From the NCBI RefSeq assembly GCF_022788635.1, contig NZ_CP076024.1, positions 2,728,001 to 2,792,000 of the forward strand: DNA of 64,000 nt, written 5' to 3'. The stretch comes from Methylobacter sp. S3L5C (GTDB lineage Bacteria > Pseudomonadota > Gammaproteobacteria > Methylococcales > Methylomonadaceae). The notes under the pieces were generated by a model, which did not search any database, was not told the origin of the DNA, and worked only from the letters and a program-made list of their open reading frames with translations. How positions within the stretch are numbered: position 1 is the first letter of the stretch; each line of letters begins with the position of its first letter. Position numbers and translations under genes: made by a program. Positions 1 to 64,000 of this stretch are shown in pieces.

Positions 1-162
1 TAATGCCGTGTAGAGGCCGGTTATTGCTGGCGTCCCGGCGATTCGGGTATAACCCAGCACCTGCGGAATGTTCATCGCAGCCAGAGTCACACCGGCAATG
101 GCATCGCGCATGATGCCACTCCGATTTAACGGTCGAAGACCTGAGAAAAAAATCAGCCGCAT
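1..162 (-). CDS. SulP family inorganic anion transporter, N-terminal part (runs off left edge)
   Basis: Reading the minus strand from an ATG at 162 gives an open frame to the window edge, 54 codons. The peptide starts MRLIFFSGLRPLNRSG and continues with DAIAGVTLAAMNIPQVLGY, then RIAGTPAITGLYTAL. This is the characteristic start of SulP/SLC26 permeases: a short cytoplasmic segment, then the first membrane helix with its conserved Pro-Gln and the AGxPxxxGLYT motif. A GGAG Shine-Dalgarno sits 7 bases upstream of the ATG and supports this start. The family exchanges or symports sulfate, bicarbonate or other anions across the inner membrane; the substrate cannot be told from this fragment. The STAS domain expected at the C-terminus lies outside the window. 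Confidence 0.8.
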   Translation of the reverse strand, partial: MRLIFFSGLRPLNRSGIMRDAIAGVTLAAMNIPQVLGYTRIAGTPAITGLYTAL

Positions 163-226
163 CGTCAGCTCCGAGGTTGGGTATTCGGTTGCCTACCCGT
201 CAGTACTAGTGAGTTAGGTTACATTA

Positions 227-1108
227 TCAAGATTTACTATTCTTGTTAAGCGGGTCATTCCCTTTACCTGCCTGTTTTTGCTCGGCAATATGGTACTTGT
301 TACGAATTGCTTCCATATCCACATGCGTCGGTGGCAGCTTTAATCCCATTTCGTCAAGCGTATCGGCAATAATTTCCGAAATGGCAAGATTACGAAACCA
401 TTTGTGGTTTGCGGGAATAATGTACCACGGTGCGTGTTGGGTACTGGTTTTTTCCAGGGCATCTTCGTAAGCTGCGATATATTTTGGCCATAATTCGCGT
501 TCAGAGTAATCGGCATCGGTGATTTTCCAGTTTCTGGCAGGATCATCCAGGCGCTGTTTGAAACGTTCCAATTGTTCTTCCGGACTGATGTGCAGAAAAA
601 ACTTCAGAATCCGGGTACCGTTACTTGAGAGCATTTTCTCAAAATCGTTGATTAAGTCGTAGCGTTTTGACCAGATTGATTTTTTCGCCAGCTTATGCAC
701 ACGTACAACCAGTACATCTTCATAGTGGGAACGATTAAAAATGACTATTTCGCCTTTGCTCGGAGTGCGCTGGTGTGCCCTCCAGAGGAAATCATGAGCC
801 GCTTCTTCTTTACTCGGTTGCTTAAAGCCGAATACGGAGGTTCCTTGCGGGTTCATGCCACTAAATAAATGCCGTATTACGCCATCTTTACCGGCGGCAT
901 CAAGTGCCTGCAATACCACCAGCAGTGACTGATCACCATCGGCATAAAGCAGGTACTGTAGCTTGTCCATACGGCCAACGTGTTCCTGTATCTTGGTTAG
1001 TGCCTTTTCGTGAGATTCGTGCTGGTCAGTGTAGGCAGGATCAATTTTGTCCAGGTGAATTTTTTCACCGGGTTTAACCATAAATTTTTTGCTGTAGCTC
1101 ATATTCAT
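227..1108 (-). CDS. ppk2: PPK2-family polyphosphate kinase / polyphosphate:nucleotide phosphotransferase
   Basis: A 293-residue cytosolic protein of the PPK2 family, which moves phosphate between polyphosphate and nucleotides. The Walker-A-like loop DAAGKDG is at residues 70-76 and the Walker-B region FNRSHYEDV at 124-132; between them are the GMNPQGTSVFGFKQPS and WRAHQRTP segments typical of the family, followed by the Arg-rich lid (RFKQRLDDPARNWK). Length is normal for a single-domain PPK2. The ATG at 1108 has an AGGGG ribosome site at good spacing; a second ATG two codons on is less well placed. The gene stands alone between a SulP transporter and an ABC exporter on the same strand. Whether it favours AMP, ADP or GDP is not evident from motifs. 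Confidence 0.88.
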   Translation of the reverse strand: MNMSYSKKFMVKPGEKIHLDKIDPAYTDQHESHEKALTKIQEHVGRMDKLQYLLYADGDQSLLVVLQALDAAGKDGVIRHLFSGMNPQGTSVFGFKQPSKEEAAHDFLWRAHQRTPSKGEIVIFNRSHYEDVLVVRVHKLAKKSIWSKRYDLINDFEKMLSSNGTRILKFFLHISPEEQLERFKQRLDDPARNWKITDADYSERELWPKYIAAYEDALEKTSTQHAPWYIIPANHKWFRNLAISEIIADTLDEMGLKLPPTHVDMEAIRNKYHIAEQKQAGKGNDPLNKNSKS

Positions 1109-1314
1109 ACACCCCTTATTTTATGAATTGCTTAAAATCTCTAGCTGCATAAGTTAGGCAAATATTAGCATAATGTTTTATCGGAACACACATTTAGTGT
1201 AGATGCCAGGAGGCTGGATAATTTGTCAAAATCTATCGGCTTAAGCAGGTAATGATTAAACTCCGTAGATTTTAAAAAGTTAATGATAATTTTTTCTGTG
1301 CTGGAAAAATACCC

Positions 1315-3069
1315 TTAATCAACCAGAAAATCGCCGCTTTGATGCTGCCACATGGCGTAGTATTTACCTTTTTTGGCAAGTAATTGTTGATGTGTGCCTT
1401 GTTCGATGATGCGGCCTTTTTCCAGAACGATAATACGATCCATCTTTAAGATAGTTGATAGTCGGTGGGCGATCACAATCGCCGTTTTATGTTTTATCAG
1501 TTCAAAAATAGCGACCTGTATTTTTTTTTCTGTGAGTGAATCCAGTGCACTGGTTGCTTCATCCAACACTACGATAGGTGCATCTTCAAGAAAGGCTCGG
1601 GCAATAGCAATACGTTGTCTTTCACCTCCTGAAAGCTTTACGCCACGTTCTCCTACCAGTGTATCAAAAGTATCAGGTAAACCATTGATAAACTCCAGGC
1701 AACGGGATTTTTGGGCAACAGCAATAAGCTGCGCTTCTGAAATGTTGGCACCCAGGGTAATATTATCGCGTATCGAACGATGAAATAAATCTGGTTGCTG
1801 GGGCACCATGGATATTTGTTGACGTAAAGTTTCCAAATTAAAGGCTTTGGCATCAATACCGTCAAAAGTTACCGTGCCTTTCTGGGGGTCAAGAAAGCGA
1901 AACAGCAGCTTGGTCAAGGTTGATTTACCTGAACCGGATTGACCGACTATGGCGATTTTTTCACCGGCTTTTATCGTTAAGGAGAAATCTTTAAATAGCG
2001 GTGTCTGGCGAGTATTTGTCTCATTATAGGTAAAACAAAGTTTGTTAAAGCTGATTGCACCTTTGCTGATGATAAGCGGAAGCGCATAATCGGTATCTGC
2101 TTCAATATCGTCTTGTCTGAAAATTTCGGCCATTTCGGACGCATCAGCCAAAGCGGTAAAAAAAGTTCTGAAATTACGACCAAACTCCCATAAACGTTGG
2201 ATCAGTATGAGCATAATCGACTGAAATAAAACAAACTCACCGACCTGAAAAATACCGGTTGTCCATTTTTGGATCATTAAATAAACCAACAGTAATTCAA
2301 TACCAAAAGTCATGATGCCTTGTACGGCAAAAGAGATAAAGGTAAACAGCCAGGCTATTTTCTTTTTTTTATAAACAAAATCCGACGCTTTGTTGATACG
2401 TGCTTGTTCGTTGGCTTCCATGGCAAAGCTTTTGACAATAAAAATATTGCTGATGGCATCTGAATACACGCCGCCAACAATAGAATCGGCTTCTGAAACC
2501 GCTTGATCAAAACGCATTTTCCAGATTGAATAGACGATATTCCAGCTGATAAAAAGCCCAACCCAGATCAGAAAATAGAATGCGAATTCAGGCTGTTGCT
2601 GGTAAAAGATGGTGAATGAAATGACTATCGCCAGAATATTCATGTAAAACTGGAATAAAAACCAGTCCATAATGGTTTCAAAGGAGCGTGAAAAACGATT
2701 GGCTTGTTTGATTAAACTGCCTGAAAAACTATTCTCGAAAAAGACATATTTTTGTTTTTTAAGGACATCAAAACAGCGTTTTTCCAATAAATTAATACCG
2801 CCGCCATCAAGCGGAATAATAGCGATTTCAAGTAATCGCCATGATACCCAGACACCGGCATAAATAAAGCCAATCTGTTTTAAATTTTCCAGTAATAGCG
2901 CCAGCGTCGCTTCGGAATAGGGCGCCGCCAGTTCATTGGCAATGTTTTTATAGTAAACAGGGGCTGATAAATCCAGTGTAATAGAGCAACCCAGAGCGAA
3001 TAAAGCCATAAAGAAATAGCCTTTTTTCTGCCAGACAACCTTGCAGTATTCTTTAAATATTATATCCAT
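1315..3069 (-). CDS. ABC exporter, fused membrane and ATPase domains
   Basis: A 584-residue half-transporter of the MsbA/LmrA architecture. Residues ~1-310 are the six-helix membrane domain; residues ~345-580 are the nucleotide-binding domain with Walker A GQSGSGKST near 374-382, signature LSGGERQRIAIARA near 478, Walker B VVLDEATSALD near 498 and switch His in IVIAHRLST. All ATPase motifs are intact, so it should work as a homodimer exporting a lipid, peptide or drug across the inner membrane. No peptidase-C39 or other substrate-defining domain is present. It is divergent from the ATPase operon starting at 3244; about 170 bases separate them and should hold both promoters. Confidence 0.88.
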   Translation of the reverse strand: MDIIFKEYCKVVWQKKGYFFMALFALGCSITLDLSAPVYYKNIANELAAPYSEATLALLLENLKQIGFIYAGVWVSWRLLEIAIIPLDGGGINLLEKRCFDVLKKQKYVFFENSFSGSLIKQANRFSRSFETIMDWFLFQFYMNILAIVISFTIFYQQQPEFAFYFLIWVGLFISWNIVYSIWKMRFDQAVSEADSIVGGVYSDAISNIFIVKSFAMEANEQARINKASDFVYKKKKIAWLFTFISFAVQGIMTFGIELLLVYLMIQKWTTGIFQVGEFVLFQSIMLILIQRLWEFGRNFRTFFTALADASEMAEIFRQDDIEADTDYALPLIISKGAISFNKLCFTYNETNTRQTPLFKDFSLTIKAGEKIAIVGQSGSGKSTLTKLLFRFLDPQKGTVTFDGIDAKAFNLETLRQQISMVPQQPDLFHRSIRDNITLGANISEAQLIAVAQKSRCLEFINGLPDTFDTLVGERGVKLSGGERQRIAIARAFLEDAPIVVLDEATSALDSLTEKKIQVAIFELIKHKTAIVIAHRLSTILKMDRIIVLEKGRIIEQGTHQQLLAKKGKYYAMWQHQSGDFLVD

Positions 3070-3201
3070 TATTTATGTTGCTTGATTATTTGCTTGTTTT
3101 GTTTCAGGATTCAATGTGGAGAATATTTTGTGGCATTGCATCAAATCCAGTATACAGTAGATAGGCGGCATTTGATTTTAGCAAAGCCCATTCTTTAATA
3201 A

Positions 3202-4634
<1,433 letters not shown>

Positions 4635-4635
<1 letters not shown>

Positions 4636-5045
4636 TGCACTCATTTGTATTGAATCTGTTTGATGCAACACATGAGCTGCGTATTGCCGGCGTTACTTCT
4701 TTTGTCGGTGAAGATGCCTCGGGGTATTTTGGAGTTAAGCCCAATCATGCACGGTTTATGACCACACTGGTTTTTGGCTTGGCGCGTTTTAGTTTGGGAG
4801 CAGACGATTGGCAGTATTTGGCTCTGCCCGACGCTGTTATTTATTTTAACAATAACGAGTTAACGATCAGCACACGACATTTCTTGATAGATACCGATAT
4901 TGAACGGATCAGTGTTTTATTGGAACAGCAATTAATAACCGAGGAAGAAAATTTGCATGCGACGCGGGAAAGTTTGCATCGTATGGAACAGGCGATCTTT
5001 AAGCGTATGTTGGCGCTTAAACGTAAAATAGTATGGCAAGCTTAA
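4635..5045 (+). CDS. atpC: N-type ATPase subunit epsilon
   Basis: A 136-residue epsilon subunit, the small central-stalk protein that binds gamma and couples rotation to the c-ring. It begins MHSFVLNLFDATHELRI, an N-terminal beta-sandwich, and ends in a helical hairpin (EENLHATRESLHRMEQAIFKRMLALK). The start is the ATG at 4635 that shares a base with the atpD stop and is preceded by AGGAAAG; an in-frame ATG 33 bases upstream lies inside atpD and is less likely. The C-terminal helices are near the usual length. Confidence 0.85.
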
Positions 5046-5163
5046 ATATTTATATGGCACTATATTTTTTTATTTGAGATAGCACTTTATTGTAATCAGA
5101 GTAGCATTGCTGTTAGATACCGGGAACGGTAAACAGGTTTTTCTACCGCCTTTTATAGTGATT

Positions 5164-5436
5164 ATGAATAATCAACAGCGTCTCAAAAAAAAGATTGAAA
5201 GTCAGCTTAAACGCATTAAAAAAGCCGAACATGACAGGCCGAATTTATTATCACAAACGGTTTATATCGGCACTTTGGGTCTGGTAATGGTGTTACCCAT
5301 AGTTGGTGGAGTTTATCTGGGGCATTGGCTGGATGGTCAGCTGGAAGGTTACTCAACACGTTGGACGTTGAGTTTATTGTTTACCGGCCTGGTTATCGGG
5401 ATTTTTAACATGTATTTTCTGATTAAAGACAAATAG
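5164..5436 (+). CDS. atpQ: AtpQ-like ATPase accessory membrane protein (AtpI/AtpZ type)
   Basis: A 90-residue protein from the ATG at 5164: a basic coiled N-terminus (QQRLKKKIESQLKRIKKAE), then two membrane helices separated by the motif GGVYLGHWLDGQL, typical of AtpI/AtpZ-type proteins. In N-ATPase operons this position is atpQ, thought to assist assembly of the Fo rotor or Mg/Ca handling. A TTG start at 5107 would add 19 residues but has no better ribosome site. The next gene is atpB; the usual atpR, a three-helix protein between atpQ and atpB, is not present because only 53 bases separate the two genes. Confidence 0.75.
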   Translation: MNNQQRLKKKIESQLKRIKKAEHDRPNLLSQTVYIGTLGLVMVLPIVGGVYLGHWLDGQLEGYSTRWTLSLLFTGLVIGIFNMYFLIKDK

Positions 5437-5489
5437 ACAAATGCTCTTTCCTTCTGGAGAGGGCTTTCAAAATAAAATGAGACAAAATC

Positions 5490-6155
5490 ATGGATCATGA
5501 ATTTTCATTTGTTTTAGGACCCGTAGTCATTGGTGCATCAATCATTACTACGTGGGGAATTATGGGAGTCATTACGGTGATAGCCTGGTTTTCAACCCGG
5601 CACTTGGAGATGTTGCCCAATTCGTTACAAACTATGGTGGAAGGTATTGTCGCGACTATTGATGACGCCATAATTGCTGTTGCGCCTGAGCATGGTCGGC
5701 AAATAATGCCTTTTATCGCTTCCCTTTGGCTGTTTCTGATTATTGCCAATCTGGTAGGTTTAATTCCCGGTCTGGATTCGCCTACTCGTGATCTTTCGGT
5801 AACTTCGGCACTGGCTGTTTTAGTCTTTTTTTCGGTACACTGGTTTGGTATAAAAACACTGGGATTAAAAAATTACCTGCATCATTACCTGACACCCAGC
5901 CCGATTTTGCTGCCTTTTCATATTATTAGTGAATTTACCCGTACTCTGGCGCTGGCAATTCGGTTATTTGGCAATATGATGAGTCTGGAAATGGCTGCGA
6001 TGTTGATTTTACTGGTGGCCGGCTTTCTCGCACCGATTCCCATTTTGATGTTACATATTATTGAAGCGTTGGTACAGGCCTATATCTTCGGTATGCTGGC
6101 ACTTATTTATTTGGCAGGAGCCATGCAATCCCAACAACTTAATTCACCGGAGTAA
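5490..6155 (+). CDS. atpB: N-type ATPase Fo subunit a
   Basis: A 221-residue subunit a, the membrane stator that forms the ion half-channels against the c-ring. The essential Arg lies in ALAIRLFGNMMS, and the last helices carry the conserved ALVQAYIFGMLALIYL segment, with the Gln and aromatic residues expected in this helix. Length fits the short a subunits of N-ATPases (about 220 aa, against ~270 in E. coli). The ribosome site is not strong. It is followed after 3 bases by atpE, so a and c are probably co-translated. Confidence 0.9.
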   Translation: MDHEFSFVLGPVVIGASIITTWGIMGVITVIAWFSTRHLEMLPNSLQTMVEGIVATIDDAIIAVAPEHGRQIMPFIASLWLFLIIANLVGLIPGLDSPTRDLSVTSALAVLVFFSVHWFGIKTLGLKNYLHHYLTPSPILLPFHIISEFTRTLALAIRLFGNMMSLEMAAMLILLVAGFLAPIPILMLHIIEALVQAYIFGMLALIYLAGAMQSQQLNSPE

Positions 6156-6158
6156 ATT

Positions 6159-6425
6159 ATGACTGATATCGCCTTGATCGTTTTGGGTTCCAGCGTTGCG
6201 GCAATTATCGGTATCGCTTTGGGGGTCATGTTACCTGCGTTGGCGATGGGTAAAGCCATCAGTAGTGCGCTTGATGCCTTATCCCGGCAACCGGAATCCG
6301 AACGTTCAATTATGCGTACCTTATTTATCGGCTTGGCCATGATTGAATCACTGGCGATTTATTGCCTGGTGATTATCTTGATTGTCTTGTTCAGAAATCC
6401 ATTGCTTGAATATATTTTTAAATAA
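6159..6425 (+). CDS. atpE: N-type ATPase Fo subunit c
   Basis: An 88-residue two-helix proteolipid that forms the rotor ring. The polar loop SRQPES (42-47) links the helices. The ion-carrying Glu63 is in GLAMIESLAIYC, with Ser64 and Tyr68 as in sodium-binding rings. From my recollection of N-ATPase c subunits, helix 1 usually carries a second carboxylate in a GEGRA-type motif; here the aligned motif is AMGKA with Met30, and the Thr after Glu-Ser is Leu65. This weakens the case for sodium coordination and points to protons, as an inference. After atpE come about 110 non-coding bases before atpF, including a fragment of a dispersed repeat. Confidence 0.9.
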   Translation: MTDIALIVLGSSVAAIIGIALGVMLPALAMGKAISSALDALSRQPESERSIMRTLFIGLAMIESLAIYCLVIILIVLFRNPLLEYIFK

Positions 6426-6537
6426 AGATACAAGGCAAAAGGCAAAGAGTGACCGTTGGAAATCAGATTTTTACCTTTAGCCTGTTCTTCGTGCAGTCGT
6501 TCGTGGTGAAAAATTTTTTATTCAATACTTAAAGTCT

Positions 6538-7287
6538 ATGGAATTTAATTTATCCACCTTTATCCTTGAAATTATCAATTTTCTGATTCTGATCTGGATT
6601 TTGCAACGCCTTTTTTATAAACCTTTGCTGGCAGTTATTGCCAGGCGTAAGCAATTTATTGATCAAGCACTTGCCGATGCAAAAATGCTGCAACAGCAGG
6701 CAGAAGAACAGCACAGCCTTTATGAAAATCGCCAAAAGCTGTGGGAGCAGGAAAAACAAGCGGCTTTTACTGCTTTGCATCAGCAAATTGACGTCGAGAG
6801 AAAAGCGCAAATGGTTCAGCTGAATAATGATCTTGAGCAGGAGCGGCAAAAAAATAAGGTAACGCTCCAGCGTCAGCAGCAAGAACTTCAACGTCAAGCC
6901 GAAAAGCAGGCATTACAAAATGGTGCCCGCTTTGCCGGAATGCTGCTAAAAAGATCAGCCAGTCCTGAGTTGGAGGCACGCTTATTTTTCTTGTTATTAG
7001 ATAACTTAAAGACGTTACCGGCAGCCTGTACCTTGTGTCTGCAATTATTGGGAACCAAAAAATCGGTGCCGATTAAAATAACCAGCGCCTATCCTTTAAC
7101 GGCTGATTTGCGGTTACCGTTGGAACAAAAGCTGGGCTTGTTAATTAACAGTCCAATTAATTTTCAATATCATCAGGATGCAGAGTTGATCGCCGGGGTG
7201 CGAATGGATATAGGCGCTTGGGTCTTAAACGTCAACCTGCAACATGAGCTGATTGGTTTTGCTGAGATTGCCAATGACGCTGAGTAA
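6538..7287 (+). CDS. atpF: N-type ATPase subunit b with delta-like C-terminal domain
   Basis: A 249-residue peripheral stalk protein: one N-terminal membrane helix ([20 protein letters not shown]), then a long Gln/Glu/Lys-rich coiled coil (about 35-135), then a C-terminal domain ending [20 protein letters not shown], which resembles the end of the delta (OSCP) subunit. E. coli b is about 156 aa, so the extra ~90 residues can replace the missing delta gene (atpH), a known trait of N-ATPase operons. The gene overlaps atpA by 14 bases. Confidence 0.85.
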
Positions 7288-8767
7288 ACCGGAAACTTTT
7301 GGCAGTCTGTTGGATAAGCAGGCAGATTGGCTGGTTAACTATCAGTTGGGGTTGCGTGTTACTGAACAAGGTACTGTGGTTGCCGTCGGTGACGGGATTA
7401 GTTGGATTAAGGGTTTGCCATCAGCGGCTATCGAAGACATTCTGATTTTTGCCGATGGTAGTCGAGGAATGGTGTTTGATCTTAACCGTGACAGAATCGG
7501 TGCTATTTTATTGTATGAAACCGAAACCCTGACGTCAGGTACGACTGTTTTTCTTGCCCGACACTCGCTCAGTATACCGGTCGGCGATGAGTTTTTAGGC
7601 CGGATTATTGATCCGTTGGGAACACCGCTGGATGGTCTGCCATCACCAACCCCGGTAGGTCGTGAAAATCTGGAAAAAGGCTCGCCGGCCATTATTGCCC
7701 GGAATTTTGTTAATAAACCGCTCTACACCGGGATTAAAATTATTGATACGCTCATTCCCATCGGCAAAGGTCAGCGACAATTGATTGTGGGTGACGAAGG
7801 GTTGGGCAGAAGTTCAATTGCCATCGACACGGTTATTAATCAAAAAAATCAAGATGTTATTTGTATTTACGTGTTGATTGGCCAGAAGCGTTCGGCCGTC
7901 GTTAGCACTCTGGAAACCTTGCGTAATCATGGTGCGCTGGACTATACGGTTTGTGTGGTCGCCGAAGCCAGTGCGTTGCCGGGTTTACAATATATCGCGC
8001 CATTTGCAGGTTGCGCACTCGCCGAATACTGGATGGCACAGGGCCGCGACACCCTGATTATCTACGATGATTTATCGACCCATGCCAGAACCTATCGTGA
8101 GCTGTCTTTGTTGCTACGCAGGCCCCCTGGGCGTGAAGCTTATCCCGGCGATATTTTCTTTGTCCACTCCCGTTTACTGGAGAGGTCAACCAGTTTGAAT
8201 GTCGAAAACGGGGGCGGGAGCATGACTGCATTGCCAATAGTCGAAACCAGGCAGGGCGAAATTGCCGCCTATATCCCGACTAATCTTATTTCTATTACCG
8301 ACGGGCAAATATATCTGGATAATGATCTGTTTGTCTCAGGGTTTCGTCCTGCTATCGACATTACCAAATCGGTATCACGAATAGCCGGTAATGCTCAACA
8401 TGCCAATATCAGCAATCAAGCCGGACAAATGAAACTGGATTATTTACAGTTTTTGGAACTTGAATCTTTTACCCGTTTTGGTCAGCGCTTGGAAGCCTCT
8501 ATGGAACTACGAATTAAACGCGGACGTCTGTTACGGGAAATTTTAAAACAGGACCGCTTGACGCCACTCAGCAGTCTTTTTCAATTAGCCTGGCTGATAG
8601 CGTTTAATAACGGGGTATTTAATAAGTCAGAGCCTAAAGAGCTTATGGGCTATCTGGGGCTTATTAGTCAGGGTATTAACGGCACCGACTTAACCTTAGA
8701 TAGCAGTCCTGAACAATGGCGGCAAGCCGTCAGCGAGTGGCTTAATAGTGACGCCAGACAGCCATGA
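7274..8767 (+). CDS. atpA: N-type ATPase subunit alpha
   Basis: A 497-residue alpha subunit from the ATG at 7274 ([13 protein letters not shown]), inside the end of atpF. Conserved alpha features include the segment [16 protein letters not shown] and the arginine finger in [10 protein letters not shown] near 366. The nucleotide loop is altered: instead of the standard GDRQTGKT it reads GDEGLGRSS (about 173-181), with Arg in place of the P-loop Lys. Alpha sites are non-catalytic, so activity may remain, but nucleotide binding there could be weakened. The stop overlaps the atpG start (ATGA), so translation is coupled. Confidence 0.92.
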
Positions 8768-9612
8768 GCCAAAGCCATGAACTGCAATTGCATATCGCTC
8801 AAATGGAGGAGATACGCAGCATTTTAAATGCAATGAAAAATCTGGCGTTGCTTGAAATTCACAAGTTGGGGCGATTTCAAATCATGCAGGGTCAAGCGGT
8901 GATTAATATTGAAAATGCAGCCATGGATTTTCTGGATTTTTACCCGTTACCCGCCATTGATAAAAATGCCCTGTCTGTTGGTATTTTGGTGGGTGCCGAG
9001 CGTGGCTTTTGTGGTGATTTTAACGAAAGCCTGCTTGATACGCTTAACACAGAAACTTATGCCGGCATTATTGCCATTGGCAGCCGACTTGGTAACAAGC
9101 TGGCAGATAATTCGCCTGACCTTATTGCTGCAATTGCCGGTGCCAATGTCGCAGAAGAAGTACCAATTATTCTTAACCGTCTGATTGATAGCATCAGTTT
9201 ATTATCGGTTGCCAAAGGCGACATTAATAAAGCGAACAAGACTACCTCGACACTACAGTTGACGGTTATTTATCACGATAACAGCTCAGGTCAAATTACC
9301 CGCAGGCAGATACTGCCGCCTTTTTCAGAGCAGCAACAACGATTACCTGCTTATGGAAACCCACCGTTACTTAATCTGGAGCCCGATGATTTTTTTGCTG
9401 ATTTGGTCGATCATTACCTGTTTGCGGTATTACATGAGATTTTTTACCTGTCGTTAATGGCCGAAAACCAGCGTCGTTTACAGCATTTGGAAGGGGCTGT
9501 AAAACATCTGGATGATGAAACGGTCAATCTGCGCCGAAAATCCCAAATCTATCGTCAGGAAGAAATAACCGAAGAAATTGAAGTTATTTTGTTAAACTCG
9601 GAAATTAATTAA
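8764..9612 (+). CDS. atpG: N-type ATPase subunit gamma
   Basis: A 282-residue gamma subunit, the rotating central shaft. The N-terminal helix ([24 protein letters not shown]) and the C-terminal helix ([22 protein letters not shown]) form the coiled-coil axle; the middle holds the segment [12 protein letters not shown], the family's SDRGLCGxxN site. It is the last gene of the ATPase operon; radA follows 27 bases later on the same strand and may be read through. The family is quite divergent from housekeeping gamma, as usual for N-ATPases. Confidence 0.85.
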
Positions 9613-9639
9613 AAAGTAAAGTTAGGTATTAAGTAAATA

Positions 9640-11013
9640 ATGGCAAAAAAAATCAAAACGGCGTTTGTTTGCGATCAATGTGGCGCAGATTATCCGCGTT
9701 GGGGTGGGCAATGTACCAGTTGCGGCGAATGGAATACGATTAAGGAAATCAGGCTGGGGTCAGCATCCACAGAGCATAGCAGTCGAACAGGTTATGCCGG
9801 GAGTCGCTCCGAGGTTAAGTTGTTATCAGATGTCAATTTGTCCCAAGCTGAACGTATTTCAACCGGTATTTCAGAATTTGACCGTGTTTTAGGCGGGGGT
9901 ATTGTTACCGGTAGTGTGGTGTTGATTGGTGGTGCACCTGGGGCAGGAAAGAGCACTCTATTATTACAGGCGATTGCCAATATTGCCGATCGCTCGATTA
10001 GTGTTTTGTATGTGTCAGGTGAGGAATCCTTGCAGCAAATTGCTGAAAGAGCACACCGTTTAAAGCTGCCAGCCGCTAAAATGATGATGCTGATGGAAAC
10101 GTCGGTGCAACGTATTTGTGACGTTTTGGATGAAATAAAGCCAAAAATTTTGGTGATTGACTCGATTCAGGTGATGCATACACAAGATACCGACTCTGCA
10201 CCCGGCTCGGTTTCTCAAGTCAGGGAATCGGCAAGTTACCTGACGCAATATGCAAAAAAGCATCAGGTATCCATTTTTATGGTTGGGCATGTGACCAAGG
10301 ATCAATCCCTTGCAGGGCCGATGACGTTAAGCCATATTGTCGACACGCAGGTGATGTTGGGTTCAACGGATGATGCGCGGTTTCGGGTGTTAAGGGCTGA
10401 TAAAAACCGTTTTGGCAGTGTTGGCGAATTGGGTTTTTTTGCCATGGACAGCACCGGTCTTAAAGAAGTTAAAAATCCTTCGGCAATGTTTTTAAACCGG
10501 GCGGAAAAGCCGTCATCCGGCAGCGTGGTAACCGTATTATGGGAAGGTACGCGGCCTTTATTGGTGGAAATTCAGGCCTTGGTTACTGAATGTCAATATG
10601 GTAATCCAAGACGTCTGGCGGTTGGCTTTGATCAAAATCGTCTGGCCATGTTGCTGGCGGTACTTTATCGGCATGGTAATGTTTTTACCGGGCAGGATGA
10701 GATTTACGCCAATGTTGTCGGTGGTATTAAAGTCACTGAAACCAGTTCTGATTTGGCAATTGTGGTCGGGGTTGTTTCCAGTCTGAAAGATAAAGTGATA
10801 CCGCATGATGTGTTCTTTTTTGGGGAAATTGGTTTGAGCGGTGAAATCAGACCCGTTGCCAATGGTCATGCGCGTCTTAATGATGCCGCAAAACACGGCT
10901 TTAAAAAAGCTGTAATTCCCAAAGCCAATGCCCCGAAAACGCCGATTAAGGGCTTGGAAATCCATGCCGTGTCGACACTTTCTGAAGCGCTGGATATTCT
11001 GGCGGAAATGTAG
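9640..11013 (+). CDS. radA: DNA repair protein RadA
   Basis: A 457-residue RadA (Sms), a RecA-like helicase that promotes branch migration in recombinational repair. It has a four-Cys zinc finger (Cys11, 14, 25, 28), a RecA-type ATPase with Walker A GGAPGAGKST near 98, the RadA signature KNRFG near residue 255, and a C-terminal Lon-protease-like domain ending near LSEALDIL. Length and motif order are normal. It follows the ATPase operon by chance or read-through; no functional link is evident. Downstream is a hairpin-forming dispersed repeat that may also end transcription. Confidence 0.95.
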   Translation: MAKKIKTAFVCDQCGADYPRWGGQCTSCGEWNTIKEIRLGSASTEHSSRTGYAGSRSEVKLLSDVNLSQAERISTGISEFDRVLGGGIVTGSVVLIGGAPGAGKSTLLLQAIANIADRSISVLYVSGEESLQQIAERAHRLKLPAAKMMMLMETSVQRICDVLDEIKPKILVIDSIQVMHTQDTDSAPGSVSQVRESASYLTQYAKKHQVSIFMVGHVTKDQSLAGPMTLSHIVDTQVMLGSTDDARFRVLRADKNRFGSVGELGFFAMDSTGLKEVKNPSAMFLNRAEKPSSGSVVTVLWEGTRPLLVEIQALVTECQYGNPRRLAVGFDQNRLAMLLAVLYRHGNVFTGQDEIYANVVGGIKVTETSSDLAIVVGVVSSLKDKVIPHDVFFFGEIGLSGEIRPVANGHARLNDAAKHGFKKAVIPKANAPKTPIKGLEIHAVSTLSEALDILAEM

Positions 11014-11033
11014 AAAGGCTATTCATCACGAAG

Positions 11034-11079
11034 ACACGAAGGACACGAAGTTTTCTGTTTTTCTTCGTGATCTTCGTGT
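11034..11079. repeat. Imperfect palindrome built from ACACGAAG units
   Basis: Two 17-base arms (11034-11050 and 11063-11079) pair with two mismatches around a T-rich loop. A closely related palindrome with the same CTTCGTGATCTTCGTGTCT arm lies at 39549-39607 between cobJK and cbiG. It sits just after the radA stop and could act as a transcription end on either strand. Confidence 0.7.
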
Positions 11080-11180
11080 CTCGGCAATTGCTCCTGCATT
11101 GCTCTACCTCCTGCATAATCCACAGGGATGTGGTGAATGCAGATATTGCAGGAGCAAATATCTGTCCATGCAGTCGTTCG
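11080..11180. repeat. Dispersed repeat (CTCGGCAATTG...GCAGTCGT type), long variant
   Basis: It starts with CTCGGCAATTGCTCCTGCAT and ends with CATGCAGTCGTTCG. Relatives are at 31465-31514 (50 bases), inside cbiE at 44856-44906 (51 bases), and a tail fragment at about 6489-6508 between atpE and atpF. This copy carries about 50 extra bases in the middle and contains its own inverted repeat (ATTGCTCCTGCA ... TGCAGGAGCAA). Confidence 0.7.
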
Positions 11181-11191
11181 TGGTGATATTT

Positions 11192-12088
11192 TTAAAGTTT
11201 TTCGGGGTAACTGCTGTATTTAAAGCCCAGCGCTGCTTCCCAGTCATGCAGCATTGATAAAGAGACATTATTGGCAATTTCACTGGCGGTGAGTCCCGGA
11301 CTCAATTCATCGGCGGGTTCTTCAGTTAAAATATTTGCAGAAACCAACTCAATTCCGGCTTTGTGGGCGTCAATGATTTCCTTGTGCCCGTCCTGAATAT
11401 AGATAAAGCCGTTGTAAACAAAAACATTTACAGGTTGATTTGCTTGAGCTTCGTTATTGTTGGGTGCATCACCAATAAACTCTTTTATAGCATGTGTTGG
11501 TAATAATTTTCTGGGAGCTATCCACAGCGATGAATAAAAACCTTGTCTTAACCAGTCATCAAAACAAGCCTTTATTTTTTTTGCAATGGCTTCAGGAGAG
11601 GTATAAGAAGTATCAATGATCAGGTTGTAATTAGCGTACTTTCTAAAATTGATGTTATATAGCTGGTTAAATCGTTGGTCTTCAATTGTCTGGCGCTTCA
11701 GGTTATTTTCAAGCGTTATTTCCAGTGAAGGATTATTTTCGTCATTGCGTGACGCATTAAATACCCGTTCGGCACCGACAACTGCATCAACCGATAAAAA
11801 AACCTTAAAGGCAGTCGGGATAAAGTGCCAGGCCAGTCTGGAATCGAGGATTAAGTGATCTTTGGTTTTGCCGGTTTCAATGACATAAGAATCGATTTCA
11901 TCATCAATACTACGGTCTGTTTGTGATATTTTATTCAGCTCCAGGGTGGTTACCCCACGTCTTTTTGCAATGGCGCGCTGGATGGTTCCAGTGCCGATGA
12001 TGTCATAGTCAGTTAGCTGTTTTAGTGCCGTTGCCACAGAGGATTTTCCACTGCCAATATCACCTGACATCACAATAATCTTTTTCAT
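11192..12088 (-). CDS. Cytidylate-kinase-like nucleotide kinase with C-terminal extension
   Basis: A 298-residue protein whose first ~190 residues form a P-loop kinase: Walker A GDIGSGKSS at 9-17, then LILDSRLAWHFIP and VFLSVDAVVGAERVF as in the (d)CMP-kinase-like family often labelled cytidylate kinase family or AAA protein. The remaining ~100 residues (VNVFVYNGFIYIQDGHKEIIDA) resemble a ParB-like substrate-recognition fold, an unusual addition. The substrate is unknown. It has no operon partner, with 170 bases to the gene upstream. The family assignment rests on the P-loop and flanking pattern only. Confidence 0.6.
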   Translation of the reverse strand: MKKIIVMSGDIGSGKSSVATALKQLTDYDIIGTGTIQRAIAKRRGVTTLELNKISQTDRSIDDEIDSYVIETGKTKDHLILDSRLAWHFIPTAFKVFLSVDAVVGAERVFNASRNDENNPSLEITLENNLKRQTIEDQRFNQLYNINFRKYANYNLIIDTSYTSPEAIAKKIKACFDDWLRQGFYSSLWIAPRKLLPTHAIKEFIGDAPNNNEAQANQPVNVFVYNGFIYIQDGHKEIIDAHKAGIELVSANILTEEPADELSPGLTASEIANNVSLSMLHDWEAALGFKYSSYPEKL

Positions 12089-12259
12089 ACCGAGTTAACC
12101 TTTCGAGAATCGCCATCCGTGAGCGACTTTAAAAAAGCGCATATGGTAGCATTAATATGTACGTTAATGTGCAGCCAAGTAGAGTAATCAGCAGGAAAGC
12201 AGTCTGTACGCTGATAATTAGCGCTATTTATAACAAATCTGAGCAGTTTAATTATCCGG

Positions 12260-13837
12260 TTACTTGGTAAACCGGCAAGCGGGTGCTCCCGGAATGGGCG
12301 GTATAATCGCCCAGACATAAGGTAAAGCTTTGCCTCGTGGTGGATGCCCCCAGTTAAGTGAAAATTCTCCTTTTATTGTCGTTTGACTGAATAATACGGC
12401 ATAAGCCTCTGGAATCGTTGCTGTTTTAAGCATCAAGACAAAAGCACCGCAAGCGGCTACGTCATGTGTGTTAACCCAGGGAGATTCTTCAGGGATATTG
12501 TCAATCAATAAAGTAGGTTCCGGGCGTACATGCAGCAACACATTACCACCGGTCCAATAATCCGATATTACAATTGTTAACGGTTGTTTTTGTTGCTCAT
12601 GCCAAATTTCAGTGACTTTATTTGCCAAGGCTTCGCTGGGGAAGTTTAATCTCGCGGCACTACCAACCCAGGTTGGGTAGATGACAGCTGCCAGGAAGAA
12701 AAAAATCAGAATTAAAGCTTGTGTTAGCCATGTCAATCGACTGGCAAAAATTAATAATTGATCTTCATCAAAGCGATGAAAAAAGTATTTTGTTATTAAT
12801 ATGCCCGCAGGAAGAAAAAATGCGCTAACCCAGTTGCTGTTTAATGGCCCACCAGTTAATACCGGCATCATCATGGCCAAAATCAGTGGTGTTAATAATA
12901 CAGTCAGTAAAAAGCCTAGGTCATGATCATCTTCAGGCAATTTGGATGATTTGGTTGTCATGATTTTAATAACGCCTTTCTTGCTTAAGTACCAAACCCC
13001 AAATAGCATGGGTAACATGAAACTTAAGCGAATTATTTGGCTGCCAAGAAATCCGGTGAGAATGCTTAGTCTGTTTTCTGATACCGTCAACTTATCATGA
13101 AGGTAGGTAAACGGCAGCCAGTTGTTCTCGGCAAGCCAGACAACATGAGGCGAGATGACCACCACGAACACACTGCTACTGATTAGCAAGCCACGAAGTA
13201 CAAGAGAGTCAGTCCATAGTCGTTGCCAGATACTATAGATAAAAAAACTGGCCAGTACCAAGACGATGCTATATTTGGTGACCATTGCCAAGCCGCAAAC
13301 AAGACCCAACAATAGCCAATTTGAGATGCGGGCAGGATTTTTGAGCGCACTATAAAAATAATATAATGCGGCCGCTGTAAACGGTAAGGAAACGGTGTTG
13401 TGGTTAAATGCAAATGCCCTGAAATTATGGTAAGCAATTAATGACGTAATCAGTACCGCAGTGATTGCCATTTTTTCTGACAACATTTGTTTGGCGAGCA
13501 GCCAAACATAAACCAGTCCTATTACACTGCAACTTTGGGCAGCCAGGGCTGTGAGCCCCATGGACGGTCCGCCGAACAGAATATTTAAGGCATGCAGTAA
13601 AGCAGATGGCAGCGGCGGGTGCTTATGGTATCCCCATTGCCAGCTTTGCGACCACACTACTTGCTCAATATTATCCAGTTCTGGAGCTAACGGCAGTAAT
13701 ATGGCAAGCAGGGTCCAGGAAATTAAGTAAATGGCAAAAAAAGCGAATAAGTCACGCTTATCTTTATTGCTTGTTATAAAGGAAAAATTATTCCTGATTA
13801 GCCTAAGCAGATCGTCCATGATGGTTTGATTTTTCAC
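12260..13837 (-). CDS. Glycosyltransferase family 39 (ArnT/PMT-like) membrane protein
   Basis: A 525-residue integral membrane protein with about ten to twelve helices. The N-terminal loop contains LAPELDNIEQVVWSQSWQWG and HPPLPSALLHALN, the acidic/HPP pattern of GT39 enzymes, which transfer a sugar from a polyprenyl phosphate donor to lipid or protein on the outer face of the inner membrane. The C-terminus is a small periplasmic part. The start could be GTG at 13837 or ATG at 13819; neither has a clear ribosome site. The GT2, YdjC and GtrA genes upstream on the same strand suggest one envelope-modification cassette, with GT2 making the donor. Confidence 0.8.
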   Translation of the reverse strand: MKNQTIMDDLLRLIRNNFSFITSNKDKRDLFAFFAIYLISWTLLAILLPLAPELDNIEQVVWSQSWQWGYHKHPPLPSALLHALNILFGGPSMGLTALAAQSCSVIGLVYVWLLAKQMLSEKMAITAVLITSLIAYHNFRAFAFNHNTVSLPFTAAALYYFYSALKNPARISNWLLLGLVCGLAMVTKYSIVLVLASFFIYSIWQRLWTDSLVLRGLLISSSVFVVVISPHVVWLAENNWLPFTYLHDKLTVSENRLSILTGFLGSQIIRLSFMLPMLFGVWYLSKKGVIKIMTTKSSKLPEDDHDLGFLLTVLLTPLILAMMMPVLTGGPLNSNWVSAFFLPAGILITKYFFHRFDEDQLLIFASRLTWLTQALILIFFFLAAVIYPTWVGSAARLNFPSEALANKVTEIWHEQQKQPLTIVISDYWTGGNVLLHVRPEPTLLIDNIPEESPWVNTHDVAACGAFVLMLKTATIPEAYAVLFSQTTIKGEFSLNWGHPPRGKALPYVWAIIPPIPGAPACRFTK

Positions 13838-13942
13838 GTTATGTCAGTCAGGTTATGTAAAATAATTATTTTTTTTAATTATAGCGTATATCATAAAATA
13901 ACCTGTTAGAAATGAGGGTTCAATGTAGACAGGCAATGTTGG

Positions 13943-14917
13943 TTATAGTGATTTCTTGGTAGCGATTCCTACACGGGCTTTGATCAGGTAATGCGGCCTG
14001 GCCTTAACTTCTTCATAAATTTTGGCGATATATTCACCAATAATCCCTAAGCTGATCATAATGAAGCTACCAATCAATAACAGGCAAATAATAATTGTAG
14101 CGAAGCCTGAAACGGCTTGACCGTTTATTAAAGAAATTATGGTATCGCCAGCGACGAAAAATCCCAGTATCAAGGTTACAAATCCCAAAAAAGTCACAAT
14201 TCTTAATGGTAACGACGTGAAAGAGGTCAGTGCTGTAATTGATAATTCCAATAGCGACCAGAAAGACCATTTGCTTTCATCGCCCTGGCGACTGGCGACG
14301 TCGAAATAAATATAAGCTTCTGAAAAACCCAACCAACTGGTCAGGCCACGAAAAAATCGCTCCCTTTCAGGAAGTCTGTGAACAATAATCTCGACGATTT
14401 CTTTATCTAACAATTTGAAGTCGGAAGAGTTCTTTACATTAATGCCACCGAGACTTGAGATCAGTTGGTTGATACAATGAGCGGCGGTTTTTTTTACCAA
14501 AGAATCTTCTTTGCGACTGCGTTTAACGGCATGAACAATTTGAGCGCCTGATCGCCACTTATTGATCATTTCAGGAATAAAATCGGGTGGATGTTGTAGG
14601 TCGGCATCCAGAATGATAACGGCCTCACCCTTTGCATACTCAAGTCCCGCAAGCATTGCCGCTTCCTTGCCAAAATTGCGGCTTAGGGCAATACCTTTAA
14701 TTCTGGGTTCAGCTTCGGAAAGTTGGCATATCTTCTGATAGGTTTGATCTTTACTACCGTCATCAATAATGATTATTTCCCAGGCACTTTCACAGGCGTT
14801 TAAAATATCAGCAATTCTTTTTATAGCTTCTGTTATGCCCTGGCTTTCATTGTAAGCAGGAATAACGGCGCTGATTATTGGGTTTTCTTGGGTGTTTAAA
14901 TTCATGGTGCTAATCAT
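13943..14917 (-). CDS. Glycosyltransferase family 2, polyprenyl-phosphate sugar transferase (GtrB/DPMS-like)
   Basis: A 324-residue enzyme: a GT-A catalytic domain (1-~220) with VIPAYNES, the nucleotide-binding IIIDDGSKD and the metal-binding DADLQHPP, followed by two membrane helices (about 230-310). This is the layout of GtrB/DPM1/ArnC enzymes, which load glucose, mannose or aminoarabinose from a nucleotide sugar onto undecaprenyl phosphate. A GtrA flippase gene lies three genes upstream and a GT39 acceptor transferase next downstream, so the three can form a complete lipid-linked sugar pathway. One base separates its start from the stop of the YdjC gene. Confidence 0.87.
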   Translation of the reverse strand: MISTMNLNTQENPIISAVIPAYNESQGITEAIKRIADILNACESAWEIIIIDDGSKDQTYQKICQLSEAEPRIKGIALSRNFGKEAAMLAGLEYAKGEAVIILDADLQHPPDFIPEMINKWRSGAQIVHAVKRSRKEDSLVKKTAAHCINQLISSLGGINVKNSSDFKLLDKEIVEIIVHRLPERERFFRGLTSWLGFSEAYIYFDVASRQGDESKWSFWSLLELSITALTSFTSLPLRIVTFLGFVTLILGFFVAGDTIISLINGQAVSGFATIIICLLLIGSFIMISLGIIGEYIAKIYEEVKARPHYLIKARVGIATKKSL

Positions 14918-14918
14918 T

Positions 14919-15749
14919 TTACTGTTGATAATAGCTCAAACGGATGCCAAATTTTTCATACAAGGCGTGAACTTCTTGGCTTTGTAACAGTGCCAGTTCA
15001 CCATCCCAATCATGGTAAGACATAAGCTTTGGATCTGAAATTTCACCAGCGTTAAATCGCCCTGGATGACACATCAGTTCATAGTGTTGTCCCGGTTTAA
15101 GTTTTGAAAAAATCTTTTCCAAATAGTTAAAATCGAGCTTTCCACTTTGGCTTAGGCCTAAAAATACTGGTGAGTTTACTTTAAGCTTGGGTTTATTGAT
15201 GGTTTGCATCGCTTGCATCAGGGTATTGCGAACCAGTGCTGAAATACCAAAAGGCCTAAGCCACTCGGCTTGAGTAAGCCGCACATGAGGTATTGCATAT
15301 TTGTAAGCTAATTCTAACATCAATGGAAACAAAATCGGCAACATGTGAATGTGCTCATGGGAATTTAAAAATTGTAATTTTTGTCCCTGGCAAGCTTCAA
15401 TCTGCGCAGACCATTCACTGCGAACATCCTGAACGCTGATTTTACCGGTTAAAAGCATCCCGGTCATGGAATAAGCATTTGGAAAGCAGCCCTTCCAATG
15501 CGCCAGTTTGTCGGCCATGACAGCGGTTAATGGCTGCCTGAAAGTCAAGTTTAGATGTACGCCAAAATCCAGAGCTGTAACAGAATTGAGCCATTCCAGC
15601 TGCATTTTTAAATTGGGGCTGTTTGCCATAATACCGGTCGCGGTAACGGCTCCGGAACTGACGGCTTCAAGTATGCCTTTACTAATGCAGGGGTAGTAAC
15701 CATAGTCATCAGCATTGATGATTAAATGGATTGGTTGTCGGACAGTCAT
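14919..15749 (-). CDS. YdjC/ChbG/HpnK-family carbohydrate deacetylase
   Basis: A 276-residue YdjC-fold protein. The metal site begins with INADDYGYYPCISKGI, and later includes DFGVHLNLT, FLNSHEHIHMLP and the terminal ELMCHPGRF, giving the Asp and His ligands of the family. Members remove acetyl groups from N-acetyl sugars (ChbG) or, as HpnK, act next to hopanoid biosynthesis genes. Neighbouring lipid glycosyltransferases favour an envelope-lipid role, but no other hopanoid gene is here, so HpnK is a possibility only. The start overlaps the preceding small ORF by ATGA. Confidence 0.82.
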   Translation of the reverse strand: MTVRQPIHLIINADDYGYYPCISKGILEAVSSGAVTATGIMANSPNLKMQLEWLNSVTALDFGVHLNLTFRQPLTAVMADKLAHWKGCFPNAYSMTGMLLTGKISVQDVRSEWSAQIEACQGQKLQFLNSHEHIHMLPILFPLMLELAYKYAIPHVRLTQAEWLRPFGISALVRNTLMQAMQTINKPKLKVNSPVFLGLSQSGKLDFNYLEKIFSKLKPGQHYELMCHPGRFNAGEISDPKLMSYHDWDGELALLQSQEVHALYEKFGIRLSYYQQ

Positions 15750-15994
15750 TTTATGGCAATACTTTGAGCGTGGATGAGCGAAAATGTACCCTGGTTGTTA
15801 AGTAATTCAAGGCGTAATTTGACAGTCTCGGGTAAATTATTGACAACATTATTTTTTGAATACCTAAAATCTTGATTTGAATGAGTCAAATTATTTTGCA
15901 ATAAGGTGATTACAGATAATGGCAAGGCTTTTCCTTTTTTTATAACGTTGATCGAAATACGGCTTTTCCATGAAATAAAATAAGTAATCATCAT
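15746..15994 (-). CDS. Small hypothetical protein coupled to the YdjC gene
   Basis: An 82-residue ORF, with no family I recognise, between gtrA-like (30 bases upstream) and the YdjC gene (4-base ATGA overlap). The overlap and placement inside a tight operon argue that it is translated. It is basic and has no clear signal peptide or membrane helix. It could be a short regulatory or structural protein, or the truncated remnant of a longer gene. Confidence 0.4.
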   Translation of the reverse strand: MMITYFISWKSRISINVIKKGKALPLSVITLLQNNLTHSNQDFRYSKNNVVNNLPETVKLRLELLNNQGTFSLIHAQSIAIK

Positions 15995-16018
15995 GATTTA
16001 AAAGTTGCTGACAGGTTG

Positions 16019-16588
16019 TTACTGCTGGCTTGTGTAGCCTAAAAAATCCATGACAGGAAATTGATTCGTAATCAATAATCCTATAATTAACAAGGTTATA
16101 GATAATGCCAAGGCGGCTCGATACTTGATTTTATTAAGCCAATTAAAAGGGCGTAAACCAAAGCCGGCAACGGTTTTTTGGTGCATTAATGGACGCTTTT
16201 TAGCGCTCGTATTTTTAGAATTACCGATTTGAAAGGTCCACAAACTGTTGGCCAAAAAATTCCAGATTAGAACCACTCCTGTGGTCAAAATTTGTGCATA
16301 AAGATAATAAAAATGGGGCGTTAACAAAGCCATCAAGACGATGTTTAAACAGAAGCCAAGTGAGGCGATTAACGTAAACTTGGGTAAGGTTTGTTTATGT
16401 GGTTGCCGGCTTTTAAACGTTAATGAATAGTTTAAAATATAGTTGATAATCAGCCCTGCAAAAGCGCCATAACCTGATCCCCAAATCGGATTAACCTTCC
16501 AGAATTCAACCACGGCATAAAGAATGGAGTAATGTGCCAGAGTCCCGATAGCCCCTACCAGCGCAAAGCTCATAAATTTAATGATCAT
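16019..16588 (-). CDS. GtrA-family membrane protein
   Basis: A 189-residue protein whose first ~125 residues are a GtrA domain of four membrane helices (FALVGAIGTLAHYSILYAV; GAFAGLIINYILNYSLTF; and two more ending WNFLANSLWTF). GtrA proteins are proposed to flip polyprenyl-linked sugars across the inner membrane. A further helix near 160-180 is an extension beyond the usual ~130 aa. It is the first gene of the five-gene minus-strand glycosylation group, supplying the flippase for the GT2 and GT39 enzymes downstream. Confidence 0.82.
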   Translation of the reverse strand: MIIKFMSFALVGAIGTLAHYSILYAVVEFWKVNPIWGSGYGAFAGLIINYILNYSLTFKSRQPHKQTLPKFTLIASLGFCLNIVLMALLTPHFYYLYAQILTTGVVLIWNFLANSLWTFQIGNSKNTSAKKRPLMHQKTVAGFGLRPFNWLNKIKYRAALALSITLLIIGLLITNQFPVMDFLGYTSQQ

Positions 16589-16631
16589 GTGAGTTGTCTG
16601 TCAGTGGTTGTTTTTTTATAAGGGGTAGCAC

Positions 16632-17474
16632 TTATTCGCCGACCAGGGTTTCTATTCGGTACTTGCCGGCACCCTCAATACCTAAAGTATTAGCCAGCCA
16701 CGGTAGTGTCTGTTGCATTTCAGGGACTAAGGTCCATGGCGGATTAACAACAATCATACCGCTGGCAGTCATGCCGTGTTCGTGCGTATCGGTTTTTATG
16801 CCCAGTTCAAATAACTGTACGTTTTTTAAGCCGCTGGATTTTATGGCTTTTTCCAGTTGTTGATTACGACTGCGATCGACTACCGGATACCAGAGCGCGT
16901 AAGTACCTGTTGCAAAACGTTTATGCATTTGTATCAAGGTCTCAACGACTTGATCATAATCACTTTTTATTTCATAAGAGGGATCAATAAGCACCAAGCC
17001 CCGATGTTCTTTAGGCGGTAATAAACCGATGGAATTTTTTAAACCATCGGCATGAAATACTTTAATGCGCCGGTCTTTGTTGACTCCAGCGGTTAGTAAC
17101 TGTATTTCTGTTGAATGCAGTTCATACAAAAACAGGCTGTCTTTATTACGCAAAAATTGTTTAATAATTAAAGGCGAGCCGGGATAACGGCTTAAGGTCT
17201 CTGTTTTATTAAATTCTTTGATAACATTGACATAATGAGCAACACTGTCAGGCAGGTCAGTACGCTGCCACAACCGGGTTATGCCGTTTTCAAATTCCTT
17301 GTTTTTTAACGCAAACTCTGAGTCCAGTGCATAATCTCCAGGACCTGCATGCGTATCAATACAACTGAAAGGTTTTTCTTTTTTACCCAGATACTCAAGA
17401 ATGTTTATTAAAATAAGGTGCTTTAAAACATCAGCAAAATTACCTGCGTGAAAGGAGTGTCGATAACTGAGCAT
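16632..17474 (-). CDS. rlmJ: 23S rRNA (adenine-2030-N6)-methyltransferase
   Basis: A 280-residue RlmJ (YhiR), which methylates A2030 of 23S rRNA using S-adenosylmethionine. The start MLSYRHSFHAGNFADVLKH is nearly universal in the family, followed by the SAM site DTHAGPGDY and the catalytic motif LIDPSYE (the DPPY-type loop), then ALWYPVVDR. Length is the usual ~280. The ATG at 17474 is the only plausible start. Confidence 0.95.
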   Translation of the reverse strand: MLSYRHSFHAGNFADVLKHLILINILEYLGKKEKPFSCIDTHAGPGDYALDSEFALKNKEFENGITRLWQRTDLPDSVAHYVNVIKEFNKTETLSRYPGSPLIIKQFLRNKDSLFLYELHSTEIQLLTAGVNKDRRIKVFHADGLKNSIGLLPPKEHRGLVLIDPSYEIKSDYDQVVETLIQMHKRFATGTYALWYPVVDRSRNQQLEKAIKSSGLKNVQLFELGIKTDTHEHGMTASGMIVVNPPWTLVPEMQQTLPWLANTLGIEGAGKYRIETLVGE

Positions 17475-17514
17475 TAAAAAAAGCCTTGGGGTAGTGTAAT
17501 GTGCGGGTAGTCAA

Positions 17515-18306
17515 CTATATTTTGTCGTATATTGTCATGCCGATTTCAACAGCGATTAACCAAATAATAATCCATTCCAATATGGATGAATGTCTATGCT
17601 TTTGCTCATCTGCTAACATTTCAAACAGTTCATGGATAGTTTCCAGCTTTTTCGATAACACCTGTGTGCGCGGTGCTATTTCCAGATATTTTGCAGTGAT
17701 ACTGTAAAATGCTTCATATTCCGGATATTCCCAAAAAAAATCAGGCGTATCCAGTAAGTCATAATTTAAAATAATATCACTTTTGGTTAAAAATAATTGC
17801 CCACGTATTTTTGCTATGTTGTGACGGCTTAACTTAATGCGACCATTTTCAGCTAATGACTTGGGAATGTAGTTGGTATTGATGATTGTTGTTATGGCAT
17901 TGGTTTCAAAAGAGGCCAATTTAATCGATTGCGCCATGCCTTGAGATAAGGCAAATATCAAAATGGGATCCGAAGACTCAATTTCAATATGGTCTTCAAT
18001 AATGCGTGTGCCGGGGCAATTAAGAGCGAAAGTGAAATGATCTTCTTCTATGACGCTTAGCGGATTTTCTGCATGATTTAATAATAGCTGATGCAGTTTA
18101 ACCTGCTGTTCTGCGCTGACATTCCAGTGTACAACAGCGCCATAATCGAAGACTACTGACCAGGAGTGGTTGTCTTCAATCAGTAATGCGCCTTTAATGA
18201 TTCTTATCAGAGTCGAATCTGATAGCAGTTTCGCTAATTCATTAATATCCAAACGCAATGCCAGGCAATAGACGGCACATTTTTTAATGGGGTTATTTGC
18301 AGACAT
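17515..18306 (-). CDS. RMD1/YagE (DUF155) family protein
   Basis: A 263-residue protein of the RMD1/YagE family, related to yeast RMD1 and mitochondrial MRX10. Visible features are the N-terminal CAVYCLALRLDINELA, the central VVFDYGAVVHWNV and a C-terminal membrane helix (ILEWIIIWLIAVEIGMTIY) that anchors it in the inner membrane. Function in bacteria is unknown. It lies 40 bases upstream of rlmJ on the same strand and may share its transcript. Confidence 0.8.
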   Translation of the reverse strand: MSANNPIKKCAVYCLALRLDINELAKLLSDSTLIRIIKGALLIEDNHSWSVVFDYGAVVHWNVSAEQQVKLHQLLLNHAENPLSVIEEDHFTFALNCPGTRIIEDHIEIESSDPILIFALSQGMAQSIKLASFETNAITTIINTNYIPKSLAENGRIKLSRHNIAKIRGQLFLTKSDIILNYDLLDTPDFFWEYPEYEAFYSITAKYLEIAPRTQVLSKKLETIHELFEMLADEQKHRHSSILEWIIIWLIAVEIGMTIYDKI

Positions 18307-18423
18307 AAAAATTAAGTTAAGTCATTATTAATTAATGAAGAAAATCTTGGTCGAGTAACCAACCAGTATTAAATTAACCAAGGTACTTTTCATGATTACT
18401 TGTTAAGGGGATAGAGAAATTAT

Positions 18424-18849
18424 TTATTTATCAGCTATGGTTAATAACCAGCCATCTTCAGCTTCACAATGGCTTGATTTAGCATCGATTTTGATATTAA
18501 TTCGCGCTACAGTGTTAAACAGGGTATTCGGTATTTTTCCTTTAATTAGATAATAAGGTTCTTTTAATTCAGCGGTAACTTCAACAGGAATATTCTTTAC
18601 CGTGACATGAATTTGATTCGGCCTGTCAACATTGAAAGCCAAAAAAGAAAACTCTCCTTCAGGTGCGACAGTTGCCAACTGTGGCGGTAAAAATTTACCC
18701 ACACGAGCTTTCTCACAAGAACTTCCACCACTTCCCCCCCCGCTTTTGTTACCGCCACCGTGGCCGCTATGATGTTCTGAGGCAATTGTTGTGACACTAT
18801 TTAAAACAGAAATAATAAAAAATATAGTTAGTAATTTTGGTTTGTTCAT
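18424..18849 (-). CDS. Small secreted protein, unknown function
   Basis: A 141-residue protein with a clear signal peptide (MNKPKLLTIFFIISVLNSVTTIAS), then a His/Gly/Ser-rich linker (HHSGHGGGNKSGGGSGGSS) and a ~90-residue domain with two Cys about 80 residues apart that could form a disulfide in the periplasm. No family recognised. The ribosome site GAGGGATAAC lies just upstream. It stands alone with long gaps on both sides. Confidence 0.6.
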   Translation of the reverse strand: MNKPKLLTIFFIISVLNSVTTIASEHHSGHGGGNKSGGGSGGSSCEKARVGKFLPPQLATVAPEGEFSFLAFNVDRPNQIHVTVKNIPVEVTAELKEPYYLIKGKIPNTLFNTVARINIKIDAKSSHCEAEDGWLLTIADK

Positions 18850-19291
18850 TGGGTTATCCCTCTGTTTTTATTATGTGGCACATGCCATGTGCTGTTGATA
18901 TAGACCAAACGGCTATTATTTATCTTCAGAAAAATGTTAATAATATTGATAAACGATACTTCCATGGCTATATAAATGCAAATCGATGGCTTATAGAAAG
19001 TGTAGAGATCAATAAATTATCTTGGGAGTCTTTTATTAATCTGCAATGCCAGCAATAAACAGTCATATATATAGCAGTTAACAAGAAAAACCCTATTAAT
19101 GTAAAATGTATCGATAACAAAGACTGACTTTACAATAATCCTACACTACACCGGTTATGAAGAAAAAACAGAAAAATTCTGTGTCGGTCGGTGAGTGTTA
19201 AAAGGCTTTATTAATTACTTGGCCAACTGCCATTACTTCAACTCTGGAAAAGTATAAAGTCTTATAAAAGGGCTTTATTGGACTATTAAAC
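18850..19291. other. Non-coding gap
   Basis: About 440 bases between divergent genes. Short ORFs here have no family signs or ribosome sites. It should hold the promoters for both neighbours, but I see no convincing operator or hairpin. Confidence 0.4.
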
Positions 19292-20899
19292 ATGTTAAGA
19301 ATTACTGAACTTAAACTTCCGCTGGATCATCAGGAAGACGCAATCAAAACAGCCATACTTAATCGTTTGGGCATTAATACTGATGAACTTATCAGCTATA
19401 CGGTATTTCGGCAAGGTCATGATGCACGTAAGCGTAGTGCGATTAGCCTGGTTTATACTCTTGATGTTGAAACAAAAAATCAAGCTGCTATTTTAACACG
19501 GATGCAAGATGACCCTCATGTTTCTATAACCCCAGACACGAACTACTATTTTGTAACTCAGGCACCAAAAAATTTGACCAGCAGACCCATTGTTATCGGT
19601 ACCGGTCCTTGCGGTTTATTTGCCGGTTTGATTCTGGCACAGATGGGTTTTAAACCGATTATTCTGGAACGGGGTAAAGAAGTACGTGAGCGCACCAAAG
19701 ATACCTTTGGACTTTGGCGCAAAGGACTTTTTAATCCTGAATCCAATGTTCAGTTTGGCGAGGGCGGTGCCGGAACTTTTTCTGATGGCAAACTTTATAC
19801 CCAGATTAAAGATCCTAATCAGTATGGTCGCAAAGTACTGACTGAATTTGTAAAAGCGGGTGCGCCCACTGAAATTTTACGCGCCAGTAAACCCCATATT
19901 GGTACGTTTAAATTGGTCACTATGGTCGAACAAATGCGTGCCACGATTGAATCATTAGGTGGAGAAATTCGTTTTCAGAGCCGGGTTGATAAAATAGCTA
20001 TTGAAAATGGACAGGTGCTTGGTGTTATTCTCGCCAGTGGTGAAACTCTCCTCAGTCATCATGTTGTTCTAGCTGTCGGGCACAGTGCACGTGACACTTT
20101 TAAAATGCTTTATGAACAAGGGGTTTATATTGAAGCAAAATCTTTTTCTATTGGTTTCAGGATTGAGCATCCGCAATCACTAATAGATAGTTGCCGTTTC
20201 GGTAACAATGCCGGACACCCTTTACTGGGAGCGGCAGATTATAAACTGGTACATCACTGTAAAAATGGTCGTTCGGTTTACAGTTTTTGTATGTGTCCTG
20301 GTGGTACGGTGGTTGCGGCTACCTCAGAAGCAGGACATGTTGTGACCAATGGCATGAGCCAATATTCCCGCAACGAGCGTAATGCCAATAGCGGTATCGT
20401 GGTTGGTATTACGCCTGAGGATTATCCGGGTAACCCGTTGGCAGGCATGGAATTTCAGCGCAAGTTGGAAGCCAGGGCTTTTAAATTGGGTGGAGAAACT
20501 TATCAAGCTCCCGGGCAATTGGTCGGTGATTTTATTGCCAATAAACCTTCTGTCGCTTTTGGTTCAGTACACCCTTCCTATACGCCCGGCGTACATTTAG
20601 GCGATTTAAGTACGGCCTTGCCGGATTATGCCATAGAAGCCATTCGTGAAGCTTTACCTGCTTTTGATAAAAAAATAAAGGGCTTCGCCATGGCTGATGC
20701 CGTGTTGACGGGTGTTGAAACACGAACTTCATCACCGATTAGAATCAAGCGTAATGAACATTTTCAAAGCATCAATACCCAAGGGCTTTATCCAGCCGGT
20801 GAAGGTGCAGGTTATGCCGGTGGAATTCTTTCAGCGGCTGTTGATGGTATCAAAGTCGCGGAAGCCTTGGCTTTGGATATGGTGGCTAGACTAAGCTAA
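19292..20899 (+). CDS. FAD-dependent dehydrogenase (COG2509-type NAD(P)/FAD oxidoreductase)
   Basis: A 535-residue flavoprotein. Residues 1-~95 are a small N-terminal domain (MLRITELKLPLDH) seen in this family; the FAD-binding Rossmann motif VIGTGPCGLFAGLILAQMG follows, then ERGKEVRERT, the FGEGGAGTFSDGKLYT block and a C-terminal GEGAGYAGGILSAAVDGI that closes around FAD. Substrate is unknown for the whole family. It is monocistronic; downstream is a long inverted repeat. Confidence 0.88.
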   Translation: MLRITELKLPLDHQEDAIKTAILNRLGINTDELISYTVFRQGHDARKRSAISLVYTLDVETKNQAAILTRMQDDPHVSITPDTNYYFVTQAPKNLTSRPIVIGTGPCGLFAGLILAQMGFKPIILERGKEVRERTKDTFGLWRKGLFNPESNVQFGEGGAGTFSDGKLYTQIKDPNQYGRKVLTEFVKAGAPTEILRASKPHIGTFKLVTMVEQMRATIESLGGEIRFQSRVDKIAIENGQVLGVILASGETLLSHHVVLAVGHSARDTFKMLYEQGVYIEAKSFSIGFRIEHPQSLIDSCRFGNNAGHPLLGAADYKLVHHCKNGRSVYSFCMCPGGTVVAATSEAGHVVTNGMSQYSRNERNANSGIVVGITPEDYPGNPLAGMEFQRKLEARAFKLGGETYQAPGQLVGDFIANKPSVAFGSVHPSYTPGVHLGDLSTALPDYAIEAIREALPAFDKKIKGFAMADAVLTGVETRTSSPIRIKRNEHFQSINTQGLYPAGEGAGYAGGILSAAVDGIKVAEALALDMVARLS

Positions 20900-20918
20900 A
20901 GAGTTTATAAGCCTGAAT

Positions 20919-21077
20919 ACTCGATGTTCAAGTTTTTAATTCTTGATTTTAGAGAAGCCCGTTGAATCGAGCCTTACAGTCATGATTAAGATCATGTGGC
21001 ACTTGAGTCTATTGAGGAAAAGACTTTGATTTATCTGGGTTCGTCTCAGTCAAGCTAAAAAAACTTGAACATCGAGT
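20919..21077. repeat. Long inverted repeat, 19-bp perfect arms
   Basis: Arms at 20919-20937 (ACTCGATGTTCAAGTTTTT) and 21059-21077 are exact reverse complements, separated by 121 bases with no ORF. The arrangement resembles a small non-autonomous mobile element rather than a terminator, because the loop is long. The rest of the 20900-21380 gap has no recognisable gene. Confidence 0.7.
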
Positions 21078-21380
21078 GAATAGGACTACCCAAGTGTTGC
21101 GCGTGGTGAAGTTTCCGGGCCATTTTACGGCTAATAATTTAAAGAGTACCAGTTTACTTTGTATTAACCGGTTAAGCTGGTATTAAGTTATAACGTTGCA
21201 AAATAGCTCATCTGCAGTAGGTTTTCTATTCTCGGACAGCCTACTGAAGTTTATAGCTTGGTATTTTACAGTTGTCTGCGTCCGATACATTAATTTGGAA
21301 TTAACTAATGCCAGCCAGAGTTAAGTGCCATATGAAGATGGTTAGTAAGCTTTTCACCTATAAAAAAGAGGCTATATATA

Positions 21381-21824
21381 TTGATTACCTATAAAAAAAT
21401 AGTAGGAACATTATTTTCAGTTATATTTCATTCCTTGTCGATATTATTAATAATTTCAGCAGGTTATAATTTTTCAGATTATATATTCAATCCTGATGGA
21501 GATTTTATGTCAACAGTAATAAAATCTATTAATACATTTGTTATTTCCTTGGCAATGTTTGAACTTGGTGCGGGTATTAGTAAAGAATACAGTTCTTCGG
21601 ATGAAGAAGAGAATACCTATTCTAACACCAGAAGGATAATCACCCGATTTGTCGGTACAGTTTGTATTGCGCTGGTCTTGGAAGCGTTGATAATGATTAT
21701 AAAATACAGCCAGTTAGAATTGGCTGGAAATTTATATTATCCTGTCGGCATACTTTTTGGCAGCAGTTTTTTGCTTATCGCCCTTGGAGCCTTTCTTTGG
21801 CTGACAAAAGGACATAAAGAGTAA
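21381..21824 (+). CDS. Four-helix membrane protein, unknown function
   Basis: A 147-residue protein with four predicted membrane helices and an acidic cytoplasmic stretch (KEYSSSDEEENTYSN) between helices 2 and 3. The start is a TTG at 21381 with a GAGG about 11 bases upstream; an ATG further in would lose the first helix. I do not recognise a named family. It is 122 bases upstream of a DUF4407 gene on the same strand, so the two membrane proteins may be co-expressed. Confidence 0.55.
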   Translation: MITYKKIVGTLFSVIFHSLSILLIISAGYNFSDYIFNPDGDFMSTVIKSINTFVISLAMFELGAGISKEYSSSDEEENTYSNTRRIITRFVGTVCIALVLEALIMIIKYSQLELAGNLYYPVGILFGSSFLLIALGAFLWLTKGHKE

Positions 21825-21946
21825 GGCTTTTTGCTGTTTAACAATGACTTACAGAACTATCAATCAGTTACAGGCATTGATTCCCTTGAATACATGCGTA
21901 ACATCAGTAATTAAATCCAGCCTAATCATGAGGGGAGACTAACCGT

Positions 21947-23593
21947 ATGTCGCTTGGAGAAGTACAACGTTTTTATCAAAAAATCAGGCATGATTTTGAT
22001 TTTTTTCAATTGTTTACTAACACTTTACAAGCGATTCCTAATGACTATCGGGAGCAAATTATTCATGATTTTGCCAAAGAGCAGGGCTTTGATGTCTCTA
22101 TGGCAGAATGTAAACATTTGGTCGGGGTGCTTGAACATTCAGATTTAAGGAATAACTCATCTGAAGCCAAACTTTCGGTTAATAAACTCGAAAGACTTTT
22201 TATTTGGTTGTCAGGAGTTAGCCCGGGTATCTTGGCAACTTGCCCGGAATCAGAACAAAAGAAACATGCAGCACTCGGCGGAACCGTTTTAATTCCTGCT
22301 TTATTGGCGATTGTTACTGCTTCATTTTTGCTCTACACCTTAAATTTCAGTACTTATATCATTGTCCCCGTAGCCCTTCTTTGGTCGTGCATGATTTTGC
22401 TGATGGATAGGGCATTACTGGCAACGTACAGGAAAGGCTTTTCATTTTTGGGAAAGCTTGGGCAATTTTCCTTAAGGTTTGCCATTGCTTTGCTCATTGC
22501 TGTAACTGTTGCTCATCCCGTTGTTTTGCTGTTATTCAGTGAACGTATAGATGCCGCTTATAACGAGGGACGTATTAAAACTGAACGTGATAATCTTGCG
22601 CTGCAATGTGATTTAAAAAATCCTCAAAGCGAACTTCGATTATTAGACGAGAAAATGGTAACGCTTCGTAGTGAATTAAAAAATAGTAATCAACTTTTTG
22701 AACCCGCCATTTGTAACGATAGCGCGCTTATTTCAAGCCAGGACGAGATACCCGCCATTGAAAAGTTGAATCAAGAGTTGGACATTTTAAAAGCCAAGAA
22801 AATACAAGCCGAACAAGATGCCGCACTATTTATTGATAATGCCGAGAAAGAAAAACAAGGCACTGCCGGCACTGGCTTTACCGGAGTTAGTGGCTGTAAA
22901 AAAGGTACACAATGCAAAAAATGGTTAAGTCAGGCAAGTGATCGGAAAGATGATAGCATCAGGTTAGGCAAAGGCATTGTTGCATTGGAAGGACAGATCA
23001 GTCAGCTTAATGAAAAAAGTGCCAATCAATTAATCGAAATCAAACAAGCCTCAAAAAAACAATGCGAGAAAGAACGCGATGAGTTAAAAACAACGCGCGT
23101 GAAACAGCGTGATTTGGATCAAAAAGGTATCGAGTCGCTTAGTAACCAACAGCAACTCATGAGTCGGCGCTGTGTAGAAAAAGAGGCGGTCATTACCAAT
23201 TTAAAGCCGGACGTGCTGACTCAAACAGAAATACTTAACCAACTTATTTTCCCTGATCATAGTATTTCTTGGCACAATTTATTGATCTTTCTGATTTTTA
23301 TGTTGTTGTTTCTTGCTATTGACATGTTGGCCGTGGTGTTGAAAATGGCACGCTCTGGTGTCTATGAAGCAAAAGTCGATATGGCAGAAACACATGATTT
23401 ATTACTTGAGTTTATCAATCAACGCCATCAGGCTGTGTTGCAATTTACTGAAATTGCCAGTCAGGAGCAAACCATTATTGAAAATTTAAACATTAATATG
23501 CTCAAACAAGGTTTGGATGGAAATCTTAAGAATCTGATTCAATTATTTGCCAAATCAGATAGTCAAAAGCTTGACCATTTTTTTAAGGATTAA
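21947..23593 (+). CDS. DUF4407 membrane protein
   Basis: A 548-residue protein matching the DUF4407 layout: a soluble N-terminal ~85 residues, a pair of helices around 105-150 (HAALGGTVLIPALLAIVTAS; IIVPVALLWSCMILLMDRAL), another near 175-200, a long coiled-coil periplasmic segment (~210-420) rich in Lys/Glu/Gln, a final helix near 440-465 and a C-terminal cytoplasmic helix. The coiled coil holds a Gly/Cys patch (GTAGTGFTGVSGCKKGTQCK) where two Cys could bond. Function is unknown. The ribosome site GAGGGGAGA is strong. Confidence 0.8.
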   Translation: MSLGEVQRFYQKIRHDFDFFQLFTNTLQAIPNDYREQIIHDFAKEQGFDVSMAECKHLVGVLEHSDLRNNSSEAKLSVNKLERLFIWLSGVSPGILATCPESEQKKHAALGGTVLIPALLAIVTASFLLYTLNFSTYIIVPVALLWSCMILLMDRALLATYRKGFSFLGKLGQFSLRFAIALLIAVTVAHPVVLLLFSERIDAAYNEGRIKTERDNLALQCDLKNPQSELRLLDEKMVTLRSELKNSNQLFEPAICNDSALISSQDEIPAIEKLNQELDILKAKKIQAEQDAALFIDNAEKEKQGTAGTGFTGVSGCKKGTQCKKWLSQASDRKDDSIRLGKGIVALEGQISQLNEKSANQLIEIKQASKKQCEKERDELKTTRVKQRDLDQKGIESLSNQQQLMSRRCVEKEAVITNLKPDVLTQTEILNQLIFPDHSISWHNLLIFLIFMLLFLAIDMLAVVLKMARSGVYEAKVDMAETHDLLLEFINQRHQAVLQFTEIASQEQTIIENLNINMLKQGLDGNLKNLIQLFAKSDSQKLDHFFKD

Positions 23594-23603
23594 CTTTATA
23601 TTT

Positions 23604-23627
23604 TTAGCCGTTTAGCCGTTTAGCCGA
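23604..23627 (+). repeat. Short tandem repeat TTTAGCCG
   Basis: Three near-perfect direct copies of GTTTAGCC-type units follow the DUF4407 stop; the complementary CGGCT at about 23637 could form a weak hairpin that ends transcription. Confidence 0.5.
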
Positions 23628-23862
23628 AAAAACGAACCGGCTATCGCTTAAAAAAATCACAGGTTTTCCATTAGATTACTATAAATTTATACTCTATAAA
23701 CCGCTACTTATTTTGAGTTACTCGATAGCAATACTTTAGAAAGTGTTGCTTTGATTAGAAAAGGTTTGTGAATAAATAAGCAACTTATTTTTCTGGTTAG
23801 AGTAGGTAGGTATTTATACGTATTGTTTCTTTAATTTTTTAGTTTTATGATTTTCTTTAATA

Positions 23863-24792
23863 GACATCTTTCCTAAATAATTGACATAGAATTTGGCTTT
23901 GATAGGGTTAAAATAGCGATCTACCTCTGAAAACACGGATAGCCATGACTCCTTATGCCCAATTGCCAAGACACAAGCCTGAAGAATTTTTAAGGACTGT
24001 CGGCCTGTCACCAGAAGATTTTCTGCATCTTCACGGTAAGCTGGTGACTTACCTGGACGAACAAAAAGTCCTTAATCCACTGACTAGACGGGGACGAAAA
24101 GACTCCAAGATGGCTTTGGAAGACCGCTTGTTACTGACACTCTATTATCTTCGTCACTATCCGACGTTGATAAATCTGGCTGCGGTCTTCGACATCAGCG
24201 AATCGTATTGCCATAAAATCTATACTCGCACTGTAAGACTATTGATCAAAATCGAAAAACTGCCCAACCGCAAAGCACTGTTGGAAGATCCCGCAGCTAC
24301 CGTGGTCATTGATGTTTCGGAGCAGCCTATCGAGCGCCCTGTTAAAAACCAGAAAGCGTACTTTTCAGGAAAAAAAACGCCACACGATCAAAGTCCAACT
24401 CGTGATCTGCCTATTGACGATGACTATACTCTCCGTAGTGATAGGTAAAGGTCAACAGCATGATTTTTCGATCTTCAAAGATAGCCGTCTATTGTTACAT
24501 CCTGATGCCCTGTTGTTGGCGGATTCCGGATACCAAGGGATAAAGAAACACCATCAGAACTCGACTCTACCGGTTAAAAAGAAAAAAGGCCAACCGCTTT
24601 CGGCAGAAGACAAAGCCGATAATAAGGCACTATCAAAACAGCGTATTTTTATTGAGCATGTTAATCGCCGATGCAAAATTTTCAGGATTGCCAAAGATGT
24701 TTATCGGGGCAAACACAAGCATTACTCCTTGACATGGAATTTAGTGGCTGCTCTTGTTAACTTACGCTATGGCTGTATTTAGGAAAGATGTC
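23863..24792 (+). mobile_element. IS5-family insertion sequence
   Basis: A 930-bp element with 17-bp perfect terminal inverted repeats (GACATCTTTCCTAAATA at 23863-23879 and its complement at 24776-24792), flanked by TA on both sides, consistent with TA target duplication. It holds one transposase split over two frames. All three catalytic acidic residues are readable, so the element may be active. Confidence 0.88.
23945..24782 (+). CDS. IS5-family transposase, two overlapping frames
   Basis: Frame 1 (23945-24448) encodes an N-terminal helix-turn-helix (about 70-100) and the first DDE Asp in VVIDVSEQPIERP. Frame 2 (about 24370-24782) continues with KRHTIKVQ, the second Asp in LLLADSGYQG and the Glu in IEHVNRRCKIFRI. 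The switch point is a run of eight A at about 24370, where frame 2 is +1 to frame 1. Dropping one A restores a continuous protein, so transcriptional slippage on A8 is the simplest route; a decayed reading frame is the alternative. Confidence 0.8.
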
Positions 24793-25155
24793 TAATGATT
24801 GCAAATTGAGGTGTTTGATATTCCCGCTCCTCAATACCTGCTAATCAGTGTCCCATTACAAGCGGTGATATCGCTATTATCTTAACATCTGTTCGGAAGC
24901 ATTTTATTTCGACAATGTTGAAAGACTCCCTAAATAACGTAGCCAAGAAGGCCGCACATTTTCTGCCAGTTGGGGCTAAAATGGGTTAGAGATGATCATT
25001 AATAAAATCATCGACACCCTCATAGGGACAGAAATTTATGTATCCTCATTCAGGCAAACCGGACTGCCGGGTTTGGGCGCGTTACAGTAAAAGAAGAAAG
25101 TTCGGTTTTTTTGTCTAAAAAAATTACAAATGCCATTTCTACTTGAGGTTACGTT
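24793..25155. other. Non-coding gap
   Basis: About 360 bases between the IS element and the HAF-repeat gene. No ORF or family trace recognised; the last 20 bases carry TTGAGG, the ribosome site of the next gene. Confidence 0.4.
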
Positions 25156-26658
25156 ATGAAATATATAAATAATAAATTTCTTCTTCTAGTTATCCTCACA
25201 ATTCTAACTGTATATTCCAATTGTGTTTTTTCAATTAATACCGGGGCTATAGGAGATACTAATCTAAATGTGATGCCAATACCTGTTGCCATTACCGGTT
25301 ATGATGATGGAAGGATTTATGATCAAGGAATGAATTTAACTTCGTTGAAAGACGCTTACACTTTTAGCACCATTATATTCAGTGGGCGCTCGACAATAGG
25401 TCACCGATTATTAAGGGATTTGAGAGCGAACACTGCCTCGACTGACAAGCGAGATAATAGCAACATGGTTATTCTCAATAAAAGTATAAATGAAGGTAAC
25501 GGGAATACTTTGTTGTCTGTTCAAGCCAGAATGAGTACTGATAAGTCCATGAAATATTTTATTACCGATATAGGAACATTGGGAGGAACGGAAAGTTTTG
25601 CTTACAGCATCAGTAATTCTGGAGAAGTCATTGGATCATCTCGATTGTTAGGGGATACGGAAACGCATTCCTTCCTCTACAAAAACGGTAAAATAATGGA
25701 TCTTTATCCTTTCAATAGTGAGAACATACAGACTGCCGGATCAATAAGCACTAACGGTGATCAAATTGCCAGCGGAGCAATTAACAACGGTATTTACTAC
25801 CCCGCCATATATAATATTAAAACCAGTAAAATTACTATTCTTGATTCTCTTGGGGGTATTACACCCTACAAATTCAATGGCGTTGCCACCTCTATTAATA
25901 ACAGTGGACAAGCTGTTGGATATTCATATATCAATAATATTAATCGACATGCATTTCTATATAACAAGGGTGCGGTAACCGATATTGGTTCTTTTGGTGG
26001 TTATAGTGGCGCTACTGCTATTAATAATAAAGGTATGATTGCCGGATTCTCTTCCGACCTATATAACGGCAGAGCCCATGCCTTTTTTTATACTAATGGC
26101 GTTATGAAAGACATTGACCCGGTTGCCCCATTAGACTTTAGCAGATCGGAAAGTTATGCCAGAGACATTAATAAAAATGGGGCGGTCGTCGGTGAGTTTC
26201 TTACCAAGGACCAAAGTGCTTTCCATGGCTTCCTATACAGTAAAGGAGTTTTTACTGATCTTGGCTCCAACAGTAGTCCAGAAACAGTCCCTTTTGGTAT
26301 TAATGATCAGGATCAAATTGTTGGGGTTAAATATAGTCCATATAATGATGTTTGTTTTGATCCCAATTCGGGTTTTGTTCCTTGCATTAAGTATGAAGCG
26401 CATGCTTTCTTTTATGACAAAAAAAAGCTGATTGATCTGAACACGCTGAATATACCAAACGCTGAGTGGAAGTTAAGTTGGGCATTTGATATCAATAATG
26501 ATGGGCAAATTGTCGGATATGGATTAGTTGATGATAAATTCCGTGCTTTCCTTTTGACACCCGCTACCAATGAGGGGCAATGCAAGAAGGGCGATTGGAA
26601 GAGTTATGGCTTTAATGACCAGAATGCATGTTTCATGTTCGTTAAAACTGGGAAGTGA
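25156..26658 (+). CDS. Secreted HAF-repeat protein
   Basis: A 500-residue protein with an N-terminal signal peptide (KFLLLVILTILTVYSNCVFS) and, from about residue 135, seven imperfect repeats of ~45-60 residues. Each runs: INxxGxIxG, then HAFFYxxGxxxDL, often with an LGG turn (for example AINNKGMIAGFSS ... AHAFFYTNGVMKDI). This is the HAF extracellular-repeat family, predicted to fold as a beta-propeller-like structure outside the cytoplasm. No enzymatic domain is seen. The last ~25 residues (CKKGDWKSYGFNDQNACFMF) contain two Cys and may be a C-terminal cap. Codon use is AT-rich compared with the ATPase region. Confidence 0.82.
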   Translation: MKYINNKFLLLVILTILTVYSNCVFSINTGAIGDTNLNVMPIPVAITGYDDGRIYDQGMNLTSLKDAYTFSTIIFSGRSTIGHRLLRDLRANTASTDKRDNSNMVILNKSINEGNGNTLLSVQARMSTDKSMKYFITDIGTLGGTESFAYSISNSGEVIGSSRLLGDTETHSFLYKNGKIMDLYPFNSENIQTAGSISTNGDQIASGAINNGIYYPAIYNIKTSKITILDSLGGITPYKFNGVATSINNSGQAVGYSYINNINRHAFLYNKGAVTDIGSFGGYSGATAINNKGMIAGFSSDLYNGRAHAFFYTNGVMKDIDPVAPLDFSRSESYARDINKNGAVVGEFLTKDQSAFHGFLYSKGVFTDLGSNSSPETVPFGINDQDQIVGVKYSPYNDVCFDPNSGFVPCIKYEAHAFFYDKKKLIDLNTLNIPNAEWKLSWAFDINNDGQIVGYGLVDDKFRAFLLTPATNEGQCKKGDWKSYGFNDQNACFMFVKTGK

Positions 26659-27007
26659 GCTTGGCGCCTGGCTTAAACTTCCGGCTTGGACGTCTGTTCG
26701 CTGATTACCAAAGCCAACCGTTTACAGTTACCAGAAATGCGGCATATAACTTAGCCATCTACATGCGAAATCAGCATCTAGCTAATTTGAACTATTTGCT
26801 TTTGCCGAAAGTAGTTTGTTCATAAGAAAGGTGCCCTTTAATACACGCGATGGCTAAAATTAACTGACGCTTCCAATAGCGGTCACCAGTTTCTATAAAT
26901 CCTGATAACGAAAAGGCCGATCTCGGGATTTTATAAAATTTGTGACACAACATGCAAAGAATGGTTAAAATTAGAAACCTTATCCTGTTAGCGAATAAAG
27001 ACTAAAA
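26659..27007. other. Non-coding gap
   Basis: About 350 bases with no ORF, repeat or RNA gene that I can recognise. Confidence 0.4.
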
Positions 27008-27403
27008 ATGAGTATAAAATCTACTTTACTAAAAATAATAATAAAACTGACACCAGATCTATTGATCATTTGGGGAGCAAATATAATTCTTAAAGGCATT
27101 GCAGAATTAACAGAGTTTAATTTTAACCTCGAAGCCCGAAAAGTCTACGTTCAAACCAGGCTCTATGGTGAGAAAGAAACGATTGAAGTTTATCTCGAAG
27201 ACTTTTCTGTTTTTAATGATGGTGAATCCTACCGATTTATCATTCATCAAGCAAAATCGGATAGACCTTGGTTGAACAATATTTTGTCCCGTATTACAGG
27301 GAAAGCCTGGATAATTCCTGCCATACCGCACTTAAATGCCCAACTTGAGCTTTTAAGTGAGGTACTCCAAGCCAAAACTCCAGCTCTGGAAAAAATTGAT
27401 TAA
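27008..27403 (+). CDS. Small hypothetical protein
   Basis: A 131-residue protein with an N-terminal hydrophobic helix (LTPDLLIIWGANIILKGIAEL) and a mixed alpha/beta remainder (VYVQTRLYGEKETIEVYLEDF). It may be membrane-associated. No family recognised. It is followed by a perfect hairpin at 27426-27450. Confidence 0.5.
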   Translation: MSIKSTLLKIIIKLTPDLLIIWGANIILKGIAELTEFNFNLEARKVYVQTRLYGEKETIEVYLEDFSVFNDGESYRFIIHQAKSDRPWLNNILSRITGKAWIIPAIPHLNAQLELLSEVLQAKTPALEKID

Positions 27404-27425
27404 TTGCGTGTTATAGACTTGTATT

Positions 27426-27450
27426 CATTCCCATGCTTTGCGTGGGAATG
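27426..27450 (+). terminator. Perfect hairpin CATTCCCA/TGGGAATG
   Basis: Eight-base arms with a 9-base loop just after the 131-aa gene and before the convergent GH17 gene. No long T-run follows, so it may be a dispersed palindrome acting as a bidirectional end rather than a classic terminator. Confidence 0.5.
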
Positions 27451-27516
27451 AGGCATTCTTGGTTTGTAAATAACGCTTAATTGACCAAGTTTTACGTTGG
27501 ATTTTTAGGAGTAATG

Positions 27517-28479
27517 TCAAAATGCAACATGGCAAGTATAAGGTGGCATGTTGTCGCATAAGCCCCAGAAATGCTCAAAGTTACTATCAGTTACAGTCGG
27601 TTTCCATATTTCTGAAAATGCCTCGAAAGCAATACCGGTAACCTGTTTTTCTGCAAATTTTTTAAATGTGGTTTCAATAACGTGCTGTTGTTTTTCTCTA
27701 TTGGCAATACCGCAGGATTTATTTGTTTTTAATCCAATTTGAGGCTGATCTTTCGGACCCGATGGCCAGCCAAATTCAGTAACAATGACTTCTTTTGTTG
27801 GATTTGCATTAGTGACATCTTGCCAGCGCGCCAAATGAAAATCCGCCGCTTGTTCTGAGGAAAGGCAGAACAAATCATCAAAAAACCGATTTTCCCACCA
27901 GGGAAAAATATTAATGCCTATCCAATCGACTTGATCGCTAAAATGATTTTTTTGACAAGGCGAGGTTTGATTACACCATTCCCACCACGTATCATTTACG
28001 CCAATTGGTTGCGTTACTTTAGCCTCGCGAAGCGCCTTTAAGCAACGATCAGTTTCATCGTCAAGGGAATAGGCATTACGCGTTCTTACCTCCGAACCAC
28101 AACTTAAGCGAATAATTGTTTCAGGATATTGTTGCGCTAAGGCGATCCCCTGAGAAATTGATTCTGAATTTTTCGTTTTATTTTCATCGAGCCATAAAAT
28201 AGCAATAACTTTAAAATCACGCTGCTTCGCAGCGGGGAAAATTGCCTCCAGTCCATCCAAAACACCATAAGTCATAATGCAACGAAACGGCGTTTGTTTA
28301 ATGAGTGTGTCCAGTAATATGCCAATTAACTCTGCGCTTGGAGCGTTACCCTGGTGAGGTGAGAGTTGATTGACATACGGGCTAAATGCCACGCATTGTA
28401 AAGGTGGCGCTGTGTTTTCTGCGTGACTGTTTTGCATCGCAAATAACGAAAAAATTAATAATAACCACGGAATATGTTT
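27517..28479 (-). CDS. Glycoside hydrolase family 17-like secreted protein
   Basis: A 320-residue protein from the ATG at 28479, chosen because it begins with a signal peptide (MKHIPWLLLIFSLFAMQNSHA); an upstream ATG would add 26 unrelated residues. The mature part follows the GH17 TIM-barrel pattern: CVAFSPYVN at strand 1, MTYGVLDGLEAIF, GVNDTWWEW where the proton-donor region lies, DWIGINIFPWWE, and VIVTEFGWPSG carrying the nucleophile Glu. GH17 enzymes act on beta-1,3 or related glucans; bacterial members of this exo-type often belong to cyclic or membrane-glucan metabolism. The acid-base position reads VND rather than VGNE, so activity is uncertain. Confidence 0.7.
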   Translation of the reverse strand, partial: KHIPWLLLIFSLFAMQNSHAENTAPPLQCVAFSPYVNQLSPHQGNAPSAELIGILLDTLIKQTPFRCIMTYGVLDGLEAIFPAAKQRDFKVIAILWLDENKTKNSESISQGIALAQQYPETIIRLSCGSEVRTRNAYSLDDETDRCLKALREAKVTQPIGVNDTWWEWCNQTSPCQKNHFSDQVDWIGINIFPWWENRFFDDLFCLSSEQAADFHLARWQDVTNANPTKEVIVTEFGWPSGPKDQPQIGLKTNKSCGIANREKQQHVIETTFKKFAEKQVTGIAFEAFSEIWKPTVTDSNFEHFWGLCDNMPPYTCHVAF

Positions 28480-28619
28480 CATAAATAGCAAAAACCAATA
28501 GCGTTGAATAGTGTGTTTGTCATCTGGCGGCTGACAACATGGAAGCCCTTGGGGCAATTATTTAAGCAAAAGTAGCGGCTATTTGTTATTCAGCAGCATT
28601 TTGGCAGTAAAAGGACCTA

Positions 28620-29836
28620 GTACTCAGTCAATCTGATAATGTCGGATAAAGTTTCTTCAGTTTTATCCGTGCATCCTCCGTGGTAAACCGCCATTTCATA
28701 GGCCGAGCAATAGTATTTCTTTTTTCTTGCCACGCTAAAATTTCTGTTTTTAACATTTCTTGATCTGGAATGCGGCGATCCATACATTGCCGTGACAGGA
28801 TGCTTAATTCTATCTCGGCCATATTTAACCAACTGCCATGCTTGGGCGTGTAGTGTATTTCTAGTTTTTCAAGAATTCTTCTCGCCTCTTTTGGCTCAAA
28901 TGCCTTATATAAAGAGGCACCAGTATGGGTATTCAGATTATCCATAACCAGGGTAATACGTTTAGCCTGCGGGTAATGGACATCAACCAGGTTACGAATT
29001 TGATGCGCCCAATCAATGGCCGTTCTTTGATCGGTTACCTCAACAAACCGTTTGCCCTGCAAGGGTTCAAAAAACATAAAAATATTGCTCACTCCATTAC
29101 GCTCATATTCCGTGTCGTACCGAGCGACCGTGCCAGGCTTTGCCGGTATTGGTGTTCGCGTGTCTTTAATCTGTTGCTTGCTGCTTTCATCCATGCAAAT
29201 CAGTGGTTGCGCTTCATCATAAGGTCGCTTGTAAACCTCAAGCGTATCTTCCATAGCACAAACAAACTCAGCATTTTTTTTAGCCGGAATACACCACTCT
29301 TTATTTTGCCAGGGTTTTAATTCGTTTTTTTTAAGGTTTGCCGGATAGTTTCATGCGATACACTTTCAATATAACCCAGCTCAACCATCTGCTGTCCAAG
29401 TAAACGTAATGTCCAGCGACTACGCCCTTCAGGTGCATCGCCACAACTTAACGCGATCAAACGGGCTTCATTCTCTCCATCAATAGTACGACTTCTAACC
29501 CGAATTGACTTTGCCCGGTTTAAAGCCGATTCCAAGCCTTCTTGAACCAGTCGCTCCCGGACTCGTTCAACGGTACGTCTTGAAATACCAAAAGCTTCAC
29601 TTATTGGCCGGTCCAGCCATTTTTCTCCTAACTCGCTAACATCCGCTTTCAGCAGTATTTCAGCGTGTAACCTTTTATGAGCGGCCACTTTTCCGGTATG
29701 AATCAAACTTCCCAAATAAGCGCGTTCATCTTCCGTTAGTCGTACTATGTATTTCTTTTTCAATGGTGTTTATTAATGGCAATGTAAAGACATTATATGG
29801 GGGCTATCATTCGACATATCAACGCTGACTGAGTAC
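28620..29836 (-). mobile_element. IS630-family element, copy 1
   Basis: A 1217-bp element flanked by TA, with imperfect terminal inverted repeats starting GTACTCAGTCA. A near-identical copy in the same orientation lies at 60694-61930. This copy has an uninterrupted transposase apart from a -1 frameshift on eight A, also present in the other copy, and is probably the functional one. Confidence 0.9.
28628..29763 (-). CDS. IS630-family transposase (-1 frameshift)
   Basis: Upstream frame (29317-29763, 148 aa) holds two helix-turn-helix units (AFGISRRTVERVRERL; SVSHETIRQTLKK). Downstream frame (28628 to about 29320) carries the DDE catalytic domain: ICMDESSKQQ, VMDNLNTHTG and WLNMAEIELS supply Asp, Asp and Glu. 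The frames join at a run of eight A near 29313-29320, where a -1 shift gives ...QTLKKNELKPW. Because the same run is kept in both copies, programmed -1 slippage, common in this family, is likely. Confidence 0.85.
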
Positions 29837-30331
29837 TAGTAACAGATCATTAATGTGGGTATGGCTGAATACACTTATCACAGCCATATCAATGGTGTTT
29901 TATTTACGTATCAGCTTAACTGATGCAAGCCAGATGATAAACAAAGACATTATAAAGCGGATTTATTGTCACCATATCCACGACATTTTCTGCCGCTTTA
30001 CCGCCATTATAGTCGCATGATACGTTGCGGTTTTTTGAAGGTTGCGTTAACGACCAAAACAGCCGTAGGTAATGAGCGAATAATTGACTCAAGTTTTGCA
30101 TCTATCTCATCGGGTTGTTTTTTATGTACTCAGATGGCTTAATAACAGACGGCTTCTGTCAATGACGAACCATCAATACTCGCTACGACCATCTTGATAT
30201 TCGTTTCCATTAATGTCCTTCCATAATACTTTCAATTTCTTCCTGTTTATCATGAATACCAAAATGATCGATAATGAAATAAATTTTTTTCGTGCCTTTT
30301 ATATTTCTTGTGAACTCTGCTTTTAGGTCGA
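29837..30331. other. Gap with degraded gene remnants
   Basis: About 495 bases between IS630 copy 1 and aqpZ. It holds the universal-stress-protein relic described separately; the remaining short ORFs are broken and no intact gene is visible. The region looks like decay beside an insertion sequence. Confidence 0.5.
30139..30210 (-). pseudogene. Universal stress protein, N-terminal relic
   Basis: From an ATG at 30210 the minus strand reads METNIKMVVASIDGSSLT then EAVCY and a stop. This is the start of a UspA-type protein (beta strand 1, ASIDGS motif, then the first helix). The expected ~120 further residues are missing, and sequence beyond the stop does not continue the fold. A stop codon of an upstream short ORF overlaps the ATG (TAATG). 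Confidence 0.5.
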
Positions 30332-31018
30332 CTAATCTTCGCTGTTGATAAACCGATAGGCTAAAGCCCCCAGCAAAGCTCCAATAATGGGTGCAACCCA
30401 AAAGAGCCATAGTTGGTTTAAGGCCCAGTCTCCAACATAAATGGCAACGCCCAGGCTTCTTGCCGGGTTAACTGAAGTATTGGTGACCGGAATAGAGATT
30501 AAGTGTATCAGGGTTAAGCTCAGGCCAATAGCCAGACCGGCAAAGCCATTTGGCGCATTTTTGTGAGTGACGAATAAAATGATGAACAGGAACATCATGG
30601 TCATAACAATTTCTGTTAACATTGCCGAAGTTAAAGAGTATCCGCCAGGTGAATGCTCACCATAACCATTGGCGGCAAAACCTCCGATAGCCGTAAAATC
30701 GGCTTTCCCGCTGACAATAAGGTATAAAACTCCGCCAGCAATAATCCCACCCAAACATTGAGCAATAATATAAGCTAATAGTTTATTTGCCGGAAAACGG
30801 CCGCCCGCCCAAAGTCCGATCGATACAGCCGGATTCAGGTGACAACCTGAAATGTGACCTATCGCATAAGCCATAGTTAAAACGGTCAAGCCAAATGCCA
30901 AAGCCACGCCCAAAAAACCAATACCAAAGCCTGGAAATCCCGCAGCTAAAACAGCGCTACCGCAACCACCAAGAACCAACCAAAATGTTCCTAAAAATTC
31001 AGCACTATATTGTTTCAT
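30332..31018 (-). CDS. aqpZ: Aquaporin Z
   Basis: A 228-residue inner-membrane water channel with six helices and two NPA boxes: HLNPAVS (Asn62) and SVNPARS near 183. The selectivity-filter residues typical of AqpZ surround them ([24 protein letters not shown]), and the length matches E. coli AqpZ (231 aa). The ribosome site AGGAGA lies just upstream of the ATG. It mediates rapid water flux under osmotic change. Confidence 0.95.
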
Positions 31019-31382
31019 ATATCTTCTCCTGATTTAAGCATAAATAAAAAGTCAGGGACCTAACATTTAATGAAGAAACTTCATATTATCGGCTGAATTT
31101 AGATCGCTCAGATTGTTAACTCTCACCGAACATTGCAAGTTATCCACTTGATTAATATGTAGTATTATGTTGGAATCTGTCTGAATACAAAGTACGAGCA
31201 GAACCCGCACATAGTGTTTCAAATGCTATCATTTTATCTAAAGAACCTACAAATTTTTTAGTAGTGGTTTATTCTATAAAACACCGGTGAAATATGTTTT
31301 TGCAGGTGATTTGAGTATGTTGTTTGCGAGCTACATTTTCAAATAAATAGTTGCTATTTCCACAGATACCTTCCCTTGAATG

Positions 31383-31603
31383 GCATAGGTATCTACACAA
31401 GTCCTACTGCTCCTTCTCCAAAGGGAGAAGGTTGATGGGAATGTAATTACTTGATTTTATTCTCCTCGGCAATTGTTCCTGCATTGCTCTACCTCCTGCA
31501 TCCGTGCAGTCGTCACCCCAACCCTCTCTAACAGGAGAGGGAGCTTGGCGCTTCTGCAACTCATTGTTTTTATTATGAGGAAAAGTTGTGTAGATACCTA
31601 TGC
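31383..31603. repeat. Segment bounded by perfect 18-bp inverted repeats
   Basis: Arms GCATAGGTATCTACACAA (31383-31400) and its exact complement (31586-31603). Outside them the sequences TTTCCACAGATACC and GGTATCTGTGGAAA also pair, extending the palindrome to about 31357-31626. The outer part resembles the MITE-like repeats at 55332 and 59004, so this may be an older copy split by the ~200-bp inner segment. Confidence 0.65.
31465..31514. repeat. Dispersed repeat, 50-bp copy
   Basis: Begins CTCGGCAATTGTTCCTGCAT and ends CCGTGCAGTCGTC. It is nearly identical to the 51-base copy inside cbiE (44856-44906), lacking one C in the CTCCCTG run. Confidence 0.8.
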
Positions 31604-31649
31604 TTGAATTGATGGTATCTGTGGAAACTCTATACGAGCCAATTACGAC

Positions 31650-33053
<1,404 letters not shown>

Positions 33054-34487
33054 TTAATCAGCCCGCAAAGCTTTTAAAATAGGGTTTATATCCAGATTTT
33101 TCTCTACACCATCAGTAAATTCTTGTATTTCTTTTTTACGATAATCACCGTAATCATAACCTTTATAGTCAGCATGAATTTTCTTAAAGTAATCATTACG
33201 AAATTCGTTATTATCAAAAATAGCATGTACATGTGTACCAGCAACATCCTGGTTTAAATTTAGTGAATAATTGATACCATGAGTTTCTGGATAATAAAGA
33301 GGATATTTAGCCATGCGTCCACAGTGTATTTCATAGCCAGTTAGAGATTCATATGAAAACAATTGGTATTGCCCACGCGCGAGTATTTTTGGACTTTGAT
33401 AAACAACGATATCATCAATAAACCCTAAGCCTATTTCTACACAAGCGGTTTCGTACTCCAATCCATCAGCGTCATGTAAACTCTGTGAGAGCATCTGATA
33501 GCCGCCACAAATACCAAAGATAGTTTTTTTAAATTGCTGAATTTCCTTAAATAAGCCTTGTTCTTTCAACCATTTTAAATCGCGTATTACTGTTTTGCTG
33601 CCAGGTAATATCAATATATCAAAATTCCCTAATGACTGATAAACATGAATTAGTTCAATATAAAGCTCTTCATCAGCCATCAGTACATCTAAGTCGTTGT
33701 AATTACTAAAGCCAGGATAAGCAATAACTGCAACCCTGATTTTAACGTCATTTAAACGCTGTTTATAATTACTTAATGACTGTGAGTCTTCCATGTCAAT
33801 GTTTAATTGTTTAAATGGCAACACACCCAACACTGGTACGCCAAATCGTCCGGTTATTATTTTTTCACTTTCAATAAACAAATTTCTATCGCCTCGAAAC
33901 TTATTAACAATGACGCCAATAAGATTAGAGCGCATCACTGGATCCATAAGAGCCAGCGTACCATAAATTGAAGCAAATACTCCTCCACGCTCAATATCTG
34001 CCACTAATATGTTTTTAGTATTAAATGTTTTTGCGATAAAGGTATTTGAAAGATCTTTATGTAACAAATTTAACTCTACTGGTGAACCGGCACCTTCAGC
34101 AATAATTAAATCATAACGTTCTTGTAATGTAGAAAACGCCTTCCTTACCTGTTCTTTTAAATAATCCATTTCTGCATAATAATTAACAATAGATTGATTT
34201 TTATAAACTAATCCATTAACAATTACTTGCACTATGCCTTTGCCATGTGACTTAAGCAAGACAGGATTAAACAAATAACTAGGCTCAATACGGGCAGCCT
34301 CAGCTTGTAAACATTGAGCACGAGAAATTTCTCTACCCTCCTGTGTTACCCCAGAATTATTTGAGACATTTTGAGCCTTAAACGGTGCTACTTTCATCCC
34401 TCGATCTGCCAATATCCGACACAATGCCATCACGATAGTAGTTTTTCCCGCATCTGAACTCGTTCCTAACACAGCTAATGGCTTCAT
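33054..34487 (-). CDS. cobQ: Cobyric acid synthase
   Basis: A 477-residue amidotransferase that amidates the b, d, e and g side chains of adenosylcobyrinic a,c-diamide using glutamine and ATP. The N-terminal ATPase domain has GTSSDAGKT (8-16) and KAQNVSNNS; the C-terminal class-I glutaminase domain has ILPGSKTVIRDL and the nucleophile Cys in FGICGGYQML, with His in GTHVHAIFD. It overlaps cobD by ATGA. Base composition is more AT-rich than the cobJK-cbiXC part of the cluster. It is the last gene of the cluster. Confidence 0.95.
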   Translation of the reverse strand: MKPLAVLGTSSDAGKTTIVMALCRILADRGMKVAPFKAQNVSNNSGVTQEGREISRAQCLQAEAARIEPSYLFNPVLLKSHGKGIVQVIVNGLVYKNQSIVNYYAEMDYLKEQVRKAFSTLQERYDLIIAEGAGSPVELNLLHKDLSNTFIAKTFNTKNILVADIERGGVFASIYGTLALMDPVMRSNLIGVIVNKFRGDRNLFIESEKIITGRFGVPVLGVLPFKQLNIDMEDSQSLSNYKQRLNDVKIRVAVIAYPGFSNYNDLDVLMADEELYIELIHVYQSLGNFDILILPGSKTVIRDLKWLKEQGLFKEIQQFKKTIFGICGGYQMLSQSLHDADGLEYETACVEIGLGFIDDIVVYQSPKILARGQYQLFSYESLTGYEIHCGRMAKYPLYYPETHGINYSLNLNQDVAGTHVHAIFDNNEFRNDYFKKIHADYKGYDYGDYRKKEIQEFTDGVEKNLDINPILKALRAD

Positions 34488-35503
34488 AATGCGACATTAT
34501 TTAATGCACTCGACAGTTTCAATATTGCTGTTTCATTTTTTACAGCAAAGCGTACATAGCTTTTGTCCAGGCCGACAAAATTATCGCAAACCCTAATAAG
34601 TATCCGCGATGAAACCAACCTCGATTGTAACTGATGACCGTCACCATTATTCGCCAATTTGGTCAGTAAAAAATTAGCTTCCCCAGAATAAATTCGCATA
34701 AACAAACCAGAAGTTTGCAGTGCATGTCTTAATAAGTCGCGTCGATACGCTGTCTGCTTTCGTGTTTGTTCTATAAATATCTTATCTGCCAAGGCTTGCT
34801 GAATATATGCCATATCAAAACTGGATAGTTTCCACGCAGGCTCTAAGCGTTTCAATGCTTTTATCGCTTGGGCAGTAGCCGACATAAAACCAATCCTAAT
34901 TCCTGCACAACCGTAAAATTTACTTAACGATTTAATCACATAGAGCTTATCGTACTTATCAATATATTCAACTACCGAATCTGCGATACAAAAATCCAAA
35001 AATGACTCATCAACAATTATTGTGCAGTCGTCCATTTGCCATTGCTTTAATAATACCTGCATATCATAAAGCTGCCCATCCGGTGTAGATGGATTAACAA
35101 ATATGACTGTGCTATTTTTTGGTACCGGCGAAGTTAAAGACTCAAAACGATCGATATGATGTAAATTGCAGCCCAGTTGCTCTGCAAGCCTTGCATACTC
35201 ACCATATAAAGGTGCATATAAAACCAATTCTTGGGGGTGTAAGTGCTTCAATAAGGCAAAAATAGCAGCACTGGCACCGTTAAATACTTCAATATCAACA
35301 CCTGCCGGATAAGGATAACGCACTTTAATTGCCTCTTTTAATAATCCGTAGTCAGGATCTTCATAAGGCCCCAACTGAACCGCTTGCAAACAATTAAAAT
35401 CAACAGCTTGCTCTGGATTGATGTTAGCAGAAAAGTCTATAACCTGCTCTGGATGACAGCCAATATGCTGCGCAAACCGATAAATATTACCGCCGTGGTC
35501 CAT
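34484..35503 (-). CDS. cobD: L-threonine-phosphate decarboxylase-like PLP enzyme
   Basis: A 339-residue class-II aminotransferase-fold protein. It begins MDHGGNIYRFAQHIG and continues VIDFSANINPE, the classic CobD/CobC start; the PLP Lys is residue 195 in KSLSKFYGCAGIRIGF. In cobalamin synthesis this enzyme makes (R)-1-amino-2-propanol phosphate, the linker joining the corrin ring to the lower ligand. The name cobC is used for the equivalent protein in Pseudomonas. It lies between cbiA and cobQ, overlapping cobQ by 4 bases. Confidence 0.88.
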   Translation of the reverse strand: MDHGGNIYRFAQHIGCHPEQVIDFSANINPEQAVDFNCLQAVQLGPYEDPDYGLLKEAIKVRYPYPAGVDIEVFNGASAAIFALLKHLHPQELVLYAPLYGEYARLAEQLGCNLHHIDRFESLTSPVPKNSTVIFVNPSTPDGQLYDMQVLLKQWQMDDCTIIVDESFLDFCIADSVVEYIDKYDKLYVIKSLSKFYGCAGIRIGFMSATAQAIKALKRLEPAWKLSSFDMAYIQQALADKIFIEQTRKQTAYRRDLLRHALQTSGLFMRIYSGEANFLLTKLANNGDGHQLQSRLVSSRILIRVCDNFVGLDKSYVRFAVKNETAILKLSSALNNVAL

Positions 35504-35526
35504 AATTAGTTTTAGTTCGTGATATT

Positions 35527-36855
35527 TTAATTGATGAATAACTGTGCGACAGCAATTGCATTAGACGCAAAATAACAATGGAGATAGCTGGCCGTTAATC
35601 TTTTTAGCTGAAAAATGCTTTCACCTGAAGAGGTATTGTATAAGCGTTCCCCTTGAGCAATAGGATGAATCGGAGTTTCAATTAACGAATGGTGAAAAGT
35701 GTGACCGCGTATTACTCCCCCCGGCATCGGTGCGGACTGATAACCCAAGCCTTGCAAACGGTTTTGCATGACCGCGCATCCAGACATTAAACCAACCATA
35801 TGTCCATATTCACCGGCTTTATTAGTGATCGATTCTAGTAAATACAGTAGTCCGCCGCATTCAGCGTAAATCGGTTTGCCTTGCCGAAAGTGTTTTTGTA
35901 ACGCCAACTTCATCGCTAGATTATTTTGCAAGGTTAACAAGTGTAGCTCTGGATAACCACCCGGCAGATAAAGGCTATCAACGTCTGGAAGTTTACTGTC
36001 TGTAAGCGGAGAAAAAAATTTTAGAGTCGCCCCCATTCCTATTAGCAAATCCAAATTGGCTGGGTAAATAAATGAGAAAGCATTATCACGAGCAATACCG
36101 ATACGCACATCTGAGAGCAACTTTGGTAGTAAGTTTGATTCAGGCTGAGAAAATGCAACTGCTTTTGGTAAGGCTGCCAACTTTGTCAAACCAATAGCCG
36201 TAGCTGCTGCAGATATGCGCATTTCAATATCGCTAATTTCATCAGCTTGCACCAGTCCCAAATGCCGTTCGGGCAAAACAAATTGCTTATCGCGCGGCAT
36301 ACCACCCAAATAACGAATAGTGGACGGCATGCCTTGCATGATCATTTCAGTATGTCGATCACTGGCAACGTTATTGGCTAAAACCCCGGCGAAATTTAAA
36401 TTTTTCCGAAAGTTGGCCAGCCCGAAGGCAATAGCACCCAAGGTTTGTGCTGTTCCTGTGGCATCGATCACAGCTAATATTGGCAGCGAGAAGTGTTCAG
36501 CAATATTGGCACTACAGGGATCTCCATCAAACAAGCCCATAACACCTTCAATCAAGATTAAATCTGCCTCTAGTGCTGCTTCGTATAATAGGCGTTGGCA
36601 TTCAGCTTTACCTAACATCCAGAGATCTAATTGATAAACCGGCAAACCACTTGCGTGTTCCAATATCATAGGATCAAGAAAATCAGGGCCGATTTTAAAT
36701 ACTCTTACTTTACGGCCTTGATTGACATGGTAGCGAGCTAGAGCGGCAGTAATCGTGGTTTTTCCATGGTTTGAGCCAGGTGCGGTAATCAATAACGCAG
36801 GGCAATGACATGATTGCGAGTTAGAAGGCTTCACTATAAGTCGTTTTATTGCCAT
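35527..36855 (-). CDS. cbiA: Cobyrinate a,c-diamide synthase
   Basis: A 442-residue enzyme (CbiA/CobB) that amidates the a and c acetates of the corrin ring. ATPase domain: LLITAPGSNHGKTTITAAL (about 21-39), with KIGPDFLDPMILEHASG; glutaminase domain: LPGGYPELH and the nucleophile Cys in YAECGGLLYL, then RGHTFHHS near the end. Whether it acts on the cobalt-containing or cobalt-free ring depends on the pathway branch; CbiD and CbiG point to the early-cobalt form. It overlaps cobW by 10 bases. Confidence 0.94.
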   Translation of the reverse strand: MAIKRLIVKPSNSQSCHCPALLITAPGSNHGKTTITAALARYHVNQGRKVRVFKIGPDFLDPMILEHASGLPVYQLDLWMLGKAECQRLLYEAALEADLILIEGVMGLFDGDPCSANIAEHFSLPILAVIDATGTAQTLGAIAFGLANFRKNLNFAGVLANNVASDRHTEMIMQGMPSTIRYLGGMPRDKQFVLPERHLGLVQADEISDIEMRISAAATAIGLTKLAALPKAVAFSQPESNLLPKLLSDVRIGIARDNAFSFIYPANLDLLIGMGATLKFFSPLTDSKLPDVDSLYLPGGYPELHLLTLQNNLAMKLALQKHFRQGKPIYAECGGLLYLLESITNKAGEYGHMVGLMSGCAVMQNRLQGLGYQSAPMPGGVIRGHTFHHSLIETPIHPIAQGERLYNTSSGESIFQLKRLTASYLHCYFASNAIAVAQLFIN

Positions 36856-37976
36856 TGCGTTGCTGTCAATTGTGATAAAAGTTCTGCTACCTTGTTACGG
36901 TTGAGATGATAACCGATAAAAACAATTTCGGAGACTTGCGATGATTTTTTTGCGGCATAACGGCTGATGACCATGCGAGTACGCACGCCTTGCACGAGCA
37001 GCGCATCCTCCGGATTTTCTGCAAGTATAAAACCTTTGACGCGTAAAACCGGTTCCGCCTTGGCCGTTTCCGTTAGTGCCATTTTAAGTGCTTCCGGTTG
37101 TTGCGGGTCCGGACTGCGCAGCACGAACGACAACCAGCCGGAATCCTGTTCATGAAAATGTTTATGCGTCGCCAGACCATGACTGTGGCTAACCAGACCG
37201 GAATGTGCATGACCGTCAACCAAGCCATGATTGCTTAAAAGTTTGGTATTGTCACCAGACATGGAGACTATCGGCGTAAAACGGTGGTTATGCGTTAACA
37301 ACGTCGGCTGATGCAGGCGCAATCCCAAGGCCAGACGAGTATCCAGTTTTGCCTGATAAGCCAATTCCAGAAAGCGTACATTGGGAGCCCTTTCACGGAT
37401 GCGCGTTTCAGCAGTCAGCAAATCATCTTCATCCAGCCTATCGATTTTATTTAATACCACAACATCGGCGTATTCGAGTTGCTGTTTAAAAAGGGTTGCT
37501 ACGGCAACTTGCGGATTAGACATCATTTGGCAGTCATCGAATTCATCGGCCAGCAATAACGGGGTATCAACCACGGCTAACGTTGCATCAAGAATGAAGC
37601 TTACCGCCAGTTCGGGCGTTTGCAATAATTCCATAACCGCTGAGGGCAAGGCCAGGCCAGATGTTTCAATCAAGACATGATCGACCTGCGCACGGCGTTC
37701 TGCAATGGCTAGCAAGGTAGGAACAAAAAGGTCATCATCACTGTATGCAATCAGGCCGTGTGCAAAATCGTGAATCCGAATGTGCTCATTGCCATCAGCG
37801 CTGTCACGCATTAGCGCGCCGTCGATGGCAACTTCACCAAATTCATTGATCAGCAATGCGAGGCGTCTGTTCTGTCTGACTTTAATCAGGTTACTCAGCA
37901 AGGTCGTTTTACCTGAACCCAGAAAACCGGTGACGATGGTAACGGGAATCAAGGCATTCATGCTGGGTGTTGCCAT
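36846..37976 (-). CDS. cobW: CobW-like GTPase lacking the CxCC motif
   Basis: A 376-residue G3E-family GTPase, proposed cobalt chaperone in cobalamin synthesis. Walker A is GFLGSGKT (17-24); NEFGEVAIDG follows; the guanine site is NKID. The usual CxCC metal motif between these is absent: the aligned stretch reads HDFAHGLIAYS at 69-79, still followed by the expected LFVPTLLAI. A His-rich loop at about 250-273 (DGHAHSGLVSHSHGLATHKH) could take over metal binding. It overlaps cobJK by 19 bases and cbiA by 10. The C-terminal CobW domain is complete. Confidence 0.88.
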   Translation of the reverse strand: MATPSMNALIPVTIVTGFLGSGKTTLLSNLIKVRQNRRLALLINEFGEVAIDGALMRDSADGNEHIRIHDFAHGLIAYSDDDLFVPTLLAIAERRAQVDHVLIETSGLALPSAVMELLQTPELAVSFILDATLAVVDTPLLLADEFDDCQMMSNPQVAVATLFKQQLEYADVVVLNKIDRLDEDDLLTAETRIRERAPNVRFLELAYQAKLDTRLALGLRLHQPTLLTHNHRFTPIVSMSGDNTKLLSNHGLVDGHAHSGLVSHSHGLATHKHFHEQDSGWLSFVLRSPDPQQPEALKMALTETAKAEPVLRVKGFILAENPEDALLVQGVRTRMVISRYAAKKSSQVSEIVFIGYHLNRNKVAELLSQLTATQWQ

Positions 37977-39505
37977 ATCTGTGCGTGCTTGACAACCTCA
38001 TCAAAATTCGAAGTGATCAGCGGATAGGTGAGTTGTGGACGTTGAATGACCAGTAACGGAATAGCCAGCGCCTTTGTTGCGGCGACTTTAGCCTGATAGC
38101 CGCCCGCATCGCCGGAATCCTTGGTGATGACGCAATCAATCGCCCAATCACGCCACAATGCCTCATTGAACGCCTGCGAGAACGGCCCTTGCATTGCGCA
38201 AATATGGCTACGCGGCACGCCCAAATCGATTGCACGCTGAATAAAATCAGGTTCAGGGGTAACGCGTACAAACCATTCGCATATGTCCGCATCCGGGGCT
38301 TTAAGAAACGTCGCCAAATCCTTGGAACCCGTAGACAGAAAAATGCGCCGACCCAGAGCCATGACTTGCTCAGCAGCCTGTTCCGTGGAGCTGCACAATA
38401 GTCCGGAATCTGTTGAAAAGGAACTGGCTCGTTCATAGCGCAAATAGGGAATGCCAAGAGTTTTCGACAGCCCCATCAATTGTTCCGACATTAAGCTGGC
38501 ATAAGGATGGGTCGCATCGATTAATCCCCGCGCCTGATGTTGCTGCAATGCCTGCTTGCGCGCTTCAACGCCTTGCTGTCCGGCCCAGACGGATACGCCA
38601 GGACAATTCTGTGCCGCTATCTCACCACCATAGCCGGTGGCCGTGGACACCACAACGGGATAACCTTGATCGGCCAACTGACTGGCAAGCGCATTTCCAT
38701 CACTGGTTCCGGAAAAAACCCACAGTGCCTGCTTTGGTAAATCCTCGGCAACCGGTTTTGCGGTAGTGGATTCCCAAGCGTTATAGCCGCGTGGTGTGAA
38801 TATAAATCCCCGTTTACGTTGGGTAAAGCGATTGCCGATTACGATGGTGGTGAGCATATCAAACTGCAAGGACGGCAGATCCTCTAAATGATGAATGCTG
38901 ACTTCCTGACCGGGGCGATAAGCGTTACGCACTACGCCGCACAGCGTTTTCGGTGATTTCGATTCCAGCATGATAGCCAGGATGCGATAAACGCCTTCCT
39001 GCCTAACCGCACTCTGCACGTTATAAAGTACGCAGGCCAAATCGGCCTGGGCAATATGCCTGCCGCGTTGCTCAATCCAGTCCCATGGACATAACAAATC
39101 GGATAAGCTCAGTGTGGCAAAGTCGTGTGACAACGGCGAGCCCAATAATGAGGCACAGGCATTGGCGGAGGTAATGCCTGGGATCACATTGACGTCGTAT
39201 TCGTCATCCTCCCGCATTTCATCAAACGCCAGCGCCGCCATGGCATAAATGCCAATATCGCCACTGGAAATTAAGGCTACTTTTGCACCGCTACGGGCTT
39301 TTTCAATGGCCAGCAAGGCTCGCTCGCGTTCCTGAGTCAGTGGTGGCGTGTGAATTTCCTTGTCTTTTATCCAAGGTTCAATCCAGCGTAAATACAGATC
39401 ATAAGCTACGATCACATCACTGTCCCGCAATGCCGCTTCAGCACGGGGTACGATCAAATCGCTAAATCCCGGTCCTACCGAAACCAAATTTAAAACACCT
39501 TTCAT
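37958..39505 (-). CDS. cobJK: Fused precorrin-3B C17-methyltransferase (CobJ/CbiH) and precorrin-6A reductase (CobK/CbiJ)
   Basis: A fusion of 515 residues from the ATG at 39505 (an upstream GTG at 39517 would add four). Residues 1-~250 are CobJ/CbiH: SVGPGFSDLIVPRAEAAL, SSGDIGIYAMAALA and VIPGITSANACASLLG bind SAM and close the ring-contraction site. Residues ~265-515 are CobK/CbiJ: VFSGTSDGNALASQLADQG is the NAD(P)H site, then DATHPYAS and ITKDSGDAGG. The enzyme would methylate C17 with ring contraction and later reduce (cobalt-)precorrin-6A, so two non-consecutive steps are joined. It overlaps cobW. Confidence 0.93.
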   Translation of the reverse strand: MKGVLNLVSVGPGFSDLIVPRAEAALRDSDVIVAYDLYLRWIEPWIKDKEIHTPPLTQERERALLAIEKARSGAKVALISSGDIGIYAMAALAFDEMREDDEYDVNVIPGITSANACASLLGSPLSHDFATLSLSDLLCPWDWIEQRGRHIAQADLACVLYNVQSAVRQEGVYRILAIMLESKSPKTLCGVVRNAYRPGQEVSIHHLEDLPSLQFDMLTTIVIGNRFTQRKRGFIFTPRGYNAWESTTAKPVAEDLPKQALWVFSGTSDGNALASQLADQGYPVVVSTATGYGGEIAAQNCPGVSVWAGQQGVEARKQALQQHQARGLIDATHPYASLMSEQLMGLSKTLGIPYLRYERASSFSTDSGLLCSSTEQAAEQVMALGRRIFLSTGSKDLATFLKAPDADICEWFVRVTPEPDFIQRAIDLGVPRSHICAMQGPFSQAFNEALWRDWAIDCVITKDSGDAGGYQAKVAATKALAIPLLVIQRPQLTYPLITSNFDEVVKHAQIWQHPA

Positions 39506-39548
39506 TCTTTTATCCACTAATTGTTAATCTGTAATATTTAAAAGCTAT

Positions 39549-39607
39549 CACCACGAAAGACACGAAGAAAAAATATAAAACTTCGTGATCTTCGTGTCTT
39601 TGTGGTG
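39549..39607. repeat. Palindromic repeat with ACACGAAG arms
   Basis: Arms 39549-39567 and 39590-39607 pair with one bulged base. It is related to the palindrome at 11034-11079 and lies between cbiG and cobJK, in the only sizeable gap (about 190 bases) of the methyltransferase part of the operon. Confidence 0.7.
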
Positions 39608-39622
39608 AATTATTCCAGCCGG

Positions 39623-39686
39623 GTAGGGTGTGCCATGCGCGCCTTTTTCGATTCATGAATCCCTTGGCGCGCGAGGGACGCCCTAC
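39623..39686. repeat. GC-rich imperfect hairpin
   Basis: Arms of 21 bases, 39623-39643 (GTAGGGTG...GCGCGCC) and 39666-39686, pair at most positions around a 22-base loop. It lies directly after the palindrome at 39549 and before the cbiG stop; it may be a dispersed REP-like unit or lower read-through from cbiG to cobJK. Confidence 0.55.
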
Positions 39687-39694
39687 TCAACCAT

Positions 39695-40441
39695 TTACTG
39701 ATTATCTTCAATCACTGCCACGGCGACGCCGTTTAGAGCCATTTTAGGTACGATCAACTTGCCGCGCGGACTGGCAATCAACGCGCAAGGTTCGCATACT
39801 CCGGGCAAGCCGACATTCTGCTGCACCCAGTCTGAAGCTTTGGTTACCCACGGCCGTGCCGCCACGGTTGCACTTGCCAAGACGCGTAACGGCAAATCGT
39901 GCTGTTCGCAAAACTCCAGCAGACCGGGTTCATTTGCCTTTAAGTCTATGGTGACCAACTCACGCACTTCGATTAACTGCCGCTCACCCAACGCCTGTTT
40001 TACGGCTGCGGCAATTTGTTCGACTGATACGTTTTTACGGCAACCTATACCGACAACCAAGGGTTTCAAGGCTTCGGTTGCCGTAGTGATCACCGGCACC
40101 GCTCCGATAGCATTGGCGACACGATAAGCCAGGCGATTGGCGCCGCCTTCATGACCTGCCAGCAGCGAAACGGCAAAACGTCCGGCTTCATCCAGCACTA
40201 CCACCGCCGGATCGGTGTGTTTGTCCTGCGCCAAACCATCAAGGAAACGTACCGCAATGCCGCTAGCCGCTATCATAATCCACTGTTTGTGTAATCGGTA
40301 GACAGCGGCGAACTGGTCTTTCTGCGTGACAGCCGGATTCAGCCAAGGCCGATAAAGCATACCCCCCAATTGGTTTTGTAGTACAGTTACAAGCGTTTCA
40401 CTTTCCGGGCGGACTAGCCAAATTCCAAGTCGTGGATTCAT
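39695..40441 (-). CDS. cbiG: Cobalt-precorrin-5A hydrolase (CbiG)
   Basis: A 248-residue protein holding both CbiG parts: the N-terminal domain (IMIAASGIAVRFLDGL, DPAVVVLDEAGRFAVSLLAGHEGGANRLA) and the C-terminal CobE/CbiG domain (VVGIGCRKNVSVEQIAAAV). It is about 100 residues shorter than typical CbiG (~340), mainly at the N-terminus and in the linker. CbiG opens the lactone of cobalt-precorrin-5A and releases acetaldehyde, a step of the early-cobalt (anaerobic) route. It overlaps cobM by 4 bases. Confidence 0.9.
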   Translation of the reverse strand: MNPRLGIWLVRPESETLVTVLQNQLGGMLYRPWLNPAVTQKDQFAAVYRLHKQWIMIAASGIAVRFLDGLAQDKHTDPAVVVLDEAGRFAVSLLAGHEGGANRLAYRVANAIGAVPVITTATEALKPLVVGIGCRKNVSVEQIAAAVKQALGERQLIEVRELVTIDLKANEPGLLEFCEQHDLPLRVLASATVAARPWVTKASDWVQQNVGLPGVCEPCALIASPRGKLIVPKMALNGVAVAVIEDNQ

Positions 40442-41220
40442 TCCTCTGTCGTCGTTTTCTGCTTCTTTACTACCCGAAAAATATGTGTGTAATCCTTCGC
40501 ATATAAGCGGGATTCTGAAGGTACATGATCACTCAGCGCTTCGCCTACCAGCAACATAGTCGTGAGATTCCAGTCACTGTTTTTGATCTCGGCAAGCAGT
40601 TGGCCTAGCGTGCTTTGGTGAGATTTTTCCTCCGGCCAGGTAGCCCGATAAACCAGGGCGACCGGCGTATCATCGGGGTAATGCAGACGCAGATCGGCAA
40701 CTATCTTATTTAAATGCGGACCCGACAAAAAGATACACATGGTTGCACGGTGTTCGGCCAGCAGCGCAATCGATTCGCTGTCCGGCACGGCTGAGGCACG
40801 TCCTGAAACACGCGTTAGAATAATGGTTTGTGATACTTCCGGTTTGGTCAGTTCGGCTTTGATGGCCGCCGCTGCCGCAGTAAACGACGACACTCCTGGG
40901 ATGATTTCATAATCAATAGCCAACGCATCCAACCGACGCATTTGTTCGGCGGTAGCGCCATAAATAGCGGGATCTCCGGAATGCAGGCGTGCGACATCGA
41001 TGTCTTGTTCCAGTGCGCGTCGATAACAGGCTTCCTGTTGCTCAAGATCGAGCTGGGCGGTATCGATGATTTCGGCATCGGCGTGGCAATGCACCAACAT
41101 GTCTTTCGATACCAATGAACCCGCATACAGAACCATGTTGACCCGGCCCAGAATGGCAGCGCCACGCAAGGTGATCAAATCTGCGGCACCGGGTCCGGCG
41201 CCGATAAAATAAACTTTCAT
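40438..41220 (-). CDS. cobM: Precorrin-4 C11-methyltransferase (CobM/CbiF)
   Basis: A 260-residue SAM-dependent tetrapyrrole methylase. The start MKVYFIGAGPGAADLITLRG and the segments VLYAGSLV, LHSGDPAIYGA and YEIIPGVSSFTAAAAAI are typical of CobM/CbiF, which methylates C11. Given cbiD and cbiG in the same operon it should act on cobalt-precorrin-4. It overlaps cobI and cbiG by 4 bases each. Confidence 0.95.
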   Translation of the reverse strand: MKVYFIGAGPGAADLITLRGAAILGRVNMVLYAGSLVSKDMLVHCHADAEIIDTAQLDLEQQEACYRRALEQDIDVARLHSGDPAIYGATAEQMRRLDALAIDYEIIPGVSSFTAAAAAIKAELTKPEVSQTIILTRVSGRASAVPDSESIALLAEHRATMCIFLSGPHLNKIVADLRLHYPDDTPVALVYRATWPEEKSHQSTLGQLLAEIKNSDWNLTTMLLVGEALSDHVPSESRLYAKDYTHIFRVVKKQKTTTEE

Positions 41221-41951
41221 GAATGTCTTTTCTCTCTGGGTGTTTTACGAATCAGTAACGTGGCAAGATAACCCATCGCGTCGGTTGCGTTTAAACCGCC
41301 TACATCGGTGGACAGCAGTTCATCCTCCAGGCCTATGCGACGGGCAAAAGCGCAGTGTTCGGCAATGCCCATGTTGCACAATAAATCCAGTACCCAAGGC
41401 AGACGTTTGCCTATTTTCATCAGTACGATAATATCATGGGTTTCGATGTCGCGGCGCAGACTGGCTGCATCCTCCGGACATGGTAAAATCAGCGTGCGCT
41501 CCTTGCCTTCGCCTAACGGCCAACTCATTGCTGCCGCTGCTGCCGCATAACTGGTGATACCCGGAAAGGTACGCTGCGGCAAGGTCGGCAACAGTTCTTG
41601 TAAAGCCGCCAGGATATAGCTATAGGTGGAGTAGGTCAGCGTATCGCCGATGGTCAGATAGGCAACATTAAGTCCGGCGCGTAACTCGACCGCTATCGTT
41701 TCAGCTAATTGAGCGTAATGCTCACTAAGCACCGAACGATCGGTATCCATGTGAAACTCAATTTCCCGTATCCGCTCCGGCGCAATGGCGATGCCTGTAA
41801 GACACCGCAACGCGACCGAGCTTTCGGAGGTTGTAGCGCGCGGTACAAAGACCAGGTCGGCCTGATGCAAGGCTTCAACCGCTGCCAAAGGAATGTAACC
41901 CACTGGCCCCGGTCCTACGCCGATGCCCCAAAATGTACCCAGTTTACTCAT
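41217..41951 (-). CDS. cobI: Precorrin-2 C20-methyltransferase (CobI/CbiL)
   Basis: A 244-residue SAM-dependent methylase of the CobI/CbiL type: FWGIGVGPGPVGYIPLAAVEAL, LTIGDTLTYSTYSYI and FPGITSYAAAAAAM match. It adds a methyl group at C20, the first ring methylation after precorrin-2. Overlaps by 4 bases with cbiD (upstream) and cobM (downstream) indicate translational coupling. Confidence 0.94.
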   Translation of the reverse strand: MSKLGTFWGIGVGPGPVGYIPLAAVEALHQADLVFVPRATTSESSVALRCLTGIAIAPERIREIEFHMDTDRSVLSEHYAQLAETIAVELRAGLNVAYLTIGDTLTYSTYSYILAALQELLPTLPQRTFPGITSYAAAAAAMSWPLGEGKERTLILPCPEDAASLRRDIETHDIIVLMKIGKRLPWVLDLLCNMGIAEHCAFARRIGLEDELLSTDVGGLNATDAMGYLATLLIRKTPREKRHS

Positions 41952-43093
41952 TGTGCTCCCAAGGTCTTGCCATTCAAATTAAATAAGCGCACTTCAACAC
42001 GGCTTACTGCCGGAGTGCGTTGGTGTACAAGCACGGCGATACGCCGTTCAATTTCCAGCCATAACGCCTGCGCGCCGGATTCGTGCTGTGATCTTTCTAT
42101 TGCCGCTTCCACGGTATTGGCTTGCGCTATAGCTTGTTCGAAATTGCTGTTAAATCCCAGCTCTGCTGCAACATCCGCTACCACACTCATGGCCATGTTG
42201 CTTTTGCTGGAATGCGTGTCCCAATCGCCTGCCAATACTTTGGCCAGTTTGCCCGGATGTCCCAGCAACCAAAGCACGTCCAAACCACGCTGTTCTTCTG
42301 ACAAGGCTTGCTGCAGAAAATCCAACGCGTCACCCAGAAAATTGGCGATTTGCACGGCTCGCTGCGTAGGCAGTCCGAGCATTTCTTTGGCGTATGTACG
42401 GCCAATTTTCCCCGGAAGGAAGGCAATGCTTGGTGCATCACTACCCAGCGCAACACGCACATAGACTTCGATGGAGGCAATCCACGAGGCCAACGACAAC
42501 GGCTCGACTATGCCCGACGTGCCAAGAATCGAAATGCCACCGACGATGCCGAGCCGGGGATTAAACGTTTTTTTCGCGATAATTTCACCGTTTTCGCAAC
42601 CGATGGTGAGATCAAAACCGGTGTTCAGGTCGGCTGGCGCTTCATGTTCCAGCATTTCAGCGACGGCTGTTTGCATCATCAGACGCGGAACCGGATTGAT
42701 GGCAGGCTCACCGACAGCTACTCTTAAACCCGGTTGTGTCGCAGTACCGACACCTTTTCCCGCAAAAAAACGAATCTGGCCAAGCTTGTTTTTTCGCACA
42801 ATGGCAAAAATAATTGAGCCATGCGTGTTGTCGGGATCATCGCCGCCGTCTTTGATCACTTCGGCGCGTACTGAATGATCATCCAGCCAACGCACGGCCT
42901 GAACCGGGATTACTAAATAGTGATGATTATCGGGTAAAGTGACCGGCACCAGATTGGGGTATTCGCTACGCAGCATTAGATAGAGTGCGGCTTTAACTGC
43001 CGCTGTGGCGCAACTGCCGGTCGTGCGGCCGCGACGTAAACCGTTAGGCGCTAGCACATCAAGATCGAATTTTTCCGGTTCAATTTTATCCAT
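41948..43093 (-). CDS. cbiD: Cobalt-precorrin-5B C1-methyltransferase (CbiD)
   Basis: A 381-residue CbiD, which methylates C1 in the early-cobalt pathway. Conserved blocks: LRRGRTTGSCATAAVKAAL (19-37), IKDGGDDPDNTHG, GVGTATQPGLRVAVGEPAINPVPR, and FNPRLGIVGGISILGTSG. Its presence is one of the clearest marks of the anaerobic-type route. The stop overlaps cobI by 4 bases; 19 bases separate it from cbiXC. Confidence 0.95.
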   Translation of the reverse strand: MDKIEPEKFDLDVLAPNGLRRGRTTGSCATAAVKAALYLMLRSEYPNLVPVTLPDNHHYLVIPVQAVRWLDDHSVRAEVIKDGGDDPDNTHGSIIFAIVRKNKLGQIRFFAGKGVGTATQPGLRVAVGEPAINPVPRLMMQTAVAEMLEHEAPADLNTGFDLTIGCENGEIIAKKTFNPRLGIVGGISILGTSGIVEPLSLASWIASIEVYVRVALGSDAPSIAFLPGKIGRTYAKEMLGLPTQRAVQIANFLGDALDFLQQALSEEQRGLDVLWLLGHPGKLAKVLAGDWDTHSSKSNMAMSVVADVAAELGFNSNFEQAIAQANTVEAAIERSQHESGAQALWLEIERRIAVLVHQRTPAVSRVEVRLFNLNGKTLGAQ

Positions 43094-43112
43094 AGATTAC
43101 TTGCAGGCCGGG

Positions 43113-44744
43113 TTAGAGCAGCGTAATCAGGCTATCCCTGTCACTTTGTTTGGATAGCCTCTGGGGCACAAGCAAATCCGCACTTACAGAGGCCAGCTGA
43201 TTCACCGCATCGATCATCAAACCGTTAATCACGCTGGCCGCCCAGGGCGAACCGCCGCGCGTGCCGCTATTGGTGATGCGCGGCACTTGCAAACAGCGTT
43301 TTAGTTCGGCTTTCGCTTCGCAGGTACCGACAAAGCCAACAGGCAAACCGATCACCAGTTGGGGTCGCCAGCCATGTTCGCGGATCAGACGTGTCGTCTC
43401 CATAATAGCGGTTGGAGCATCACCGATAGAGAGTACTATGTCGTTGCCAAACTTTTCCCAGGCACGGCGTATTCCGGCTGCGGAACGGGTGATACCTTGT
43501 GCCTCAGCCATCAGTGCGGTTTCGTTGTCATGCACACCGCACCAAGTTTCGATACCCAGTTGTTCCAACAGCGCCCGTTTCAGTCCAGTCTGCACCATCG
43601 TCACATCGGTCACAATCATTTTGCAACGTAACAGGGCGCGAATTCCGGTTTCAACAGCACCGGCTGAAAAATAGATGTCATCGACGGCATTAAAATCGCC
43701 GCTGGTATGCACCAGCCGTTGCAGAATGGTCAAATGGGCGGCAGGGAAAGTCGACCAATCACGTCCGGCCGCGATAATGCGGAAGCTTTCAGCTTCAATC
43801 GAATGCGGCACGTAAGGAGCAAATTCAGGATTAACATTGCCCGGCGTCACGTCTTTCTCCAGCAGACCTCGCACCTTAAGATGATGCGCGCGTTGCGGTT
43901 CGCCGACCTGTTCTTCAAATCCGACAATTTGCACCCGATATTTGCACAGGGCACAGTTCATCGCCGCACGACCTTCTACCGCTTCTTGTGCCCGTGCGAT
44001 GAGTACATCAGCAACGAAAGGATGGACGCCCAGATAACCGGCTTTAAGGACTTCCAATGCTGGTTCCCGCTCCCGTAGAGCATCGGCGGCGGCATAAATC
44101 CGTTTAACCAAAACGCCATCAAACAAAAAGAAGGGGACAACAATCAATCGTGCATAGCCCAATTGAGCGGCGGCGCGCAAGCCATCGGCGACCAGCGGTT
44201 TAGCAGTGCCGGAGTAACACACAAAGGCAGTGCCAAAGCCCATGCCTTCTTCGATCATACGGGCGAATTTTGAGACTTCACCATTGGCATCGGGATCCGT
44301 TGTGCCGCGCCCAACCAGCACCAAACAGGTATCGTCACGACGAATCGTATGCGGCGATAGGGCTTCAACAGCGACAATGCGCTCCTGAACGACTTGCAAC
44401 AACAGCGGATGCAGTCCCAGCGGTGCGCCAAAATGAAAGTCAATGTCGGGATGGGTTTGTGCAAAAGCCAGCAACTCGCTCGGCATGTCATTCTTGGCAT
44501 GGCTTGCTGCCAGCAACACCGCAGGCACCATCACTACTTGTTGTGTACCTGCGTCAAGTTGAGCGATAATCGCTTGATCGATGGTCGGGCTGGCGAACTC
44601 CAGATAGCCATGACTGACGATATGTTGTGGCGCGCGTTTTTTGATCAACTCAACCAGTTGCTCAAACTCTTGAATGCCATCGGGATCCCGACTGCCATGT
44701 CCTGCGATCACGATACCGAAGGTGTTTTTATTATCTGCTGGCAT
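43113..44744 (-). CDS. cbiXC: Fused sirohydrochlorin cobaltochelatase (CbiX) and precorrin-8X methylmutase (CbiC/CobH)
   Basis: A fusion of 543 residues. Residues 1-~275 are long-form CbiX with two similar halves: GIVIAGHGSRDPDG and VPAVLLAASHAKNDMP hold the metal-binding His residues, and VLVGRGTTDPDANGE with VPFFLFDGVLVKRIY is the second half. A CALCKYR segment near 265 is a usual CbiX tail. Residues ~320-535 are CbiC/CobH: YVPHSIEAESFRII, the catalytic His in LVHTSGDF, SAGAVETGIRAL and NSGTRGGSPWAASVINGLM. The first part inserts cobalt early; the second migrates a methyl group from C11 to C12 near the end. It begins 3 bases after cbiE ends. Confidence 0.93.
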   Translation of the reverse strand: MPADNKNTFGIVIAGHGSRDPDGIQEFEQLVELIKKRAPQHIVSHGYLEFASPTIDQAIIAQLDAGTQQVVMVPAVLLAASHAKNDMPSELLAFAQTHPDIDFHFGAPLGLHPLLLQVVQERIVAVEALSPHTIRRDDTCLVLVGRGTTDPDANGEVSKFARMIEEGMGFGTAFVCYSGTAKPLVADGLRAAAQLGYARLIVVPFFLFDGVLVKRIYAAADALREREPALEVLKAGYLGVHPFVADVLIARAQEAVEGRAAMNCALCKYRVQIVGFEEQVGEPQRAHHLKVRGLLEKDVTPGNVNPEFAPYVPHSIEAESFRIIAAGRDWSTFPAAHLTILQRLVHTSGDFNAVDDIYFSAGAVETGIRALLRCKMIVTDVTMVQTGLKRALLEQLGIETWCGVHDNETALMAEAQGITRSAAGIRRAWEKFGNDIVLSIGDAPTAIMETTRLIREHGWRPQLVIGLPVGFVGTCEAKAELKRCLQVPRITNSGTRGGSPWAASVINGLMIDAVNQLASVSADLLVPQRLSKQSDRDSLITLL

Positions 44745-44747
44745 TAT

Positions 44748-45488
44748 TTAAGGTTCAATTTGGCTGGACATGGGACTCAAGGTGCGAATTAACATAATGC
44801 TCATATCGCTGAATTCTTTGTCTGCACAATCGGCCAGCGAGCCGTGCCATTCCGCCTCGGCAATTGCTCCCTGCATTGCTCTACCTCCTGCATCCATGCA
44901 GTCGTCGGCTCGGGTCAGGTTTTCCCAGACTTCGGTCGGATGCTCAGGCGGTACGCCCTGTTCCAACAGATAAGTGGCAATATGACGCGGCATGAAGGAA
45001 CGCGCGGCATCCCACGGACAGGGAATCACGATAGCATTGCGCTGGTCTTGCAACACATGCACCAGATGACGCTTGAAAGGGCCAAGGTCACCACGACGAT
45101 GAAAGGTAATAAAAGTAGTTTCATCAAAACAGACTTTGGCGCGCGAGGCGAGTATTTGCGCAGAAGATATGCCCGGTAATGTTTCCACCGGATGACCACA
45201 AGCCCGCTCGACCCGCTCCAGGTATTGAAAGCCGCTAAAATGGATATCGCCCATAAAAACCACCACACAGCGCTTGCCGGCATGATGTGCTTCGGCCACT
45301 GTTGCCAACTGTGCGGTCTGGTCGCGGTAATTCATCAGGACGGTTTGCGCCGTAACCGGAATCAGGCTTTGAATGACGTTAACCACAGCATCAAATCCGG
45401 CTACCACCTCGGCATTGCGAATTAACTCTGCACCGCGCAGGGTTAAATACCCAACATCACCAGGGCCTGCGCCTATGCAGATAATCAT
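44748..45488 (-). CDS. cbiE: Cobalt-precorrin-7 C5-methyltransferase (CbiE) with repeat-encoded insert
   Basis: A 246-residue tetrapyrrole methylase: [50 protein letters not shown] and VWENLTRAD mark it as CbiE, which methylates C5 (and may also methylate C15 when joined to CbiT). No CbiT domain is fused and no cbiT gene is in the window. Residues 195-211 ([17 protein letters not shown]) are coded by a copy of the dispersed repeat also found at 31465 and 11080. Without it the protein would read ...[15 protein letters not shown]..., the normal family sequence, so the repeat was inserted in frame near the C-terminus. Confidence 0.92.
44856..44906. repeat. Dispersed repeat inside cbiE, 51 bases
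   Basis: It matches the intergenic 50-base copy at 31465-31514 almost base for base, with one additional C in CTCCCTG. That makes it 51 bases, exactly 17 codons, and its edges coincide with cbiE codon boundaries (codons 195-211). Confidence 0.85.
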
Positions 45489-45577
45489 GGTTGGCCTTTA
45501 ATATTTTTCTTTAAACTGTTGATCATAATTTCTTAAATAATTTTGTACACAGAGCTCGATGATTTTTAAAGATAGAG

Positions 45578-46183
45578 TTAATTGTTAATATGTTGGGTAG
45601 GCAGGCGGCGTAACAAGCTGTACAACATGGATTGGTGTGTAGCTGGTTTTAGCTGTATTTTTTCAGCAATCTTGGTACTTAACAAACCTGTCAAAATACC
45701 GAGACTATGCAAAATAGCGGTGCTTAACAAAAACCCGGAGGTATAACCCAATTGATCTGCGCCGGTTGCTATTTCAGAAGCATGTGCATAACCATGACAC
45801 ACTGCAAATGCAGACACTAAGCTTATCGCCATAACCGCTGATGCGCGAAGGTTAAACACGGTGATAATTGCAAATATAATCACTGATAAAGCAACTCCTT
45901 GTTCTGTAAAACTCAGCGTAAAACCTGCAAAATGTAGACCTGCGCCTGCGGACATTAGCATTAAAAAACTCAATGGCAGTTGCCACAATAGCTTGCCAGC
46001 CAACATACAGCCCCATAAACCAATGGCGAACATCACTAGAAGATGATCAAAACCTTGCCATGGATGAGCCAAACCAGTAACAAAATCATGGGTTGTACCC
46101 ATGCCGGTATGTGCCAATGCAGGTGTCGCTAAGCCCAATAGCGTGACTGCCAGCGCTGTGTTTTTTAAACGTGATGTCTTCAT
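45578..46183 (-). CDS. hupE: HupE/UreJ-family metal transporter, probable cobalt importer
   Basis: A 201-residue membrane protein with a signal peptide (ALAVTLLGLATPALA) and about six helices. The signature HPWQGFDHLLVMFAIGLWG and the later VCHGYAHASE contain the His residues of the HupE/UreJ family, which brings in nickel or cobalt. Its position between cobaltochelatase and corrin methylase genes, under the same riboswitch-led strand, favours cobalt. The gap of 89 bases to cbiE and 82 to chlID are among the longest in the operon, so an internal promoter is possible. Confidence 0.88.
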   Translation of the reverse strand: MKTSRLKNTALAVTLLGLATPALAHTGMGTTHDFVTGLAHPWQGFDHLLVMFAIGLWGCMLAGKLLWQLPLSFLMLMSAGAGLHFAGFTLSFTEQGVALSVIIFAIITVFNLRASAVMAISLVSAFAVCHGYAHASEIATGADQLGYTSGFLLSTAILHSLGILTGLLSTKIAEKIQLKPATHQSMLYSLLRRLPTQHINN

Positions 46184-46265
46184 GATTACCCCGGTTCTTA
46201 TAATGTTGAATAAATTTATTTGATTAAAATTACCGACTTTGGTCGGTTAGCGTTAGCCGTCCTGT

Positions 46266-48155
46266 TTAGTTTGATTTAAAGCAGCCACGTATTGTTATCG
46301 CCAAATTTTCTGCTGACAACTCTTCCAATGTTAAGTATTCTGCCCTAAGTGCTTCTGCCAATTGACGGGCTTTTCCCAAGCGTAAATAACCGGTTTCGGT
46401 ATCCAACACTAATGCAGGAATGCCCTGGTCGGTGAATAATTCAGCAAACTGTAGTGATTGTTGCCAAGGATCGCCACCCTCGTTTAAGGAAACATTGGCT
46501 TTGCCATCAGTTAACAATACCAGTAACGGTGGCAGTTCGTGAGCTTTACTTAATGTTTCCAAAGCCAGTTCCAGTGCGTGAGGCAACGGCGTTCGACCAC
46601 CTGTCGGTAATTCACGTAACTGCTGTTCGGCAAGATCAACGCTACGGGTGGGTGGTAGTAACAACTGTGCCGAATCACCCCGAAATGAGATAACGGCAAC
46701 TTGATCACGTTGCTGGTAGGCATCGGTCAGTAATGTTAGTACTGCACCTTTGACGGCTTCCATGCGCCGTTGTGCAGCCATAGAACCTGAGGCGTCAACT
46801 ACGAACAATATCAAATTAGCACTTTTACCACTGCGAATTTGTTGATGTAAATCGTGTTTCGTTACCTTAAAATTGGCATCGCGTAATGCTGCACTGCGTA
46901 GTGTTGCACTAATTGCAAGGCTGCTTGGATTTTGATCCGGTACAACTTGTATAACCTGTCCACGGGGTGCTGCCATTGCCGCGTTGCGTTTACCAACAAC
47001 GGCGTATTGACTATGAGTATCCACTAAAATTCGCGGTGCATTACCTGCGGCAGTTGCAACAAATACCTGCGGTTCTGTTGGGTTAGCATCCGGTTGAGGT
47101 GCTTCATCGTCCTGATCGACATTCGACTCCAAACCCGGTTCATTCGGTGCCTGAAGTGCTTGTTGCATCAATTCATCAAGACGCTCCTGATCCAGTCCAG
47201 GCTGTTCAAAAGGTTTTCGGCGGCGTCGGTGTGGTAACGCCAGCTCTGCCGCGCCACGCACGTCATCAGGGGTTACTTTTAAGCGTCCGGCTAAGGCAGC
47301 GAGGGCACGTGATGCTTTATGTATAACAATGTCGGCACGCAGGCTGGCGACTTCAAATTCACAACACAAATGACTGATGAGATCGAGTAAGGCATCATCT
47401 AATATGACTTTGGGTAATAAAGTTTGCGCAGTGGCAAGCTGCTCACATAGCGCCTCTTGTTCTTGACACCAGTTGGCGGCATAGCCTGCCGAATCGGCTT
47501 CGAAAGCGATACGGCGACGCACAACCTCAGCGCGTAAAGTTTTATCGCGCGGAGCGGTCACTTCAACCATCAAGCCAAAACGATCCAACAGTTGTGGACG
47601 TAAATCGCCTTCTTCAAGGTTCATCGTGCCGATTAAGGTAAAACGAGCCGGATGCACAACCGACAAGCCTTCTCGTTGTACCGAGTTGACGCCCATGGCT
47701 GCTGCATCAAGTAGTACATCCACCAGATGATCGGGGAGCAAATTGACTTCGTCAATATACAGTATGCCGCGATGTGCGGCTGCCAGTAAGCCGGGTTGAA
47801 AAACGCGTTTGGCACCTTTCAATGCTTGTTCCAAATCCAGTGTTCCCACTACACGGTCTTCTGTTGCACCTAAGGGCAAGGTGATAAAGGGAACGGGGCT
47901 GGCGAGTAACAGTGCATTTTCAGCACTACATATTTCGCAATGTTCAGAGGGCGCACCGGGAGCGCAATTAAACGCACACCCCGTCACTTTTTCTATAAAT
48001 GGAAGAATCCCTGTTAGCGCCCTGGCAGCCGTACTTTTTGCCGAACCTTTGTCACCGCGTATTAATACACCGCCTAATGATGGATCAACCGCACACAGTA
48101 ATAGCGCCGTTTTTAATTGCGGTTGTTCAACGATTGCAGAAAAGGGAAAAGTCAT
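46266..48155 (-). CDS. Fused ChlI/ChlD-type AAA ATPase subunit of cobaltochelatase
   Basis: A 629-residue fusion of the two ATPase partners of CobN-type chelatases. Residues 1-~345 are ChlI/BchI: Walker A GDKGSAKST (34-42), Walker B GILYIDEVNLL, sensor GTMNLEEGDLRPQLLDRFG. An acidic, Pro-rich linker (~375-410) leads to a von Willebrand A domain with the metal site VDASGSM near 452, as in ChlD/BchD. The ATG at 48155 was chosen since it begins MTFPFSAIVEQPQLK, the family start; an upstream in-frame ATG lies in cobN. In B12 clusters such fusions replace CobS and CobT. Confidence 0.9.
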   Translation of the reverse strand: MTFPFSAIVEQPQLKTALLLCAVDPSLGGVLIRGDKGSAKSTAARALTGILPFIEKVTGCAFNCAPGAPSEHCEICSAENALLLASPVPFITLPLGATEDRVVGTLDLEQALKGAKRVFQPGLLAAAHRGILYIDEVNLLPDHLVDVLLDAAAMGVNSVQREGLSVVHPARFTLIGTMNLEEGDLRPQLLDRFGLMVEVTAPRDKTLRAEVVRRRIAFEADSAGYAANWCQEQEALCEQLATAQTLLPKVILDDALLDLISHLCCEFEVASLRADIVIHKASRALAALAGRLKVTPDDVRGAAELALPHRRRRKPFEQPGLDQERLDELMQQALQAPNEPGLESNVDQDDEAPQPDANPTEPQVFVATAAGNAPRILVDTHSQYAVVGKRNAAMAAPRGQVIQVVPDQNPSSLAISATLRSAALRDANFKVTKHDLHQQIRSGKSANLILFVVDASGSMAAQRRMEAVKGAVLTLLTDAYQQRDQVAVISFRGDSAQLLLPPTRSVDLAEQQLRELPTGGRTPLPHALELALETLSKAHELPPLLVLLTDGKANVSLNEGGDPWQQSLQFAELFTDQGIPALVLDTETGYLRLGKARQLAEALRAEYLTLEELSAENLAITIRGCFKSN

Positions 48156-48162
48156 GGCTGTC

Positions 48163-51100
48163 TCAAGCAAGTCGCGGTGTTTCGCCGCGTGCTTCCAATA
48201 ACGTTTCGCTCTGCAAATAAATAGCTTGCAATGCGTCCAGCGTTTGTTGTTGAGGTTCTGCCCACATGCCTCGACTGGCGGCTTCCAGAAGGCGTTCGGC
48301 AATGGCATTCTGCGCCCATGGATTCGCCTCTTGCAGAAAGCTCTGCATTTCGGGATCCATCGCATAAGTTTCGGCAACTTGTTCGTACATCCAGTCATCC
48401 ATGACTTGCGCTGTGGCATCATAGCCAAACAGATAATCGACCGTTGCAGTTAGCTCCAAGCCACCTTTATAACCATGACGCTGAATACTCGCCAACCACT
48501 TTGGATTGACTACCCGCGAACGGAAAACGCGCAAGGTTTCTTCTTTTAAATCCCTGACCTGAGGATGGGACGGATCATGGCTGTCACCGAAATAGTGACG
48601 TGGCTGTTGACCCGTTAAGGCACGGATAGTCGCGATCATGCCGCCATGAAATTGCAGATAATCATCACTATCAAAAATATCGTGCTCGCGATTGTCCTGA
48701 TTGTGTAACGCAACTTGAACGCCGGATAAACGAGTGCGAAACGCCTCGCGCTCATCTTTTCCTTGTTCACGGCGGCTATAGGCATAGCCACCCCAATTAA
48801 TATAACTTTCTGCAAAGTCGGCATCAGTTTGCCAGTTCTTTTCCTGAATTAGCGGCAAGATGCCTGCGCCGTAACTGCCTGGTTTCGCACCGAAAATACG
48901 GTAACCAGCCCGCTGTGAAGCAGCCTCCTCCGTTAACCCGTTACCGATCAACTTATCCAATTCTGCCAGATAATGTTTACGGACAAAATTTTGTGATAGC
49001 GGTTCGTCCAGCGCAATAACCGCATTAACCGCATCATCGATTAAATCAATTAATTGCGGAAAAGCATCACGAAAAAATCCGCTGATGCGCGTCGTAACAT
49101 CAATACGCGGTCGTTTGAGCTCCTCCAGTGGAATGACTTCAACACCGATCAACTGACGATTTTCGGGACGCCAAAGTGGACGAACACCCAATAAGGCCAA
49201 AATTTGTGCGACATCATCACCATGGGTACGCATTGCACTGGTTCCCCAGATACTGATGGCGACACTCTCCGGATAATCACCGGCTTCAATTTGATAGCGA
49301 TTAAGCACTTCATGGGCAAGTTGCTGACCGACTCGCCATGCTGATTGGGACGGTACGCTACGTGGGTCAACCGAATAAAAATTGCGTCCTGTTGGCAGAA
49401 TGTGCGCCATGCCGCGTGTCGGTGAACCGCTGGGGCCTGCCGGTATATAGCCGCCGGACAAGCCGCGCAACAGATTATCAATTTCATCTGAGGCACGCGC
49501 AAGATTAGGCACTAATTGATGGCAGGCAAAGCCAAGTACCTGCTGAATTGCGCTGAAGTCATTTGTGCAATGGATAAATATTTTCTTTAAAATAGCGTCG
49601 ATAGCGGTTGCGTTATAAGCGTATTGTTTCAACTCACTAAACAAGTTCCGGCTAAAGGTTTCAATCATTTCCAGTGCGTCCGCATTGGTTACGATGGCTC
49701 GCCCTGCAAGTTGTTCAAGAAGGCTGCATGGTTTATCCAGACGACGTCCCGGATGTTCTAGCAGACTATAAATATCCAAATTGAACAGCGTGGCGATTTC
49801 CATTTGTAACCCCGGAATAGCCTGATTGGGCAAACGCGTGAGGGAAACCAGCATGTCAACCAGCTGTTCGTTCTCGGGCGATTGCCCCAAGATATGCAAA
49901 CCATCGCGAATTTGTGCCGCACCCAGTTCGCACAGATAACCATCCAAATCTTCGATCAAATGGGCAATGTCTGACCCTGCCATTTTGGTTAAGACAGTAG
50001 GCAGCTTGTTTTGATCATGATCATGCGTGTGGGTATGAACCTGCTTTAAAGGTTGATTAAAAATACTTTTTCCGGTCTGAATCGGCTTAAAAATAGCGGG
50101 TTTTAAAGCGCCGGTTACTGGCGTATTCTTGGGAGAAAGAGGGGCGTGTGAATGCGAGTGCTCATGGTCATGATGGCTGTGCTCATGCTCGTCATGTGAG
50201 TGGTCGTGATCATGATGCAATAACCGGGCTTGCAAATCCGCATTCAGATTAGTCTCTTTCACCAACTCCCATATTTGCTGCTGCAATAGCGGCAGTTTTG
50301 CGGGATCGAGTATTTCTACCTGATAGTATTCATCCACCAGTTGCGTCAATTGCGCCAATGCGCCATAAGTATCAGCAGTAGTCATCGGTGGCGTCAGATG
50401 ATCAACTACAACGGCATGGGCCCGGCGTTTGGCCTGCGCGCCTTCGCCAGGATCATTGATAATAAAAGGATAAAATAACGGCAGGTCGGCTAATAGCGCA
50501 TCAGGAAAGCACTGCTCCGACAGTCCCACCCCTTTACCCGGCAACCATTCCAGCGTACCGTGTTTACCAACATGCACAATGGCATCTGCTTGCCATTCAT
50601 CTTTTAACCAGCGATATAAAGCGTAGTAGTGATGCGTCGGTGGCAAGTCTGGCTGATGATAAATAGCATCTGGATCCATGCCATAACCGCGCGGCGGTTG
50701 TAGCATAACGATGGCATTTCCCAACTCAAGCCCGGCTAAAGCCAGTTGACCGTTATGCACATAAGCTTCACCCGGGGGCGCCCCCCATTGTGCAATTATT
50801 TTCTCCTGCATTTCACCAGGTAAATCAGCAAACCACTCGGCATATTGCAATGTGGAAACACGGCCGACCGCATTTGCCAACTGTTCGCCGGTGAGGTAGG
50901 TATTATCGTAAGCACAACGGTCTATCAATGCGTGGATAAGCGCAGTGCCGTTATCCGGAAGATTAGCTATGCAATAACCATCGGCTTGCATGGCGTTTAA
51001 GATGTGCATTAGCGAGGCAGGCGCATCCAACCCGACGGCATTGCCGATTTGCGAGGCTTTGCTGTTCGAATTGGTAAACACAAAAGCAATGCGTTTATTG

Positions 51101-52212
51101 GCATTATTGAGTCGTTTAAGTCGTGCAAACCGCGCGGCAATGCCTGCAATTCTGGTGACGCGATCCGGTATGGGCGCGTATTCAATCAGCTCATTCGGCA
51201 ATCCGCTGGCACTGGCTTTAAACGATAGCGGGACTGTAATAATGCGTCCGTCGAATTCCGGCAAGACCACGTTCATGGCGGCATCCAGTGGATTTAATCC
51301 GCGCGGGGATAACTGCCACTGTAATTCTGTCATGCCGCTGGTAATTGCTTGCAACACGGGGACATTAAGCTGTTCCAATACCGACACTGACCAACCTGCG
51401 GGAGTTATTCCACCGGCTGTAATCTCACCCATGGCAAACGCGGTGGTATTAATCAACACGTCGATATGCGTGCCTTGTTCATTACTGAAATAGCGCAAGG
51501 CGGTCGGCAAGGTATAGCTACCGCCACCCGCACGCAAGGATGAAGTAAATACAGGCAAGACAGCCAGACCGAGCTTTTCCAGTGAGGTAATTAAGGCATC
51601 GACAAAGCGGGTATTACCACTCATCCAATGTGCACGATAGAAAACTATGCCGACACTGGGACATTCGATATTGCGGATAGTTAACCAGTCGTTAATGTCG
51701 GCATTTTGCGGTAAATCAGGGTGATAAATACCGTGTTCCGGTAACGCTATCGCAGGTTCAAATCCCAGACCTGTCAACAAAAAATGATCGGACAGATAGC
51801 GTAGAAGCTGCGCCATATTAATACTGCCACCGGCTTGAAAATAAGTGAGTACCTGATGCAGCACATCCATTGATACGGTTGAAGCTGCCGCTAATTCAGG
51901 ATCAGGCTCGCCCGTGCCGCTGATGATAATTAAGTGCTGTCCACTGCTTTGCACTTGTTTTAGCAACTCCGGAAAGCCCGGTACGCTACCCAGTCCGCCT
52001 AATACGCGCAACACAATGATTCGCGCTGAAGCCAGTTGAGGGATAAGTGCCGCCGGTTGTTGCGCTTCACTTTCCAATGTCTGTAGGTTAAAACCGCTCA
52101 CTTGCGCAAAATCTTCAGGCAGTTGCCCTAGCGCATTGTGTAACACGGTTAAATCATTGGCGGTATGGGTCAATAATGCAATTGATGCGCTCATCGCTTT
52201 AAGCTCAGACAT
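48163..52212 (-). CDS. cobN: Cobaltochelatase subunit CobN with His-rich insertion
   Basis: The large porphyrin-binding subunit (1349 aa) of an ATP-driven cobalt chelatase, related to ChlH. Family blocks: WLPGKGVGLSEQCFPDALLAD (split across the active region), PTHHYYALYRWLKDEW, DGYLCELGAAQIRDGLHILG, and GAKPGSYGAGILPLI. Two His clusters are inserted at about residues 664-690 (DHDHSHDEHEHSHHDHEHSH) and 724-732 (HTHTHDHD), a probable cobalt store or delivery site. The start is ATG at 52212, which overlaps the ferredoxin stop by 8 bases. ChlID follows after 7 bases. Confidence 0.95.
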   Translation of the reverse strand: MSELKAMSASIALLTHTANDLTVLHNALGQLPEDFAQVSGFNLQTLESEAQQPAALIPQLASARIIVLRVLGGLGSVPGFPELLKQVQSSGQHLIIISGTGEPDPELAAASTVSMDVLHQVLTYFQAGGSINMAQLLRYLSDHFLLTGLGFEPAIALPEHGIYHPDLPQNADINDWLTIRNIECPSVGIVFYRAHWMSGNTRFVDALITSLEKLGLAVLPVFTSSLRAGGGSYTLPTALRYFSNEQGTHIDVLINTTAFAMGEITAGGITPAGWSVSVLEQLNVPVLQAITSGMTELQWQLSPRGLNPLDAAMNVVLPEFDGRIITVPLSFKASASGLPNELIEYAPIPDRVTRIAGIAARFARLKRLNNANKRIAFVFTNSNSKASQIGNAVGLDAPASLMHILNAMQADGYCIANLPDNGTALIHALIDRCAYDNTYLTGEQLANAVGRVSTLQYAEWFADLPGEMQEKIIAQWGAPPGEAYVHNGQLALAGLELGNAIVMLQPPRGYGMDPDAIYHQPDLPPTHHYYALYRWLKDEWQADAIVHVGKHGTLEWLPGKGVGLSEQCFPDALLADLPLFYPFIINDPGEGAQAKRRAHAVVVDHLTPPMTTADTYGALAQLTQLVDEYYQVEILDPAKLPLLQQQIWELVKETNLNADLQARLLHHDHDHSHDEHEHSHHDHEHSHSHAPLSPKNTPVTGALKPAIFKPIQTGKSIFNQPLKQVHTHTHDHDQNKLPTVLTKMAGSDIAHLIEDLDGYLCELGAAQIRDGLHILGQSPENEQLVDMLVSLTRLPNQAIPGLQMEIATLFNLDIYSLLEHPGRRLDKPCSLLEQLAGRAIVTNADALEMIETFSRNLFSELKQYAYNATAIDAILKKIFIHCTNDFSAIQQVLGFACHQLVPNLARASDEIDNLLRGLSGGYIPAGPSGSPTRGMAHILPTGRNFYSVDPRSVPSQSAWRVGQQLAHEVLNRYQIEAGDYPESVAISIWGTSAMRTHGDDVAQILALLGVRPLWRPENRQLIGVEVIPLEELKRPRIDVTTRISGFFRDAFPQLIDLIDDAVNAVIALDEPLSQNFVRKHYLAELDKLIGNGLTEEAASQRAGYRIFGAKPGSYGAGILPLIQEKNWQTDADFAESYINWGGYAYSRREQGKDEREAFRTRLSGVQVALHNQDNREHDIFDSDDYLQFHGGMIATIRALTGQQPRHYFGDSHDPSHPQVRDLKEETLRVFRSRVVNPKWLASIQRHGYKGGLELTATVDYLFGYDATAQVMDDWMYEQVAETYAMDPEMQSFLQEANPWAQNAIAERLLEAASRGMWAEPQQQTLDALQAIYLQSETLLEARGETPRLA

Positions 52213-52516
52213 CACCCACACCCAAGCGGTGGATAATATGCTCACTCACTTCGTTACTACCTTGCAGGTGTTCTTCGACTATACGCTCCAGCACCGACTC
52301 ATTCGTGCAGCTATACCAAACCCCCTCAGGATAAACAACTAATATTGGACCGTTTTTGCAAACAGCAAAACAGTTCGAGCGAGTTCGTTTCACTTTTAAT
52401 TCAGGGCGACTATCGATTTTTTCACCCAGCTTTTTAAACATTGCTTCGCTTTGCTTGCCGTCTTGCGTGCAGCGTGAACCGGTGCACATCAATACATGTT
52501 TGGAATAGGTACGCAT
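52205..52516 (-). CDS. Thioredoxin-fold 2Fe-2S ferredoxin
   Basis: A 103-residue ferredoxin. The cluster Cys are 11, 16, 49 and 53 (LMCTGSRCTQDG; SNCFAVCKNGP), the spacing of thioredoxin-like 2Fe-2S ferredoxins, followed by VYPEGVWYSC. Such genes recur next to cobN and cbtAB; they may supply electrons for cobalt reduction or ring reduction, an inference. It ends inside the cobN start and begins one base into cbtA. Confidence 0.88.
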   Translation of the reverse strand: MRTYSKHVLMCTGSRCTQDGKQSEAMFKKLGEKIDSRPELKVKRTRSNCFAVCKNGPILVVYPEGVWYSCTNESVLERIVEEHLQGSNEVSEHIIHRLGVGDV

Positions 52517-53244
52517 TATTTGTTAGAGACCTGATGTTTGCTTGAAAAAAATGCCATTAAGCTACCCAGAACCAACCAAAATACCACGTTGGCAAAAGCA
52601 GTTGCCGCTATAAAGAGATGAGCCAACTCAGCGGGTGCGGCACTACTGTGAACGTCGGGTTGCGGTGCGCCTATCCAATGCGGCGATACCAGCAATACGA
52701 ACCCCAGTAGTTTATTTAACCTGGTTTTAGAAAAAAACAACAGCCACAGTCCAACGGTAGTCATTAAAACAGTCATCAACCACCAAAGCTGTCGATCATG
52801 TAAATTAGCAGATTCAGTACCGGGAACTTCCGGAGGCAAGCCCAACGAGGGCGCGACAAAAAAAACAGTGTAACCCGCCAATCCCCACAGCAAACCGTTA
52901 CGCCAATGACTAACCGGGCCGCGTAGATTAATGGTAGCGCCCAGCAATAGCGCAAAACCGACAGCCAAACTAATATTGGTCACTGCCGTATAAACTGTTC
53001 GCTCCCAACCATTTTCGGGTTGCCATTCTACGGCTTCATGATGATCATGTATTTTGGTCTCTTTACTATCATCATGAGTATGAGTAGTAATAACTGTGAC
53101 CGTTGCTTGCTTTTCATAAGCTTCAGCTTGGATTAATACTGGAATAACTTGAATACTCTGAAGAGCCGTCAATAATAAACCTGTCCAGAACCCTGACCAT
53201 AGCGCAGAGACTACAAGTATCTTGAAGGTAGACAGGTTAAGCAC
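52516..53244 (-). CDS. cbtA: Cobalt transporter subunit CbtA
   Basis: An inner-membrane protein with about five helices; the first is LVVSALWSGFWTGLLLTALQ. It has a His/Asp-rich loop (TTHTHDDSKETKIHDHHEA) between helices 1 and 2 and ends with LAHLFIAATAFANVVFWLVLG. CbtA with CbtB is a predicted cobalt importer found downstream of B12 riboswitches. The start is unclear: a GTG at 53244 just after the cbtB stop gives 242 aa and best matches the usual family start, while ATGs at 53283 and 53292 lie within cbtB. Confidence 0.85.
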   Translation of the reverse strand: MLNLSTFKILVVSALWSGFWTGLLLTALQSIQVIPVLIQAEAYEKQATVTVITTHTHDDSKETKIHDHHEAVEWQPENGWERTVYTAVTNISLAVGFALLLGATINLRGPVSHWRNGLLWGLAGYTVFFVAPSLGLPPEVPGTESANLHDRQLWWLMTVLMTTVGLWLLFFSKTRLNKLLGFVLLVSPHWIGAPQPDVHSSAAPAELAHLFIAATAFANVVFWLVLGSLMAFFSSKHQVSNK

Positions 53245-53245
53245 A

Positions 53246-53443
53246 TTAATGGCACGGAAAACTGGCGGAATGACGACCGTCATGCGCTGCATTGTGAAAT
53301 TGTATCGTTTCAGAAAAACCTGCACCATACAGAAGCGCCAAGCCTAATATGCCGGCAAGCAGGCTAGGTAAGATGCTATCTTTTAAAGCATTTGAAAGGG
53401 ATGGTGTATCGACGTTAGCAGTTAATAAAGGTACTAAAGACAT
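53246..53443 (-). CDS. cbtB: Cobalt transporter subunit CbtB
   Basis: A 65-residue one-helix protein: helix ILPSLLAGILGLALLYGAGF, then the C-terminal metal-binding motif FHNAAHDGRHSASFPCH, the hallmark of CbtB (His, His, His, Cys, His). The ATG at 53443 has an AGGAG ribosome site; upstream in-frame ATG has none. It is the first gene behind the cobalamin riboswitch. Confidence 0.9.
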   Translation of the reverse strand: MSLVPLLTANVDTPSLSNALKDSILPSLLAGILGLALLYGAGFSETIQFHNAAHDGRHSASFPCH

Positions 53444-53589
53444 ATTTTTCTCCTGTGAAAGGCAATAATAAGTAAATAACACAATATTGATCGTGTTAAA
53501 AAAATAATTTGCAGAAGGAGAAAACAAAAAGATGGACACGGGAACAGCAATCCATCTGAACGCCCTCCGCGTACAAATCTGACGATCAC

Positions 53590-53750
53590 CTTAGGCCGGT
53601 CTCCGGGCTTACAAGCGGAAATTATTCCAAAAATTTACGCCTTCCCATGAATGACACAGTGGCTTATGCAAATTTTCTACTTGTTTACCGTTGCGGGGGC
53701 AGCGTAGGTTTTGTTAGCCTTTAAAGCAATCTCACCTACTTCCCGTTTAA
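53590..53750 (-). promoter_or_regulatory. Cobalamin (B12) riboswitch
   Basis: Read on the minus strand, conserved elements occur in order: GGGAAGTAGGTG (about 53730-53744), the B12 box GCTGCCCCCGCAACGGTAAA (53683-53702), GCCACTGTG (about 53654-53662), GGGAAGGCG (about 53638-53646) and AAGCCCGGAGACCGGCC (53594-53610). cbtB starts about 150 bases downstream, leaving room for an expression platform. It should turn down cbtBA and the rest of the minus-strand cobalamin operon when B12 is plentiful. Confidence 0.92.
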
Positions 53751-54399
53751 ATTCTAAAGACAGACTGTCCCAGAATACCTAATGCGATTTTTACAACCGG
53801 TAGTATAGGCACTGAATAAAAAACTAGCAAGATTAGTTCATTATTTCAACAGGTATTAGCTCAATGAATCAGAATTATCAGAATCATTGAACCACTTTAA
53901 TTGTGTCCGTAAAATTACCACATTCCCAACAATAATAAGAGTTGGCGTCTGAATCGTAAGTGATTTTTATTATTTCAAACAGCGTAGTTAATGTTCCCGT
54001 AAATATTCTTTGTTGCACCATTGTCCCTCGCTCTATCAATGCGATTGGTAAATCCTTATCAGCCCCATGTAATATTAAGTTAGGCGATTTGCGAAGAAAA
54101 TATTACCCTTTCAATGTAGGATGTCTTCTTTATTTTTCCACTGAGTACAATTACGCAATCCACTCCCAAGCCAATTCTATTGCTCTTAAGCGCATCTCAA
54201 ATCGAAGATTTGAAGTTGGCGAGTACTAAAATGTCAGGTGCGGAGCGCAGGGCTTTTCAGGCGCTTATGACATTAAAATATTACACAGGTAACACCCGAT
54301 TAGCGGAGGATATTTGGTTGGGGTCGTTATACCGTTCAGTTAGGACTTAATGATCAAAGCACCTGAATTATTTGTCAGGGAGTGCAAGCGACTTGCAGT
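53751..54399. other. Non-coding gap
   Basis: About 650 bases upstream of the riboswitch. It should carry the cobalamin operon promoter at its left end; short ORFs show no family sign. It marks the border between the conserved cluster and the accessory region. Confidence 0.4.
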
Positions 54400-54640
54400 G
54401 GAAATAAATTAGGGGAAGAAAAGCATCCTGATGTGGCCCAGGCACTATAGGCAATGGCAGATTCTTACAGCCAGCAAGATCCGACCTTTCATACTTCACT
54501 GTTATATACGCGACTGACCGCAGCGAAAGCTTTGGAACAGTTAACTACCCAAGGCTTCCAAGCGGATCAACTACCATCACCCAGCACCATGGCGGAGGTT
54601 TTGAACCGCAATAGTTACCGACTACAAACTACCAAGGGCC
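54400..54640 (+). pseudogene. Transposase N-terminal fragment (ISAzo13-like)
   Basis: The frame GNKLGEEKHPDVAQAL, an in-frame TAG at 54448-54450, then AMADSYSQQDPTFHTS, LLYTRLTAAKALEQL and PSTMAEVLNRNSYRLQTT resemble the N-terminal region of ISAzo13-type transposases (SQxDPxF, YTRLTA, NRxGYRLR). The DDE domain is missing: the sequence breaks at about 54640 into the end of a truncated integrase on the opposite strand. Internal stop and truncation show it is dead. The family label is from recollection of motifs. Confidence 0.5.
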
Positions 54641-54801
54641 AGTTTTTGCCTTGTCTTATTAAACGTATAAATAAACCGCCACAACTTAGCGCCATTTTTG
54701 CCCACAAACAAAAACAGTCCATCACCATCATTAATCATGTAATTTTTTTCTTTAGACTTGGCTGCCTTGTAGGTCACGTCTTTATTGATATTCTTAGCCA
54801 T
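54622..54801 (-). pseudogene. Tyrosine integrase, N-terminal fragment
   Basis: From the ATG at 54801: MAKNINKDVTYKAAKSK, then YMINDGDGLFLFVGKNGAKLW and RFIYTFNKTRQKLALGSL. This is the arm-DNA-binding domain (DUF4102) of P4-type integrases, which use tRNA 3' ends as target. Only about 60 residues remain of ~400; the core and catalytic domains are gone. The gene start faces the tRNA-like fragment at 54976. Confidence 0.7.
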
Positions 54802-54911
54802 AGTGTGTCCTTTATTGTGTCTTTTTTTTGACACTATAGCAAAGGACACAATAAAGGACACACTTTTAGGTGAATACGGTTGTATCTGGTACCATTTCGT
54901 TGGACAATAAA

Positions 54912-54942
54912 AAACCCGCTAAGCCTTACGACTTGCGGGTTT
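54912..54942 (-). terminator. Rho-independent terminator, minus strand
   Basis: Eight-base arms AAACCCGC / GCGGGTTT with a T-run on the minus strand (GGGTTTTTTATTG). It would end transcripts coming from the tRNA-like site at 54976-54999, in keeping with a former tRNA gene there. Confidence 0.65.
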
Positions 54943-54975
54943 ATGTATTTCTTTGCACGGTAATAAATCCTCGAA

Positions 54976-54999
54976 TGGTACCGAGGGCCGGTATTGAAT
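54976..54999 (-). other. tRNA 3'-end-like fragment, possible att site
   Basis: The minus strand reads ATTCAATACCGGCC followed by CTCGGTACCA: a T-loop-like TTCAATA, the 3' side of a T-stem and acceptor stem, and a CCA end. No 5' half of a tRNA is present upstream. With the P4-type integrase relic 175 bases away and a terminator just behind, it fits the attachment site left by an integrated element. Confidence 0.4.
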
Positions 55000-55331
55000 T
55001 TATCCATAACTAATTGTTTATAATTAAGATATTATTTGAAATTTATAAAAGGTAACGATTAAGGTAACGTTTTTATTTTTTACCCCTCCCATCAAATTGT
55101 CTAAATTTGTTTCCAGATTTGGATATGAATTTGATATATCCATATTCTTAATTTTATTTATTTTCAGACTTAATCTGACGATTTAAGAGCTAAACCTAAC
55201 TTTACCCGTTTTTGACTGCCTGTTATCGACCCAGACCAGCCATAGGACTTTAGTTTTTCACTCCCCTAAACCTGCCATTCGCGAAGATCAGTAAACGACC
55301 TACGAGAGTCAATCTTTCCAGATTTTTCAAA

Positions 55332-55446
55332 TATAGACTTTCAGAAATTAAATTTCCAACTTATGTCGCTGTAAGCCCATACAGATAACATCCCTTGAAG
55401 GGATGGTATCTGTCAACATTGAAATTATTTATCTGAAAATCTATAG
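55332..55446. repeat. MITE-like element, left copy
   Basis: About 115 bases. Ends TATAGACTTTCAGAAATTAA and the complement-like ATTTATCTGAAAATCTATAG form terminal inverted repeats; the centre is a palindrome ACAGATAACATCCCTTGAAG with its partner. A second copy lies at 59004-59119 in the opposite orientation; a partial relative is near 31331. Confidence 0.72.
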
Positions 55447-55770
55447 CAACATAACACCAGAAAGCCGACAATCGATTCTAGAAAACCCTTTAATACATAT
55501 CATATAGAGGCCTTCGCAATTACGCTACATAAAACTGCTTGCCAATTAGCTCATACGTTTGCGGTGTCGTTTAATCAAATAGTCTTCTATTAAATAGTTT
55601 TCTCTCACTACTAATCTCTATTAAAAAGCATCAGAGAAGGTAAAAATAATGCCAACTCAAACTTTTCGGGATAAATTGATAAATAAGTTCCCTACAAAGA
55701 AAGAATAGTGATATACTTCTTTTCGTCGGGACATATTTAATCCTGCGTTCATTTATAGGCGAGGTGAGTT

Positions 55771-56799
55771 ATGGTAGATTTGGCAAAAATAACAAAAGAT
55801 GATGCAAAAGAAGCCGCAATAAAGTTTTTGGGTATTTTAGCTATGTGGACAGATTGTCTTTTTGATGGGAAGGCAGGTGCTCGACTATTAAATATTGATC
55901 AACTGGGTTATGAGGGTGGAGATATTCATTACGATGGATCTACAGAAGCTCTTGAGTCGTATATATTGAGTAGCAATTTAGCTGAAGCTGTTTTTGTAAC
56001 AAAAATCGAACAGATTTTTGAATTTGCAAAATGGGGGACTGGGTCAATAAAAAATGAACTTGGTGATCACTTAATAGATGGAAATCACTTAATAGATTTA
56101 TTAACAGAATTTGGATCGTTCCGTAATGTTTTTGAGCGTAAATCTGGCCGTAGATTAGGACAAACGACTCTCCCGTTTCTACCTTTTAAAGATGATGGAG
56201 TGAATAATCTTGAAGTATTTAATATCAAAGGGAATTTGATTTTAGATATTTTGCTGACCATTACCGATGCCGCCTATGCAAGGTGGAAGCTTACAGATTA
56301 TCATCAATTGACACTCGAGGAAATAGCATTACTTGCAGGAGTAGGTATAAAAACTGTTAGAAATGCAGTGAGCTCTAAAGGACATGATCGATTAGTAATA
56401 GCAGCAGGCGAAAAATACATTGATCATGACGAGGCTTATAGGTGGTTGCTCACTAAGAAAGGTTTTACAGGTCCATTTTCATACGATGCGGAACCAAGTT
56501 ATGAGTCTTATGAAACATTGGGGCAATTTAGACACCACTGTTTTGTTTTACGAAAGCTAGCAAATCTTGAAATTACGGATTTATCTAAGAGCATGGGTTG
56601 GGATGAATTGTTAACAGATGCCTACACAAACCTTGAAAATCTAGTCGCAACGGAATCGCTAGAGTTATTAACACCAGTATTACTAATGGCGCTGGGAAAT
56701 TTTTATCAATCCCTATACCTAACGACCTTTGTGGTTGAAGGAAGCAAAATATTAGCATCAGTAGTCGCTGAACTTCGCGCTAAAACATTATTTAACTGA
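55771..56799 (+). CDS. Hypothetical protein with central helix-turn-helix
   Basis: A 342-residue protein, not matched to a family I can name. A likely helix-turn-helix lies at about 180-210 (LTLEEIALLAGVGIKTVRNA), followed by a short wing-like part (EKYIDHDEAYRWLL). The N-terminal 150 residues are mostly helical; there is no signal or membrane segment. It is the first gene of a three-gene plus-strand group ending in a DUF262 protein, with AGGCGAGG as ribosome site. DNA binding, regulation of the group or target recognition are possible roles. Confidence 0.6.
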   Translation: MVDLAKITKDDAKEAAIKFLGILAMWTDCLFDGKAGARLLNIDQLGYEGGDIHYDGSTEALESYILSSNLAEAVFVTKIEQIFEFAKWGTGSIKNELGDHLIDGNHLIDLLTEFGSFRNVFERKSGRRLGQTTLPFLPFKDDGVNNLEVFNIKGNLILDILLTITDAAYARWKLTDYHQLTLEEIALLAGVGIKTVRNAVSSKGHDRLVIAAGEKYIDHDEAYRWLLTKKGFTGPFSYDAEPSYESYETLGQFRHHCFVLRKLANLEITDLSKSMGWDELLTDAYTNLENLVATESLELLTPVLLMALGNFYQSLYLTTFVVEGSKILASVVAELRAKTLFN

Positions 56800-56823
56800 C
56801 CTAAATAAATTAAGGGAACTGTC

Positions 56824-57111
56824 ATGATTTTAACAAAACACACAGAAGTCCGAATACAACAACGTTGTATACCAGAGCTCGTTTTGGATTTACTCCTTCA
56901 ATATGGAGAAGTTGAACATCAGCATGGAGGGACGGATTTGGTTTATTTTAAATCTAAAAGCTTTACCAAGGCACGCAAACACTTAGAAAATATGCTGAAG
57001 GAATTCGATAAAATGAAAGACACTTATTTGGTCAGGAGCAAGCAAGATGAAAACAATATCATTATTACGTCAGGTTATCTAAAGGGCAGTCCGAGGACAA
57101 AAACCAAGTGA
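56824..57111 (+). CDS. Small DUF4258-like hypothetical protein
   Basis: A 95-residue protein starting MILTKHTEVRIQQRCIPELV, a pattern (H-x3-R-x2-QR-I) seen in DUF4258-type and other small RelE-like folds. A Lys-rich helix (KARKHLENMLKEFDKMKD) and a C-terminal strand (NNIIITSGYLKG) follow. It begins 24 bases after the previous gene and precedes the DUF262 gene by 104. It might be a toxin-like or RNA-binding component, but no catalytic residue is certain. Confidence 0.55.
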   Translation: MILTKHTEVRIQQRCIPELVLDLLLQYGEVEHQHGGTDLVYFKSKSFTKARKHLENMLKEFDKMKDTYLVRSKQDENNIIITSGYLKGSPRTKTK

Positions 57112-57215
57112 ATGTTAAAAATCTTGTTATCAGAATAACCTTAATTTAATCAAGTAGCATATATTTATTCTGCTATCCAAAAATCTAATTTTGTAGTAAC
57201 AATAAGGAAGATATA

Positions 57216-58958
57216 GTGTCGTACGATTCAACAACAATAGCTAATGTACTTGGAAAACTTAACAAATCATATTTTTTACCTGATATACAACGTCCATTTG
57301 TTTGGGATACCGATCAAATTACTCGTCTATTTGATTCATTGATGCAGAATTATCCGATCAGTTCTTTCTTATTTTGGGATGTGAATGAAAAAAATACAGA
57401 AGAGCGAGAAATCTATAAATTTATAATAGATTTTAGGTGTGGCGAAAATCAAGATGAAAAAATAGATTTGCTAAAAAATGACAATATAACTTTAGTTATG
57501 GATGGGCAGCAGCGACTAACCTCACTGATGATCGGTTTAATAGGATCCTATTCAGATCGCCCAAAGAATCAGCGTAAAAACCCAAATGGTCCGATTAAAA
57601 AGGCACTTTACCTGGATTTACTTAAAGATCCATCGGCAGAAATGGAAGATGACGATAATCCTAAACAGACTCGCTACGGATTTGATTTTTTTGAAACCCC
57701 ACCTTCACGTTATAGTTCTACTAAATTTTGGTTTAAGGTAAGTGATATTCTTGATTGCAATAAAGATACATATCGAAAACGTCGGCATGCTTTAGTTGAG
57801 CAAGCAGGATTACTATCAAAAGAACAACTAGATGTTTTTGAAACTAATTTTGAAAAACTTTATGATGTTATTTGTCAAGATAAGTCAATCTCTTATTACA
57901 CAGAAACAAGCCCATCTTATGACAAGGTTGTCGAAATTTTCATTCGAGCAAATGATGGCGGCACAAAGCTCAGTAAGTCAGATATATTAATGTCAATGCT
58001 TACCAAGAACTGGACTACAAATGCACGGGATGAAATAAATAATTTGGTTCTATATTTGAATTCAGAGCTTGAAAGTAAAAATGATGTTAATCGAGATTTT
58101 ATTTTAAGAACAAGTTTAGTGTTCTGTTTAAAAACAGATTTTTCATTAAAGACTCAAAATTTTACCAAAAAAAATATCAAATTAATTGAAGCTAATTGGC
58201 TAAATATAAAAAATGCATTAGAGCTCTCATTTAGAACAGTAAATTTTTTTGGAGTAGACAAGCGTAATTTGACGAGTGTAAATGCGATTATGGTAATAGC
58301 CTATTATTTTTACGGACTGCCTAATCTTGATCATGCAAAAAAAATGGCAATTGACCCTGAAAATCAAAAATCAATTAGGCAATGGTTGGGTAGCGCACTT
58401 CTTAACGGTATTTTTACTGGTCAATCTGCAAATACTATTGGTATGGCAAAACGAGTAATTGACGATGAAATAGGTTCGTCTAATTATTTTCCTGCAAAAT
58501 CATTAGTCACTAAAATGACTTTGAGGGGTCGTCTAGTCTTAGAGTATGACAATGTTGCCATAGGGAAATTTATGGATATCAGTTACAGTAAAAAACTTGG
58601 TTTTGTAGCATTATCAACTCTTTATGATAATAACAATTGGGCAAATGACCATTATCAAAAAGTTAGTCTTTTTCCGAAAAAATTATTTGATAATGAAAAG
58701 TTGCTCAGTCTGGGCGTTTCTGAAAATGAAATAGACTTACATATAAGTCGTATGCCTAATTTATTACTACTATCGCGGGATGAGATCATCGAAAAAGAAG
58801 AAATGGATTTTAGTATATGGATTCAATCACGCAATGATAATTTTTTCGATCAGCATTTACTTCCCAAAGACATGGCTTTATACAGGCCAGAAAAATTTTT
58901 GGGATTCATTAAACATAGAGAAGAACGGATTGAAAATCGGTTAAAGTCATTGTTTTAA
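57216..58958 (+). CDS. DUF262-domain protein (GmrS-like)
   Basis: A 580-residue protein whose first ~250 residues match the DUF262 ParB/sulfiredoxin-like nuclease or NTPase domain: FLPDIQRPFVWDTDQI (the QRxFVW motif), then VMDGQQRLTSLMIGLIG (DGQQR motif), FIRANDGGTKLSKSDILMSM. This domain is found in GmrSD/BrxU-type restriction enzymes and in phosphorothioation-linked defence. The C-terminal ~300 residues contain a DUF262-linked helical region, but no DUF1524 HNH motif (DHIxP...N) is evident. The start is GTG at 57216 with AAGGAAG upstream. Gene content around it suggests a phage-defence or stress module. Confidence 0.78.
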   Translation: MSYDSTTIANVLGKLNKSYFLPDIQRPFVWDTDQITRLFDSLMQNYPISSFLFWDVNEKNTEEREIYKFIIDFRCGENQDEKIDLLKNDNITLVMDGQQRLTSLMIGLIGSYSDRPKNQRKNPNGPIKKALYLDLLKDPSAEMEDDDNPKQTRYGFDFFETPPSRYSSTKFWFKVSDILDCNKDTYRKRRHALVEQAGLLSKEQLDVFETNFEKLYDVICQDKSISYYTETSPSYDKVVEIFIRANDGGTKLSKSDILMSMLTKNWTTNARDEINNLVLYLNSELESKNDVNRDFILRTSLVFCLKTDFSLKTQNFTKKNIKLIEANWLNIKNALELSFRTVNFFGVDKRNLTSVNAIMVIAYYFYGLPNLDHAKKMAIDPENQKSIRQWLGSALLNGIFTGQSANTIGMAKRVIDDEIGSSNYFPAKSLVTKMTLRGRLVLEYDNVAIGKFMDISYSKKLGFVALSTLYDNNNWANDHYQKVSLFPKKLFDNEKLLSLGVSENEIDLHISRMPNLLLLSRDEIIEKEEMDFSIWIQSRNDNFFDQHLLPKDMALYRPEKFLGFIKHREERIENRLKSLF

Positions 58959-59003
58959 TTGGCAATGGCTATAACTGCGTAAAACAGATAGTTCTGCTTA
59001 TAA

Positions 59004-59119
59004 CTATACATTTTCAGATAAATAATTCCTATGCCAACAGATACCATCCCTTGAATGAATGGTATCTGTTGAAGATTTAAACGACGTTTCATGGAAATTT
59101 AATTTCTGAAAAACTATAG
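59004..59119. repeat. MITE-like element, right copy (inverted)
   Basis: About 116 bases, starting CTATACATTTTCAGATAAAT and ending AATTTCTGAAAAACTATAG, with the central palindrome ACAGATACCATCCCTTGAAT and its partner at 59036-59069. Its reverse complement aligns with the copy at 55332-55446. The two therefore bracket the gene group at 55771-58958 in inverted orientation. Confidence 0.75.
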
Positions 59120-59203
59120 CTTAAATATTCTTAATCTAATTATCTTTTGTTTACAAAAAGTCACCTATAAATTTCCTAATTTCAAATAACTGGAGAAAAC
59201 CGC

Positions 59204-59518
59204 ATGAATACAGCAGATTCAAATATTGAACAGCCAGGTAGAACGTTCTTGAAATCGACCTCACACGTTAGGGTTTTGGTTAGTCGAGGTAATTATCTTC
59301 GGTCAGTCGCGGTAGGCTTGCAATTCGGAGTGATTCACTTTCCTGGTGAGATTATTTCCGTAGTTGTATGGCCTTTAGTTACAAACATAATAGGCTCTCT
59401 TTATATGGCAATAAGCAATCTGACTTTCGTAACTAGAGCTGCAATTGAGGCTATCTATGTAGGGTTTACTGGTCACCTTGACGCAACTGATGAGCCTATC
59501 GAGTATGAAGATGAATAA
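59204..59518 (+). CDS. Small membrane-associated hypothetical protein
   Basis: A 104-residue protein with a central hydrophobic segment (VVVWPLVTNIIGSLYMAI) and an acidic tail (DATDEPIEYEDE). No family recognised. A CTGGAGAA ribosome site is well placed. It is followed by the terminator at 59651. Confidence 0.5.
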   Translation: MNTADSNIEQPGRTFLKSTSHVRVLVSRGNYLRSVAVGLQFGVIHFPGEIISVVVWPLVTNIIGSLYMAISNLTFVTRAAIEAIYVGFTGHLDATDEPIEYEDE

Positions 59519-59650
59519 CATTCACGCATTGTATTGGTAAGAAATATTTTTAGTTAAACAAATTCAGTGACTTTCGATTATGGTGAAACATCTAAGCAGC
59601 AACCAGAACGCTTTCATGGTGTATCTTAGCGCTGTAATGACGTAACTCAA

Positions 59651-59677
59651 AGGGTGGCCTATGCCACCTTCTTTTTA
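59651..59677 (+). terminator. Rho-independent terminator
   Basis: Stem GGGTGGC / GCCACCT with a 4-base loop, then CTTTTT. It ends the transcript of the 104-aa gene and separates it from the next ORF. Confidence 0.7.
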
Positions 59678-59724
59678 AATTGGCTAGCAATTTTAGACGC
59701 TAAGCATTTTTTATGGAATAAAAC

Positions 59725-60453
59725 ATGTTACCTAAGCACGGAAAATTACAATGTAGTGAATGTTACACATCTATGGATAACGAATTAATCCAACCACATC
59801 CTGAGTGGAGAATGATTAACGACCCTGGAGCATGGGGGGGTGATATTCCTGAATATTTAGTACTCGGTTTTTCAAAAGGCGCAACGCAAGCAGGTATATA
59901 TAAAAAAGGTAAATTTGAGGATATAGCTTTTGCAGGAATGCGGCCAAGATTAACACAAGCACTACAAGCTTTAGGTGCCTTAAAGGTTCATGAAACAGCA
60001 GACGAAAAGATCAATGACCCTAATTCTAATATAGGATTCGGCTCATTAATTCGTTGCAGTGTATCTCGCATAGATAAAAAAACCTCCGATAAGACAGGAA
60101 AAGATGTATATGCTTGCACTGGACCTTTAATTACAAAGTCTTTTAAAGAGATACCACACATAATTAAAAAATGTTCCAACAAGTACCTAACTAGCATTCC
60201 TATTTCTGTAAAAGTTGTATTCTTCTTAGGAAATACTGATTCATATGTACAAAGTTGCCAATCACTTATTAAGGAACTATTCCCTAGAGATTTCATGGCA
60301 ATAAACCCCATGGCTGTTAATGCTGACAATCGTTTATGGATACATTTAGCTCATCCATCAGGCTTAAACGGACACTTTAAAACGTGGCTAACTGAAAATG
60401 CAGGGTCAGGATTAAAGCGCATTCACGCAATAGATGCCATGAAAAATATTTAG
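59725..60453 (+). CDS. Hypothetical protein, possibly uracil-DNA-glycosylase-like
   Basis: A 242-residue protein. An N-terminal Cys pair (LQCSECYTSM) is followed by DIPEYLVLGFSKGATQ, a hydrophobic strand then Gly-rich turn as in motif A of uracil-DNA glycosylases, and near the end WIHLAHPSGLNGHFKTWL, like motif B (HPS). Length is right for that superfamily. This is an inference from two short motifs; no family is certain. AT-rich like its neighbours. Confidence 0.5.
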   Translation: MLPKHGKLQCSECYTSMDNELIQPHPEWRMINDPGAWGGDIPEYLVLGFSKGATQAGIYKKGKFEDIAFAGMRPRLTQALQALGALKVHETADEKINDPNSNIGFGSLIRCSVSRIDKKTSDKTGKDVYACTGPLITKSFKEIPHIIKKCSNKYLTSIPISVKVVFFLGNTDSYVQSCQSLIKELFPRDFMAINPMAVNADNRLWIHLAHPSGLNGHFKTWLTENAGSGLKRIHAIDAMKNI

Positions 60454-60693
60454 AGTAATCAATTAAATTCGTTCGAAAAATGCATGCCAGCAATATTACA
60501 TAGCTTGCGCAACTATTATTTATTGTACTCTGACGGTCTTTGAATGACAGTTTTAGAAGCAGATATGGATCTCTTTTTGGCAGATTGTTGAACTTTATTC
60601 TGCTTTATTCATCGCCCTAAAACTGCCGGTCGCCACTGGCGAGAAATGGCCGTTCTGGGACCGCCAAGTTTGATAAACAAATGAATGGAGCTA

Positions 60694-61930
60694 GTACTCA
60701 GTCAATCTGATAATGTCGGATAAAGTTTCTTCAGTTTTATCCGTGCATCCTCCGTGGTAAACCGCCATTTCATAGGCCGAGCAATAGTATTTCTTTTTTC
60801 TTGCCACGCAGAAATTTCTGTTTTTAAAATTTCTTGATCTGGAATGCGGCGATCCATACATTGCCGTGACAGGATGCTTAATTCTATCTCGGCCATATTT
60901 AACCAACTGCCATGCTTGGGCGTGTAGTGTATTTCTAGTTTTTCAAGAATTCTTCTCGCCTCTTTTGGCTCAAATGCCTTATATAAAGAGGCACCAGTAT
61001 GGGTATTCAGATTATCCATAACCAGGGTAATACGTTTAGCCTGCGGGTAATACGTTTAGCCTGCGGGTAATGGACATCAACCAGGTTACGAATTTGATGC
61101 GCCCAATCAATGGCCGTTCTTTGATCGGTTACCTCAACAAACCGTTTGCCCTGCAAGGGTTCAAAAAACATAAAAATATTGCTCACTCCATTACGCTCAT
61201 ATTCCGTGTCGTACCGAGCGACCGTGCCAGGCTTTGCCGGTATTGGTGTTCGCGTGTCTTTAATCTGTTGCTTGCTGCTTTCATCCATGCAAATCAGTGG
61301 TTGCGCTTCATCATAAGGTCGCTTGTAAACCTCAAGCGTATCTTCCATAGCACAAACAAACTCAGCATTTTTTTTAGCCGGAATACACCACTCTTTATTT
61401 TGCCAGGGTTTTAATTCGTTTTTTTTAAGGTTTGCCGGATAGTTTCATGCGATACACTTTCAATATAACCCAGCTCAACCATCTGCTGTCCAAGTAAACG
61501 TAATGTCCAGCGGCTACGCCCTTCAGGTGCATCGCCACAACTTAACGCGATCAAACGGGCTTCATTCTCTCCATCAATAGTACGACTTCTAACCCGAATT
61601 GACTTTGCCCGGTTTAAAGCCGATTCCAAGCCTTCTTGAACCAGTCGCTCCCGGACTCGTTCAACGGTACGTCTTGAAATACCAAAAGCTTCACTTATTG
61701 GCCGGTCCAGCCATTTTTCTCCTAACTCGCTAATATCCGCTTTCAGCAGTATTTCAGCGTGTAACCTTTTATGAGCGGCCACTTTTCCGGTATGAATCAA
61801 ACTTCCCAAATAAGCGCGTTCATCTTCCGTTAGTCGTACTATGTATTTCTTTTTCAATGGTGTTTATTAATGGCAATGTAAAGACATTATATGGGGGCTA
61901 TCATTCGACATATCAACGCTGACTGAGTAC
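60694..61930 (-). mobile_element. IS630-family element, copy 2 (inactivated)
   Basis: Nearly identical to copy 1 (28620-29836) with the same TA flanks and orientation, but 20 bases longer because of an exact tandem duplication of TACGTTTAGCCTGCGGGTAA (61031-61050 and 61051-61070). The duplication shifts the transposase frame. Confidence 0.9.
60702..61857 (-). pseudogene. IS630 transposase, broken by a 20-bp duplication
   Basis: The upstream frame (61411-61857) is intact and has one substitution against copy 1 (DISELG for DVSELG). The catalytic frame is split into 61007-61348 and 60702-61019 at the duplication, between the first and second catalytic Asp, so no DDE site can form even with the normal -1 shift. 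A few further substitutions (for example ILKTEISAWQ) show slight divergence since the copies separated. Confidence 0.85.
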
Positions 61931-62490
61931 TAGCTCTTTGTTCAATGAGCAGTTTCGACCCAGTCATTCGCTTCTGATCTTCGAATGACCGCCTACCAAT
62001 GAAATGCGGCCAGTCAGTTCTAGCGAACTATACTCCGCGCGGTCACGTATGTGGAAAACAGAAACATATTAACCCCTTGTAATATATAGTATTCAATGCT
62101 TTAAAAAACCTGCAATCTTGACCGCTTGGAGTATAACTAATATTCAGTCGGCATTGGTATGTCGGATAAAATCCGCGTTACCATCTTGAAATTGTTGATA
62201 ACTCCCTCTAAAAGCACCTCTTTCCAATCATCTGAAAAATTTTAAAAACTAAGTATTTCGGATTCACTGCACCAAATTATCCATAACAGTTGCCAGGGTT
62301 ATTAACCATAACAGATTGATTAAATGATGATCTGTACTTGAAAAATTGTTTTGTTTTGAATCTGTTATCAATTCTGTCTCGCTTGTAGAATTATAGCCGT
62401 CAGTCCCCTCATGGATTGACGTTTATAGAGCTTCCCTGTATCACACCTTTTTGATGCAGGGGTTTTTTCACTTATAGTGAGGAGTATTCC
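61931..62490. other. Non-coding leader region of nitB
   Basis: About 560 bases from the IS630 end to nitB. Short ORFs are not convincing. The last part carries a terminator-like hairpin at 62434-62468 and the ribosome site GAGGAG. I see no clear sigma-54 promoter. Confidence 0.45.
62434..62468 (+). terminator. Terminator-like hairpin just ahead of nitB
   Basis: Stem CCCTGTATCA / TGATGCAGGG (one G-U pair) with an 8-base loop and six T. It lies 23 bases upstream of the nitB start, so it either ends an earlier transcript or acts as an attenuator in the nitB leader. Confidence 0.7.
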
Positions 62491-62973
62491 ATGCCAGTAG
62501 TTCAAAAAGCGGCCCACGTCAAAGGCGATTTTTTTGTTGATTATGAAGAAAAAGTATTTGAGGATGTAAAAGCCCAACCCGGTGAAAAAGCACTGGTAAA
62601 GTTTCATACTGTGGCCTTTGAAGGCTCCATTGGTTTTTTAAATTTGTTACAAGCAACACGGCTGCAACGCAAAGGTTTTGAAACCTCAATCCTGTTATAT
62701 GGGCCAGGTGTAACCTTAGGAATTCAACGAGGTTTTCCACGCTTGGGCGATGAAGCTTTTCCCGGACACCAAAATTACACTACCCAGATTAATAAGTTTA
62801 TGGAGGAAGGCGGTAAAGTTTATGCCTGTAGATTCGCGCTACAAGCCATCTATGGTCTTGGCGAACCAAACCTTATCCCGGGCGTTCGAGCTATTAGCCC
62901 CCTTGATGTATTAGACATTGCGTTGATCCATAATCGTGAAAACGCCTTCATTCTGGATACCTGGACTCTATAA
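62491..62973 (+). CDS. nitB: NitB, MSMEG_0572/Sll0783-family nitrogen-starvation response protein
   Basis: A 160-residue protein. It matches the MSMEG_0572/Sll0783 family: [64 protein letters not shown] and [20 protein letters not shown]. The fold is DsrE-like. In Nit1C clusters it is the first gene (nitB), ahead of the nitrilase nitC; the cluster is linked to growth on cyanide as nitrogen source and to nitrogen starvation. GAGGAG ribosome site; nitC starts 74 bases on. Confidence 0.9.
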
Positions 62974-63047
62974 GTCTTTGCTAATTACTGCCAGCGCCCG
63001 GAATCGTTTTCGGGCCTGGTATAAAACCAGTAACAGGAGCACAAAGT

Positions 63048-64000
63048 ATGACATCGCAAAAAATTGTTAGGGCTGCAGCGATACAGATTGCACCGGTGTT
63101 TGATTCCGCCGGCGGCACCCTCGAAAAAGTTTGCCAAGCCATTGCCGATGCAGCCAAAAAAGGCGCTCAATTGGTCGTATTCCCGGAAACGTTTATACCT
63201 TATTACCCTTATTTCTCTTTTATACTGCCACCGGTTGCTTCGGGCAGTGCTCATATGAAACTTTACGAATATGCCGTCGTAGTGCCGGGACCTGTAACCG
63301 ATGCCGTGGCCGCCCAAGCACGCTCATTGGGTATCGTGGTGGTATTGGGTGTTAATGAGCGAGATCATGGGAGCCTTTACAACACCCAGCTAATTTTTGA
63401 TGAAACGGGTTGTTTGGTGTTGAAGCGGCGTAAGATTACCCCAACCTTCCATGAACGCATGATCTGGGGGCAAGGCGATGCTTCAGGCCTCAAGGTAGTT
63501 GAGACGGGTATAGGACGTATTGGTGCACTAGCTTGTTGGGAACATTACAATCCGCTGGCTCGTTACGCATTGATGGCACAGCATGAGGAAATTCATTGCA
63601 GCCAGTTTCCAGGATCCTTGGTGGGACCTGTTTTTGCCGAGCAAATTGAAGTGACCATCCGCCATCACGCGCTTGAATCCGGCTGTTTCGTTATTAACTC
63701 CACCGGCTGGCTAAGTGATGAGCAAATTCAATCGGTGACGCCTGATCCGGCCTTACAGAAGGCTTTACGGGGCGGTTGTTGCACGGCCATTATCTCCCCC
63801 GAAGGTCAACATCTGGCCGAACCTTTGCGCTCTGGAGAAGGCATGGTCATTGCTGATTTGGATATGTCCCTGATCACCAAACGTAAACGCATGATGGACT
63901 CCGTCGGTCATTATGCCCGCCCCGAACTGTTAAGTCTGATGATTAACGACAAACCGGCGGTACCGATGTTTAGTGAGACCCCGCCATCTAACCAGTACCC
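63048..64000 (+). CDS. nitC: NitC, Nit1-type nitrilase (runs off right edge)
   Basis: The frame from the ATG at 63048 (ribosome site CAGGAG) is open to the window end, at least 317 residues. It reads [20 protein letters not shown] at the start. The nitrilase triad is present: Glu47 in VFPETFIPY, Lys129 in RRKITPT and Cys163 in [10 protein letters not shown]. The start of the family C-terminal region is also visible. As second gene of a Nit1C cluster it should hydrolyse cyanide or small nitriles to free ammonia for assimilation. The downstream radical-SAM and acetyltransferase genes expected in the cluster lie beyond the window. Confidence 0.92.

Follow-up and report, generated by a model that had tools for sequence, protein, structure and literature searches.

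A short palindromic repeat lies in frame inside the cobalamin gene cbiE of Methylobacter sp. S3L5C. Very probably (we put it at roughly 85%), it is a small mobile element whose 3n-length form, on landing in a gene in the sense direction at a tolerant place, is kept and translated as about 16 residues. We observed copies dispersed through the genome, hairpins with compensatory changes, orthologues with empty sites, a 48-nt gain at occupied sites, recurrence at the same site, and biases of length and orientation among copies in genes. The window, by which we mean the whole 64,000-nt stretch analysed, corresponds to positions 2728001-2792000 of a 4.8-Mb one-contig genome (hereafter, the window genome).

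The repeat copy in cbiE and its empty orthologues

An earlier note, made from the sequence of the window alone, had described a 51-nt repeat copy within cbiE and a 50-nt intergenic copy, and we found both as described (Table 1). It had also proposed an in-frame insertion of 17 codons. The stretch is indeed in frame and encodes 17 residues, but the net insertion is 48 nt, or 16 residues (e.g., 44859-44906), because most relatives read LTR-x-[ED]AEW and one acidic codon is shared. The exact edges of the insert are ambiguous, with GCCGA common to the element and the site.

Table 1. Features of the window, with positions counted from its first nucleotide
Feature	Position	Strand	Remarks
Partial repeat copy (spacer and second hairpin)	11080..11116	minus	between ORFs 9640-11013 and 11192-12088; also overlapped by a 109-aa ORF, 10928-11257
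Intergenic repeat copy, 50 nt	31465..31514	minus	adjoins CTCCCTCTC...GAGAGGG repeat
cbiD, cobalamin gene neighbouring cbiE	41948-43093	minus	
cbiX-cbiC fusion	43113-44744	minus	CbiX and CbiC domains in one 543-aa ORF
cbiE, cobalt-precorrin-7 C5-methyltransferase, 246 aa (host gene)	44748..45488	minus	335.1 bits, above the cut-off (302) of NCBIfam equivalog NF004457
Repeat copy in cbiE, 51 nt	44856..44906	minus	encodes 17-residue peptide D195-E211 of CbiE, in frame
Cobalamin riboswitch	53577-53797	minus	Rfam; upstream of the region's minus-strand genes

The alignment with CbiE homologues that the note had called for placed the insert in four of 88 rows, and 84 rows lacked it. Removing the insert thus leaves the normal family sequence, as had been claimed, provided that 16 codons are taken out; removing 17 would take the shared acidic codon as well. 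The rows came from Methylobacter, other methanotrophs and mostly betaproteobacteria, and the 84 insert-free rows include at least five pairs of identical sequences, evidently from the same assemblies. Those with the insert are the window itself, two rows from Methylobacter psychrophilus Z-0021 that appear to represent one assembly, and FW305_bin.9, giving three genomes that span two genera. In an AlphaFold model of CbiE (34-row alignment, mean pLDDT 77), the insert lies between two strands with a pLDDT of about 50, which suggests a flexible loop.

The closest named relative of the window's CbiE is that of M. psychrophilus Z-0021, at 98%. Methylobacter CbiE is also about 80-83% identical to several Herbaspirillum CbiE proteins, as close as to much of Methylobacter, and 28 of 35 same-genus genomes gave no CbiE match. 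From this likeness and patchy presence, lateral transfer of the cobalamin genes is possible. The cobalamin riboswitch was the sole Rfam gathering-level match in the window, and the cbiE repeat copy matched no Rfam family at E<=1.

A recent insertion in nifX

The search for further copies that the note had suggested, in ORFs as well as elsewhere, returned dispersed matches and a second in-frame copy in the window genome. The ORF that carries it has 177 aa and a Nitro_FeMo-Co domain; it adjoins nifN and is nearest to a NifX model (110.7 bits, cut-off 112). The copy has the same reading frame and the same extra base as the cbiE copy. The closest relative sampled (G034) has an empty nifX site: its NifX protein is identical to the window genome's outside the insert, and its gene is 48 nt shorter (435 vs 483 nt). 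The nifX insertion in the window genome is therefore recent.

Among 151 genomes of the family, 80 gave a nifX match at E<=1e-20. We read 34 rows, G034 included and one match of 456 nt (G116) left out; the insert was absent from 29 and present in five, at the same nucleotide in each. These five were the window genome (twice) and G004, G142 and G247, which had been added since earlier searches had shown the insert there; they represent three genera, one being the window's own.

Dispersed copies, hairpins and edges

Searching the window genome with the cbiE copy gave 17 matches at E<=0.001 (best other copy, E 6.8e-19), and searching with the intergenic copy gave 19 at E<=1 (best other copy, E 3.0e-22). 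The similarity among copies is far beyond chance, which bears out the description of the sequence as a dispersed repeat. The 50-nt and 51-nt copies in the window had been said to differ by one extra C; the C is present, but there are substitutions as well.

By folding and covariation, the repeat unit forms two separate internal hairpins, and we found no terminal inverted repeats spanning the element. After 40 of 157 recovered units had been discarded for being out of register, 117 distinct 48-nt units were left. Among them, 55 cells had changed on both sides of a pair (relatedness uncontrolled), compared with a shuffled mean of 11.7; none of 500 shuffles reached as high. Comparison of occupied and empty nifX, cbiE and LeuRS sites (a gain of 16 codons), together with 115 flank pairs, revealed no target-site duplication beyond shared edge bases. 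The 115 sites, which remained from 133 pairs after removal of 18 tandem ones, showed a preference for A on the left (95 sites) and AG on the right (104 and 92 sites). Palindromic flanks occurred at nine of them, against a shuffled mean of 1.1. This enrichment is real, yet it concerns a minority of sites, and we rejected hairpin targets as the general insertion site.

We also looked for a mobiliser. Of 56 Y1_Tnp matches in seven genomes, we inspected 38 loci; none had a full-length copy within about 1.5 kb, and two had partial copies.

Probable repeated insertion at the same site in separate lineages

Insert copies at the nifX site differ from one another by 0-2 of 48 nt, and their flanks (up to 150 nt) by 16-22%; at the cbiE site, the corresponding values are 1 of 48 nt and 21%. 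We built trees without the insert for nifX (33 rows) and cbiE (31 rows chosen from the 88). The nifX tree required four changes and rejected a single insert clade (AU p=1.2e-34). The cbiE tree, in which few branches are well supported, required two (p=1.7e-4). Our interpretation is that the element entered one position repeatedly, apparently in four lineages for nifX and two for cbiE.

The main rival to repeated same-site insertion is that short-tract gene conversion or lateral transfer carried the inserts to these shared sites, as near-identical inserts in strongly differing flanks across genera would lead one to expect. Such tracts would need to end close to the insert edges, however, the flanks group with their own lineages, and one clade is rejected by the trees. 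In addition, the nifX insert of the window genome differs from the other three by at least one base. We consider spread by conversion or transfer unlikely, although it deserves to be taken seriously.

Beyond repeated insertion itself, we tentatively entertain a wider reading, for which the odds are somewhat against us. A translated mobile repeat may have spread through gammaproteobacteria, its 48-nt form acting as a natural protein-insertion agent whose peptide is fit for loops of essential enzymes. Insertion would then be site-preferring, because the same codon would have been re-entered in separate lineages (four times in nifX and twice in cbiE).

Length form, frame and orientation

To avoid choosing loci by frame, we ranked loci in five genomes by DNA match, scored 40 candidates per genome and examined all 105 full-length copies, counting tandem copies singly. 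The query was itself a 51-nt form, and ORFs were taken at >=200 aa, not all of which are proven genes. The 51-nt form lay in such ORFs in 30 of 76 cases and the 50-nt form in 2 of 29 (p=8e-4), so that 30 of the 32 in-ORF copies had the 51-nt form. A stricter cut gave 23/76 vs 1/29 (p=0.003), and omission of three doubtful hosts (L334, the L338 copy and L328) gave 28/74 vs 1/28 (p=4e-4). L328, where the 50-nt form lies in an ORF of 241 aa, appears spurious and was retained in the main count. In-ORF copies numbered 14 of 27 in G140, 11 of 44 in M. tundripaludum SV96, 5 of 12 in G035, 2 of 9 in G114 and 0 of 13 in G170.

Because the DDC frame is the only one that the A1 profile detects, we judged frame bias on this DNA-selected survey. 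Of 27 host ORFs, 25 had the copy in sense (DDC frame in 18, frame 0 in seven; p=1.5e-8 if five open frames are equally likely). In the other two it was antisense and near the N-terminus; outside the survey, one antisense copy lay in the interior of a 556-aa ORF (L344). A single frame for all in-gene copies is ruled out by the seven frame 0 and two antisense cases.

The earlier note had proposed that selection favoured the extra base because it restored the frame, that is, that a 50-nt element broke cbiE and a later one-base insertion repaired it. Within the window genome, the lengths fit this idea, as most intergenic copies have the 50-nt form and the cbiE and nifX copies have 51 nt. But the 51-nt form is also common outside ORFs of >=200 aa (46 of 76 full-length copies), which makes frame repair unlikely; the same extra base, which lies in the hairpin 2 loop, recurs in many unrelated genes and genera, and the recent nifX insertion already has 51 nt. 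We regard frame repair as very improbable. Genes do not produce the 51-nt form but tolerate it, and it is more likely that selection filters the insertions that survive.

Another explanation would have the hairpin insert skipped during translation (bypassing) or removed from the RNA, leaving the proteins normal. Two stable hairpins and a length of about 50 nt resemble known bypass elements such as that of T4 gene 60. Bypassing needs neither a 3n length nor an open frame, yet almost every in-ORF copy in the survey has the 51-nt form, and we give this explanation a still smaller chance than frame repair. Least probable of all is that CbiE had the insert from early on and has since lost it repeatedly: genomes of two genera share it, but it has diverged much less than its flanks and occurs at scattered points of the tree, and the nifX site of the window genome is empty in the closest sampled relative.

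The mobile-repeat reading that we prefer would work as follows. The element is a pair of hairpins, in a unit of 48 nt in genes and mostly 47 nt elsewhere in the window genome, and inserts without a visible target-site duplication. A 3n-length copy arriving in sense at a tolerant place would be kept and would add about 16 residues, usually translated in one of two open forward frames (a 17-residue form or, less often, a 16-residue form). We infer translation through the insert, movement by a trans-acting mobiliser that may work on single-strand hairpins, and selection against frameshift that presumably determines which insertions persist.

Conserved function of the peptide was considered and dropped, as synonymous and nonsynonymous changes are alike in in-gene and intergenic copies. 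We detected no synonymous excess in genes (7:39 in 31 in-gene copies vs 25:83 in 61 intergenic ones, p=0.39, with 18 of 110 units in neither class), and thus saw no constraint at the peptide level.

Host proteins and distribution

The repeat was found in 12 of 35 genomes of the genus (E<=0.01). Matches to a peptide profile, which are not in themselves proof of coding, were obtained in 131 of 311 genomes from the order (E<=0.05) and in 41 of 369 sampled genomes of the class (E<=1e-4, the window's own included). Among 12 genomes reached through named loci, nine had a repeat match at E<=0.01; a Methylomonas MAG, a Herbaspirillum and a Glaciimonas gave none at that threshold, nor did the phages searched give any match. 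Repeat matches numbered 99 in M. tundripaludum SV96, 54 in FW305_bin.9 and 22 in Methylovulum psychrotolerans.

Family searches identified many in-frame hosts in relatives, selected mostly for a peptide match and an open frame. Among them are LeuRS (two sites), ValRS, MurE, another Mur ligase, UvrA, HrpA (two sites), PurL (the host of the L320 copy), aconitase B, a RhlB-like helicase, the AroA C-terminus, oligopeptidase A, a CusA/CzcA-type permease, NifM, a nitrogenase-component protein and a 3-hydroxyacyl-CoA dehydrogenase. The cbiE gene, which the note had called essential-looking, is not special among repeat hosts. For LeuRS, the two insert sites are reciprocally empty between orthologues, and the solved structure 3zgz, which we take to be that of E. 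coli, has a 16-residue gap at one of them. We left CobN (L296, L307 and L338) and NarJ (L334) out of the list of hosts: there, the repeat precedes the family domain and perhaps the true start.

Nested elements occur in LeuRS of G007 and G013. The G007 LeuRS (L208), which has the long form of the element, also carries a different repeat-like in-frame insertion, PPQPPFVKGGSEKSPPLQKGSRGD, between SSWYFARFT and MLDDGAKYW. The loci L301 (G240), L311 and L299/L339 include tandem in-frame arrays of the 16-residue unit, with five units in the 2007-aa ORF of L301, as well as two separate inserts in one SV96 ATP-grasp protein. In L278, L298, L421, L427 and L430, a longer composite repeat, coding for 35 residues, brings the element into ORFs in frame 0, sometimes with a second element copy nested inside.

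The element also occurs in frame within pglX, the gene for the BREX methyltransferase, on a Moellerella plasmid (L455) and in the chromosome of E. coli ZF34 (L457), where pglX has the annotation of a full coding gene in both cases. Exactly 16 residues are missing from two relatives of PglX at this insert, whose second half has diverged in both copies. A Salmonella plasmid and E. coli ZF31 match the element by sequence search as well; only 2 of 5426 E. coli genomes gave a match.

Two open stretches around repeat copies had been assigned by eye, but Pfam found no family in either, and we claim neither assignment. One was a 143-aa stretch taken for a RAYT after its HMH motif (L140, which holds the sole repeat match of G020). 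The other was taken for a group II intron reverse transcriptase (L013); here, a 50-nt copy lies near the start and the frame is apparently broken.

The best-known translated selfish repeats are those of Rickettsia, and intragenic REPs have been reported in some free-living species. The group studied here is free-living, includes cultured members and has dozens of repeat copies per genome and at least one recent insertion (in nifX) beside a protein-identical empty orthologue, so that questions of peptide translation and tolerance, the origin of new protein segments and what moves such repeats become testable. For annotation, 16-residue insertions in LeuRS, UvrA and PglX can be repeat-derived.

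Comparison with known repeat systems

REPIN/RAYT repeats and MITEs are small and non-autonomous, and a transposase acting in trans is presumed to move them. The repeat described here differs from the former in having no full-length copy near the Y1_Tnp loci inspected, and from MITEs in lacking target-site duplications and terminal inverted repeats that span the element.

Rickettsia palindromic elements (RPEs) are described as palindromic, dispersed between and inside genes, in frame, and encoding a recurring peptide (PMC10969869, PMC3733652). The earlier note had pointed to this likeness, and it extends further than suspected, to in-frame copies in many other predicted enzymes: our repeat is likewise palindromic, lies between genes and in frame in unrelated genes, and encodes a recurring peptide. 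RPE length varies with the family: about 150 bp is given in PMC10969869, and PMC3733652 equates the short RPE-4 and RPE-6 with its CGTC repeats. The repeat here is 48 nt net, and it occurs in Methylobacter and other free-living gammaproteobacteria, not in Rickettsia. Compared with RPEs as described, it also has frame-neutral and frame-breaking length forms, nested and tandem forms, and apparently repeated entry at a single nucleotide position in different lineages.

The intragenic GTAG- and CGTC-tagged REPs of Di Nocera et al. (2013) are short palindromes in ORFs of several free-living species; their hosts include RNA helicases, tRNA synthetases and uvr genes, and dimers and groups occur (PMC3733652). 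Our repeat resembles them in lying within ORFs, and GTAG precedes its hairpin 2 in 104 of 117 units. The tagged REPs described there are 20-40 bp long with the tag at one end (PMC3733652), whereas our unit has 47 or 48 nt and two hairpins, and its GTAG is internal. The main text of PMC3733652, on which this comparison is based, contains neither 'Methylo' nor any of three core strings; a match to one of the families of that paper is possible. The repeat sequence and peptide strings appeared in no paper of the literature text searched.

The translated kind of repeat is therefore known, from RPEs and from intragenic REPs as described in PMC3733652. By description rather than by sequence membership, the present repeat probably works like both, and the repeat family and its repeated insertion at the same site, set apart from the tagged REPs by the main text of that paper, appear to be new.
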